Source: Owenia fusiformis (Eukaryota; Annelida; Polychaeta; Sabellida; Oweniidae). Taken from it: DNA of 64,000 nucleotides. A program made the position numbers and the translations under genes. The stretch covers positions 26,481,936 through 26,545,935 of the forward strand of contig CAIIXF020000006.1 of assembly GCA_903813345.2 (NCBI GenBank), written 5' to 3'. Shown one piece after another: positions 1 through 64,000 of the stretch. Within the stretch, counting starts at the first letter, position 1; each line of letters starts with the position of its first letter. The notes below the pieces were generated by a model. That model was not told the origin of the DNA and ran no database searches. It worked only from the letters and a program-made list of their open reading frames with translations.

Positions 1-837
1 GTGATTTTTCACGAAGAAGGGGCGGAGTTTAGGCGAGATTCATCGAGACTTCTTCGTGTCAATCCCTGCATTGCTTATTGTTAACTCCACCTTTTTGCCC
101 ATATATGGAGATGGAGATGCCACTTGCGAGCCAAGTTGCGAGCGTGAACAGTTCAGTCTAGAAAATAGAAATTTCTTAAGCGATGTCTTTCTTCGATTTT
201 TCTACACGATATCTCGATAAATAGTGGACATATTTGTACCATTCTTTCGTCAAAATGAGGGTATCGCTGGAATACATATTTCCAATCTGTTGGTCAATAG
301 ATTTATTCATTGATACTGGCAGGAATTAGATCGTAATAAACATGCTAAAATTGTAAAACTTGGAACGTTTGACAGTAATCTCCGAGTAATGTATGAATTG
401 CATCAGGAGAAAGCAGGAGAAAAGCTAGGACAGTCTGTTGTGTGGAGTTTGCAAAGCAATCCCGGATATAAATGACGTCATCTTAGCAGTTTACATGGTT
501 TCGAAAGTGATATATTTTAGCTAGGCTTGGTCCAAGGGGCCCGTCTTAATTAAGTGCGTATTGAATTAAATGGAGCCTGGGTGTCGTAGTGATGAGTTTG
601 AATTATGTCGATTATTCGATTGTTATATATAAATAAACATCGATCTTCGGCGAAGATAAAGTAAGAACAACATATATATCCGAGAAACATGTTGGTAAGT
701 ACAGTATTTCATTTATAATGGCAGAAAATCAAATTGAATCGAAATCGAATTTTCAACTTTTTCAATTTTTTTTCGTTCGATTATTTTGATTTTCAATTTG
801 ATTTTTACATTCTATCTTCTTCGTCCTGCGGGACTAT
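1..837. other. No gene recognised
   Basis: AT-rich DNA with no reading frame longer than noise, no recognisable domain and no clear splice-bounded coding block on either strand. It could be intronic or intergenic; the missing 3' exons of the glutamate transporter could lie to its left, outside the window. Confidence 0.5.
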
Positions 838-1225
838 ACTAGGCATAGGCCCGGAACATGTATAACGTTGAGCAGGCCCGTAGCCAGGCGGGGGGGGGGG
901 GGGGTTCGCAGGGTTCGGACGAACCCCCCCTGGCCAAAAATTCTTTCAAAATCATGCAGTTTTTCACCATTTTGAGCACTTCTCGAGTGATTTTAGCCAT
1001 ATTTGGGCCAAAATTGTCAAATGTGAACCCCCCTGGAAATTTTTGCAACTGAACCCCCCCCCCCCTTGGCAAATCCTGGCTACGGGCCTGTTGAGTCAAA
1101 TTCACTTATAGAACAGGAATGTAAAAAACCCTTCGACCTACGACCCTTCGACCCTACGACTTACTGGGTGTCAAGAATTTTTGGAATATATTTTATTGAA
1201 AAACCCTTCGACCTCTGATTTCCCA
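838..1225 (+). repeat. Dispersed repeat (ACCCTTCGACC family), split by a MITE
   Basis: The blocks 838-872 (GGCATAGGCCC) and 1091-1225 (repeated CCCTTCGACC motifs, then GTGTCAAGAATTTTTG) match, in inverted orientation, one continuous stretch at about 7080-7245. The copy here is interrupted by the foldback element at 873-1090. The pair shows a dispersed repeat family of at least about 150 bp. No coding potential is visible. Confidence 0.7.
873..1090. mobile_element. Foldback MITE, 16 bp perfect TIRs, TTGAG duplication
   Basis: The left end CAGGCCCGTAGCCAGG (873-888) and right end CCTGGCTACGGGCCTG (1075-1090) are exact reverse complements. Both are followed inward by long G or C runs. TTGAG lies immediately outside both ends, as expected for a 5 bp target-site duplication. 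The 218 bp element has no coding capacity and must have been moved by a transposase supplied elsewhere. The homologous uninterrupted repeat near 7.1-7.2 kb serves as the empty-site comparison. The superfamily is not identified. Confidence 0.8.
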
Positions 1226-1585
1226 GTCTAAATGATTACGTATAGTTCCAACTTGAGCTCCCTGTGCACGCAAATACGCATTTTACCTGGTAATTGTCAA
1301 GCAAAAATGTTTCAGTAGAAAAATTTCTAAAAAAGTTCGTCTACACAGCAAAAATACGAACGCCGAAAAAAAAACGTACGCATTTCGTTCGGACTTTTCA
1401 CGCGAATTACGTATATGTCACGCATTGCGTTCGAAATTTTTCGTCTTATTTTACTTTTTTACTAAAACTTGAAAAGTAGTTGAACGATTTTGAGATCAAA
1501 AGTTCGATGGGATTTGCTCCACCTCGCGTTGCTGTTATCTAGTTCTGAAATGTTTCATATCTATGTCTAATAAATATCGTAAAGG

Positions 1586-1615
1586 CTAGAGTACCGACAA
1601 TTGTCGGTACTCTAG
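1586..1615. repeat. 30 bp perfect palindrome, ACCGACAATTGTCGGT family
   Basis: CTAGAGTACCGACAA is followed directly by its exact reverse complement. Half-sites TAGAGGACCGACAAAT recur at about 1634 and 1690. Full cores recur near 3418-3434 and 3462-3484, and a half-site GTCGGCTCTCTAGC lies near 3379. These look like the termini of a small TIR-element family with a CTAGAG...ACCGACAA end. Confidence 0.65.
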
Positions 1616-2786
1616 ACTCTGATGTGGTGGCACGCTAGAGGACCGACAAATAAATTGTCGGTACGGGAGATATGCTGTGTTTACACGCTAGAGGACCGAC
1701 AAATATTGATTTTCGAATTTTCTGGCGCATGCGCAATGCGCGGGGGGATATTTCAGATATCATACGGATATTTTGGGAACAAGTGCAAAACCCGGGGAGG
1801 GCATTAGCCCTGGTTACTTCGGTCCAAAGCCTTCTCTATATTCCGGCTTTGAGGAGGAAGATTGAGCTGCCTTAGTATTATAAATATTGTAAATCATTGT
1901 GTCACACGCACGGTAAATATGGCATAATAATATGAAATATACCTTTATGTATAGATTTGAAGAACATCAGCTCACATCCCCGTCTGAATCTATTGTTATA
2001 TTTGATTTCTTTAAGCGAGAATAATTTCAAATTTTATTCACGTCCAGAACCGGAAGCCATTTTTAGCTACAGCGAGAAAATTTCATCATGTTTCAAACTC
2101 CGAAATGAAATTTTGAAATATCTAAATCCAGGCAAGCAACGCTTCATCTTAAATATGATTAATATTCTTAAAAATATTTATAAAATTTATTAAAAATGAG
2201 TTCTAGGTGCGTGTAGCACCTTTGCTAGAGTACATACGAAATCAATGAAGTTCCGTCTAGCTGTAAGCTAGAGACTCGAGTAAAGCCCCGGTTACCCGGG
2301 GATTACCAAACCCAGTCAAAAATTGGTAGCCCGGGAACGGGGAATGGTAGTAAACGTTGAAAACCCAATAAAACATGAACAAGTAAGACGTTAAAGAGCT
2401 ATTAATGCAGAGTAAACGGCTATATATTCTAAACAGACAGGATATTTCTCCTGAGCCGATCAGGCGTCATCCTCCTAAGCAGGTGTCCAGAATCAGTACC
2501 TCCTTCTTCCCCCTGCTATAAGCAGTTAGCATTTCCCCGATTAAGAACTCGCAATTTGATTGGCTGTCGCAACACTGCGACAGCAACCATGTACACGTCA
2601 TTAGCGCATTATTAGATCACGTGATTCAGTTTAATCGGGCGCGTCCAACTTGGTTATAGCAGGGGGTAAAAAGAAAGAAGATATTCTGGATTTTGAAGCC
2701 CTGTGATCGGAGGATGATCAGGCGTAGAAAGGGGCGTTTGCTACCCATTAGAAAGAAGAAAATAGCTAGAATGTTTTTTATTTGAA
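1616..2786. other. Non-coding stretch with short inverted repeats
   Basis: No exon is supported. The only structure seen is an inverted GC-rich block around 2285-2345 (CCCCGGTTACCCGGGG, then TGGTAGCCCGGGAACGGGG) that could fold, and the ACCGACAA half-sites near 1634 and 1690. Confidence 0.4.
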
Positions 2787-3154
2787 GCTTATGGTATGAG
2801 GTTCCATATCCATCCGCCAAAAGGTATAGTCCATTTAAAAACCTGTGGTATCATTCTAAATAACCCATAGTTGGCTTCTAGGGTACCTAGTATGCCACTA
2901 TTTGGTATCAAAATAAAGAGGAGTTCAACTTACATTTGAATTACGAAAATAGCGATGTAGGTGAAAATAGTTCCGAACGTGAGCATGTTTACTACGCGTT
3001 TGCCCGTCATATCAGAATTGAGGAAGTGGTAGCAAACGCAAGTTACAATAAACGGACGCTGATATCTCAAAAAGTAACCTGACTCCCTATAATTTGATGT
3101 AGGTCAATCGAACCCCTGACAGGTGCATTTTGATATATAACACTATGGGGGGTA
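2787..3154 (-). mobile_element. Divergent, truncated copy of the TTAA element seen at 26.6 and 27.9 kb
   Basis: Read on the minus strand, this block matches the two TTAA-flanked elements at 26599-27072 and 27856-28332. Shared landmarks are GCTTACCCCCCATAGTG, ATATCAGCGTCC, AACATGCTCACG and the terminal GGTATGAGGTTCC in inverted form. The terminal TTAA has decayed to TTAT here, and similarity to the first part of the element stops near 3154. This is therefore an older, incomplete family member. Confidence 0.7.
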
Positions 3155-3266
3155 AGCTTCAATTTTTGTCGAAATAAATAATGGCTCACTACAAGTTAAT
3201 GCCTGTACGATTCCATACTGCAAAAGAAGCACTATGCCCTCCCCACCCCCTCAAAAGAAAAAAGTA

Positions 3267-3338
3267 GGTCCTGCCGGGATTCGAACTCGGGACCGAGTGC
3301 GTTCGAGTCGTGCTCCCTAACCACTAGGCTACCAGTAA
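3267..3338 (-). pseudogene. tRNA-like sequence (pseudo-tRNA or SINE head)
   Basis: On the minus strand the block carries a good A-box (TAGCCTAGTGG), a perfect B-box core (GGTTCGAATCC-type, here AGTTCGAATCC) and a downstream T-run that could end Pol III transcription. The 3' acceptor half CAGGACC does not pair with the 5' half TTACTGG, and the anticodon stem pairs poorly. A functional tRNA is unlikely; a tRNA-derived SINE head or a degenerate tRNA fits better. Confidence 0.55.
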
Positions 3339-3369
3339 TGAGGTTAGAATGTAAAAGTAGTGGATTTAT

Positions 3370-3490
3370 TTATGAAATTGTCGGCTCTCTAGCAAAAACA
3401 CGTAGCAGCCACTTGCGTACCGACAATTGTCGGTTCTCTATCTGGCACTACTAGGTGACGATAGAGTGCCGACAATTGTCGGTACCCCAG
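3370..3490. mobile_element. Possible small element with ACCGACAATTGTCGG ends
   Basis: Three copies of the TCGGY...CTCTAGC or ACCGACAATTGTCGGT motif occur within about 115 bp, alternating in orientation. They match the palindrome at 1586-1615. No clean target duplication is visible, so the boundaries are approximate. Confidence 0.35.
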
Positions 3491-4066
3491 CAAATACCCC
3501 TGGACAGTCTTCAGTACCGATTTACTGAGGAGGTAAGAAACGTTCACATTCGACTGTGCTTGAATACATTAAACCTGCACATCGCTCCAAAACGCAATAT
3601 GTTGACATATATCAGTGGTTTCAGTAACTTTGTGTACAAGGGGCAGATGAAAAATACAAGAGGCGGCATTCAAAATAACCAATTTTACGCTCCAGACAAT
3701 GCAAATTCTTGTTATTTTAGAGTCCATGGACTGAAAGAAAGATGTCCAAGGTTTGTCAAAGTCATTTCCACGTGTGATGTGACAAGACATGGGCTCCACA
3801 AAATAACACCTGGAACTGTGGAATGACTAGGGCAACTTATATAGAATGTCATTTACCTTTTATAAGATAACTTACCCTTACACAGGTTGCATTTCACAAA
3901 TCCAAATGCACCCGTTGAATTGAACACTTTTAATAGAAATCAAAATCTAGAATTGTCATTATTAAAATGAGAGTGATGTATTAATAGATGATTCACTTGT
4001 GATTATGTGTATATCAGATTCATTTTAGTTTTTACCGCCTCCAGACATTGCCAGAAATGGTGACAT

Positions 4067-4105
4067 ACAGGGTGTTCCAAAAGTAACAGGACTGGTGCCG
4101 GTATT
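4067..4105 (+). mobile_element. Solo transposon end (ACAGGGTGTTCCAAAAGTAA)
   Basis: The 4067-4105 block begins TACAGGGTGTTCCAAAAG, a typical outer TIR of Tc1/mariner-like invertebrate elements preceded by TA. I found no matching inverted end downstream, so this appears to be a truncated remnant. Confidence 0.4.
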
Positions 4106-4212
4106 TTGTTAAATATGCACCAATTGTCTTCAAAATTTTACATAATGTACCTTCATGTTTTGTAACTAAAATTGCCGAATTAGATAATTATTGTCGAAAT
4201 TGATTTAGAAAT

Positions 4213-4236
4213 CGGCCGATGACTAATCATCGGCCG
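4213..4236. repeat. Perfect hairpin, 10 bp stem and 4 nt loop
   Basis: CGGCCGATGA-CTAA-TCATCGGCCG is an exact inverted repeat, followed at once by another GC-rich inverted motif (GGCGCCCGGCGC). It is conspicuously GC-rich against AT-rich surroundings. No role is assigned. Confidence 0.5.
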
Positions 4237-4239
4237 GCG

Positions 4240-6799
4240 CCCGGCGCATATGTGGCCAAGGCATTAGAGAGAGACCGAGGTGGGAGATATCCCCTTCCCC
4301 TCTACACCAAACTTGTTCTCACTACGTTTTCGAAAATTGCCTGAAAGGCCTCCTCACACATTATTAAGGAAAACATATCTACACATTTTGCGCATTTAAC
4401 CATTTGATAACATATTGTGGATCTAATCTTAATTTGTTAATGTGAATTCACACCTTCATTTGCATGGAAGACTGATAAAATCCTTTAATGATGATTTTTG
4501 TTAGAAAGCTGATGTTTGGCTACTTCGAAATTCCAAATTGAACAGTCTACTAAGAATACCATGTTGTAAATATTGTTTTCAATATGTCGAGCTAGGACTG
4601 CTCAAACAAATTCGCTTTTTGTAGCTACAAGTATTTAATTTCAATAGATGATAAACTTCTCAATATAAGAAATTACCCTCATATAAGACATTGTTGCAAG
4701 GTGTGTTGCAATGAATGTGGCACCCCGCATTCCCGGGCCCGCATTATGTATTCTCGAAGAAAGCCATCATGATAAGCCATGACATCTCATTTCTTCTCAG
4801 CCCTGTGTTTCAGGTGAAACAGAAAGATGCCATGAGTATCAGAATGGAAGAAAGCATATATTTGCATTGATGGTGTATAGATAGTTATTTTATATAGTGT
4901 TTCTAGTTGTACGTGGAAACCTATTCTTACCAGGAAGAATATTGCAACTTTTTTCAAGATCCTAAAGTTGCAATTCTCGTTATTGTGTTTCATTGTAAAG
5001 ACGCACCTGTGAAAATGCGTCGCTTGTACAAAGGCGTAGTTCTACATAAATTTAAGATACACTTTTTTAAACTTGTACGTGAACGTGTAGAATTATGGAC
5101 CTGGTGGATTTTTTCTCCCTTTTGTACTGTTAATACTTGGCCGGTTGAGTATATAAAGGTATACATGTCCCAGCTTTTGGTAAGTGGGGGTCAAACCTCC
5201 TCCCCCCATCCACACATACACTTTTTATCATGCTTAAGTAACTTCGCATTGTAATTACAAGGGTGTTATAAACGAGACACAAGGATGATAATGTCGGGGT
5301 ACAATATATTTTGAGAAAATTAGGGCCCAAATCTTGAGAAAGAGTCGAAGGCATGCGAGGCGAATTCTGGAAACTCGGGTTCGGGAAAGCGGGGTTCACT
5401 GTTTGGTTCCGTTGACACCTGTGCGAAACTACATTCATAATTTATCCGACAGTCGCTTTGATAATGTTTCTTTATCTCGTCTGCGACTCGATAAAGAGGA
5501 ATAATTAAATCTCATCAAGAATGGACGATCTTGCACAGGTACTCATATAAGAACCTCTATATCTTTTTAACACCAATATATAACGGACACACCATGTTAA
5601 AAATAAAATGTTATATCTTATGTGCCAATTTAATGATTTAGCATATCGAAAATATTTTCAACCTAAGTGACCACATCGTGACATCACTTAGGTGGCAACA
5701 TTTTTCAATGTCAATCTTTTCTAAATATGCTAAACAATAAACCAATTTTGACTGTCTAACCAGGTTAAAAGGATGAATATGTTTTTAATATTAGTTTACC
5801 ATTGGTTTCTATGAGAATTAAAATTTTGAAATGCATCTTTCCCTGAACCACTTTCATGCATGGATGAGTTTATTGCTCGCTCACCTATCAACCAATTTTC
5901 TTGATTTTGTCGGCAAAAGAACAAGTGAGGATGATTGCTATACATCGGTGTGAATTATCGCTTTAAAGGATTAGTGTGACCTCTTAAAGTTAGTTTTGAA
6001 TAAATTCACGATATTTTAAACAAAAAGTCCTTCAAAAACATTTTTGAAATTAATAAAAAGTTTCACATTTCACGCTTTGATAACATTGGATAAGACAAAA
6101 ATATAAGCCAAAGTGGTTTAAACTTTATATGGGGCCTTTAACTGATTAATACAATTTTACACCCATTGGAAGGACTGTACTTACCCTTTGCATTCGTTTG
6201 ACTTCACTTCTTAAAAGAGAGCTTCTTCGTCTTCAGTAGTTTAACTAGACTCTGCACGCACTGACGCAGGGTAGACTGTACTGTGACTGGTTGGACAGAG
6301 TTGTATCAATCATACATGTAACTGCATGTCCAGTGAAAAATAACCAACTCTGATTATACCAAAGGTTGGAATTTGAATTATCATGCACATGATAGTGGTC
6401 AGATAGTGATCTAAAATCCATAGCCCAAACAGGTACAAAATTGGACGGTGTTTACTACTATAATGAGATCAAGTGATCCTTACGATTATAGTGAGTTCCA
6501 TTGCAGTTCGAAACTGAGGTACAAATCATAGACAAGGAAGTGCAAAACAAGATCGCTGAATAAAATAAAGGATAGTCTATAGAAGACTTATATTTTCCCC
6601 CAAAACTTAGACAATATTTGACTTCTAACAAACGGCGAATTATCGAAAACAAACGGCGATTTCGGACACTCGCCCCCTGCTATTGAAAGCCCAGCATATT
6701 GTTTTTACATTTTCAAGCTCTAATATAAAGTTTATGTAAATAAAAAAAAATTATCTGCGTAATGTCAAAGATCAATCATTTAGTTAAAAAAAATAAAAA
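4240..6799. other. No gene recognised
   Basis: Several open frames of 60-115 codons occur (for example 4907-5254 on plus and 5130-5438 on minus), but they overlap on opposite strands, resemble no known family and lack matching splice context. I treat them as chance openings. Confidence 0.4.
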
Positions 6800-6869
6800 G
6801 ACGAATGCGGGATTCGAACCCGGGCCTCCCGCGTGCTAAGCGAGCATTATACCGCTAGACCACCGTGAT
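6800..6869 (-). pseudogene. tRNA-Ala(AGC)-like sequence, acceptor stem not paired
   Basis: The minus strand shows an A-box (TGGTCTAGCGG), a five-base-pair anticodon stem (CTCGC with GCGGG), loop TTAGCAC giving anticodon AGC, and a B-box GGTTCGAATCC. A U-rich tract follows, as for Pol III termination. The acceptor halves ATCACGG and ATTCGTC do not pair. It is either a degenerate tRNA or the head of a tRNA-derived SINE. Confidence 0.55.
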
Positions 6870-7079
6870 TTATGAATGGTGGGAGTAATTAAACGCTACT
6901 CATTTTGAATGCTATGATTCGGAAGTGACGTCACGTTCTTCATTTAGAAACCTTTCCAAAATCATATCGCCGGCTCCGATCGAAGTCCAGCTTAAATATC
7001 TTTAACTCTCTTGGGACAGATTCTTAAGTTCTATACACAAAGTAATATTTCCAGCAACTTCATATGGACTGAGAAATAT

Positions 7080-7245
7080 CTAGAAGGTCGAAGGGTTTTT
7101 ATAAAAATATATTTCAAAAATTCTTGACACGCTGTAAGTCGTAGGTCGCAGGGTCGAAGGGTCGAAGGGTTTTTAGTACATTCCTATAGAACATGCTGTA
7201 AGCTTTATTTCTTTACATTTTTACGGGCCTATGCCTGGGCTATGA
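7080..7245 (-). repeat. Uninterrupted copy of the ACCCTTCGACC repeat
   Basis: This is the inverted partner of 838-1225, but without the foldback MITE found there. It carries GGTCGAAGGG units, CAAAAATTCTTGACAC and GGGCCTATGCC in the same relative order on the minus strand. Confidence 0.65.
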
Positions 7246-7339
7246 CTCCAGGCCTAGACTACTAGATCTATAGGACTTAGACTAGCCTAAAGCTAGAGCC
7301 TTAGATCTAGCTCTTTCAGAGGCTGTGACTGATATGTTA

Positions 7340-8110
7340 GAACAGCCTTTAGAGCCCCCTATCAACCGCTTCAAAATTGTGTTAGTGTCCTCCTTGCGAA
7401 AATCGAAAAAAATTAAAAGGTGCTTCTGTGCCGAACAGCAAATTCTCATTATACATTGAGAAGCTACTCTTTACCAAGAAACCAAAAATGGAAGTTTTGA
7501 CGGAAAGACATGACGTTCAAGTCAAAATCTCTGAATCTTGCTAGGTACATGACAGATAAAGAGAATTTAAATCCTGATCGGCAAAGAAGCGGCTAATAAC
7601 TTACATATTTTCTCAACAAAAAGCACTGATGTAGCTCACATTGGGAGATAGTAGTAAGCACTTGAAGTTGATTTCAGTAGATCAGTTACACCTGTCATGA
7701 TTTCAAGGAAAGACACAAAGTATCCGTCAAAAGAGAAAAGCTTACATAAATGCGAGCAAAATCTGCAGATTTATTATAGCTATTGACTTCTCGAATATGT
7801 TGAACGCACAACTCTAAACAATACTTGAAATTGAATAAAATTGACAAAATATGAGAAGACAGTCTAAAACCTAACTGGGAGAGCTGCCATTGTTTGCCCG
7901 GAAATCTTCAGAGATTTTGACTGGTACTTTGTGTCTTTCCATCAAAATTGCCATTTTGGTTTCTCGCTGGGTAATTCACAGATGAAGAGAAATCTTGATT
8001 GACAAAAATACAGCGATAGCTAACAGCTTTTCTTAAACAGAAGATAAAGGAAGATATAAAGGAACCTGTTATGATTTTGAAGCGGGTGATAGCCGATAGG
8101 GGGCATGTTA
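7340..8110. repeat. Inverted repeat, arms about 200 bp
   Basis: Left arm 7340-7560 and right arm about 7900-8110 are imperfect inverted copies. Shared landmarks are AGCCCCCTATC, CGCTTCAAAAT, AGAAACCAAAA, GGAAAGACA and GTCAAAATCTCTGAA. A further fragment (GGAAAGACACAAAGTATCCGTCAAAAG) lies at about 7705-7735. The right arm is open on the minus strand for 85 codons, but the predicted peptide resembles no family I know. It may be an ancient foldback element or duplicated decayed coding sequence. Confidence 0.5.
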
Positions 8111-8309
8111 AGGCTGTAAATAGAGGGTGTAGCCGAATAAATCTAACCCAAATAGAGTTTAACACATCTCAGTATAGGCAAAATTAAAATTCATTAACGT
8201 TTCATCACTTTAGCGAGTGTACATTTGCTGGCCTTCTAATATTTTGCCAATAGATTTGTTAGGCTTGATTGCAAATTCTTATGAAATATAAGAGTGCATG
8301 GTTTCAATG

Positions 8310-8635
8310 TACTGTACTCCCGATATTTTTCGCGTGTAATTTAGTTTCGTGCTTTTCGCGATTGTGTAAAAATCACGAAAATTAATAGTCGCGAATATCG
8401 CCAATTAAAGGCTGAGGTGCAACATGCCATTGACTAAGATCTAGAGATTGTAAATCTTATCCAAAGTATATGATATTGGGTAGGTGTAATTACTGTAGAT
8501 AAGATAAATTAATTTTGAGGATTCAGAGAATAATGGAAGTTAAACCTTTGATATTCGCAAAATTTAATGGCCGCAAAATTGGTATTTCTCAAAATTCATG
8601 AAATTTAAACTCGCAAATTAACCGGTAGTACAGTA
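8310..8635. mobile_element. MITE with TACTGTACT ends
   Basis: The left terminus TACTGTACTCCCGATATTTT and right terminus ACCGGTAGTACAGTA are imperfect inverted repeats. Both continue inward into GCGA/TCGC-rich sequence (ATTTTTCGCG on one side, TCGCAAATTAACCGG on the other). TA lies at the ends. The 326 bp have no coding capacity, consistent with a non-autonomous TA-inserting element. Confidence 0.6.
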
Positions 8636-8802
8636 TTTGCATGTGGAATAATTATGATATTGAGAGCATTGATGAAACAAATGCAATGAACTGATTTGAT
8701 TGGCCAAGGGAGCATTGGAATTTTGACCTGAAGTTCACATGATTGTTGCTATAGGCCTTATGATTTTTTGGAATTCCAGTAATACTATTAATGTCTATTA
8801 TA

Positions 8803-9778
8803 CAGGGTGACCCAAAAAAAATGCAACCCTCCATTTCTTCAATATTTTTCTTAAATGGAAGTGAATTGCTCTGAAATTTAGCACACAAGGACTTCATTCA
8901 ATGTGGGATCCTGTGGCAAAGTTTTAATAATCAGAGTCTTATATTGATAGAGTTATGGTCGTTCCAAAATATGCTCCAAATGTCGTCCATTTCCAATGTT
9001 AGGTTTTCGGAAGAATCACATTCCCTTCTTTCTGAACATGTAAACTCAAGAAATAATGTGTTCTGGGATCACAAATTCAAGATGAAGTGCTTCAAAGGCC
9101 CCTTCATTCTGTTAAATGCACAGCTTGGGCTGCCAATTTCCAAACATGAAATCATCAGCCCCTTTTGGTTTGAGGTTGATAATGGCAACACTGTTACTGT
9201 TAACACACAGCGCAATATTGGCATTCCCAGGAAGTTCTAGGCAGTTCTCGAATGACATACAGGCTTCAATAGACAAGAACAGTGATTCTAGAAGGATGGG
9301 GCTACTCCTTACAATTCTTATGATAGCATAGCCTGGCTCACTAGTCATTTCTATGATGAGATTATCTCTCCTAGGATGGAGAACCCATGGTCATCCCACA
9401 GTCTTGATCTCAATGCCCCTGACTTCTATATATGGGGTTATTTAAAGGATAATGTGTATGAAAATAACCCTACTGCAATTGCAGAACTCCAACAAGCATT
9501 CCTGCAAAAATTTGAGCCATACCCATTGGGAAGAATGCATCCATGTTATGAACAGTTTTCCTTGAACATTGCAAGTTTGTTTTCAGCGAAATTGACGATA
9601 TATGGAGCATATTTTGAAACAACCATAACTCGATCAATATAAGACTATCGTTATTAAAACTTTGCCAGAGGATCCCACATTGAATGAAGTTCTTGTGTGC
9701 CAAATCTCAGAGCAATTTACCTCCATTTAAGAAAAATATTGAAGAAATGGAGGGTTGCATTTTTTTTGGGTCACCCTG
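8803..9778 (+). mobile_element. Tc1/mariner-superfamily element, about 190 bp TIRs, decayed transposase
   Basis: CAGGGTGACCCAAAAAAAAT at the left end and its inverse GGGTCACCCTG at the right end are flanked on both sides by TA. Similarity between the ends runs inward for roughly 190 bp (8803-8990 against 9590-9778). Landmarks include GCAACCCTCCATTTCTTCAATATTTTTCTTAAATGG, split here by a few substitutions, and ATTGAATGAAGT. The interior encodes a broken transposase. A 40 bp motif (TTTTTTGGAATTCCAGTAATACTATTA) lies just outside the left end and again at about 9940-9967. Confidence 0.8.
9130..9600 (+). pseudogene. Decayed DDE/D transposase (mariner-type)
   Basis: In pieces of the plus-strand frames one reads a NTQRNIGIPRKF-like segment, then after stop codons KDGATPYN, matching the family's QDGATPHTA catalytic-Asp motif. 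AWLTSHFYDEIISPRMENPW then leads into SLDLNAPDFYIWGYLKDNVY, matching the PWPPRSPDLTPPDFFLWGYLK block of mariner-related transposases. At least two in-frame stops around 9238-9300 break the gene. The catalytic core was probably functional in the ancestor. The frame from 9376 to 9642 carries the longest intact fragment. Confidence 0.75.
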
Positions 9779-9779
9779 T

Positions 9780-10040
9780 ACTTATACAGTAAAACCTGTC
9801 TTATCCAAATGCCACCGCTACAAATTAAAAACATTCAGATTTAAACGTCTGATTTCGAGGTTTTTGCATCCGAAAGATTCTTGATTTTGAAAAAATATTA
9901 ATGCATTTTAACTTAATATTACTAGCATTGTAGGCGTTATGATTTTTTGGAATTCCAGTAATACTATTATACTTATACAGTAATATCTGTCTAATACTTA
10001 TACAGTAATATCTGTCTAATCCAAATGCCACCATGACCAG
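9780..10040. repeat. ACAGTAAAACCTGT-type repeats with local tandem duplication
   Basis: CTTATACAGTAAAACCTGTCTTATCCAAATGCCACC at 9780-9815 (given here as one motif in three parts) resembles the outer end of pogo/Tigger-like MITEs. It recurs as ACTTATACAGTAATATCTG twice in tandem at about 9969-10020, followed again by CCAAATGCCACC. The duplicated TTTTTTGGAATTCCAGTAAT motif sits between the copies. Confidence 0.5.
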
Positions 10041-10156
10041 TTAAAACACCATGACCAGTTAAAAAAAACATTCGGATGTGGAGGTGATTGCATTCACAAG
10101 AGTAGTTGTCAAAAGGAGAGAACTGACCCACCCCTATTACATAACCCTTTGTTTTA

Positions 10157-10275
10157 CTGTATAGTTCTATGAGGCGGTACCTTCTCATCCTATAGAGGTC
10201 TATGGGGTGGTGCCTGTATAGCCTATATAACGCTATGGGGTGGTGCTCGCCTGTACAAATCAATGGGGTGGTGCT
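10157..10275 (+). repeat. Short minisatellite, CTATGGGGTGGTGC unit
   Basis: Four imperfect copies of TCTATGGGGTGGTGCC occur at roughly 30-35 bp spacing. On the minus strand the array stays open and would give a degenerate HHPIALYR-like repeat peptide. The surrounding sequence gives no support for a gene. Confidence 0.55.
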
Positions 10276-10279
10276 GAAT

Positions 10280-11740
10280 TAAAGGCCCACTATACTTAAT
10301 TTAGAATATAAAATGATCATTGAAACATGTTACTCACACACTTGCTCAAATATGACACAAAGTTTTTTTGTTTTTTTATATATTTTTTTATTTCAAAGAA
10401 TAAGCATGTTAAAGCAACCGCAAAAAACAATACAGTATTGGTTAAGCGTTATTCTTTAAGAAATGTTATAATATTGGCAATCTTTTTTATTTAAAGGAAA
10501 AATCATCAGTATCAATTGTTTAATTTTGCTTCCATGATTTTCCACTTATCACCTCTGCCAACCCGTTTATCCATAATACAATATTCCTTCACATTACTTA
10601 TATAACCTTTAAGTGTTGGTTTTAGCATAGAATGTTTACACAAATAAACATACCTTTTAAAAATACATAGCATATTATTTAGGATGATTGTTTTTTCATT
10701 TATACTCTCAGGTCCTATCAATACATTTTGTTTAGTACATATCAATGTGAGCTCTAAAGGGACACAAAGTTTGATTTGCTTTAATATTGAACCAAGAAAA
10801 AAATAACTCACATAGGAAAAAGCATTTGAAGTTCAGAGAACATAAGACATGCATGCTAAACAAAGTGCATGTTTTAAATTACTGTTGATTTAAGAAATGG
10901 CGACAATTCTATAAAAATAAATGTATCATGTAATACAAACAACTTTGCCATCTTTCAATGACATTGATAAAAACTTGATATCTAAAGCTTGACAGATCGA
11001 AAATATTTTTTGATAATTTATTGTAAGCTTTGATGTGATCTGCTTGAGCTGTTGTTGGTGTCAAATGAAAGATAAGGTTCTTATCAATACATTGGACATA
11101 CTCTGAAATTTAAATGTAAGTCTTTATTTTGCCCAAAAATGTTGAAAGAAAGCCATTTTTCTTTCATGTAATGGCATATTCACTGATTTTTTGAATTTGT
11201 AATTCAGTATTTTTTATGAATGCAGGAACATTATTGTGTTTAATATTTGCATTAAATATGATTACATGATTTGATTTCGTTTTTTCAGTGCTCTAATTGT
11301 TGTTGTTTTATTGTGTCAACCTAAAAGTTTGAGTGCATTCTATAATAAACTTAACTTACAATAATTAATCGTATTTAGACCTTTAACATACTTTACACAA
11401 AGTACAATGTGATAATGGTAACAAAGAAAACTCGACATATAGCAGGTAACACTACCCATTGAGGGAGGGAGTGGGTGTATATGTGCATGTTGCCTTTATT
11501 TATATTTTTAATTACCTTTTGACTGAACTCTTTCAAAGGCTGTTTCATTGCTAACAGATCAGTCAGCCTTTGAAACAGCTAATCCTTGACCTTTTAGATC
11601 TAGGTAAACTACCTGGCATGAGTACATACGTTCTCTAGGAGTCTATATTCAGATTCAAATAACTAACCTGTGACCTTTTGGCAACCTTGACCTTAAAATG
11701 ACCTTGACATTGGAGAACTAAACTTCAAAGCTAAATATGT
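10280..11740. other. AT-rich non-coding stretch
   Basis: Very AT-rich, with T and A runs and a small inverted repeat at 11530-11577 (TTTCAAAGGCTG against CAGCCTTTGAAA). No exon of the neighbouring transporter could be recognised here, although its next exon should lie in this direction. Confidence 0.4.
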
Positions 11741-11975
11741 ATACTGTACTTATTCTTAATTTGGTACTACTTATTCTGGCGGATTTGCTGTTTTGAACAT
11801 TTGGCAGCTATTTAATTTGGCGGATTTACAATTTTACAATGTACTAATGGTACTTAATTACATGGTACCAAAATGACTGGGGAATTTGGCGGCTACTTAA
11901 TTTGGCGGACTTAAACAATTTTGTGGATCCCCTAAATTAAAACAGCTGCCAAATTAAATAGAAGTAAAGTATTAC
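11741..11975. mobile_element. MITE with TACTGTACTTATTC ends
   Basis: The left end ATACTGTACTTATTCTTAATTTGG is inverted at the right end as CCAAATTAAATAGAAGTAAAGTAT. The interior repeats TTTGGCGGA several times. It lies immediately downstream of the last recognised exon of the minus-strand transporter, within or beyond the following intron. Confidence 0.5.
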
Positions 11976-12007
11976 ATGTATTAAGCTTTCTACTTGTAGG
12001 TACATAC

Positions 12008-15000
12008 CAAGTCTGAGGAATGTTGCCTCCAAATTGCCTATCCCAGCTATAGTGGCTGCCATAAGACTGCAGATACCAACTGGGGAGTACCTGGTGACAG
12101 ACAGAGAGTATAGTGAATGCGGTGGGTTCATTGTCAAAATACACAAGACACACATCAATGTGCATGAACACACAAACACATGCATGTCCAATTGAACTCC
12201 TCTTTTAGATCAAATATATTTCAAGTTGAAGGGCTTGTTACATTATATTATTACTAAGAACCCCTGGAACTATATAACTGCAAAATTTGGGGTATATACG
12301 TTGGAAAATAAAAAAGTTATAGTGTCTTGAAAAAAAAGTGGCATTTGTTTTGGCCCACCCTGTATAATATTCAAAATAATAAACTAGATTAATCAACTAA
12401 CAGGAATGGCTCATGTCTCACATTTAGATAGGATGAGTAGGATGTAAATTGGGCTCATTGTTTGCTCTATTTACACAAAGATTTGCATCATTTTTTCCAA
12501 CTCTGCCCACCCAAATAATTCATAAAGCGTAAACTGGATTTCACAAGTATGTTAACAAGTAAACTGCATGTGCAAACCACTCTCAAATTCATTCGACCTA
12601 TGCCCACCTTAAAATATTGTTTCTTACCATAGGAGCCACCTTAATATCTTGAGTGTGATGTCACTTGCAGACCTGAAGAATGCTAGGAATGGGTAACCTG
12701 CCTCTCCAATTGTACTAGTTGCTATACCATACAACATGCAGCATATTACAATGCCTGCAAAGGGTAAAAAGGTAACAAGTTTCAACAATAGGAAATATAG
12801 GGTGTATCGTAATAGTTAATATTTTCAGATAAAAGTTATAATCATATTGAACATACTTTTCTGTGTTGTAAGAATATCCATCACTCTTTTTGATGGGGCT
12901 TTTTGTTTTCTTCCTTGCACATTATTTGTTGCCTTTGAATGATAGCTTTATATTTATTGATGGTATATTGAGGAGTGTGAACATCAAGTTAGTGTTCCTC
13001 CTTATCATTCAATTACTATTAATTTGTATCTAAACATTTATTCTTAAATCATCTCTACATGTAGGTTGTTTTCAATCAATCAGCAGATTGTATATTGAAT
13101 ATTTCAACAATATGGTACCCAGCAATGAACTCACCAAGTATATTTGTACTGTCCACTTTGCCAACTGTCTTAGTGAAGACTTCTACAGTAGCATTTGCTG
13201 CATCAGACCAGTTCCCTTCTATAGGACTTAATACAGGTTGGTCAGCCTCAATGTATTTGGTTTGGGCCTAATGATTGTAAAGGAAAATATGTCAGTTCAC
13301 AGAGCATACCTGTTTCAGTGACCAGTGTTAATGCAATCACTTTTGACTTTGAAAATGATGAAATATTAAAAGACTACAACCGCCATGGAAATAAAAAAGT
13401 TAAATTGATTAATTATAAGTTAAGTATTTTTAAAATTAAGTATTGGAAGTCTGTTTCAGTCATTTTAGTGTTGATGCAATCACTTTTGACTCTGAAAATG
13501 ATGAAATATTAAAAGACTACAACCACCATGGAAATAAAAAAAGTTAAATTAATTAGGCCAAATGATAAGTTAAGTATTTTCAAAATTAAGTATTGGAATC
13601 TATTTGTAAGTTGTTGATTAGATCACCAGTTCTTTTTTATTACAATATGTAGGCATCACAAATAGAACATGTATTCAAACATTTGCATTTGTGTAATCCA
13701 CATTTGCCAATAAATACTGCACTGGTTGAGATGTCATATATCTTGACATACAGTAAGCACAATTATTTGGTCATTGGATGATTCACAAAAACGCTAATCC
13801 TGTTTTGATAAATTATTAATCTTATCACTTTGGTTAATACCTGATTTATGGAATTTTCATTATGTAATAGTGGACTTTAGAGTTGAACATTTTTATTTGT
13901 CAGTTTGGAGAGGATATTTATGTTTTGCTTATCAACATCTGATATGGATTATGAATTGTTAATTCATTGAATGATTTTTATAAACATTTTGATAATATTT
14001 ATATTTTACCTGTTTAAGTGCTGCTTCTATAATGTTATCCGGAAATAGATTGCTGAAAATGAGATAAACATGCATTATGATCAAAATATAACATTAAATA
14101 GTAATATTGGTTTTATTATATTCATTTATGTATTTTCTATTCATTTATATTATCCATGACCCTTATCCCAATATCCAAGTATTAATAGGCATAGCAAATT
14201 GCTTTTAGTACAAATATGCATAAAAGGTGCAACTACTATTGTTGTGTATGTTATTATAAATTATGCCATGATTCTGCTTTGCATTATCACAGTTGAGCAA
14301 AATTTTGAGATCAGCTCAACGGGCGTACATGTAACATATTTGCAATGTGTGTGTTTATTCATGTGTGTTTTTCCATGAACATAAATGTCTATATATATTT
14401 ATACAACATGTAAGAATCAAAATGTATTTGACTTGTAAATCTTTTGAAAACAACTTAATTTATTTATAAAGTTTTTCTGTCCCCATAAGATACGGATATC
14501 ATCTCAAAGACCATTTTTGTTAATGAGGTCGTATGATACTAGCTAAAATGTAAGAGGTCTTTGTTAGTATTTCTATAATATTTGTGAATTCTTAGTTGAA
14601 CGATGACATCACGATTTCTATGGTAACAACTATTACGAATATTCATTGTTAAAGATGTTATAATATTATTATAATGCTCTTCTTGTTACCAGCTGTTTCA
14701 TATAACACCATCAGAAAATACATTTTAATCACTACCAAAGCATGGACTTAGGTATTTGTTGCCAACGATCTTTGACATCAAAAGATTGACATTTAAAGAT
14801 ATACGTTGTAAACAATCATATACCCTGCCTTGACTGTATCACTCATCATTCATTAAATTATTCACCTTAAATTCCCTTAAAGAGACCCAACACCTTACAA
14901 AACTTCTTAACGGGGAGGAATAAGGGAAAATGCTTGCCGGATTCTGAATCTGTGTATTTTTTAATGATTTTTCACCGTCTTAGAATTTCAATTTTTTTAT

Positions 15001-18000
15001 TTTGAAAAAATGAGATTTGCATTGTTTTCCAATTAGAAAAATGAGTAAACATGAATAGCTCGAAATCTAACGCTGAGATTTTGTTTTAAAAAATCATGGA
15101 TATCAAGGCTAAATATAGCTATACAATAAACATAAAAAAGCAATGCTTGGACTCTTCATATTTACACAAAAAATTAATTAGTAAATGAGGTTTGATATTT
15201 GTGAGAATAAGTTGTACGAGGTGCAATGCTCTACAAACACCAGACTACAGGGTGGATTAGGATCAATGACACACATAAAAATTAATTTAAAAATATTTCA
15301 TGATAATTATCTCAAACAAAAGCAGTTAGCAAAGGATACATTTCATTACACTCAATAAATAGTTATCACTTTTGACTATATATACATATCTCATGGGAAT
15401 GTATTTCCATCTCCTCAAGATATCATATTTTAGCTTCGAAAATCACAATCGTTGGATAATACATTTGTCTCAGAATGATAGGCCACGCTGTAGCAATGTA
15501 GCTTTCACTTGAAGTGTACCCTTGAGAATAATGAACTTACTTTCAAATTGGTCTTGCTTCTGTGGTGTATGTGGCTTTTTAGCAAATCTGCCACGCTCAT
15601 TTCTTTCCAGAACCATCTTGTTCACATGTAACACTAGGCTATACGCGCATGTATAGACAGATGACATAGATATACATATAAATTATATATTGCACCTGTA
15701 TTTACTTACATGGGAATATTCCCTTTGGAAAAATGCAAATGCATGAACATATATTTTCATCTTATATATGACTTCAAGCTAACATATTATTTCATATTTA
15801 TATTTTCATAGTTAGTCTAACATAAATAATAGATCCATGAAAACAATATTCTTTGTTTTCTTAAATATCGATGGGTTTACTGTGAATTCAATAAATTACA
15901 ATTTGCAAGGGGTAAGTATACTGTATGACCTTAGTTGCAAAGTACTGTTTATATATGCAGCTCAATAGCATAAAATATGTTGAATGAAGCATATTGTATG
16001 GATTAGTCGTGTGACACACAAACTGACCAATACATGAGGGTATTAGCTTATTTTCACAGAAACCAAAGGAGGACAGTGCTTTTATTTCAACTGGGAGCTT
16101 ACCTCCACACGACTGATCATGTGACCATGGTGGTGGGTCCCTTTAAATCGATTATGCACATTCGGATATATAAAGGTTTTTACACACGCTAGGAAGAGCT
16201 TGACTGTGAATGTAAAATAATATGCTTCCTAGGGATTACTCAGTATTTAATTTTCCTCATGGTTTCATACCCAGTCGCGTAAATAAAGGCTCACTAACGG
16301 GAAAAATAGTCCCCACGTAGCTACAAACCCAAATCATCACCAGTCCACTCATAATTTTCATTTGACACAAGCTTTCAATGTTTTCCACAATGTAAACGTG
16401 AACGTAAAATATTGAAGCGATGCATTTGTATGGGCGATTAGTCATACGTATAGGTTGGCGTTTCGATTTTATATGCAAGCATAAACTCCCTAATATAATA
16501 TCATCAGGATCAGACGGTGTTACTGTTGTTAGAATGTTGTTATGATGGCCACCTATTCAATACTGTAATCAGTGGCGTAGCCAGGATTTGGTGACCAGGG
16601 GTTCTATTTTTATATTATCCACAAATCTCCCCCTACATCGGTGTACCTCACATAAAAGCATTTTTGTATTTGTCATACATACAATTTGCACCCTTCCCTT
16701 TGGCAATCGTAACACCCCCATTTTTTTTTAAATCCTCATTCCAAATTCATTCTTTAGGGTTCATTCAAAGATATGTCAAATTCTGAAACATGCAATACTT
16801 TAATACTGAGATTAGATGAATTTTTTGAAGATTCCAAATCAAAAGATTTTTATTTCATTTTGTAATAGAAGAGTGCTCGACCTCATTTCTTTTAAATTTC
16901 AATGCCTTGCAACAAAAAACACCCAGTGCTGAAAACATCTATTTGTTCTTTCTTTGAATTGAAAATAAAACATAATCTGTACTTAATAACAAATTTTTTA
17001 CGGTTTGGCGAATGTAAGCAAAGGAGGTTACGTCGCTAAGGCTTTAGAACCACACTATGCCCGGGTATAGATTTGTTACCCCTGGAAAGTAAAATCAATT
17101 CCCTAGAGACTAGACCTGTTGTATCACCCTCAGAAATAGCTGTGGAACATTATCTCCATTTCTGTAGGGTAAGGTCACCATTTTTACTGAAATGATCAGT
17201 TATATTTCGTGGTAATGTCAACAAGTTCATTACCGCGGATTAGATCATAAACGGACGGTGAAAATGTTTCTATTATCTAATATTTGCTCTTGGGGACTTA
17301 TCAGCCCCGGGGACTTAGCAAGGATGTTTTGTTTGAAATAAAACAAAACGGAGACGCAAAAATTTGAAAGAAAATGAGCAGCTTTTAATTAAGTTGGAAA
17401 ATAAATTGTGCGAAATAATTGACATTTCTTTTTTTGCATAATGTCATGATGCTCCGGGGTCTTCCCAAGATTAAACAATCCCACCCCGTGTTTAAGGTTG
17501 CCAAACTTGGAGAGAAGTGTAACTTTATTATTTTTTGTCTACTGGTCATATAAATTGAATATATTTTTCTGGTTATTGCAATGAATTTTTCCACAAATAT
17601 TTTTTTTCGTCCGAACCCATCGAACTCCCGGTCCCTACGGCTATGACTGTTGTTCCTTTTTTAAAGTTGTTTAGACCGGTCCCTACGGCTATGACTGTTG
17701 TTCCTTTTTTAAAGTTGTTTAGACTAACATTGAGGGTCTATGTACCCTTTAAACCCTAAAATGTGGGTTTCATCAAGGATTTAGTAAACAAGTTGAAACT
17801 GTATACTAAATACATAGGAAAATTCCATAGTATGTGTTTGTAGAAAAGTAAGTTAATGTATGTAGCTTAATTCAATATCGAATGTCTGATCTTGAATGGC
17901 AATTCATTTTTTAGAGGATGATGGAGAAAATGTTTAATTTCTGAAGTTGGGTTAAATTGCGGTTATGTGTATTGTGAAAAGAAAGCGTTTCTATTAATTA

Positions 18001-21000
18001 TTCATGGTATTTGTGATCCAATAAATTTTGAGCCAATAAAAAGCGTGCATATTGAGTGCATGGCAAATGGAAAAGTATCACAGGACTCCCTGTCAGTCTC
18101 AATGAGCAACAAACAATTTCAACCCATAAAATCAATATTCGATAGAAACAGATTTATTTTTCGACTGCCAAGTGGAACACCTCACAAGTGGAACATCCGC
18201 TATTGACTTCATGTTAATTAACCTCTTCATGTAAATTTATTTTTCGACTGCCAAGTGGAACACCTCTAGGTGGAACACCTTTTATTGTTCATTTAACTTG
18301 TAAGCACATTTTAATTGAATTTAACGTTCTAATTCAATAATTATATTGTGTTTTTCAACTTACCGGATAAGGTCTGCGAATATATCTTCAGTTGCAAGAG
18401 ATTCTGATACAGTGCTCTGTACGCTTGCAATACCCGCACTGTTTCCTGAAAGTAAGAATCGTGAAAGGAAATTTAATTCACAATCAACATGTTCAGTCAT
18501 AAATATTTAAGATTATTCTTACATATACCAAACTAAAGTATATATTAATTCCAGATGTAATTAGCCCTTTCCCTTATTCAATTCATTCCACCAAATGATC
18601 AGATTAATAGGCCCAATCATGTAAAACATGACAGTGTTTAGCGCTTAATATTGCCAGAGACAGAACAAATTAAAAAGAGAACAAATCATAAACTTTTCAC
18701 TAGATACTGCAGCGCTTTTTATATGGTGAGACGTTTTGTGATTGCATCAGCCTAACACGAAGACGCCAACGCAGTTATATGACATATTTTAATTTTCCAC
18801 TGTTAGATGCAATATTAATACAAACAACGAAGATAGCTCGTACTAAAATATATAAACAGGCTTCAAATGCGGATTCTAGAACGTTTGGGTCAAAACTTAA
18901 ATATATCTGATGCTGCTTTCCTGTTGTCTTTTTATTTACGGATTTATATTACGACCCAAAAACTACCATGATTTTTAGCTCACATGGTGAGCTTTTGCAA
19001 TCGCTCACTTGTCCGTCTGTCCGTCCGTCCGTCCGTCCGTCTGTCCGTCTGTCTGTCTGTCCGTCAACAATAGTGGCACGTTTTAAAACCTCTGTCGATA
19101 GGATTCCTGTTTTAAGTTATTTCTGTTCAACATCAATACAGAAAACTCCCCTATGACTCCTGGTTCAAAAGCTCATCTATTTTCGAAATGGCCGCCATTT
19201 TTGTCTCGCGAAATTCACTTTTGACCCATTTCCTAGCTTTACAAATAATTTCAGGTGTCCTACATTGTAAAAATCCATGTCAATGTAAAGAGTAGATATA
19301 TGAAATAATTTTGTTACAAAAAATCAGCAAAAAATTATATCCATTTTTTTTATTTTTAGCCGATTTAGTTAACATTGATTTGTCCATCCGACTCGCGAAA
19401 TCCACTTTTCCGTCAACAACAGTGGCACGTTTTAAAACCTCTGTCGATAGGATTCCTGTTTTAAGTTATTTCTGTTCAGCATCAATACAGAAAACTCCCC
19501 TATGACTCCTGGTTCAAAAGCTCGCCTATTTTCAAAATGGCCACCATTTTTGTCTCGCGAAATTCACTTTTGACCTATTTCCTAGCTTTACAAATAATTT
19601 CAAGTATCCTACATTGTAAAAATCCATGTCAATGTAAAGAGCAGATGTATGAAATAATTTTGTTACGAAAAATCAGCAAAAAATTATATCCATTTTTTTA
19701 TTTTCAGCCATTTTAGTTAATATTGATTTGTCCATCAGACTCGCGAAATCCACTTTTCCTTCAACAACAGTGGCACGTTTTAAAACCTCTGTCGATAGGA
19801 TTCCTGTTTTAAGTTGTTTCTGTTCAGCATCAATACAGAAAACTCCCCTATGACTCCTGGTTCAAAAGCTCGCCTATTTTCAAAATGGCCGCCATTTTTG
19901 TCTCGCGAAATTCACTTTTGACCTATTTCCTAGCTTTACAAATAATTTCAAGTATCCTACATTGTAAAAATCCATGTCAATGTAAAGAGCAGATGTATGA
20001 AATAATTTTGTTACGGAAAATCAGCAAAAAATTATATCCATTTTTTTATTTTCAGACATTTTAGTTAACATTGATTTGTCCATCTGTCTCGCAAAATCCA
20101 CTTTTGGACCATTTGCCTTAAACCCTCTGTCGATAGGATTCCTGTTTTAAGTTAATTTTGTTCAACATCAATACAAAAAACTCTCCTATGACTCTTGGTT
20201 CAAAAGCTCGCCTATTTTCAAAATGGTCGCCATTCTTGTATCGCGAAATTCACTTTTGGCCCATTTCCTAGCTTTACAAATAATTTCAGCTGTCCTGCAT
20301 TGTAAAAAGCCATGTCACTGTAAAGAGTAGTTGTATGAAATAATTTTGTTACAAAAAATCAGCAAAATATTATATCCGTTTTTTTATTTTCAGCCATTTT
20401 AGTTAACATTGATTTGTCCATCTGTCTCTCAGTCAGTCCAAAATAGTGGCAAGTTTTAAAACCTCTGTCTGTCAACACTTGGCTCTTTTTAAATCCTCTG
20501 TAGATATGTTTCCTGATTTAAAATATTTTTGTTCAACATCAATAAAGAAAAGAAAACTGTGACTCCTGCTTCAAAATCTCGCCTATTTTCAAAATGGCCA
20601 CCATTTTTGTCTCGGGAAATTCACCTTTGGCCCATTTCCTAGCTTTACAAATAAGTTCAGGTGTCCTGCATTGTAAAAAGCCATGTCTTTGTAAAGGGTA
20701 GTTGTATGAAATAATTTTGTCACAAAAAATCTGCAAAAAATTATATCCTTTTTTTTATTTTCACTTTTGAGCAACACCATGTGAGCCCAGTACCCACGGT
20801 ACTAATTTTTAAAGTTGGGACTATTGTGTGATGCTTTAAATGGAACATGAAAATCTCTTCATATTATCATAAACAATTACACTATGGATTTTACTTTTTA
20901 AAGCTGCCATTTATTTACCATATTATATAATATAATCATAAATCAGCAACTTATGTCCCATTTTTAGATCACATGGTGAGCTTTTGCAATCACTCACTTG

Positions 21001-24000
21001 TCCGTCTGTCTGTCCGTCCGTCCGTCCGTCTGTCCGTCTGTCCGTCCGTCAACAATAGTGGCACGTTTTAAAACCTCTGTTGATAGGATTCCTGTTTTAA
21101 GTTATTTCTGTTCAACATCAATACAGAAAACCCCCCTATGACTCCTGGTTCAAAAGCTCGCCTATTTTCAAAATGGCCGTCACTTTTGTCTCGCGAAATT
21201 CACTTTTAGCCCATTTCCTAGCTAACCTCTGTCGATAGGATTCCTGTTTTAAGTTATTTCTGTTCAACATCAATACAGAAAACCCCCCTATGACTCCTGG
21301 TTCAAAAGCTCGCCTATTTTCAAAATGGCCGTCACTTTTGTCTCGCGAAATTCACTTTTGGCCCATTTCCTAGCTTTACAAATAATTTCAGGTGTCCTAC
21401 ATTGTAAAAATCCATGTCAATGTAAAGATTAGATATATGAAATAATTTTGTTACAAAAAATCAGCGAAAAATTGTATCCATTTTTTTTATTTTCAGCCAT
21501 TTTAGTTAACATTGATTTGTCTATCTGACTCGGGAAATCCACTTTCTGTCAATAACAGTGGCACGTTTTAAAACCTCTGTCGATAGGATTCCTGTTTTAA
21601 GTTATTTCTGTTCAACATGAATTCAGAAAACTCCCCTATGACTCCTAGTTCAAAAGCTCGCCTATTTTCAAAATGGCCGCCATTTTTGTCTCGCGAAATT
21701 CATTTTTGACTCATTTACTAGCTTTACAAATAATTTCAAGTGTCCTACATTGTAGAAATCCATTGCAAAGTAAAGAGTAGATGTATGAAATAATTTTGTT
21801 ATGAAAAATCAGCGAAAAATTATATCCATTTATTTATTTTCAGCCATTTTAGTTAACATTGATTTGTCCATCTGTCTCGCAAAATTCACTTTTGGACCAT
21901 TTACCTTAAACCCTCTGTCGATAGGATTCCCATTTTAAGTTAATTTTGTTCAACATCAATACAAAAAACTCTCCTATGACTCTTGGTTCAAAAGCTCGGC
22001 TATTTTCAAAATGGCTGTCACCTTTGTCACGCGAAATTCACTTTTGACCCATTTCCTAGCTTTACAAATAATTTCAGGTGTCCTACATTGTAAAAATCCA
22101 TGTCAATGTAAAGGGTAAATATATGAAATAATTTTGTTACAAAAAATCGGCGAAAAATTGTATCCTGTTTTTTTATTTTCAGCCATTTTAGTTAACATTG
22201 ATTTGTCTATCTGACTCGCGAAATCCACTTTCTGTGGCACGTTTTAAAACCTCTTTCGATAGGATTCCTGTTTTAAGTTATTTCTGTTCAACATCAATTC
22301 AGAAAACTCCCCTATGACTCCTGGTTCAAAAGCTCGCCTATTTTCAAAATGGCCGCCATTTTTGTCTCGCGAAATTCACTTTTGACCCATTTCCTAGCTT
22401 TTCAAATAATTTCAAGTGTCCTACATTGTAAAAGTCCATGTCAATGTAAAGAGTAGATGTATGAAATAATTTTGTTACAAAAAATCAGCGAAAAATTATA
22501 TCCATTTATTTATTTTCAGCCATTTTAGTTAACATTGATTTGTCCATCTGTCTCGCAAAATCCACTTTTGGACCATTTACCTTAAACCCTCTGTCGATAG
22601 GATTCCCATTTTAAGTTAATTTTGTTCAACATCAATACAAAAAACTCTCCTATGACTCTTGGTTCAAAAGCTCGCCTATTTTCAAAATGGTTGCCATTCT
22701 TGTTTCGCGAAATTCACTTTTTGCCCATTTCCTAGCTTTACAAATAATTTCAGCTGTCCTGCATTGTAAAAAGCCATGTCACTGTAAAAGGTAGTTGTAT
22801 GAAATAATTTTGTTACAAAAAATCGGCAAAATATTATATCCGTTTTTTTTTATTTTCAGCCATTTTAGTTAACATTGATTTGTCCATCTGTCTCGCGAAA
22901 TCCTCTTTTGGACCATTTGCTTAAAACCTCTGTCGATAGGATTCCAGTTTCAAGTTATTTTTATTCAACATCAATACAAAAAACTCCCCTATGACTCCTG
23001 GTTCAAAAGCTTGCCTGATTTCAAAATGGTCGCCCTTTTTGTCTCGCGAAATTCAATTTTGGCCCATTTCCTAGCTTTACAAATAATTTCAGGTGTCTTG
23101 CATTGCAAAAAGCCATGTCACTGTAAAGAGTGGTTGTATGAAATAATTTTGATACAAATTATTGGCAAAAAATTATATCCGTTTTTTTTTCAGCCATTTT
23201 AATTGACTGAGAGACAGATAGCTTGAAATAATTTTGTAACAAAAATCAGCAAAAAAATATATCCGTTTTTTTTCTGTCACCATGTGAGCCCAGTACCCAC
23301 GGTACTAATTTTATACGTATTTTTTCCATATTCTATGAAAGTTCAATGAAAAACATTGAAAAATAAAGATTGGGAGCTTTTTTATAAAATATAATAATAG
23401 CATATTCGTCATGCAATATTCATCCATTGTCTCATGCTTATCAAATGACTATGGCTGCATTATCTGCATTCATTACTAATTATTTATATTTCAACGGTAT
23501 TCATGAAAACAACAAGATGAAAATTCTTATCATATGATTTGCATAAAGAATCGAAATTTTATCAAAATTAATAAATATTAATATCTACCTGGTTTAATGC
23601 TGACTGTGAGCCCGATGCCAATGATGCAGGCGATTACGTTCGTGACATTAACATACGCCAGAGCGATGCCGCTGATCCTACCGTTGGACTTCGGGTCCAT
23701 AGAGGCAGTCCCTGCGATCACACTGCTGATAATCAGCGGGAGAATCATCATCTTAAGCATTCTCAGAAACATTTCTCCTGGAAGACCTGAAATATAAATG
23801 AAATGGTCACGCTTAGAGCTTTTTCTGGTTTCATGATTTGTTGATTTTCTTGATAGACTATAGTATGTCGTATATTTTAATGTCGTAGTTTCAAATTCGA
23901 AATAGTTATTTTACCGTAAATTAAATCTTAAGTTAGAGCTCATGGATGTGGAAGTGGGAAATTTTTAACCGGTTTTGTATATTTCTTAGTCTTAGGATTT

Positions 24001-24507
24001 GCAGAGGGTTTCAAGACAACTCATCCCTAGACAATTCTTCCCAAAGACAGCTCATTCAAGTTGTGAACAAGGGTTTGTCAAATGTTTGAGTCATCAAGCC
24101 GACCTTTTCAAAAATTCTTTGCAATTGTACACGCTATTGTTTTTCAAGTTGGGATGAGTTGTCTTGGGATGAGATATCGTTGGGATGAGTTGCCCTGATA
24201 CTTAAAAGACATCGTCATATATATTATAGCTAAAACGCCAATCATACCCACCTATCCACATTATGGCATCTTTGGTTGGGTTTAGCCATCTGATTCCAAA
24301 TCCTGCAGCAAACCCAATAACAATAGACAACATGGTCAAGACGAGGAGCATGTTATTCTTGAGGTGGTATCTGATCTTCTCGGAGGTAGTATAGGAGTCC
24401 GTACTGAACTCAGTAGAGCTCTCAGACTCCATAGTTATCGTTGTATCGACCGTCATGAAACTCGCCTCGCTCACGTTGGGCTTTAGTGGTTTTAACTCTG
24501 ACTTCAT
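12008..24507 (-). CDS. SLC1A-like: Excitatory amino acid transporter (SLC1 family), N-terminal seven exons
   Basis: Sodium-coupled plasma-membrane glutamate/aspartate transporter. Exons on the minus strand: 24507-24252, 23786-23589, 18445-18364, 14052-14010, 13267-13135, 12754-12628 and 12090-12008. All have AG/GT borders and phases 1,1,2,0,1,2,1 join without a break, giving about 307 residues. Exon 1 holds the ATG, preceded by an in-frame TAA, an acidic/Ser-rich N-terminus and TM1 (NNMLLVLTMLSIVIGFAAGF). Exon 2 holds MLKMMILPLIISS and TM2-3, ending SIKPG. Exons 3-4 encode the TEDIFADLIRNLFPDN loop. Exon 5 has NWS and NAT glycosylation sequons. Exons 6-7 cover TM4c-TM5 (WYSPVGICSLMAATIAGIGN). 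The C-terminal transport core (the SSSSATLP and NMDGT motifs) is absent from the window to the left, so the gene is partial. Family assignment is firm; the paralogue is not determined. Confidence 0.9.
12290..12364 (-). mobile_element. Solo mariner-like end (inverted CAGGGTGGGCC)
   Basis: The block ends TTTTGGCCCACCCTGTATA, the inverse of a CAGGGTG-type TIR with a flanking TA, and is preceded by an A-run. No opposite end was found. It lies in the intron between transporter exons 6 and 7. Confidence 0.4.
13312..13606. repeat. Tandem duplication, two units of about 142-155 bp
   Basis: GTTTCAGTGACCAGTGTTAATG begins unit 1 at 13312 and a close relative begins unit 2 at about 13453. Both continue through GCAATCACTTTTGACT, GATGAAATATTAAAAGACTA and TAAGTTAAGTATTTT. 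It lies just upstream of transporter exon 5, within the intron. Confidence 0.75.
16570..17650. mobile_element. Possible element starting CAGTGGCGTAGCCAGG
   Basis: CAGTGGCGTAGCCAGG at 16570-16585 matches the outer end of a class of non-autonomous DNA transposons common in animals. A degraded inverse (CCCTACGGCTATGACTG) at about 17637-17653 might be the other end. The interior lacks a transposase. Confidence 0.35.
17634..17730. repeat. 48 bp tandem duplication
   Basis: CGGTCCCTACGGCTATGACT followed by GTTGTTCCTTTTTTAAAGTT and GTTTAGA occurs twice in direct succession with essentially no difference, indicating a very recent duplication (or an assembly duplication) inside the 4.3 kb intron between transporter exons 3 and 4. 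Confidence 0.75.
18152..18270 (+). repeat. Direct repeat TTTTTCGACTGCCAAGTGGA
   Basis: TTTATTTTTCGACTGCCAAG and the following TGGAACACCTC occur at 18152 and again about 84 bp later at 18236, with further partial GTGGAACA units between and after. It is intronic, without coding meaning. Confidence 0.55.
18972..20810 (+). mobile_element. Tandem-repeat element 1 with AGCTCACATGG ends and about 350 bp units
   Basis: It begins TTTTTAGCTCACATGGTGAGC, carries a (GTCC)n/(GTCT)n microsatellite near 19015-19062, then about five head-to-tail copies of a ~350 bp unit. Each unit contains CCTCTGTCGATAGGATTCCTG, CTCCTGGTTCAAAAGCTC, AAAATGGCCGCCATTTTTGT and CTCGCGAAATTCACTTTTG. It ends CACCATGTGAGCCCAGTACC then ACGGTACTAATTTTT. 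The GCTCACATGGTG start and CACCATGTGAGC end form terminal inverted repeats. It sits in the transporter intron between exons 2 and 3. Similar GCTCAC...GTCCGTCC repeats are widespread in molluscan genomes; how they move is not known to me. Confidence 0.75.
20960..23313 (+). mobile_element. Tandem-repeat element 2, about seven units
   Basis: Same architecture and orientation as element 1, 150 bp upstream of it: TTTTTAGATCACATGGTGAGC start, (GTCC)n tract at about 20998-21050, then about seven units with the same landmarks, ending CACCATGTGAGCCCAGTACC and GGTACTAATTTTAT. One unit junction near 21222-21230 (CCTAGCTAACCTCTGTCG) is a short fusion that removes about 200 bp, consistent with unequal recombination between units. 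Confidence 0.75.
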
Positions 24508-25269
24508 CTTGCTTTATTGCGTTCTGCTCGCTTTATACAATTGTGAACCAACAATGTGTTTGACTTCTGAAAATCAACGTTGCGGTTGTTTGAGAGGCCA
24601 ATATGTTCATCCACTTGGCATATTTATTTACGAACTTATAGCTACTGATACAACCTTTAAAAGTCAAACAAGTGTATGTGTATTTAACATAATAATAAAG
24701 AATTTGCAATATTACATAGAAATTGGCTAAAAATAGAATATGAAATCCTTGAATATAGCCACGCTTTTTTTTGTTGGGAACGTTGTTCTTGAACTTATAC
24801 CTGGAATTCTCCACTCTGTGTAAAGTCAAACTGAGTATACATTTTTATATTTTAATCAAACAGTAAGTGCACGCGGATTACGGAGCAACATAATAATCAA
24901 GATTTTGCATGCATTACAAGTTGGCTACTTTATATATGAAATATAATCGTTCTTTAACATCTGATTATTGGAGTTGTCTGGATAGGCATAGACCCATTTA
25001 TTGTTGAGGTAATATGGTAATAGCCAGGGGGAATGGCCTTGTTTGTTAAATATTAATAACGTATTGTTAGATGATCCTGGTACTGATTTGTCGGATATTG
25101 TTTTAACAATATGTTATCTTACTTGAAATTTACAATGCAATTTAAAGTAAATCAATTACTCAAAGTTATTTCGAAGGGAGTGAAGACACTAGGCTTTAAG
25201 ATATTCACTCCAAGTCATAATAGTTCTAATCATATTTTCTTTGAAACTGAATGTCAAGAATCATAGTAA

Positions 25270-25620
25270 TTGAAGGACGAGGTTACATTTTCATGTTAAG
25301 GTCAATGTTACATTTGTATGTTAAGGTCAAGGTTGCATTTCCATGTCAGGGTCTATGTTACAAATGCGTCTTAAGCTCAAGGTTACATTTCCATGTCAAG
25401 GTCAATGCTGCATTTCAATGTCCAGGTTTTATCTCCATGTAAAGGTAAATGTTTAATTACCATATACAGGTCAAGGTTTTATTTTTATCTCAAGGTCAAG
25501 GTCATAACTCCTTGTCGATGTCAAGCTAAACTCAATGTTACATTTCCATATCATGGTCAATGTTACATTTCCATGCATGCCAAAGGTTAAGGTAACATTT
25601 TCATGTCAAGGTCAATTATA
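25270..25620 (+). repeat. Minisatellite, unit about 25 bp (TCAAGGTTACATTTCCATG)
   Basis: At least twelve degenerate copies of CATGTCAAGGTCAATGTTAC-ATTTC lie head to tail. On the plus strand the array is partly open by chance because the unit lacks stops in one frame. It lies just beyond the start of the transporter gene on the opposite strand. Confidence 0.75.
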
Positions 25621-25782
25621 GATATAAACTTCTTGATGCTTTTGTTTTGTTAAAATATATTATTACTTTCTTCAATTTGTAATTTTTTATAAATGATTCA
25701 AATAAATATATTCCTTTCTCAACGTTAATATGGTTTAAACTTTTACATTTCTATTTTTGTAAACAGTGAACAGATGCGAATA

Positions 25783-25960
25783 TAGTAAAACCTGTGTACG
25801 TTGAACATTTTTTTGCCGAAAAAAAAGTCCAGTGTTGGTAGGTTTTCACTGTACAGAGAGGGTATTTTATACTAAAAGTCAGTAGAGTATGTGGCGGGAA
25901 AGGTTGTCAAGTAGAAACAGTTGTTCATTAGAGAGGTGTTCACGAAGACAGGTTTTACTG
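25783..25960. mobile_element. Pogo/Tigger-like MITE, TA duplication
   Basis: The left end TAGTAAAACCTGT and right end ACAGGTTTTACTG are inverted with one mismatch and are flanked by TA on both sides. The 178 bp are non-coding. The end sequence matches the repeats near 9.8-10.0 kb. Confidence 0.65.
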
Positions 25961-26598
25961 TACATTAATCATTTAGCGTATCAAGAGACAGTTATCAACT
26001 TCGTTGACAGAAATCGTAAAAGGAACTATCCACTTGCATTAAATCATATTTTATTGTTGTTCAGAATAAGTAATTTAGTTATTTAAGTTATTAAAGGAAC
26101 ATGTAAAACAGGGTAGATGTAGAATGATTGTCTGTAGTCTACAAAGAGAATGCATGTACGAGTAGGCTTGTGCAAAATGGTTCAGTAGTTCAATATTTTG
26201 AACAAATTCCTGTTTTGACATAATAGACTGTGGACTATTCTGTAGAAGTGCTCTAGAAATGGATCCTGCTTTTCATGGAAGGTCACACATTCCAACATAT
26301 TTCAAACAATTTGTATGATTATAATAGACACTTTCTGGGTAGTTGGACTTTATGTTGGGGTGGCAGAAGGCCCTCAGGCCAATTTATACCCCTACCCCAA
26401 CAAAACCTTGGGGGTACTTTAATACCACCCAATAAAAATAATACTAATGCATATCAGATATTCATCGTTTTATAGTGGGTAGGGCATGCCATGGTTAGTC
26501 AGTGCCAGAAATTTCCAATCTCTGACTTATATGGTTACCATGGAAACAGTATTTATATCTCACAATCTTCTCAATTTGACCCCGTCCCAAATGTGTCC

Positions 26599-27072
26599 TT
26601 AAATGAGTACCGTAATCCAACACCAAATTCGAAAATTCATAACAATACTTTGCACATATGGCGTTCGTGACCAACTATAAAATGCTTACCCCCCATAGTG
26701 TTATATATCAAAATGTACCTGTTCATATAGGGGTTCGATTGATCTACATCAAATTATGGGGAGTCAGGTTACTTTTTGAGATATCAGCGTCCATTTATTG
26801 TGACTCGCGTTTGCTACCACTTCCTCAATTCTGATATGATGCGCAAACGCGTAGTAAACATGCTCACGTCGGAACTATTTTTGACCTACATCGCTATTTT
26901 CGTAATTCAAATGAACGTTGAACTCCTCCTCTTTATTTTGATACCAAATAGTGGCATACTAGGTACCCTAGAAGCCAACTATGGCGTTATTTAGAACAAT
27001 ACCACGAGTTTTTAAATGGACTATATAGGGGTCATACCTTTTGGCGGATGGATATGGAACCTCATACCTTAA
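26599..27072 (+). mobile_element. TTAA-flanked MITE, copy 1 (piggyBac-like)
   Basis: TTAA borders both ends. The right end reads GGTATGAG in inverse (CTCATACCTTAA). The left TIR is shortened by three bases compared with copy 2 (TTAAATGAG instead of TTAAGGTATGAG). The body is nearly identical to 27856-28332; a C/G difference at 26842/28102 is the only substitution I noticed. There is no transposase. TTAA duplication is characteristic of piggyBac and also seen in Kolobok elements, so the superfamily is inferred, not proven. Confidence 0.75.
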
Positions 27073-27855
27073 TGTGTTATAACATCACACTGATTTTTGT
27101 CTCTGCAACTTTTTTTGGCAGAAAATATCATTTCTAGTTCAAAAATGCATAAAAACGTCGGAACTGGCTGAATATGTGAAAAATTTATCTATTTAGGCTA
27201 GAAAGGGTTAATTTGCCCTACCCCAAATACGTCTAAATATGCTAGTCTAACTTTGCCACTGTGACGTCACAAATCTAACCTGACTATCTCTGAGTTTATT
27301 GAAGAAAATGATACGTCTGACAAACAGCTTTCATTCCCTATATGGCACACCTTCTACTAAGAGTTGCATCATTGACTAAATCTAAGACAAAGGCCCTGTG
27401 TCCCGAGGATTTTGACTGAAATTTGGCCATTTTCGCCCAAATCTAACTAAATTGCAGTTTCCCTCACACCTGTATTTTGAAATAAATATTGCTACAATGT
27501 AGCAATTTAAAAATCACACATGCTTACTGTTTCTGTCGACCTGACACGTGTATCTAGCCTGTAAAAATGAAAAATCGCTACATTGTAGCAATTTCACTGA
27601 GATATGGGCCCTGAAAATCATGTAATTTTAGCAAAAAAAGAAGAAATAACCTGCAATTTTGACGGAATTTCAGAGGGCTTTCTTTCATTCCAGACCCTCC
27701 ACGGGCCTCTTATGACCATTCTTATACTCACAGAATGGTTGAAAGTGATTTCAAATCATTGTTTGCCCTACGCAGAACGAAAAAATCGATTCTGTTCTCA
27801 AATTCTGCTAGAATATTGGTCTCTGGCCAACTAGCAGACAATTTTAGGCCTCATA
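27073..27855. other. 783 bp between the TTAA elements, no gene
   Basis: No coding sequence is recognised. Two 13 bp near-palindromes lie here: GCTACAATGTAGC at 27491-27503 and GCTACATTGTAGC at 27577-27589. This stretch has no counterpart in the right arm of the surrounding inverted repeat. Confidence 0.5.
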
Positions 27856-28332
27856 TTAAGGTATGAGTACCGTAATCCAACACCAAATTCGAAAATTCAT
27901 AACAATACTTTGCACATATGGCGTTCGTGACCAACTATAAAATGCTTACCCCCCATAGTGTTATATATCAAAATGTACCTGTTCATATAGGGGTTCGATT
28001 GATCTACATCAAATTATGGGGAGTCAGGTTACTTTTTGAGATATCAGCGTCCATTTATTGTGACTCGCGTTTGCTACCACTTCCTCAATTCTGATATGAT
28101 GGGCAAACGCGTAGTAAACATGCTCACGTCGGAACTATTTTTGACCTACATCGCTATTTTCGTAATTCAAATGAACGTTGAACTCCTCCTCTTTATTTTG
28201 ATACCAAATAGTGGCATACTAGGTACCCTAGAAGCCAACTATGGCGTTATTTAGAACAATACCACGAGTTTTTAAATGGACTATATAGGGGTCATACCTT
28301 TTGGCGGATGGATATGGAACCTCATACCTTAA
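27856..28332 (+). mobile_element. TTAA-flanked MITE, copy 2 (piggyBac-like)
   Basis: The complete ends TTAAGGTATGAG and CTCATACCTTAA are exact 12 bp inverted repeats. It is separated from copy 1 by 783 bp in direct orientation. The open 72-codon frame at 28036-28254 lies within the element, is shared with copy 1 and has no recognisable function. Near identity of the copies indicates recent activity or recent duplication. Confidence 0.8.
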
Positions 28333-28655
28333 AGTGAAATATTTGCAAATCTGTTTAGATTTTGTGGCTGCAACTTTGTCAAAAGTTGAATTAATATGTA
28401 TGTATTCACACTAAAGCACTAAAAACTTGATATAATGATCTCATAAATCAATAATATTTATCAAATGTAGTCACACACAACTGCTTTTAGGGAAAAGTGG
28501 GCGTGGCACTTTTTGGTACTTGTGTAATTGTTGCAGCATTAAATGAAAAATACTTATTACACTAACAACAATTGACATTTAATTAGCATCTACTAACATT
28601 GTGTAACATTGTAGTATGTTCATTATCATTATTAGATACTTTAAATATTTTTTGA

Positions 28656-31642
28656 ACCTAGAATATAAATAGTTTCATTGATCAAGAGCTATGAGTTAAA
28701 ATTGATTAATACATTTGTCAGGGTTAGAGCCATTTTATGCAATTGAAAAGTAATGGACCGACACTGATCAGTACCAAGCGAAGGTAACGGCCGTAACCTT
28801 CGCATCTAAGATAGCGGACAGTAATTGTCGATTTTGATATTTTTAATTTTCATTGAATTAAACTACTTCAGAGTTGATGTTATGCTTTGACATTTGCACC
28901 AAATCAGGCTTAAATGACATTGGAACCATAGATGTAGTAAACATGAATAAATGATATGTGAAATGTTATGCCCTGCCTTAATACATAACTAAGATTTTCT
29001 CGGATAAATGGTGTCTTACAATTGACTAACTGATTCTATTATCAACATCAGGTAATGCATGATCTATCCAATGGATTAACGAAAATACTTGATTCCAATA
29101 TGGCAAAATAAATTATTCCATGTATGAATTGCATAGTGCATCATTTTGCAGATATTACATAATGCATTCATTGACTCATGGTCAACAAGGTACGGGTAAA
29201 ACTCCTTTTAGTATTTCACAAAATAATGAAATATAAACAATTTACACATTTCTGAAATGCTGTACCTTTAGTGATTCCTTCAACCTGGAAAGTGGTTTGT
29301 TATGTTAAAACTTAAAATAATATCTAAACAAATCTGTTTAGTGTATGAAAACAATAAAAGTTAATATATTTAATATCAAATATTATTAGACATATGAATA
29401 TAACCTAAAATAAGAAATCTTGTTCTCGTATTCCATTTTAAAATTGGTTGAATGATTTTGGCACAGTAGAAATGATGGTCATGATTAAATATTATATGTA
29501 ATATGCCCTGATGCTGTAACAGCAATGGTCCTTTATAATCAGGTATGACTGAAATACTGGACAAGATCTTATAAGGTTACAGTTTCCATATAACGTATGT
29601 TCCATATTACTACCCCACATCTCCATTGTGTAAGTTTATGAGTCATTATCCCTCATAGTTTATTATGGCAAATGCCTATCCTTGTCTAGAATATGTCATT
29701 TTATCAATTTCATAAACAAGTATACAATTACACGCCCCCCCCCCTCCCACACCAAAACTCCATTTTCTTTATCAAATCTTTCTACTTCTATCTGTTATGA
29801 TTCTCTGTCAGGCTTCCCCAATTTTCCATACTGTCAAGTAAACATCTAAATAGGATAGTTCTAGCCATTGCTGTTGTTTTGAAATGTTGACTTTTCTTGG
29901 GGAAATATTGTTTCATTTCTGACAGAAGTTTTTAGCCAATATCATTCAATTTATCAATATCCAAACGCAGGGTTTCAGAAAGTATGCATTTTGTTTGTGC
30001 CTGTATTTTCATCATGTGTACTTATTAAGACAGCTATATCTAAACGTAAATACATTAAAACATGATACATATAATCTTTTGACAATTTCTTCAGTAAAGT
30101 GGCCATTTTGAGAAATGATATATAGCTTGCACCTTTGTTTGATGCTCAACAAGATGTTCGACTGGATTTGCCTTTTTCTAATTCATATATATACCAAATA
30201 CGAGAATCAGAATCTTATTCTACAAAACGGGTGTTCATGGAAGTAGCACTAATTATTGCATCATTGCTATAAATCGTGTGATTTGATTGGCTAATTCAGA
30301 ACCATGTGACTAAAAATACCAGCGTATTTCACAGCTCCCTGAATTATTTTCATATTTAAAAGACGTATTGTCCAGCGTATTACCCGCCTGGGGATTCTGA
30401 CAACTGCACTTTCAATGATTTTTGCAACATGCATACCATCGCCCTACGGGCTGCGGGCAATACATATTGCAAAAATCATTGAAAGATGAACAGGTATTGC
30501 CCTCCATAGAATGAAATATTTGCTTTACATTTCTTACTGTTTCGGGCTTAATATCAATTTTGTTATAAACTGAACAAAGCGGCACCTTTAACATGCAGCT
30601 AATTCTCCCATCTAACCAAGAGAGCCTCTTTTAATATATCGAAATTTAAAAATTGCCTCTGATTCAATTTGTTCAATCAAATCTAAAATGGTAATACCTT
30701 TTTACTGCTTCGAACTTCCTTATATTTTATACCATTGGGGTAGGATGTTTGTCTCTTTCAATTAATGCTTTCACCAGAAACATGGATATCACTAATTTTG
30801 ATTCATATTTAAAATGGTGTGCATGAATAGACCTGTGTATTTTATACCAAATAGAGACACTTCCCTGGAGAGTTCTAAATCTCTATATGTTAACAGCCTA
30901 GTTCCCACATCCCTTGTTGACTTTGCTTCCATATTTCCTGTGAAGCCGTGGAACAGTTCTCTTGTTCTTCACAATTTTCCATTTTAATGTAACTCAATGA
31001 ATAAGGCCAATTCATATCACTGGCTTCCCTAGGTCATTTGAATTCCTTGCAATTTTTAAATCAGCAATAAAGAATAATGGGTTAAATTATCAAATAATGA
31101 AAAAGTTGCAAATTATGAGATTTGCTATATAGCTTCGAAATCGTGCTGAAGTGTAGTTTAACTATAGGTTAACAGGCTAAATTCTCATTGAGATAATTTT
31201 GAAGAATCTTAAACATTGACTTATTGTTTCAGTGGTCCTATTAAAGTTCATGTGTACACAATCTGAACAACATCCAGTTTCAAACACTTCTGATTATCAT
31301 CAAGTTTCAAACACAATCTGAACATCATCAAATTCAATGCAAATGCAGTTTTACTTTAATCCAACAGAACGAATATGGTAAATCAATAGACTAAGTGACA
31401 CATGTCAAGTCAATGGTAAATACTTGTATCTAGCCCAACTAGCACAAGTGCTGCCATCTACCGACTAGTATCAATCCATCTATCCATATACATAGCACCT
31501 AATGAGGTCACGACTTCAAGTAAAGCTTTTTCCCTTGTCTATGGTAAAAAATAAGTTAAACAGAAAAGTTAGTTTGACACCATTGGTGATGCCCACCTTG
31601 TATGGTATAGGGATAAAAGGAAAGTTTATGATAACACTTACA
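28656..31642. other. Spacer of the giant inverted repeat, no gene recognised
   Basis: AT-rich DNA without a credible exon. A short hairpin with CAATGATTTTTGCAA against TTGCAAAAATCATTG (30413-30427 and 30467-30481) flanks GC-rich sequence and might be another small foldback element. A poly-C tract lies at 29735-29747. Confidence 0.4.
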
Positions 31643-32345
31643 TAAAATAATTTAAGTATCTAATAATGATAATGAACATATTACAATGTTACACAATGTT
31701 AGTAAATGATAATTAAATGTCAATTATTGTTAGTGTAATATGTATTTTTCGCTTAATGCTGCAACAATTACACAAGTTCCAAAAAGTGCCACGCCCACTT
31801 TTCCCTAAAAGTAGTTGTGTGTGACTATATTTGATAGATATTATTGATTTATTGGAGCATTATATCAACTTTTTAGTGCTTTAGTGTGAATATATACATA
31901 TTTATACAACTTTTGACAAAGTTGCAGCCACAAAATCCAAACAAATTTGCAAATATTTCACTTTGAGGGCTAAGGGACATATTTTGGAGGAGGTCAAATT
32001 GAGAAGATTTTGAGATATAAATACTGTTTCCATGGTAACCATATAAGTTAGAGATTGGACATTTCTGGCACTGACTGACCATGGTATGCTCTGCCTACTA
32101 TAAAACTATGAATATATGACATGCATTAGTATTCTTTTTATCAGGTGGTATTAAAGTACCCCCAAGGTTTTCTTAGGGTGGGGGTATGAATTGGCATGAG
32201 GGCCGTCTGCCACCCCTACATGAAGTCCAACTACCCAGAAAGTGCCTAGCATAATCATACAGACTGTTTGAAATATGTTGGAATGTGTGACCTTCCATGA
32301 AAAATGGAAGTTGCAATTATCAGAGTAGTCCACAGTCTATAACGA

Positions 32346-33863
32346 CATATTTAAATAAGGTCTATTTGGCATGAATTGAAAATGCTCAGTAAGGTTATAC
32401 AGACGCACGATATATTTAAACGGAAAACTATAATTCAATAAAACAATAAAACATGACAAATATTTTTTCAAAAGTTGCCACTATGTTATTGTCCATGGTT
32501 AGACGATCATTTGCTTTTCCTAGGGAATCCATGAATAAGTTAAAACATTACCATGGAAATATTAATCTTAAAGAATACAGACATCATTATTCCTTTTCAT
32601 ATACTTTCAAAATTGACTTTTTAAATAAAAAGAACACATGATAAATGGTTCAGATTCCACAGAAACTGGTTATTCCAAGAGTTTGACCATAGTAAGTGTT
32701 AACCCTTCTGAGTCTCAAGTACTTACCTTATGTGATCTCTATATATGTCCTTATACGAGAGAGAGAAAGAATCCTGTCAATCCCGCGTGTGTTTTTACAA
32801 TGGGCGCAGGAGATGAAAGTGAAAAACATAAACAGATCGATCAATAAAAATATGTACTGCTGTAGTATTAAAGACTGATGCAATCCCTTTTAGCCAATCC
32901 GCTCTGTGGTTACTGTTAGCTACGTCACTTCATTCATAAAAATCAAGGCTCCTTGTACACGAGACTCAATATAAACGGTGATAACAAACATGATGCAGCA
33001 GTTTTTATATTGGATGTTTATGGCACTTGACGTTTAGCTCATTCACGAATCTAAGTGTAGAATTTTCCTTTGGGCCTAAAAGTCACAATGACTTGCACAT
33101 AATTGATGGATTTCTGGAATAGGATGTCTATCATAGTAGTATTGCATCATACTACCGTTTAGACCCCTTAGTTAGTTTGAGCCAGACCATTATATGATTA
33201 ATTAGAGGTCATGTACTAGATAACATGGGTCAAACCACAGGTGGCGAAATTCCAGTTTTTTCATGATCCCAGATATCCATAGAGGGAGTTTGACAGTTTG
33301 TTGCTAATAATTGACTAAAAGTGTAACGATAATTAACGATTGACGACTAGGGGCGGGTGGGGGGAGCGTAGCAAGTCTATCGACCGAGTGTTAGTATCAT
33401 CATGACCTGATGCTTTTAGTTCCGATGTCAGTGGTATCATAATGTGCAATGATGAAACCTATATTCAATATTGACTTAACAATATGCATTAACTGAACTA
33501 GGGGATGTGAATATTCAACATTTTTGGTCACTAAATAATCTGCGATATCTGGTTATCATTAAACGGGGAGTTATAATTTTCAATGCAACGTTTTCTCTTG
33601 TCACTTCACAGGTCTGGCGATACATGAACATCTCATTTACGAATCGTGCCAGATCAGTTTTTGTTTATGTTTTGCACACATGCGTGTATACATGCTCCGC
33701 GAAGCGTATTTACTTCAGTTTGATTGGCTACTATTTATACTCAATCGTAGTATCAGTATGACCTCAGATAATTTTCGAGTTACAGACTAAAATTGAAAAT
33801 CAGATTTCAATATAAGTATACAATTACTTACTTTGGCTATATCAGGATTGACTATACTGACTA
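32346..33863. other. No gene recognised
   Basis: No exon with family resemblance. Frames such as 32638-32847 and 33507-33761 on plus are short and unremarkable. Confidence 0.35.
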
Positions 33864-34161
33864 CACTGGCGGATCTGGGGGGGGGGGGGGGGGGGGGGGG
33901 GGCAGGGGCCCCCTTGGGTGGTCCCAGAAAAAAATTGGGCCCAAACATTTTTTTTGAGCCAAAAAAGGCCTTGAGGCTCCAGAAAGTGGGCCTTTTTGGT
34001 CATAAATGGGCCTTCTAAGGCCTTATTTTTATATTTAGATCAATTTTGGAGAAAATGGGCCCACTTTTTGGTTTTAGGGGCCCAAAATGTTTTCCCGCTG
34101 AAGTTTTTTTTCAGACCAGAAGTTTTAGCCCCCCCCTTGTTGGTTCCCAGATCCGCTCCTG
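33864..34161. mobile_element. MITE with GCGGATCTGGG ends and a 26-G run
   Basis: The left end CACTGGCGGATCTGGG (33864-33879) and the inverse of the right end CAGGAGCGGATCTGGG (34146-34161) differ at three positions. Inside the left end lies an uninterrupted G26 tract (33877-33902); inside the right end is a C-rich tract. GGCCC/GGGCC clusters recur through the interior. No target duplication was confirmed. Confidence 0.65.
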
Positions 34162-34244
34162 AAATACACTTAGAAATAGTATAGTATGGGTATGATATGG
34201 ATGGACTCACCGCCCTCCTAAAGCTTATGAACTTCGCTTTTTTT

Positions 34245-34390
34245 CGCGAATGCAACTAACGGCTAGCGGCAACCGGATTTACCCGCTACTTTATGACTAT
34301 TATTTTATAGCATAGTGACAGGTATTATTCATAGTGTTTCCTGTATAGTATGTTAACCCGGTAGCTGCTAGCCGTTAGTTGCATTCGCAA
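34245..34390. mobile_element. Small foldback element, about 30 bp TIRs
   Basis: CGCGAATGCAACTAACGGCT-AGCGGCAACCGG near 34245-34276 is inverted at 34357-34387 as CCGGTAGCTGCTAGCCGTTA-GTTGCATTCGC with few mismatches. About 80 bp of AT-rich loop lie between. Non-coding. Confidence 0.6.
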
Positions 34391-34646
34391 ATTTATAAAG
34401 TTTAATTTGGCCTCTAAATCCACCCCCGGAATGGAATTACCCAATTTGTGTGCCAAAATGGCCTCGATTGAATTGCCTACATATACGTTTTAAAAATATC
34501 ACCAATGTGCATTTTTTTCAAATACTAGCACATATAAGCAAAGGCCAATGTTATGAACACCAAGCTCTAACAGCCTGCCAATATTTGGAAATTAAGGCCA
34601 ATTATGTAATATAAAACGATGAAAAATGTATAAGGATATTACTTAC

Positions 34647-34735
34647 TTATAAACGCTGTAACTGGTCGACTATAAATGGGGCCGGGGATGATCGAGGAGA
34701 AAATGACATCGTCCTTTAATAGAGGTGACTTTGCA
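34647..34735 (-). CDS. Candidate isolated coding exon, unidentified gene
   Basis: On the minus strand a TTTTTTCAG acceptor is followed by 89 bp that are open in one frame (after one base: AKSPLLKDDVIFSSIIPGPI and then YSRPVTAFI) and end at a consensus GTAAGT donor. I do not recognise the peptide. No neighbouring exon with matching phase was found. Its position 10 kb upstream of the transporter start (which has an in-frame stop before its ATG) argues against it belonging to that gene. Chance openness over 29 codons cannot be excluded. Confidence 0.3.
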
Positions 34736-34739
34736 CTGA

Positions 34740-36539
34740 AAAAATGATATCAAATGAAGATGAACTCTGGTTGAACCTTCGGAATCTGATTAGAAGAAAC
34801 GGCATTTTTTAAATCAAAACCTGCTACTGAAACGTGACATGGTGGAGCTGCCTGTCAAAATATCTTGTGCATGGGCTGGGCTCAGTCTAGTTATTTGATA
34901 GATCGTTAACAATCTGTTCCAAACCAAACTATTTGTCTTGTTGAGAATTGTGATTTCTATTGAGATGATGCAAGTCAAAAACTACAGTCTATGTGTCGTT
35001 GTATTTCATGTTATCATTTAGTTGAAAACCAGTATTCAATTTGTATATGCAATTTAATATGGGTATCACATTGAGCATTAAAGACATTAAATACAAGATC
35101 CACATACTGTGACTTTCAAATAAACAATAAAATCCTTTTTTTTAAATTGTAGACTGGGATGTCGACTAACTCTTGCGGATTCAATCATATGTTTAGAGTG
35201 CCATCTTTTAAATGAAGCTAAATGAAAAACAGCTGTGATCATTATCTAAAGGGTACCATTTTATCTAAAGGGTACCAATTTATCTACAGGGTACCAATTG
35301 TACCTTGTTTGAACAACAAATGAAGACAAGGATTTGGTGAAAGGTCTATAAGGTGAGGTTTCCTAGCATTATAGTAAATCATTGGTTGTTGTTACATGTA
35401 CACAGTACAGCACATCGTCAAATAAGCATAGTAACCGTTTTTAGGTATTTCTCTCTGCTGTTATTTTCTGTTAGTTTCGAGATATTCGTTCACCGAAACA
35501 TATTAATGAATAAAAAGGACATTTTATAGATGTCGTTTAAAGGACAATTCTAACTTTAGTTACAACGATTCTAAAAGTTTTAGTCTAGTATATTGCCAGC
35601 TGTAAATCCCAAATGGATTTAATTCGAAATGATCAAAAGAACGATTTGTGAGCAGGATTTACAAAATATGCACTCCCTAAAGGATTTAGGTATTCTGGAG
35701 GCTTCGGAGCAATAATTAATGATAAACTAAAAGATAAAAAGAAAACTGGTTGTTCATGGAGATCAAACGCGATGAGAACAATTGATGGCTGTCGGAATCA
35801 AAAAGATGTAAGGGACCACCCTGTGAATATAAGTTTCTTATAATAGACGCAGATGAATAATACTAAAACATAATTTGGAATTTAATATTATTGAGTAATA
35901 AGTCAATAGTTCGTTTGTGTCATGATCGATGTCCGATTCAATCGATGTTCGTTGTTGAATGCTTTACAATGATTATGTTACAATTTACCCGTACCCGGGT
36001 ACAATTTACCCGTTCTAATGATTATGTTTTGGATATAGTACATTAATCATTCACTTAAATGTCACGCGTTACCATTAAACTGATTCTTTTAGTTTGAGAC
36101 TCTGAACTGATTGAAATGCACAAACCTGATAACATGCTCTTATAAATTATATAAGTTCGCAAAACAATTGAAAATACGTTACATTTTTGAATCTGAAACA
36201 TAACGACGCCCCGCTTTTATATTGTAATCAGTCCTTTTCCGCAAGCTGTGTTTATCATGTCATAATAGCACTGTTCCGTATGTACTTTTATTACCATTTG
36301 TATATGTCATGACACTTTTGATCAAAGAATGTGCCAAAAGTACATTTATAGACAATGAAATGCGCTATTAGTGAATAGTACAATCGAAATTATCGCTATT
36401 TTTAATCGATCCATATATTTTCATAAAATAAAAGATTATTTTTAATCCTATTATAATGAATTTTACTGTATAAGAGGAGATATACACCATTTGGATATAT
36501 TTGTTTTATATTTGTGATTATTTCCTTAAGATTTTTGAG
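34740..36539. other. Intergenic, with an 18-19 bp triplicated motif
   Basis: TTATCTAAAGGGTACCAT-type units occur three times in tandem at 35242-35300. A smaller direct repeat, ACAATTTACCCGT, occurs at about 35980 and 36001. Otherwise this is AT-rich upstream sequence of the plus-strand membrane-protein gene; no defined promoter element can be asserted. Confidence 0.45.
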
Positions 36540-39500
36540 ATGTATAAAAAAGCGACACTGTGCTATTTACCTGTCATATGTCTCATTGGATCCACGATAA
36601 CCGGAGCAGCAGAAAATGGTAAGCACATTATAACAGGTTTAGAAGATTTTACACCTCGATAGATAGGTTATACAGTCAAGCCAAGTAACTAAGTCAACAT
36701 TCGAAAATAAAAATCTCAAAAATCGTACATCTTTGATTTCCAAAATAATTTGTGAGGTGGTTATTAAGATGATAATACATCTTTTAACGTATTAATTTTG
36801 AGTACATCTTGAATCCATTCTCAACAAAGCGTTGTCGAAATAAGGATTCGAAATATTTGAGTTCGGGATGATAAAAGTACGTTAAGATATACCACTCCTT
36901 AACAAACTCCTTTGGGAACAAGATATAGAATCAAATGCATATTCTTCTTATTTACTCCCTGACACATGCCAACGAATGTTACATAAGTTAATATCTCCGT
37001 TTTAAATAATTTTGTAAACGTTGTTCTCTACAGGTGCCATTTTTTATAATTGAAAAACAAAATTGAACATTTTGCATTTCTAAATTGATAAGTTTCTTGG
37101 AATACAACATAACTGTTAACGATTTAAGCCATTACTGATATTTCCCTTAGTGATCCCATGCTAAATAGACAGTAACTAGGTTATTATTTTGTGTTCAACC
37201 TTGTTTTCATGACTTTTAAACATGAGTCGACAATTATGTAGGAAATTTCAATTCCAAATGTAAGCGTGTCACCTCCTGTTTTTGCACAAAATGTAGCCTT
37301 TTCTTATGATAGATCGCCAAAATCTGCATGTACCTCTCAATGAGGCGACACGTTTTTAAATTTATAGATGCTGAGCTATAAACTCAAACAAAAATTCAAA
37401 CCACCCGCTATTATTTTGATTACACTAGACGAAATTTCAACTCCAGGGGAGCACTGTGGTAACACTTTGAAGGAGGATTCTTGAAAAATCGTTCGAATTT
37501 TCACAAAAGGTTTCACGCAATTTTATTGCTTTGTTTCAGCCTCAACTAAAATCATACTCAAATCCGATACCATAATTATAAGTTTAAGTTTATTCCAATT
37601 TTTTAACATGTTACATATAGTATTCATATACAATCTGACGCAAAGCGTATATTGTAGTTCAAGGATCAAAAGTCAATATTTGTAAATACAATTATTTTAA
37701 TGAAGTGCAGGAATGCAGGAAAAGTGAGATGGTAGAGTCTGCTAGAGTTACATATAAATTAATAAGTTGATATAATATAATGTTTAAGTGCTGCCTTGAA
37801 TTTAACTGTACTGACACTGTGCTTGATTTCATTAGGTAGTTTATTATAATATGATGGTCCAATATATTTAAGTGAGTCCCACCCAAACTTAATGCGGTAT
37901 TTAGGTTGGACTAAAAGGTGTTTAGATCTTGTGTCATGGCCATGTTGGGAAATTTTAAAATAGTCTTTAAAAATGTATACAGGAAAGCCAGATGGTATGT
38001 TTAAGCATCTATATACAAATGTAGCAACATTTAAATGATAAATATCAAAAATTGTCAAAATGTTTTCTCTTTTGAATAAAGGGGCAGTGTGCTCTCTAAA
38101 ATGTGAATTTGTAATTAATCTAATACATTTCTTTTGAATAAGATGTATTGGTGTAAGTATGTTCTTTTTTACATGACCCCAAATAATATTGCAATAGTTA
38201 ATTTGAGAAAGGATTAATGAATGATATACTTTAAGCTTAGAGTCATGATCAAGGATGTCTCTTACTTTATAGAGAATTCCTGTTATTCTTGATATCTTAT
38301 TAGTAATATGCTGAATATGCTTTTTCCAATTTAACTTTTCGTCAATAAATACTCCAAGAAAATTAACACTACTTTCTCTTTTTATTGGCACATTGTCAAT
38401 ATGTATATTTATGTCATGGATTAAATTTCTACCAGGAGTAAAAATTATGAAATTAGTTTTATCTAAGTTAAGAGATAGTTTGTTAGCTTTAAACCATTGA
38501 TTAATTGTTTGCAGTTCTTTGTTTAATAGTCTAACTAGTTCATCCATATTACGATTAGATATAAGTAAATTAGTATCATCTGCATATAATACAAATTTGA
38601 TAAGATTTGAGGTTGAAGTAATATCATTAATATACATTAAAAACAAAGTCGGTCCAAGTATAGATCCTTGAGGTACACCACATTTGATAATATCTTGATT
38701 TGAATAAGTGTTATTGTAGCAAGTGATCTGTTTCCTGTTTTCTAAGTAGGAAGTGAACCAATTTTTTACATTTCCCCTTAACCCATAAAAATCAATTTTT
38801 TCAAGTAGAATTTTGTGATCAACAGTGTCAAATGCCTTAGATAAGTCAAGAAACAGTCCTATGTTAAAGTTATTATCATCGAGAGATGTTCTGAGGTTTT
38901 CAAGAAAAGTTAAAATTGCCATATAAGTTGATTTGTTTGGTAAAAAACCAAACTGACTTGAGCTAAGTATTTTCTGTTTTATAATGAAATCTATAAGTCT
39001 TTTATGCATGAGTTTCTCTAGCACTTTTGAAAAGATGCTAAGAAGAGAAATAGGCCTGTAGTTAGAGAATAAACTAGGTTTTCCTTTTTTGAAAATTGGT
39101 GTAATTTTAGCTGTTTTAAGAATATCTGGGAAAATGCCATTTACAAAAGATAAGTTACACAGGTGACTAAGAAGTGGAGCTAATATATGTTTACAATATT
39201 TTAAAGCACAGGCCTTAAACCCATCTAATCCCGGAGCCCCATCCTTAAGGTTAGAAATTATCAAGGACATTTCATCTGGAGTTATAGGGTTTAAAAACAT
39301 TGAGGTAAGAATGCGACTATTTTCCTTAAGGAACTCATTATGTGAAGTACTACAGGAGATTTTACTTGCAAGCCTAGGACCGATATTTGTAAAATATTTA
39401 TTAAAATTTTCAGCAATTGATTGATTGTCTCTATAAAAAACGCCATCATTTTCAAAGAAATCAGTTGAAGAAGCTTTGGTGTTTTTTCTTTTTAATATTG

Positions 39501-42500
39501 AATCAATGACCTTCCATGTATGCTTTAAATTACCCCTGGCATCATCAATTTGTTGATTAAAATGGGTCTTTTCCGAATTGCGTATCACTGTAGTAAGTGT
39601 GTTTTTATAAGTTTTATACCTTGTTTTATTTTCTTCTGAAGGATTTTTTAAGAAGGCCTTGTATAATGTACCTTTATGCTTAACAGAAGTAAGGATAGCT
39701 GGGGTTAACCATGGTTTATCAGTATTAATTATACATTTTGTTTTAAGTGTTTTAAGTGGAAAAGTGTCATTATATATTCCTTTGAAAATTCCAAGGAAAT
39801 GCTCAAAAGCAGAATTAGTATCCTCAATTGAACAAGTGTTTGACCAATCAATTAAAGCCATCTTGTTTTTAAAAATGTTCAAATTATCAGAATTTATGAC
39901 TCTATAAGTATTGGTTTTTTTAACAAGTGTGTGCAATTGCTTATTTGTAGTAAAAAAGATTGGAAATGGTCAGAGATGTCAGAAATAATGATTCCAGATT
40001 GTTTAATGTTGTCAATTTTGTTGGTGAATATATTGTCAATTAAAGTCGCTGATGTAGATGTGACTCTAGTTGGTTTAAAAATAAGTGGATTAAGACCATG
40101 TGTTGTTATTATGTTTAGAAAACGTTCGGATTGAGTATGATTTTCCAATTTTAAAAGATCAATGTTAAAGTCTCCCATTAAATAAACATCTTTGTTCTCA
40201 CTGGTTAAGTTGGTCATAAAAACTTCAAGAGAGTTATTAAAATCAATCATGTTAATATTTGGAGGTTTATAGCATACTGAGACGATGATATTTCTAGCAT
40301 TATCCTGTGGTAATTCAACTGACAAAATATCACAGTTTGGCATAATAAATGATAAATCAGGTCTCTCAATATACATAGAAGAAGCAGAAACATATAAAGC
40401 CACGCCCCCTCCTCGAACTTCTCTTGATTTAAAAAGGCCAGTATATCCATTAAATGGATAGAAAGTTTCATCTTGCTTAGAGAACCAAGTTTCACTTAAT
40501 GCAATAATTTTGAATTTATGTGACATGAGGGCTAATAAATTATCTAACTTCCAGTTATTTTTTTTCATACTTCTCATGTTAAGATGGATACAAGAGAGGT
40601 TGGGATCATTTGGCGTGTCAGAATTAATATTTTCCAGTGTCTTATAATTACAGTGCTCAACTAATGATGACACGTTATCATTGGTAGGAATATTATTGAA
40701 CTTGTCTTCTTCTTGGGGATCAAAAAGCTTATTTTCAATGTCATAAGTTGTCACATCACCAGGAACTGTATCATAGAATAACACAGGGTTAACTGTAAAA
40801 AATGGCAGCTGATTAAGCAAATATTCATCATCCATTGTCAAAATATTCAAAATATATATCATGAGACTCTGCAGAACTCTTACCTAAACACTCCTGCTTG
40901 TAAAATATGCTCATATTAAAGTTTCAAGATCAGTTGGCTAGGACATTTTAATAAAGATGTCGTACCATTACAAAAAACGAAACAAAAAGTAAATCTCTAG
41001 GGGAATCCCCTTATACAGAATCATGAATTTGCTATGTACATGTACTGCTGTACTTTGACTTGTGAAACTTCATAGAGAAAGTATTTCACTGAGAAAAGGA
41101 AAACAGTCAAATAAAAATCCATTTGCAAACAAGCAATGCATTCAAGAGTTATCTGAAAGCAATGAATATTATGATACTAATTTGCGTGTGCAGATTAACC
41201 TGCATTAGTCATTCACTGAAAAGTTCATGCATCACTTATAAACAACTGGACAAGTATTTGAATGAAGTATTCATATTTTGAATGAAAAATCTACACACGC
41301 TGAGTTTGTAGTACTTGGGTTGCATATGCCTCCAAATCCAATAAGCTATGCATAAGTTGAAGAAATCATTGGTTGCATTTCAAAGGATTAATTCTAAATA
41401 AGGAAAAAAAAATATGAGCCTATATGTACATGTACTCAAATCATTTCTATCATGTGACATACAGTTTGCACACATGACCAGAAGATTGAACTGGGGACAT
41501 GTCATTCCTTTCTCAATTCATGAAAATGTAAAAAAGAAAAGCAATGCACTTTGTATTTGTGTTAATAAATGTACACGAGACTATCATTAATAGAAATTAA
41601 TATATTCACTAATCTCCTGATAAAGTATTAAAATTGTAAATTTGTAGTGAATTTCACTTTCATTGAATCAAATGAAAACATGAAAACAAAACAAAGTAAG
41701 AGTCCAGTCAAACTTAACACAGATGTCTATCATTGATAATTATGGATTGTAAAGAATACCATCAATGTAGAGTCTGTCGTAGACCATCCTGGCCCTTTTG
41801 TTAGATGCCTTTGCTTCCTTCAGTATAGGATAAAGAGCTTTACGGCGCTCTGCAATTTCGGAGGGGAATTGTTCATAAACACTATAGTTTGTACCTTTCA
41901 GACGATGGCAATTTTTGAGAACGATTTCCTTTCCAATGGAGGGACTAAAATGAACAATAACTCCCTGGGGTTTGCCTTGAACTCTACTTCCATGGAGTCT
42001 GTGGGTCCTGTTGATGTTGATCTTAGTCATATCTTCTTGGTTGAGTGAGAGATCATTTTGGAAGAAATTATTGAGTTTCTGTCTTAGCTCATTATTGGTT
42101 TCATTGGTTTCATCAGGTATGCCCTGTATTATGAGATTGTCTCTCATAGATCTACTCCTCAATTGTAGGATTTCTTCATGTTGGCTCTGTATCTGAACTT
42201 GAGTGTCCTGGATCTTTTTCTTCATGTCGGACATTTCCTTGGTCATGTTTACAATTTTCTCATCTTGATCTGAATGTTTCTTAGTGACATCTTCAATCTG
42301 GTCATGAGCGTAACTTAAGGATTTTTCTATTTCAGATACTGATGCTTTAAGTTCGTTGACTTGGCTGCTCGTATTATCTGTTTTCATCATGAGACGCCCA
42401 AACATTTCGAACATCACCAGTCTCCATGCTGATTCAGACATACTTTCAATATCTGAAGGTGCCAACGACTCTAAGTCAATATCAGTTGAGCCTGCCTTCT

Positions 42501-45500
42501 CATTTGGGGTTGGGTTTTTCTTTTTAGAGGCCATGTCACTTGATTTTTCAACATGAGTTTCATAAGCCTCATCAATCCATTTTTCAGTATTTTCATTTGG
42601 TTTTGTTGGAGTAGGTGGAGTTGTTTGTTGATTTGAACTGTGTTTGCGCCTCCTTTTATTGTTTTTATTAGGCATGGCAGATTGGAATAGTTGAGGAACA
42701 ACAAAATGACAGGTCCCAAAACAAAATGTCAGTAGAAAGTCAGTCTCACCTCATTTCAACAGCTTGTTGCTATTTATATATCCAATAAGTTCAATAGTAA
42801 ATTATCCATATGTAATCATTAGGTATTCATAATTGTATATATATCCATATGTTGACATATAACCTCTTGTAAAGTCTAAATAATGTCCTATTAGCTGGAG
42901 CTAAAATTATGCAACCAGCATCATGGCCTGACCTTTGACCTTCTTTGACCTTATAAATTAAAATGAAACATTAAACTCAGGTCAGGTTATATGATAAACC
43001 GTTTCGAGAATTGATGATTTGAGTTAACTGTATATTTAAATAAATGTAAGTCGGCATGTATTCGACAGTTAATGTAGACACATGATGTATGCATCCACGT
43101 GTGACCTAAATATCGATTCATGACTATCATTTTTGGCTTTCAAAAGTTAAGTTGGAAGTTACAGTGGTTGGAGATTAACGAAAACGTCAATCACATCCGA
43201 ATATCCGAACGACGTCAAGTATTAACAATACCCTTTCTGTGCATCTCGAAGAAGGCAAGGTTCTGTGATCCAGCAATTTGCATTCCGAAAGAAAAAATTC
43301 ACAAATGTCAACAAATTTCATTGAGTTGGATATTACATTCGAAATCACAACTTTCGAAATGTTTGTTTTAAACAAGAATTGTAAGAACTTAAAACATGTT
43401 GTTAGTTTTTCAAACCGCATATCCTCATTTACGTTCTTTGACAAGGATGAATTCATTAGAAAACATGGATTTTCTTGATTATTCTTCAAAACTACCCTTG
43501 AACTATAAGTATGTGGGATATTACAGTGTAAATTGACACGCATTTGTTTCCTCCATATCATGAGAAAATAAATGCAGTACCATCTTTCAATATTTGGAAA
43601 CAAAAAGTTCATTCTGTATGTAAACAAGAAAAAATACATTTATGGTTAATTCATAATGAAAAATGACAAATAACATACATCTTTTTAAGTAGGGGTATAC
43701 AGGGACATAGTGGAAATTCAGAAATTTAGGCCATATCCCAAAGACTGCTTCACCAATATGTTACAGAACATCAAATTTATCATTTACACGTTTGCTGATA
43801 GGTTTATTGAAAATAATTACACAGAGGTTTACTTCAATTGTGGCACCATTCTTAGTTAATACTGATGAACATACGAATATCGAATGTTGACTAAGTTACT
43901 TGGCTTGACCGTATATCATATTAAATTTCTCCGTCGCTAAATGTATAGGTTGTGATATGAAAAACATCAAAATAACGAAATAAGTATTATTAGTATGATT
44001 AAATATGTGATTTTATATAAACATATGAAATCAAAATTAAAAAGCTAACGTTTCGATCAAGGCATGACAATATTTCGTCATTGGCGTTTTTCTATTTACA
44101 TTTTGATTCAATTTTCACATTTTCAAATTCCCATGTTGTACCTTATCGTTACTGCGATAAACACAATTAAATGCGAAATAAATGTACAGTATCACGCTAT
44201 ATCTTACAGATTTTGTTCACATCGGATGCTGGAAGGACAACGCAACCAGAACCATGATAGAGCTTGAAGGTACAACAGATGTCCTAGATGGGGCATATTA
44301 CCAAAGAGAGAACGCCATCAATAAATGCTTTACTGCAGCAAGAAACGAAGGACTTGAATACTTTGCTTTGCAGGATAACGGCAAATGTTTTGGAGCACCA
44401 TTTGGTGACACGTCTTATGAAATGTATGGAGAAAGTGAAGCCTGCGACTCGAATGGAATGGGAGGCCAATGGGCAAATGATGTTTATAGAATCACATTGG
44501 GTAAGTACAGAACCAAACATATTCTCATAAACCAGGGCTGATCATATAATGCTTTGGAAGAGCACTGATACACAGGAGATGTTGATCACGAAGATTGCCG
44601 AAGATCGTCCAAGCAACCAATCAAATTCTTTAAAGGGTTATGGTAAGATCTTTGGCCATCTTGCGGTTGTGCTGTTCCGGTCCAAAATCTTTACCCATTT
44701 TTTATTTTTCAGAATTTGTTAACATGGGCTGCTGGAAAGACAGTAGTACAAGGACCATGACGCAGCTTGAAGGCCGTGCAGCTATACTTAATGGATTTTA
44801 TGGCAACAGAGGAGACGCCATTAACAAATGCTTCGTTGCAGCCAGGAATGAAGGGTTTGAATACTTTGGTGTACAGCATAGTGGCCAATGTTTTGGATCA
44901 GCATTTGGTGACACTTCTTATAAAAAGTATGGAGAAAAAGATAATTGTGATTTGAATGGAGAGGGAGGCCATTGGGCGAATAATGTCTATAGAATCATAT
45001 TAGGTAATTAGTGTAAGAAAGTCTAGTTCTTAATGGACATTAGTTTATTACAATGGGATATATATATATATATATCAGATCCTAACATACCAAACAAAAA
45101 TCCAACGATTCCATATTGTCTAAATCTAAAATAACATGAACTCATGTGAAAGTCACAATCAGACTAGGCCTAGTACTAACCCCACGTAAAATTTCAACTT
45201 TGCCATGCCTTCTGTTGAGTCAGTGTATCTAAAAATATAAAAAGAAAGTTTTTCAGAATAATAGTTTGATCCAAATTATTTGTGATCCTGATTTTAATAA
45301 ACTCATAATATGTACAATGTCATATATTGAATTTTCGCAATGCATTAAAAATATAAAAATAAAGTTTTTCAGCATAATAGTTTGATCCCTGATTTCATTA
45401 ACTCACAATATGCACATACATTGAATTATCGTAAATTGAAAAAACACTGTTTTGTTGTGCCACTAAATGAAACAATAAAATAATAAAATAATTTTTATGA

Positions 45501-47155
45501 CATTATACTATATCTAGTATCCAAAAAGTTGTATGGTATATAGAATTAGTGTATTATTGAATTGTAGGATATCGACGAGTTGGTGACTGTTTTATGTCAC
45601 CACACCCTGGCCTGGATTCTGTGGAAGGGACAGATTCAACCCTTGATGGTAATCACACCATGAGGGATGATGCTATTGGGTAATGTATTTCAGTAGTATT
45701 CAGATCAATATTTGTGTGCCTTAATATTAAGTATGAATATAGATCGTTATTATATAATATCGTATTTTCTGTCTAGAACTATGGATAGCTATATGTAAAT
45801 CAGTAAAATTACAGTACAATAAAACAATACAATAACGTCGTACTCTTACCTTCCCACAAATATACGGCCTCTTTAAGAGTATACAATGAAATAAGACATT
45901 ACGAATAATTGTTGAATCATACCGTCATTTTACAAGCATATATTGATTCTTTGATGTTTTGACTTGTGAAACTAGTGGCCACATAATGCTAAATGGTACG
46001 TAGTGCATTATCGATATTGTAATATCAATATTTTTTAAGTGAGTTAAATAATGGAAATCATGTCTGCAGAATGGTAGTTTTCATGCATAACAGTAAACTT
46101 TGAGCCGTACATTTTTATTCTAAAATATGCTGATCAGATTATCGAAATGTTGCATACGAAAAATATTTTGTTCACCACCTTGATGCTGATGTTAATGTTG
46201 TTAATGGAAACAATGCAATATGTAAGAATTTTGCATATAGGCCAATAAACAGTTTAACCTAGTTACATACATTCGATCATACTTCTAAAGTGACATTAGA
46301 GTTTGCTCTGATCAAGAAATGAAGCTGTAACAGGATACTGGACAAAATGGTCCTGGCTCACCAAAATAAATCTTTTAATATTTTGCAATTAGGAAATGTT
46401 ATACAGTCGCATTGGACAACGGTTACCCATATTTCGGACTAACGGACGGTGGGTTATGCTTGGCTGGGTCCACGTACAACAATTCTGCAACTCCTTTGCC
46501 AATAGCTGATTGCGGAGTAGAGGGAGATGGTGGGCCAACATCATTTCTAATCTATGAGATAATAAGCGGTAGTTTATTTTATTGATTGCAAGTTTTTTAT
46601 GGGTTATGGTGCGTTTGTTAAAATGTTTTAAAATTTTGTTTGTAGGTAAGGTGATCCTTACAAATAGTGAATTTCAGAATTATTAATGAATATTCTTTTC
46701 TGCCATAATGCTTTTTGGTCAATTTTGAAATCGAAACTATCAGTTCGATGAACCCGTTCTTAAATAGTTCAAACTTCATATTTCTAACTGTTCCAGGTCC
46801 CACATCAACAACAGCTACTACACAATCTGCGACAGTCCGATCAAATATAAGTTCGCCAATGATTTCCACTACAGCATCTACAAATCAGTTGTACAGTGCG
46901 ACAGTTACTTATAAATACCAACGTCCGAAACCTCGACATTTTGAGCCTTCTGAAGCTAAGCTGGCACCTATGTTAGGTAGCGTTTTAACGTTGATGATGG
47001 TGGCATTAATTGTTTTAATTGTCGTTCTTGACTCTGCGCGCCTTTTCCGCGACACTCGTTTTTGTTACTACAACATGAAATATGGAATGAGGCGTTTACA
47101 AAACAGGACGCTGCTGGATGATGCTACATCTCAAGAACGAGAAGAAACCACGTAA
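36540..47155 (+). CDS. Single-pass membrane protein with three GCW/WSC-like extracellular modules
   Basis: Six coding exons: 36540-36618, 44210-44500, 44713-45003, 45568-45679, 46393-46568 and 46797-47155. Phases are 1,1,1,2,1 and the total is 435 residues. Exon 1 is a signal peptide (MYKKATLCYLPVICLIG...). Exons 2 and 3 each encode one complete module with the pattern GCWKD..R....LEG...Y..R..AINKCF.AARNEG..YF..Q..G.CFG...GDTSY..YGE...C...G.GG.WA..VYRI, with four conserved Cys. Exons 4-5 form a third, more diverged module (GDCF...KCY...LCLAGSTY...DCG). Exon 6 is a Ser/Thr-rich stalk, one membrane helix (LTLMMVALIVLIVV) and a roughly 45-residue basic cytoplasmic tail. The modules resemble WSC-like carbohydrate-binding domains; the ligand is unknown. 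Intron 1 (7.6 kb) contains an antisense LINE. Symmetric phase-1 introns fit module duplication. Confidence 0.8.
37759..39936 (-). CDS. LINE ORF2, reverse transcriptase portion
   Basis: 725-codon open frame encoding the reverse transcriptase that copies the element's RNA at the nicked target. Visible motifs are FKKGKPSLFSNYRPISLLS (about residues 283-301), QFGFLPNKST (328-337), motif A FLDLSKAFDTVDH (362-374), GVPQGSILGP (420-429) and the catalytic YADD (451-454). Thumb and C-terminal regions follow with INYCNIIWG. It lacks an RNase H domain. All catalytic residues are present, so the enzyme would be active if the upstream frame were continuous. The first residues overlap the endonuclease ORF in a different frame. 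Confidence 0.9.
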   Translation of the reverse strand: MHTLVKKTNTYRVINSDNLNIFKNKMALIDWSNTCSIEDTNSAFEHFLGIFKGIYNDTFPLKTLKTKCIINTDKPWLTPAILTSVKHKGTLYKAFLKNPSEENKTRYKTYKNTLTTVIRNSEKTHFNQQIDDARGNLKHTWKVIDSILKRKNTKASSTDFFENDGVFYRDNQSIAENFNKYFTNIGPRLASKISCSTSHNEFLKENSRILTSMFLNPITPDEMSLIISNLKDGAPGLDGFKACALKYCKHILAPLLSHLCNLSFVNGIFPDILKTAKITPIFKKGKPSLFSNYRPISLLSIFSKVLEKLMHKRLIDFIIKQKILSSSQFGFLPNKSTYMAILTFLENLRTSLDDNNFNIGLFLDLSKAFDTVDHKILLEKIDFYGLRGNVKNWFTSYLENRKQITCYNNTYSNQDIIKCGVPQGSILGPTLFLMYINDITSTSNLIKFVLYADDTNLLISNRNMDELVRLLNKELQTINQWFKANKLSLNLDKTNFIIFTPGRNLIHDINIHIDNVPIKRESSVNFLGVFIDEKLNWKKHIQHITNKISRITGILYKVRDILDHDSKLKVYHSLILSQINYCNIIWGHVKKNILTPIHLIQKKCIRLITNSHFREHTAPLFKRENILTIFDIYHLNVATFVYRCLNIPSGFPVYIFKDYFKISQHGHDTRSKHLLVQPKYRIKFGWDSLKYIGPSYYNKLPNEIKHSVSTVKFKAALKHYIISTY
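39894..40862 (-). CDS. LINE ORF2, AP-type endonuclease portion
   Basis: 322 codons encoding an apurinic/apyrimidinic-like endonuclease that nicks target DNA. Motifs: LSCIHLNMRS (89-98), LSETWF (122-127), GGGVALYVS (151-159), VSVCYKPPN (194-202), YLMGDFNIDLL (227-237), LIDNIFTN (274-281) and ISDISDHF (293-300), covering the catalytic Asn, Glu, Asp and His positions. The frame ends shortly after the last motif because of a single-base change in the A-run at 39952-39957 (T-run on the coding strand). One extra base there would fuse it with the reverse transcriptase frame. The long N-terminus before residue 85 is unconserved. Confidence 0.88.
   Translation of the reverse strand: MIYILNILTMDDEYLLNQLPFFTVNPVLFYDTVPGDVTTYDIENKLFDPQEEDKFNNIPTNDNVSSLVEHCNYKTLENINSDTPNDPNLSCIHLNMRSMKKNNWKLDNLLALMSHKFKIIALSETWFSKQDETFYPFNGYTGLFKSREVRGGGVALYVSASSMYIERPDLSFIMPNCDILSVELPQDNARNIIVSVCYKPPNINMIDFNNSLEVFMTNLTSENKDVYLMGDFNIDLLKLENHTQSERFLNIITTHGLNPLIFKPTRVTSTSATLIDNIFTNKIDNIKQSGIIISDISDHFQSFLLQISNCTHLLKKPILIES
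41740..42675 (-). CDS. LINE ORF1, RNA-binding chaperone-like protein
   Basis: 311 residues. The N-terminus is basic and Ser/Thr/Pro-rich (MPNKNNKRRRKHSSN). About residues 75-180 form a long heptad-containing coiled coil, followed by an RRM-like segment starting RSRSMRDNLIIQGIP. The C-terminal domain carries INRTHRLHG, GVIVHFSP and RMVYDRLYIDGILYNP. This is the L1 ORF1p/Transposase_22 architecture: trimerising coiled coil, RRM and C-terminal RNA-binding domain. It binds the element's own RNA. The frame is intact. Confidence 0.85.
   Translation of the reverse strand: MPNKNNKRRRKHSSNQQTTPPTPTKPNENTEKWIDEAYETHVEKSSDMASKKKNPTPNEKAGSTDIDLESLAPSDIESMSESAWRLVMFEMFGRLMMKTDNTSSQVNELKASVSEIEKSLSYAHDQIEDVTKKHSDQDEKIVNMTKEMSDMKKKIQDTQVQIQSQHEEILQLRSRSMRDNLIIQGIPDETNETNNELRQKLNNFFQNDLSLNQEDMTKININRTHRLHGSRVQGKPQGVIVHFSPSIGKEIVLKNCHRLKGTNYSVYEQFPSEIAERRKALYPILKEAKASNKRARMVYDRLYIDGILYNP
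45059..45075. repeat. (TA)n microsatellite
   Basis: A short uninterrupted TA run within the intron between exons 3 and 4 of the membrane-protein gene. A duplicated AAAATATAAAAA-AAAGTTTTTCAG segment follows at about 45231 and 45346. Confidence 0.5.
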
Positions 47156-48734
47156 AGAAATACTAGAATTGTATACTATGTTATTCAGATGGCTAGACAG
47201 AAGAGTGAAAGCCAACGCCACCGTTACAGTATTTATGTAGTATACAGGCCCGAAGTCAGTTTAAGCCAAGAGGTTCACTTTAAAAAAATCAGGAGGTTAC
47301 CTTCTCCGACAATAGCACCCATATTTTCGGTCACATTCAAGTCAGGGCTGTTTTCAGATTACTGAAATGAACTATATTTTTGGTCAAACAAGTTTTGAAA
47401 TGCTTATTACCATTTGTGAGTTGAACCATCATAATTGGCAAATGCATGTAACTTTAGATGAGCTTTAAAATGATACTATGGAAACAGGGCGGGGGCATAC
47501 TTTCGGGATACCCTGTATATTCCCAATTTTCAGGACTATATCATACCAGTGGACATTTTCCATAATTAGTGATTTAGACTATAATTAACAATTGGTGTTT
47601 TTGTTTTACCACTTTTGTATTGTTTTTGTCTTACAATGTATCATGAACCATGATTTCATAAGTCGTAGATGCAATTTAGTATGTATGTTATTCTTAGAAT
47701 ATAACTTTATTATTTGCACTTAGTATTGTATTGTATATTTAATCAATAGAGTGTTACAATAGTTGAAAAAACATTAAAGTATAATATAAATGCAAACAAT
47801 TATAATTTAAAACATGTTGAATAAGTGAATAAATGAAATAAGAAATCTTTAGTTAATAGACACCGAATAGTAGTGATCAAGACTATCTTCCCCAAGGTCG
47901 ATAGCTCAAAACAATAAAAAGAAGTGTCGTTAAACTAAGTGGACAGTAGTGGATTATCTATCTTCACAGGAAAATTCAAGAAGATTCAACTAAAATTGAG
48001 AAAGCGATTGAAGAATTCGAGGGTTGTATTTAATTTTTGGTCACTAAATATTTTTGCTGTTGTAAATTATATTAAATATACACAAAAATCGAAATGGCCT
48101 ATTTCCACCTTATGAATCCATATCTTGCAGTTTTTTTCTGGATCCAATTTATAGTACTTGTTGAAATTGAACTATTATATAGCAAATGGTGATTTTTAAC
48201 CAAATACCTCGAAATAATTTTGAATCATTGCGAGTAAAATTTCCATTTGTGTTTTTTTCTATTTGGACTATTTTATTATAAAAAATGTTCGTGGTTCATT
48301 TTTTCTGCAAACGCTATGAAGTCCAATTTTAACAGTTCAGTGAGTTTGGACAATTTAGATTTTGTTCATTTAAAGATAACCTGACAGACAAGAGTACTGT
48401 AGTTTTATGGAAACGACTTGCACTTTCAATGACTCCACGTTACTTTAAGTATATGTTATGAGGTCATATTGACTATCACTGGCACGTTGACTCATTGTCA
48501 ATTTATCATAGATTAACTATCCAATCGCAATCATCGTAAACATGCTTCGCGGAGCATGTAAACAAATAACAAGCTACTTCCTGGTGTACTAGTGTAACTA
48601 CCGCAATTCAGAGAATAACTGCCACTGTGGAAGTTGTGACTGTATTGTCAAGCCATATTAACATAATCATTTCATATATTAACTTCAAACGGAGGATGCA
48701 AGTACGTTTCAATTAATTGGACTGCCTACAGAAC
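47156..48734. other. Intergenic between the membrane protein and the ARF-like gene
   Basis: Contains the likely 3' UTR of the upstream gene, a solo transposon end (GGGATACCCTGTATA near 47505-47519) and a decayed Tc1-like end (GAGGGTTGTATTTAATTTTTGG near 48020-48041). A GC-rich hairpin-like motif, CATGCTTCGCGGAGCATG, lies at 48541-48558. No separate gene is visible. Confidence 0.45.
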
Positions 48735-50795
<2,061 letters not shown>

Positions 50796-50820
50796 GCGGC
50801 TGTAGATATTCACATCAGAA

Positions 50821-50826
50821 AATAAA
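50821..50826 (+). promoter_or_regulatory. AATAAA polyadenylation signal
   Basis: It is the first canonical signal after the ARF-like stop codon at 50795. It would give an unusually short 3' UTR; the A-run following it is genomic. Confidence 0.4.
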
Positions 50827-51179
50827 AAAAAAATGGAGAAGGCAAAAAGAACATTGAAGAAGACAAAATGAGCTAACGTATTGATCTGAATGAGAATCAG
50901 CCTTTCAGCAAAATATGTAATTCAAGATTTTCATACGTTTTTTTCAGGCTATTTAAGGTAAGATTCACCCTTTGCTAAGTGACCGTATCTTATTCGAATG
51001 ATTGTGGTAAGGACGGCACAATGACCAAAATCAAATGAACATAACACCAAAAATTTTGTAAGTCGTACTATATTATTTTGTTTGGTACTAATACCAAATT
51101 TCATGCTATTTCATAAAGTGATAGATATTAGATTATGCATGTCATGTGTTTTCAATGTAATCAAACGCGTAATTGCACC

Positions 51180-51602
51180 ACGCCCGGTGATCGGACAAAA
51201 TGAACGGAGGGGCGGGGTGGGGGAGCAGACGATATCTGCTAGAAAACTCAACAAATCTGGAAGATTTATCTTTTCTAATTCACTATTGAATTGCTTAATG
51301 AATAGGCTCCAGGTATAGTAACGTAACATATGTTAGGACTTAAGGATTCTTTTGAACCGATATGCTTCGAAAATGATATGAGATCACTGCGCCCTTTTTA
51401 GTACTAGTAGATCTCATATCTTAGAAGCGTATCGATTCAAAAATTATTCTAACATATTTTACTATACCGTGACCCCATTCACTTAGCAATTCAATACTAA
51501 ACTTTCTCCTGAAAAATCAAATCTTCCAGATTTGTTGAATTTTTCTTGCAGAAATCGCCCGCTCCCCTCCCTCCGTTCATCTTGTCCAATCACCAGGCGT
51601 GA
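51180..51602. mobile_element. 423 bp foldback palindrome, about 205 bp arms
   Basis: The left arm (51180-51390) and right arm (51400-51602) are inverted copies. They run from CACGCCCGGTGATCGGACAA inward through CGGAGGGGCGGGGTGGGGGA, AACAAATCTGGAAGATTT and ATATGAGATCACTGCG or their inverses, centred at about 51395. A partial relative lies at 59640-59745. The 78-codon frames across the arms mirror each other and are not genes. Confidence 0.75.
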
Positions 51603-52367
51603 AAATACTAAATACTCTTGTAACCATTTGAAGATTTCCATAACATTCACATTTGGCCCTTTTTCATATAAAATGCCATAGACATTTGAAGATTATCAAC
51701 GTCCACTTGAAAAGTTATACTCTCCAGATACATCAATTTTAAAATACAAAATGTCTGGATTGTTGAATGAGTTTTAGTAAACAAATAAAATCATAGCATA
51801 TAAAGACGATATGATTTACTGATGTTTGAATTATGATTTCAACATAGTGTAAAGTAATCTAAATCTTAGTTAAACCTTACTTTTTATGTTGATACATCTC
51901 TAATGATGTAACCCTATCCCACATACAGATATATGGATCTACTCATGCATTATAATATTTGCAAGATACATACATGTATTCCATAACAAGTGAAGTTTCA
52001 GGTGCTTCAGCGGGATATAGAATTGATACCTTGGAGGAGTGGGACATGTAATATATCTCCCGCTCTAATATTCTCGGGAAATGTTTTGTTCAGTGTAGAA
52101 ACAGTCAATAGAATATATATAATTGCTATAGCAAAACTGTCCAAATGGATGTAGCAGACAGTATAATTTTTCTTGATCAAAATGTTCAAGGATTTCTCGG
52201 AAATAATGGGAATGAGAACACTTTAAAGAAACCTGGATAGTGGGTGTCCTGAAAACTTCTCTCGTGATACCTCACGTGTCATAGGATAAATGACCTATGT
52301 GTACACATTACTAGGATAAAATACGACATATAAAAATACATAATTGTCATAAACACCACAGTATAGA

Positions 52368-53258
52368 GACGTGTCGCAAAAAGGTCGCGCACGCATTGTT
52401 ACACATTTTCGCTTTTTAACACCACAAAATGTGACGTTTTTTGAGAAAAATGTACACATATGGTAATCCTTTCGTCCTCCACATTTGCCTCTATATCTCA
52501 AAATATTTAAGGCGAATAACTCTGATATCGTATATGTATTAACAATGGGATAGGAGCATCATAAAACATGAATCAATTGATATTTTAGGTGAAATAAATA
52601 TACGTGTTGCTGTGCTTGAAAATAGGCGAATGGCGTACATTAGCCCTATTTTAATGAATTTTGAAAACCTTTCGTCCTCCACTTTTCCACATACAACAGA
52701 AAACACATACTTTTGCGAACAAAATCAACTATTTGTTAATAAACTTGAGTTTAAGAGCAAAATAATCATGTATGATTTATTAAAAATTGATCTCGTATTT
52801 TTTGTTTAATGTACACCTGAAAAGTTGAAGGTAACAAAAAATGAGCAAAAAACGGTAGCTGTCAACAGATTCTATTTTTCAAACTCTATGACGTCACAAT
52901 ATGGGACGCTTACTAAAATTCATCCTTTGAAATAAAACTTCCATCTTCCTTTATCAAGACGAAAAATAAGTATAATAGTCATATATTGTTTGAGTTATGA
53001 GCGTTTAAAGACGAAAAATAATTCAAAATGTAACGTGTCAACTGGGGATATTTGCCAGATGTTTTGGTAAAAAACTCTTTTTTAAAAGAGAACGCGCAAG
53101 AATCGTGATCGGAGTATAGTTGATCTAAAAACTTCATCGAAACAGCTTTAAAATGATGTATAACTTTAATTAGAATATTATCTTATAATCCGGGGAATCA
53201 AAGTTACATTCACGCGATACCCTTAAAAAACGAATGCGCCACCTTTTTGCGACACGTC
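52368..53258. mobile_element. 891 bp TIR element, GACGTGTCGCAAAAAGGT ends
   Basis: The first 18 bases at the left are exactly inverted at the right, and similarity continues after one mismatch (GCGCA). AGA lies outside both ends and may be a 3 bp target duplication. The interior holds no transposase; a CTTTCGTCCTCCAC motif occurs twice (about 52468 and 52670). It is non-autonomous and of unassigned superfamily. Confidence 0.65.
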
Positions 53259-54420
53259 AGAAGAAGATTATGATTGATGGATTTACAGATTGTTTTCGAT
53301 ATATAAGCCTATATCTAAAGATTTTAAGCCTGATTTATAAATGTAACATAGCAACAAATTACAATAAGATGATGTAATTATTGACAAATCTAAGCAAATC
53401 TAAATCTAAGAGTTCTTTCAACTTGTATCTCAAATACATCCATACATGCCTCTGATATATCTTTACATGTACATTTATCATATATGCCTATCATTTCCAA
53501 AGAGCGAGTACAAGTCTTAACATTAATTTTGATAAAAATGTTTTATGTAAAACACTCTCATGAACCAAATGCGGTCCGTGTCAACAAAATCTGTTACAAA
53601 TCTTTATTTATTCAATAAATGCATCAAACTTTAAAGTGGGTTACAAAGATACGACATTTGATCATTGATATACTTATAATAAAACCTCGTCTTACAATCT
53701 GAAAATAACATCAAGACAGCATAAATGCCTATATTACACAAGATGCATCTGGTTGTATCTTTCTCCGCGTGTAATTAAATGTAACCATAAAACAAATAAA
53801 TGCATTCTGATCATTTTCGGCTGCCTATTGAACAAGGAGTTAAATACATAGTATAATAACCGGTCAATTAAGACAAGAAACACTTAAGCATAACAGCATA
53901 ACATTATCGGGTTTGTTAGCATTTGACCACTATTTGCCAAACGGCCATTTTGTTGCACCCGATATGAATGCCACTAAATGATTCAAAGACATTCCCGGGT
54001 TTTATTTTACACAACTAATTGCACAATATGGAATCGAAGGATGTTTTTGCGCCACATTTGTTTATTTTTTGTATTCTTTTTAATTGACGGGCCACTGACT
54101 GAATCTGGTATTTTATTTGTCTCATTGAATTTTCCCATTTATCTTATTCTGGTCTGTCTCATGAAAAGGTGAACTAGACCACATCTCGTAATAAGGTCTG
54201 TCTATCAAAATGAATTGGTGTTTTCATTTGTTTAAGCATCTGGATGGCTCGGGACTTTAATAGATTTCACTATCACGTTTTCAAATCACAAATGTCCCAT
54301 GGTAGTGATTTTGTCAGTGTTAATTTTAGATTTTGAAATCGTTTCGAGTTGTGCTTTAATTATTTTTCCATATGTACAATAAGGTTTCTGTTACTTATGT
54401 TAGAGTTAGCAGCAGTTAGC
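53259..54420. other. No gene recognised
   Basis: AT-rich sequence with short frames only (for example 53978-54172 on plus). It lies between the GACGTGTCG element and the left direct repeat of the R2-type retrotransposon. Confidence 0.4.
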
Positions 54421-54537
54421 AGAAGACGCTTACGGATCCACCGGGTCTTGCACCATTCATGCATATTGTTTTCAGAAGCTGCAGCGTGAGTTAGGAATGA
54501 ATTGGGGTAACAGCGCATCAGCGTTTAATTCAACATT
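54421..54537 (+). repeat. Left 117 bp direct repeat of the R2-type element
   Basis: Starts GCAGAAGACGCTTACGGATC and ends TTTAATTCAACA. It matches 59296-59412 over its whole length without gaps; I count two substitutions. It may be an exceptionally long target-site duplication or the 3' tail of a previous tandem copy. Confidence 0.8.
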
Positions 54538-54723
54538 AGTTCTGGAATTATCCAGTGACCTAGGGGAAAGTCCCTATGGCGACAGAGAATAGAACTGTGA
54601 CAGCTTGGAAAGACAGCATTGGGGGTTCTGAAGGCTAGCACCCTTAGGAACCATGCTTTGATCAGATGACCGAAGCACCCACTTTTACAGCTACAGACAA
54701 CCAAACAAGAGAATACCCTCAGG

Positions 54724-57700
54724 ATGACCCGAGAGGGGGGGGGGGGGGCGGAAGACTCATCCAATAGGCAGAACACAACGGACAAGGACCCACGCAATGA
54801 CAACGGACGACGAGATTCATGTGAAAGTTGCGGAAGAATCTTCAAAAACTGGCATGGCGTAAGAATACATCAAGGTAGCAGGAGCAGGAGCAGGAAGAAG
54901 CAATGAAAGTACCAGTTTTTGAAAGGAAACCAAAACTGAAACTACCAGCAGCATCAAGTTCTGAATGGAAAGACTTGGATGCTGACTTACAGCAGATCCT
55001 CAATAATACTTTGAAAGGGGACGTTAAGAGGAAAGTTGAAGCTATGACATCTATTGTGTATGATGTATGTATGGGCAGGTTTGGACTTGAGGAGAAGGGG
55101 GATGGAATCCTGAAAGAGAAACGGGCCAAGCAGAAGACAGAAAGAAATAGGTAACATCAGGAAAGACTTGCGAGGTTTGAGGAAAGCTTTCTTAAATGCT
55201 GACGTTTCAGAGAAAGAAGGACTCCATCGGTTGAGAGAATCTCTTAGACGCAGGCTGTTACTGCTCAGGAAGGCCGATAACTTGAGAAAAAAGAGGTCTG
55301 AAAAGAGGAAAACCAGGAGCAAGTTTTTCAAGAGTCCATTCCAATTCGTAAGTGATATTTTGGGGAAACCGAAATCTGGAAATCTGGAATGTACAAAGGG
55401 AGAAATGAACACAAGTGTGCAAGCTGCCCATACTGACCCTAGACGTAAAGAGCCATTGGCCGAGAAGCCCAATTTATCACCTGCTCCATTGCCTGAACAT
55501 GAGCTTGATACAACACCAATCAAGCCGTCTGAGGTTCAACAAGTTATAAGAAAAGGCAGATCAGGCTCGGCACCTGGTCCAAGTGGGCTTACCTACAAGA
55601 TATATAAGAACTGTCCACTATTGACCACAAGACTTTGGAGACTCATGCAAGTCCTCTGGATTAAGAAAAACTCCCTGCTCCTTGGCTCATAGCAGAGGGC
55701 TGCTTTGTCCCAAAGGAGGAGAACTCCATCTCACTTGACCAATTTAGAGAAATCTCCCTACTTAGTGTTGAAGGCAAGATATTTTGGGCTGTGATTGCCA
55801 AACGGTTTACAACCTTTTTCATGGAAAACAAGTATGTTGACACCTCTATCCAGAAAGGAGGAATAACAGGCTTTGCTTGGTGTGTCGAACATACAGCAGC
55901 TATATCCAAACTGATTGGGGAGGCCAAGAAGGAGAAGAAGGATCTTTCAGTGGTATGGCTTGACCTCGCAAAAGCTTATCCAAGCGTGCCTCATCAACTT
56001 ATCTACACTGCCCTGGAACATTACCATGTGCCACCTGAGGTAATAGGACTTGTCAAATTACATCTTGGCGGACTATACATGCGCTTTTCCACAAGACATA
56101 TCACTTCGGACTGGCAGCGACTAGAGAAAGGCATCATGACTGGATGCTCAGTATCAGTGATTCTTTTTGTAGCAGCCATGAACATTCTACTGACTGATGC
56201 AGCAAAAGAATGTAGGGGGCCACTCGCATCTGATGGAACACCACGGTGTTATAGCATGACAGTTACGACAAGGCGATTTGCAAAATTTTGCGGTAACGAT
56301 AACAAAAAATGGCGGATTGTAAAGACAACATGTCCTCTTTCTCGCCTGTAGGCAAGATTCACAGATACGATTTCCTTTTTAACTAGTTCCATTCGGTGAC
56401 GTATATATGGATGGTTATAAAGACTGGGTCAAATCTGCCAGGTGGTTTACTAGAAGCGGAATATAAGGTGTAAACTTACCGACTGAGATGTCCAAGTTCA
56501 TATTTTTTAGTGATTTCTCAGCATATGTGCCTCAAAGCCTCTCAACTTATTAACAGTAAGTAAACTGTGTATAAACAAGCCATAAAATGACAAATCCAGA
56601 ACAGGAACGTGGTCATAATGTAAATAATAAGGTTTCAAACGCAATGTCGTTAGACGAGTACGTATGATGAATTCTATGGACTGTAACGTATTGTATTAGA
56701 TGTACATTAGATATTTAGCGGACGGTTACGTGCATCACATCTTTCAAGTTAATGTTGCTAGTTCTGATAGCCTCTTTCCATGTAATTGTTATAATGGGTA
56801 AGAAATGGAATATTGAATTGCTTATATTTGTTTTCACGACTCGAAAGAGACGCTCTTGTTTGAGCCTCTATAGGGCAAGGAAAAAATTGTGTCTTGCTTT
56901 ATTAATGAAACCAATTTAAGTCAAATAGATAGCAATGAAGAGGCAAAAGAAGAATTAGCGTCATGTATTGATGAATATGACAAAATTGATAACAATGCAT
57001 CTGGGATACATATTTGAAAGAGGTTCGCGTAACCGTCAATCATTTTTTGGCGTAACCGCAAATTAAAAAATACAATACTATGGCTTAAGTAGAACATATT
57101 AGGTGATTTCCAATGCTCAATTGGCTTTTTATGATCGTTTGTAGGTTACATCTATATACCCCGAGGTCGTTAGGCAATGTAGACCATGCCCTAACGACAA
57201 AAATAAACAATTACTAAATTTTGTGTAGTTTTGAATTTCAAACTCAACAGTTTTTCGCTTATTTCTTTTTATCCCCGGGCATCAATTTGCAAAGAATACG
57301 TTCAAAATATACATTACTAAATGTATCACCGAATGCGATGTCTACAAAAATCGTTCATCCTTTCATTGATACACAGTAGAAGAAAATACTGCACCAACCT
57401 TAGTTTTCTGTTCCATCGCAGCCATTTTATTGGATAAATCAGTGATCGTACTCGTCTAATCTCGTTTTCAGAGGTGTCGTAACTGTCATGCTATAACACC
57501 GTGAACACGCCACCCCCCTTGCAGAGCGTTCATGGACGACATAACAGCAATGACATGCAAGGAAATTGGGATGAGATGGATTCTGTCTCGACTTGAACAA
57601 CTGGCTACATGGGGCAGATTAACTTTCAAATCCAAGAAATCCAGAAGCCTCATCCTCAAGAAAGGCGTAATATCAAACAACAAGTTTACAATGCAAGACG

Positions 57701-59205
57701 ATACGATTCCGACCATCAGTGAGAAGCTTTTAAATGCCTTGGAAAATGGTTTGACCACAGTCTCAATGACAAGACCCACACAGCAGATACGCTTCATCAG
57801 CTAACTACCTGGACGAAAGCAGTAGATAGGACACCACTTCCTGGGAAGCTTAAGATCTGGTGCTTCCAGTATGGAATTATTCCTAGGTTGAATTGGCCAT
57901 TCACCATGTATGACTTCTCCATAACTTCGGTGCAGGCCATGGAAAGGATAGCTTGCAAGTTCCTTCGCAAATGGTTAGGGGTTCCTAAATCTTTCAGCTC
58001 TGTCAACCTCTACAGCACTTCATCTCCAGCTGCACTTCCTTCTTCCTCCATAGTTGAAGAATTCAAAGTAACGAAAGTGCGAACAGCAATGTTGCTCAGA
58101 GACTCGAAAGATCCAACAGCCAGGGCATCTGAAGCCAAACCTCCGGAAAGAAGGAAATGGTCTACTCAGGATGCTATCAGCAATGCTGAAAGCAGACTGA
58201 GACAGAGTGACATCGTAGGTACTGTTGCAGAGGGGCGGAAAGGGCTCGGGAGTTACGGCAGGGTCCCTTGGTCTAAGGCAGATCCAAAGGCAAAAAGGAA
58301 GATGGTAACGAGTGAAATAAGGAAAACTGAGGAGGAAGCTAGACTAGTTAAAGCAACTGGAATGGGCAGTCAGGGTGCATGGCTGAGTTGGGAATCTGTA
58401 GAGAGCAGAAAGGTGACAGGGAGTGATCTTATGCAGACAGCGGAAACATCACTTGCTTTCTTCCTTAAATCCTTAAGCAACACCCTTCCCACACCAACTA
58501 ATCTGTCACTCTGGGGCTTGACGGACGATCCAACCTGCTCCCTTTGTAAAGACCAACCAGCTTCTCTAAGGCATATACTGAGCTCCTGGTAGAGTAGCCC
58601 TAGGAGAGCATCGGTATACTTGGAGACAGGACCAAGTTCTTAGAGAAGTAGCCAGGCAAATTGACATCATAATTGCTTCCAAAACTTGCCCACTAGCTAA
58701 AGATACAACACCATGGATATCATTCTGTAAAGAAGGTCAGAGCAAAGCACCCCAACAGCAGAGAACTACCATGCTCCAAGGAATCCTCCAAACAACAACA
58801 GACTGGGAAATCATGGTCGATTTGGACAGGAAGTTGGTGTTTCCACAAGATATAGCTATTACGACACTAAGACCAGACATTGTCAGATCAAATGACAAAA
58901 GGTGTGTTATCTTGGTCGAGCTGACTGTTCCATGGGAGGATAGAATTGAGGTTTCCCATGAGTTGAAACAAACAAAATATGATGACATTATCACAGAAGC
59001 AAGACAGAAGGACTGGAAAGCCCACAGCTTCCATATTGAAGTAGGATGCAGGGGTTTTGCTGGAAAGTCAGTGACTTGGATGCTGAAGTCCCTTGGAATG
59101 CCATCTACCAAGCGGAAGCGAGCAAGTATGCAGATTGCAACAGTAGCGGAGAGATGCTCCAGATGGATATGGTTGCGAAGCAGTGCTGCATGGTTGCCCC
59201 ATTAA
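54724..59205 (+). pseudogene. R2-type polyprotein pseudogene (ZF-RT-CCHC-REL)
   Basis: Pieces by frame: 54724-54906 with the C2H2 finger CESCGRIFKNWHGVRIHQ; 54903-55154; 55168-55692 with a basic linker and GRSGSAPGPSGLTYKIYK (RT motif 0/1); 55690-56241 with VVWLDLAKAYPSVPH (motif A) and KGIMTGCSVSVILF. After the inserted element come 57509-57750 with RAFMDDITAM (catalytic F-DD motif), about 57750-58592 with the thumb and CSLCKDQPASLRHIL (CCHC knuckle), and 58592-59205 with RPDIVRSNDKRCVILVELTVPWE (PD-(D/E)XK nuclease). At least five frame changes separate the pieces. All key catalytic motifs survive, so decay is recent or partly sequencing error. Confidence 0.8.
56242..57503. mobile_element. 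Transib-like non-autonomous element inserted in the RT
   Basis: The ends start CACGGTGTTATAGCATGACA and continue TTACGACA after one further base, giving 29 bp perfect inverted repeats (56242-56270 and 57475-57503). AACAC occurs immediately outside both ends (56237-56241 and 57504-57508), a 5 bp target duplication. CACGGTG-type termini with 5 bp duplications are characteristic of Transib, the superfamily related to RAG1. Removing the element and one AACAC leaves the RT frame continuous from SDGT into the FMDD motif. No transposase is encoded. Confidence 0.75.
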
Positions 59206-59295
59206 TAATTACCATCTCATTTCGACCACCCCTAAGCTTCTCTTTATGCATGCATGGTGTCTCATTATGGGTTCCATAATGGGCGGGAGTTAACA

Positions 59296-59412
59296 GCAGA
59301 AGACGCTTACGGATCCACCCGGTCTTGCACCATTCATGCATATTGTTTTCAGAAGCTGCAGCGTGAGTTAGGAATGAATTGGGGTAACAGCGCATCAGCG
59401 TTTAATCCAACA
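59296..59412 (+). repeat. Right 117 bp direct repeat of the R2-type element
   Basis: The gap-free match to 54421-54537. The flanks beyond it differ (CAACAGCCCTG here, TTAGTTCTGG on the left). One frame is open through the repeat in both copies, ending in different sequence, so the repeat might derive from a coding target or simply be open by chance. Confidence 0.8.
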
Positions 59413-59639
59413 ACAGCCCTGTTGAATTCCGAGTCAGTAAAATAGATTGTTCGCATCATCATCTAAAGCAGACAAGTCTATGTCAAGTTTTATGAGTATA
59501 AAACGTTACTTCTCCCTATCCATGTATTAGTTTGTCCCATGGCGTTAGTCTCATTTGCCCTTTGTATAATTGTGCACCATGAAAAGCACCAATTACGCTT
59601 ATAAGTCTCTAGTGAAATTTTTCTGTCTACCCCTTTTCA

Positions 59640-59745
59640 CACCCAGTGATCGGAAAAATGGGAAGGAGGGGAACATGCTATTCTTTATGGAAAATTCAAA
59701 AAATCTGGAAGATTTAAAAGATTAATCTTCCAGGTTGATACAAGC
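59640..59745. repeat. Partial relative of the 51.2 kb foldback element
   Basis: Shares CACCCAGTGATCGG, GGAAGGAGGGGA and AAAAATCTGGAAGATTTA with the arms at 51180-51602, and contains its own short inverted GGAAGATTTAAAAGATTAATCTTCC. Confidence 0.5.
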
Positions 59746-59949
59746 AGCAACAAGCAAAATTAAGCAACTGAACACATGTAGCCTGCATGACTTAAAATAT
59801 CTGGCCATTGCTTGCCCAGCAAGTGGCTTCAACAGAATATTGCAAAGTATTCCGGCAAAGAGAGATGAAGATTAACTGAACAATTATAAACATCATTTCT
59901 TCTAAGGCCAATGCATACAGAGGCAGAATCATTATTTTGATTTTAAATT

Positions 59950-62040
59950 TTAATTGCTACCACTTTCTTTTTTCTTTTTCCGACTTTTAAACAGCCCATC
60001 TTTGAAACCATCATACCATTTCAATGGTTTTCCTAAGAGGCCCCTATACCTTTTTGCAAGAGCTTCTCGCTTGTTTTCCCTCCGGATAAATTCGTCCAAG
60101 ACTTTTTGGCGAGTAGCAAATGGATCATGGCCGTCTTTGAACATCCTGGCCCACTCTTCCGCTCGACTTCTTATCGCTATCAATTCTCGGATGCGTTTAG
60201 CATATCCCGGCATTTGATCCTTTTCCTCAGCAGCTATCATGGTATCAATATATTCTGTTTGTGAAATCGGATTCGGCTTGAGGGCGATGTCATTTAATTG
60301 TTGTATGGTCTGTCTGTTTAGGTCAATCAACATCAATGTATTATCTCGAACGTCATCAAACTCTCGTTTGAGATTTTGAGTAAGACCTATTGTTGACAAT
60401 TGGGCTGTCATACTTTTGTCATACCGGGACTTCAAATTATAGTGTGTCCTTGATTCTACTTGTTTTACAAGTTCCATGACAAAGGGCATATCTCTATGTT
60501 CGCCGTGTGTGCATTGATCGTCACACACGGTACAATTTCCATCAGAATCCATGCATAGACAATCTTTTTTGCCATCTTTCTCGCCAAGCGTACAATTGGC
60601 ATGACAAGTAACTTCGCATGTTAAGCAGTATGTCGTGTGTGCCCGTTTGTTAATAGGACGCCTAACTGATTTTTGTATTTCGACTGTATACTGAAAATTA
60701 CTGCTATCCTTTATTTCTTTTTCGTGTTTGTCTACAACTTTCATTTCTTCTTCTAGCTCGTCCAGTTTACTTAAACCTTGCCTGACAGCATTCTGTAGTC
60801 GACTTACATTCATCTCTAGCTGTTGTCGAAGTCTGAGAACAGATTTAGTCAATGAAAGGCTCTTTGGGGTACATTGAGCGAGTGCTTCAAAGAATTGCTG
60901 AAAACTGTCTTCTCCCATGATCCAGAAAAGATGTTCCATCATGTCGGTTTGCATTTCTTTTTCTTTGAATATCGCTGAATTATTGAACTTAAAGTGCTTT
61001 TTAAATGTTAATCCTGCAGCACCTAGTCCAGTCAAAACCTGGGGCTCCCTGGCGTCAGCAAACGTTAGAAGCATTAGAATATTATCTTCAATATCCTTTC
61101 CGAATATGGATAGAATACTGTCAAATATATATTGCTGTGTAGGTGTCAATCTGGGCAACGAAGACTGGGCTACAAATCCAACTGCATCAATGGAGCTTAT
61201 ACCTAATTCTTCTGACGATTCAAAACACGATTTTATTTGCTTTGTTATTTTTTCATCGGCAGCTATACCACTCGTGTCACCGAAGCCAGGCGTATCGATA
61301 ATTGTAAATGTTGTATCGGGAATTTTCATTCCTTTTATACTATGTATTGTGTATGCCGTCACACACTTTGTTTGACTGACCGACTGGTCGACATTTAGCT
61401 CTTCATCTATAAGTCGCAACCTTGCGTCGCAGTCTCTACTTACTCCAAACAGATAATTGATCATTACATTAATGAAGGTACTTTTTCCTGAACCAGTTGC
61501 CCCAACAAGCATAATGACAATTTCTTTTGCATGCATATTCAATTCTCCATATTCGTATTTCCTAATCCCCATTGCAATATTTTCATACTTTAATTCTAAA
61601 TCCATCTGATAAACAGACAAATTTGCTAACTTTTTAACTCGCTTCCCCTTGGCTCTATCAAGTATGGAATACCTCAAATTCTCAGGTGGAGCAAGTCCCT
61701 CTGTATCTATTTCAAACATTTCGCTAACGTCACTCTTTACACTCGACTCACCATTGAGATATGTCGCCTTTACAGTGAAAACATATGTACAATTCGTTTT
61801 CAACATTATGTTGGTTTTAACTTCTCCGATGACATTATCCCCAGGAGCCGAAATGTGTTTCTCCTTCCATTCATTTTCCCCCAAAGCTTGGTAAAATATC
61901 GTGAATGAATCCACGGGATTTTCAAATGTACATGCTGGTACGCGAAACGAAATTGAGGCGAGATTTCTAAGCCGATTTTTCTCTTCCATCCATAACTTGG
62001 GCTTCCCGGGACATGGCAAATGTGAATGAGCCATATTCAT
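59950..62040 (-). CDS. Fn3-P-loop GTPase (AIG1/septin-like) with Cys-rich module
   Basis: Intact 696-residue single-exon frame. Residues 28-112 form an Fn3-like beta domain (TYVFTVKATYLNGES). The GTPase domain follows, with G1 GATGSGKS (180-187), a TKCVTAYT-type G2 (about 224-231), G3 DTPGF (249-253) and a likely G4 TFAD (326-329) in the TRAFAC septin/AIG1-like group. Residues 395-445 are coiled coil. A compact Cys/His cluster at 472-515 (YCLTCEVTCHANC, CLCMDSDGNCTVC, HGEH) suggests metal binding. The C-terminus is helical and ends RKKKKESGSN. Such proteins are lineage-expanded in aquatic animals, with function mostly unknown; an immune or membrane-remodelling role by analogy to GIMAPs is inference. 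There is no signal peptide, so it is probably cytosolic. The ATG at 62040 may follow a 5' UTR splice acceptor (GAGTTCAG). Confidence 0.88.
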   Translation of the reverse strand: MNMAHSHLPCPGKPKLWMEEKNRLRNLASISFRVPACTFENPVDSFTIFYQALGENEWKEKHISAPGDNVIGEVKTNIMLKTNCTYVFTVKATYLNGESSVKSDVSEMFEIDTEGLAPPENLRYSILDRAKGKRVKKLANLSVYQMDLELKYENIAMGIRKYEYGELNMHAKEIVIMLVGATGSGKSTFINVMINYLFGVSRDCDARLRLIDEELNVDQSVSQTKCVTAYTIHSIKGMKIPDTTFTIIDTPGFGDTSGIAADEKITKQIKSCFESSEELGISSIDAVGFVAQSSLPRLTPTQQYIFDSILSIFGKDIEDNILMLLTFADAREPQVLTGLGAAGLTFKKHFKFNNSAIFKEKEMQTDMMEHLFWIMGEDSFQQFFEALAQCTPKSLSLTKSVLRLRQQLEMNVSRLQNAVRQGLSKLDELEEEMKVVDKHEKEIKDSSNFQYTVEIQKSVRRPINKRAHTTYCLTCEVTCHANCTLGEKDGKKDCLCMDSDGNCTVCDDQCTHGEHRDMPFVMELVKQVESRTHYNLKSRYDKSMTAQLSTIGLTQNLKREFDDVRDNTLMLIDLNRQTIQQLNDIALKPNPISQTEYIDTMIAAEEKDQMPGYAKRIRELIAIRSRAEEWARMFKDGHDPFATRQKVLDEFIRRENKREALAKRYRGLLGKPLKWYDGFKDGLFKSRKKKKESGSN

Positions 62041-63202
62041 TTATGACTGAACTCATCAACACATGAGGACTAATTGACTAAAACTGGCAATATCCAAACT
62101 TTACAAATTATTAAGCATGCGTCAAAGAATCATACTATCATAACCATACTTTGATTTACATGACTAATTAGATAATTTAGGCAAACAATGTTCACTTACA
62201 AACAGTCAATGAAAGTCAATAATAAAGGCCTGTTCTTGACGACTGCAAGTTTCATATATTACAAATCCCTGGAAGAGGTCCAATGGAGTAATGTTGTGTT
62301 ATCTGTAAGTGTTGGTGTTCAGCAGTGTGTTTAGCTAGCATCAAATTAGATGAAGACACTTGATGACCATTATCTGAAATAAAAAAAAGTTTGGCTATGA
62401 AAGGTACGCAAAACACAGCTTACAAATAACATTTTCACGGGTATCATCGTGGTAAGCCACGCCCTCTCCATCTCTATCCTCATCTGCGATGCAACAGTGA
62501 GATGCTATGATTATCAGAATGGGGTTGTATCACCATGATCATAATTGTACTTTTAGCTCAATGCCGTTCCTAATGGTATTTTATGTACTACATGAGAAGA
62601 TGATTTTGAGCTAAATCACCAAATAGAAACAATTTTGTTGAATTTTATTTTCATTTTTATTTAAGAAATAGTATATAGTTTTATTTGTTTTGCAATATAC
62701 AATATATTATGTAGTTTGTTGCTATTGAGTATGATAATCATAATCCAAAGTTTGATGTTGATTGCTGCACCATTGTCTGTGATGAGAAGAAATCAAGCCA
62801 CATGCATGCAGGGTAGCTCAGGAAGTTGAACGACCAAAACTTCGTTAAATAAGATTATACTGAAGGAGAAGATGATGAATATTGACAAAGATGATTGGCA
62901 CAATGTTGATAATGTAGGATTTGACCTAGATTTTGACCTCTGACCTAGATAAAAAGTTGTCTAATTTCCCAGTCATCCCAGAAACATTCCTTTAGGTAAC
63001 CATGTAGCCTAAGTACAAGCAGTCCGGACAGTTACTGGAGAATTATATCTCTAACTATACTCATGCTGAACAATTTATGGCTAATTTTGATGCTTAGGAA
63101 ATTTCCAACGACAATATTTCTTGAATAAGACAATAACAAATTATATGTTGCCTTCAAAACAACAATGTAAGTACCTTGGAATTACTTATAGTGTGTCTAT
63201 GT
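62041..63202. other. Upstream region of the Fn3-GTPase gene, no coding exon seen
   Basis: AT-rich without recognised exons. A 5' UTR exon and promoter of the minus-strand GTPase gene are expected here or beyond, but no defined element can be named. Confidence 0.4.
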
Positions 63203-63287
63203 TTAAGTTCCTCTCTCAGAGATAATTTCAGGCGGTAGATTTTGACTCAGTTCATCGGATTGAGACGTTTCCGCAGGTTTCGCTTCC
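63203..63287 (-). CDS. Candidate terminal exon, unidentified
   Basis: A minus-strand acceptor (TTGTTTCAG) is followed by an open stretch reading EAKPAETSQSDELSQNLPPE then IISERGT and a TAA. It could equally be a spliced non-coding 5' exon of the GTPase gene. No family resemblance. Confidence 0.2.
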
Positions 63288-63704
63288 CTGAAACAATGTA
63301 CAATCGTATTAAAAGAGTACCATTTTTAATATTTAGAAAGACAGGCTGAGTGAGTGTTTCAAGACTTAACAGAAGAAATCGAAGTAGCAAAGTGTAATAT
63401 TAAATGGAAAATACGGCGATGTTCTAAATATATTGAAACTTGTTCTTACTGTATCATCCGCCATCATCATTTTGCAACAGAAGGTGTAATAACCGTCACC
63501 TTCTCAGGCAACTCAACAAGCCTGTCACAATTTTTTTTTCAATATACATGTAATAAATTTGACATGAAACTAGGTGGACTGCGCCTGCATTGATGTTTAT
63601 TGGCAGAATCAAATTGATTTTTGTAAAATATATAACAAATGTTGTCTAATGATTATGAGAAAGAATCAATAGAAGTACCTGGTGCTTGTTAAATGTGAAT
63701 TGGT

Positions 63705-63998
63705 TCAAAGTTCCGAGCTGGATGACCACGGCACCATCGGAAGCTCTTCATCAGACTGCTTTCCTGAAACAATAACTATAGAAATAATCGATTCACTTAT
63801 TTTTATGAGTAATAAATCAACACCGTTTGAAAACACATGTGGCATGGCAATTGCAAGTGATTGCCAGCGATTGTCTCGAGACTTTTCATTGGACTTTAAA
63901 TCAGATATATTTTGCAATTGGTTCGGTTCAAAGGAGGGCGAGTTGTTTGTAGAATGAATCGGGGGATTTTTTTCATGAATTTCGCTTATGTTTTTCAT
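63705..63998 (-). CDS. Open frame at the window edge, unidentified
   Basis: 97 codons open on the minus strand, running to the right edge and possibly beyond. The last part (GKQSDEELPMVPWSSSSEL) follows a good splice acceptor at 63764, so the upstream portion could instead be intron. It is polar, without a recognised domain. It may belong to a gene that lies mostly outside the window. Confidence 0.25.
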   Translation of the reverse strand: MKNISEIHEKNPPIHSTNNSPSFEPNQLQNISDLKSNEKSRDNRWQSLAIAMPHVFSNGVDLLLIKISESIISIVIVSGKQSDEELPMVPWSSSSEL

Positions 63999-64000
63999 CC

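Follow-up and report, generated by a model that had tools for sequence, protein, structure and literature searches.

The window, a stretch of 64,000 nucleotides of Owenia fusiformis DNA, contains a non-autonomous cut-and-paste transposon that makes 5-bp target site duplications and interrupts a copy of an R2-like reverse transcriptase (RT) element (Table 1). The assignment to this class follows from the terminal inverted repeats (TIRs), the 5-bp duplications and the large non-coding family of which the element is a member. A transposase supplied in trans would bind the 29-bp TIRs and excise the element at its CAC...GTG ends. The element would then be joined to the target with a 5-bp stagger, and gap repair would give rise to the AACAC duplication, leaving the RT copy split in two. 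The autonomous partner may be lost, rare or too divergent to be seen. Taken by itself, this DNA-level mechanism (cut-and-paste, an enzyme acting in trans and a 5-bp stagger) is almost certain. The whole reading, in which the enzyme is in addition of the Transib/RAG1-like type, has a probability of about 0.55. A source of this type is the most likely one because, among the groups that we know or have read about, only the Transib/RAG1-like group combines CAC...GTG ends with 5-bp duplications. The probability is not set higher because the enzyme is missing and the targets are AT-rich. The element is best filed as belonging to a family of non-autonomous TIR transposons with Transib-type ends, the superfamily being not proven.

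The preliminary description of this DNA had reported perfect TIRs beginning with CACGGTG and a duplication of AACAC. The TIRs, their length and the boundaries of the element are exact, and AACAC is present on both flanks. The two TIR arms are separated by 1204 nt and are the sole matches to the TIR in the window at up to three mismatches, where 0 are expected (100 shuffles). Transib ends can read CACGGTG; a search of the literature found no paper containing both "Transib" and "CACGGTG". The TIR core GACGGTTACG occurs twice inside the element in opposite orientation, at about 56721-56730 and 57028-57037 (element positions 480 and 796). The sequence GGTTACG is present there a third time, the average for shuffled interiors being 0.07. 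These internal repeats are possibly enzyme-binding sites or relic ends.

Table 1. The transposon, its insertion site and the interrupted RT element (positions in the window)
Feature	Position	Strand	Remarks
R2-like reverse-transcriptase frame, part left of the insertion	55665-56241	+	RVT_1, E=3.8e-13; best solved-structure match is an R2 retrotransposon protein, E=5.3e-12
AACAC, left copy of the 5-bp target site duplication	56237-56241		single AACAC in paralogues L107-L111
Non-autonomous TIR DNA transposon	56242-57503	+	1262 bp; no coding capacity found; 97-98% identical copies elsewhere
Left TIR, 29 bp, CACGGTG end	56242-56270	+	perfect inverted repeat
Right TIR, 29 bp	57475-57503	-	100% complementary to left TIR
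AACAC, right copy of the 5-bp target site duplication	57504-57508		single AACAC in paralogues L107-L111
Same RT element continued right of the insertion	57504-59205	+	several frames, decayed; right flank matches L107-L110 over about 1.5 kb

The 188 amino acids preceding the insertion match RVT_1 and have their best matches to solved structures in R2 retrotransposon proteins, so that the label "R2-type" is fair. The zf-RVT match on the right side is weak (E=3e-4, under the curated cut-off). When 60 bases of the left flank and 120 bases of the right flank are joined with one AACAC, a single open frame runs across the junction into RAFMDD. An uninterrupted RT frame into the FMDD motif had been claimed earlier, and this is correct across the junction. 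It does not extend to the whole gene: several indels, four of them of a single base, set the window copy apart from all four long paralogues (L107-L110), and the open frame of this decayed copy is therefore local to the insertion. The long alignments of the window copy with the same four paralogues, on both sides of the insertion, are 97.4-98.5% identical.

When the genome was searched with the 292 bases to the left of the insertion, 17 places were found, and six loci were cut out: L106, which is the window's own, and the paralogues L107-L111. Each of these five paralogues has matches to the left and right flanks that overlap by exactly 5 bp, and an uninterrupted site with a single AACAC. The element therefore inserted into one copy of an RT family and is missing from the other members. 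This is in agreement with the earlier proposal that the insertion is younger than the R2-type copy, the empty site being retained in each of the fetched paralogues. The copies in L107-L110 are situated on four chromosomes and are mutually 99.1-99.9% identical over 2.9-3.3 kb. Such near-identity is a sign that the R2-like element has been active recently.

The family was surveyed with a TIR pattern that allowed A or G at position 20. At up to three mismatches this pattern has 834 matches in the genome, and its reversed control has none. With the whole element as a DNA query there were 784 first-look candidates, and 40 of these were scored. Upon comparison with a consensus built on 45 copies, 48 of 53 near-full-length copies were found to differ from it by 1.9-3.9%, the range over all being 1.3-8.1%. 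The window copy is part of a young group (L001-L005), the members of which differ pairwise by 1.8-2.2%. The heptamer CACGGTG is found at 151 of the 169 family ends read, and both shorter and longer derivatives of the family exist. An unusual base follows the exact TIR in seven cases, and these too proved to be family members (five were fetched, and two lie in L019 and L046). A search for families that have just the first 12 bases of the TIR in common with this one found one place, compared with nine for the reversed control.

The family consensus is 1270 bp long, has a G+C content of 36.6% and has no open reading frame (ORF) longer than 95 aa. Six ORFs of the consensus scanned against Pfam gave no relevant match, and tblastn with Transib and RAG1 queries detected no coding remnants of these genes inside the element. 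The view that the window copy is non-autonomous is supported by this lack of coding capacity.

The preliminary description had called for the TIR to be searched for elsewhere and the 5-bp flanks of other copies to be read. In a set of fetched loci, 66 elements had both ends readable, and these collapse to 54 independent sites, a sample biased towards copies whose TIRs are well kept. The 5-bp duplication is exact at 43 of the 54 sites; with one mismatch permitted, the number is 51. From base composition alone, arithmetic gives a chance expectation of about 0.07 exact 5-bp duplications in 54 sites. Exact duplications of 4 bp and 6 bp are seen at 0 and 1 sites, respectively, and at 10 sites any exact duplication is at most 2 bp long. 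A length of 5 bp is the rule, and the other lengths that were expected to contradict the Transib reading do not prevail. The 54 sites record the cutting geometry and target choice of one transposase that is not itself visible in the genome.

The 43 exact sites have a target preference of C|ATNAT|G, which spans 7 bp with little information beyond it; the motif was read on both strands and is hence symmetric by construction. The duplications are 84% A+T (181 of 215 letters), compared with 62% in the nearby flanks (p ~5e-13). CANTG occurs at none of the 43 sites.

These features can be compared with those of known systems. Transib and RAG-like transposons are described in PMC7204232 and PMC4411706 as having a CAC start, heptamer-like ends and 5-bp duplications. 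The family resembles Transib (HzTransib, Drosophila hopper and transib2) and its non-autonomous derivatives in having CAC heptamer-like ends, symmetric TIRs and 5-bp duplications, and its 7-bp target motif has an outer C and G as that of hopper does. The inner target bases are different, being ATNAT rather than CANTG or a GC-biased sequence, and no Transib transposase was found here. Drosophila hopper and transib2 prefer CCANTGG targets, according to PMC3276498. The RAG-like transposons (ProtoRAG and RAGL) also have the CAC start and the 5-bp duplications. Unlike them, the family has AT-rich duplications, and no RAG1 match was found in its genome; PMC8289069 gives the duplications of ProtoRAG, Transib and vertebrate RAG as G/C-biased. 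Past the heptamer, the family TIR does not resemble the RAGL consensus CACTWMCAAACKTYKBB given in PMC7204232. A GC-biased target choice, which is reported for Transib/RAG without being strictly defining, is thus absent from the family. The AT-rich targets disfavour a standard Transib enzyme, without excluding one. A Transib/RAG-like source would mean that this branch is able to choose AT-rich targets.

The Transib/RAG reading of the preliminary description consequently stands in part. The CAC...GTG ends and the 5-bp duplications fit it best; no enzyme was found, and the targets are AT-rich. The accompanying statement that a Transib/RAG-like transposase had been active in this lineage is not demonstrated: the targets differ, and no credible Transib/RAG1 coding match was found in the genome. 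Pfam RAG1 gives nothing in the genome at E<=1, and the control genomes are likewise without any match. A 308-aa Transib-like query, itself a match to the solved HzTransib chain (2e-100), has a sole match at C12:25983695 with E=1.15, which is noise. An HzTransib segment and a 51-aa Transib motif, searched against the genome with no positive control, gave no match. Two further motifs were back-translated. The NDGNTARRFF-like pattern has one match, in L054, which is an isolated 10-mer between stops. The VHKxLIHG pattern has 18 matches, compared with 17 for its control, and 11 of the 18 are a repeated 23-mer encoding VHQLLIHG. In the four of these 11 places that were fetched (L112, L113, L114 and L115), the 23-mer belongs to a 29-aa frame of an unrelated repeat, which is at least 5.7 kb long and about 99% identical among them.

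As the genome searches for Transib/RAG1 had no positive control, the absence of such a gene is not proven by them. The hAT dimer domain is found 147 times, showing that searches of this kind do work in this genome. That no autonomous Transib was seen is unsurprising, because a genome typically has one or a few autonomous Transib copies (PMC4411706).

The autonomous partner was also looked for at the ends of the family itself. A full element having these ends together with a Transib/RAG1-like core, as envisaged in the preliminary description, is not found at the 100 exact-TIR ends listed (of the 834 matches at up to three mismatches), all of which are within fetched loci. These ends lead to family members, to truncated or rearranged copies, or to copies split by other DNA. 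A set of 66 loci contains 44 ORFs of at least 100 aa, 30 of which were scanned against Pfam, those left out being mainly ORFs of the family sequence and some overlapping frames. None of the 30 scanned ORFs in the loci of the 100 listed ends encodes a transposase of the family's own. At several ends, for example in L062, L063/L098, L065/L120, L072/L121 and L077/L122, the sequence read stops short of the element's far end, and a partner may therefore lie there.

The only transposase among the 30 scanned ORFs is of the mariner type and is inserted in a family copy in L117. It is situated at L117:583-1852, is composed of Mos1 HTH and DDE_3 pieces, and is nested in such a way that the family matches overlap by 3 bp at the break. 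The other matches among the scanned ORFs are to RT or RT-like pieces, FAD-binding and CUB, and weakly to TSP1.

Of the other possible sources of the enzyme, another or undescribed lineage with CA..TG ends (CMCT-like) has the highest probability, though it is unlikely. It would make 5-bp duplications at AT-rich targets and would go unrecognised by Transib/RAG1 queries. The ends and the duplication length fit, the Transib queries are silent and the targets are unlike those of Transib. The CMCT lineages mostly have CA..TG ends and duplications of 2 to 5 bp, as stated in PMC12730594, where EnSpm families with CAC..GTG ends are given 3-bp duplications, which counts against this source, as does the failure to find a candidate protein. 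A narrower form is doubtful: a divergent CA..TG-ended lineage close to Transib/RAG, with 5-bp duplications and C|ATNAT|G targets, may have left no recognisable coding copy. In that case, GC-biased targeting would not be a fixed property of the RAG1-like branch.

A transposase of the hAT5 type appears rather improbable as the source. The AT-rich motif would be explained by a hAT target rule, NTNNNNAN, if this is shortened to NTNAN, a step taken by analogy and not a published hAT5 rule. NTNAN is found at 15 of the 43 exact sites as against 4.1 expected (p ~5e-6, uncorrected for the several motifs looked at), and hAT domains are abundant in the genome. The usual hAT ends start with CAGNG, those of the family with CACGG. 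The scanned ORFs revealed no hAT gene within a family element, and the one nearby hAT domain (C11:8463783-8463917, noticed by eye) lies beyond the TIR, some 0.5 kb away from the element in L043. According to PMC12730594, hAT5, a group of the hAT transposons, makes 5-bp duplications, and the rule itself is the earlier published target motif of hobo, as given in PMC3276498. Were hAT5 the source, CAC ends and 5-bp duplications would be insufficient to call an element Transib, and caution would be needed in annotation.

Several other superfamilies do not agree with the family. Chapaev makes 4-bp duplications and piggyBac duplicates TTAA, and both are rejected on these features. Ginger2/Tdd needs TGTNR ends (PMC2836005), where the family has CACGG, and EnSpm is rejected for its 3-bp duplications (PMC12730594) against 5 bp here.

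Three sets of fetched family copies, of 7, 3 and 2 members, have identical flanks. The largest consists of L009, L011, L014, L015, L030, L031 and L032, and in this set the element was therefore carried along by a larger repeat, which became dispersed once the insertion had taken place. The idea that all copies are mere pieces of larger repeats spread in some other way, with accidental ends and duplications, finds support in these sets and has practically no chance of being right, as it is refuted by the 5-bp rule over 54 independent sites and the natural empty sites, along with the 834 TIR matches against 0. Apart from the question of its source, the family is an ordinary one of non-autonomous transposons.

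Two other features of the window may be described. A non-LTR retrotransposon with long frames occupies 37759-40883 and 41740-42750 on the minus strand. Its RT frame is 736 aa long (RVT_1, E=5e-38) and its endonuclease frame 329 aa; an upstream frame of 336 aa has, by eye, the look of a coiled coil. Adjoining the interrupted RT element, a 696-aa frame at 59950-62040, also on the minus strand, contains an AIG1-type (GIMAP-like) P-loop GTPase domain (E=2.5e-11).
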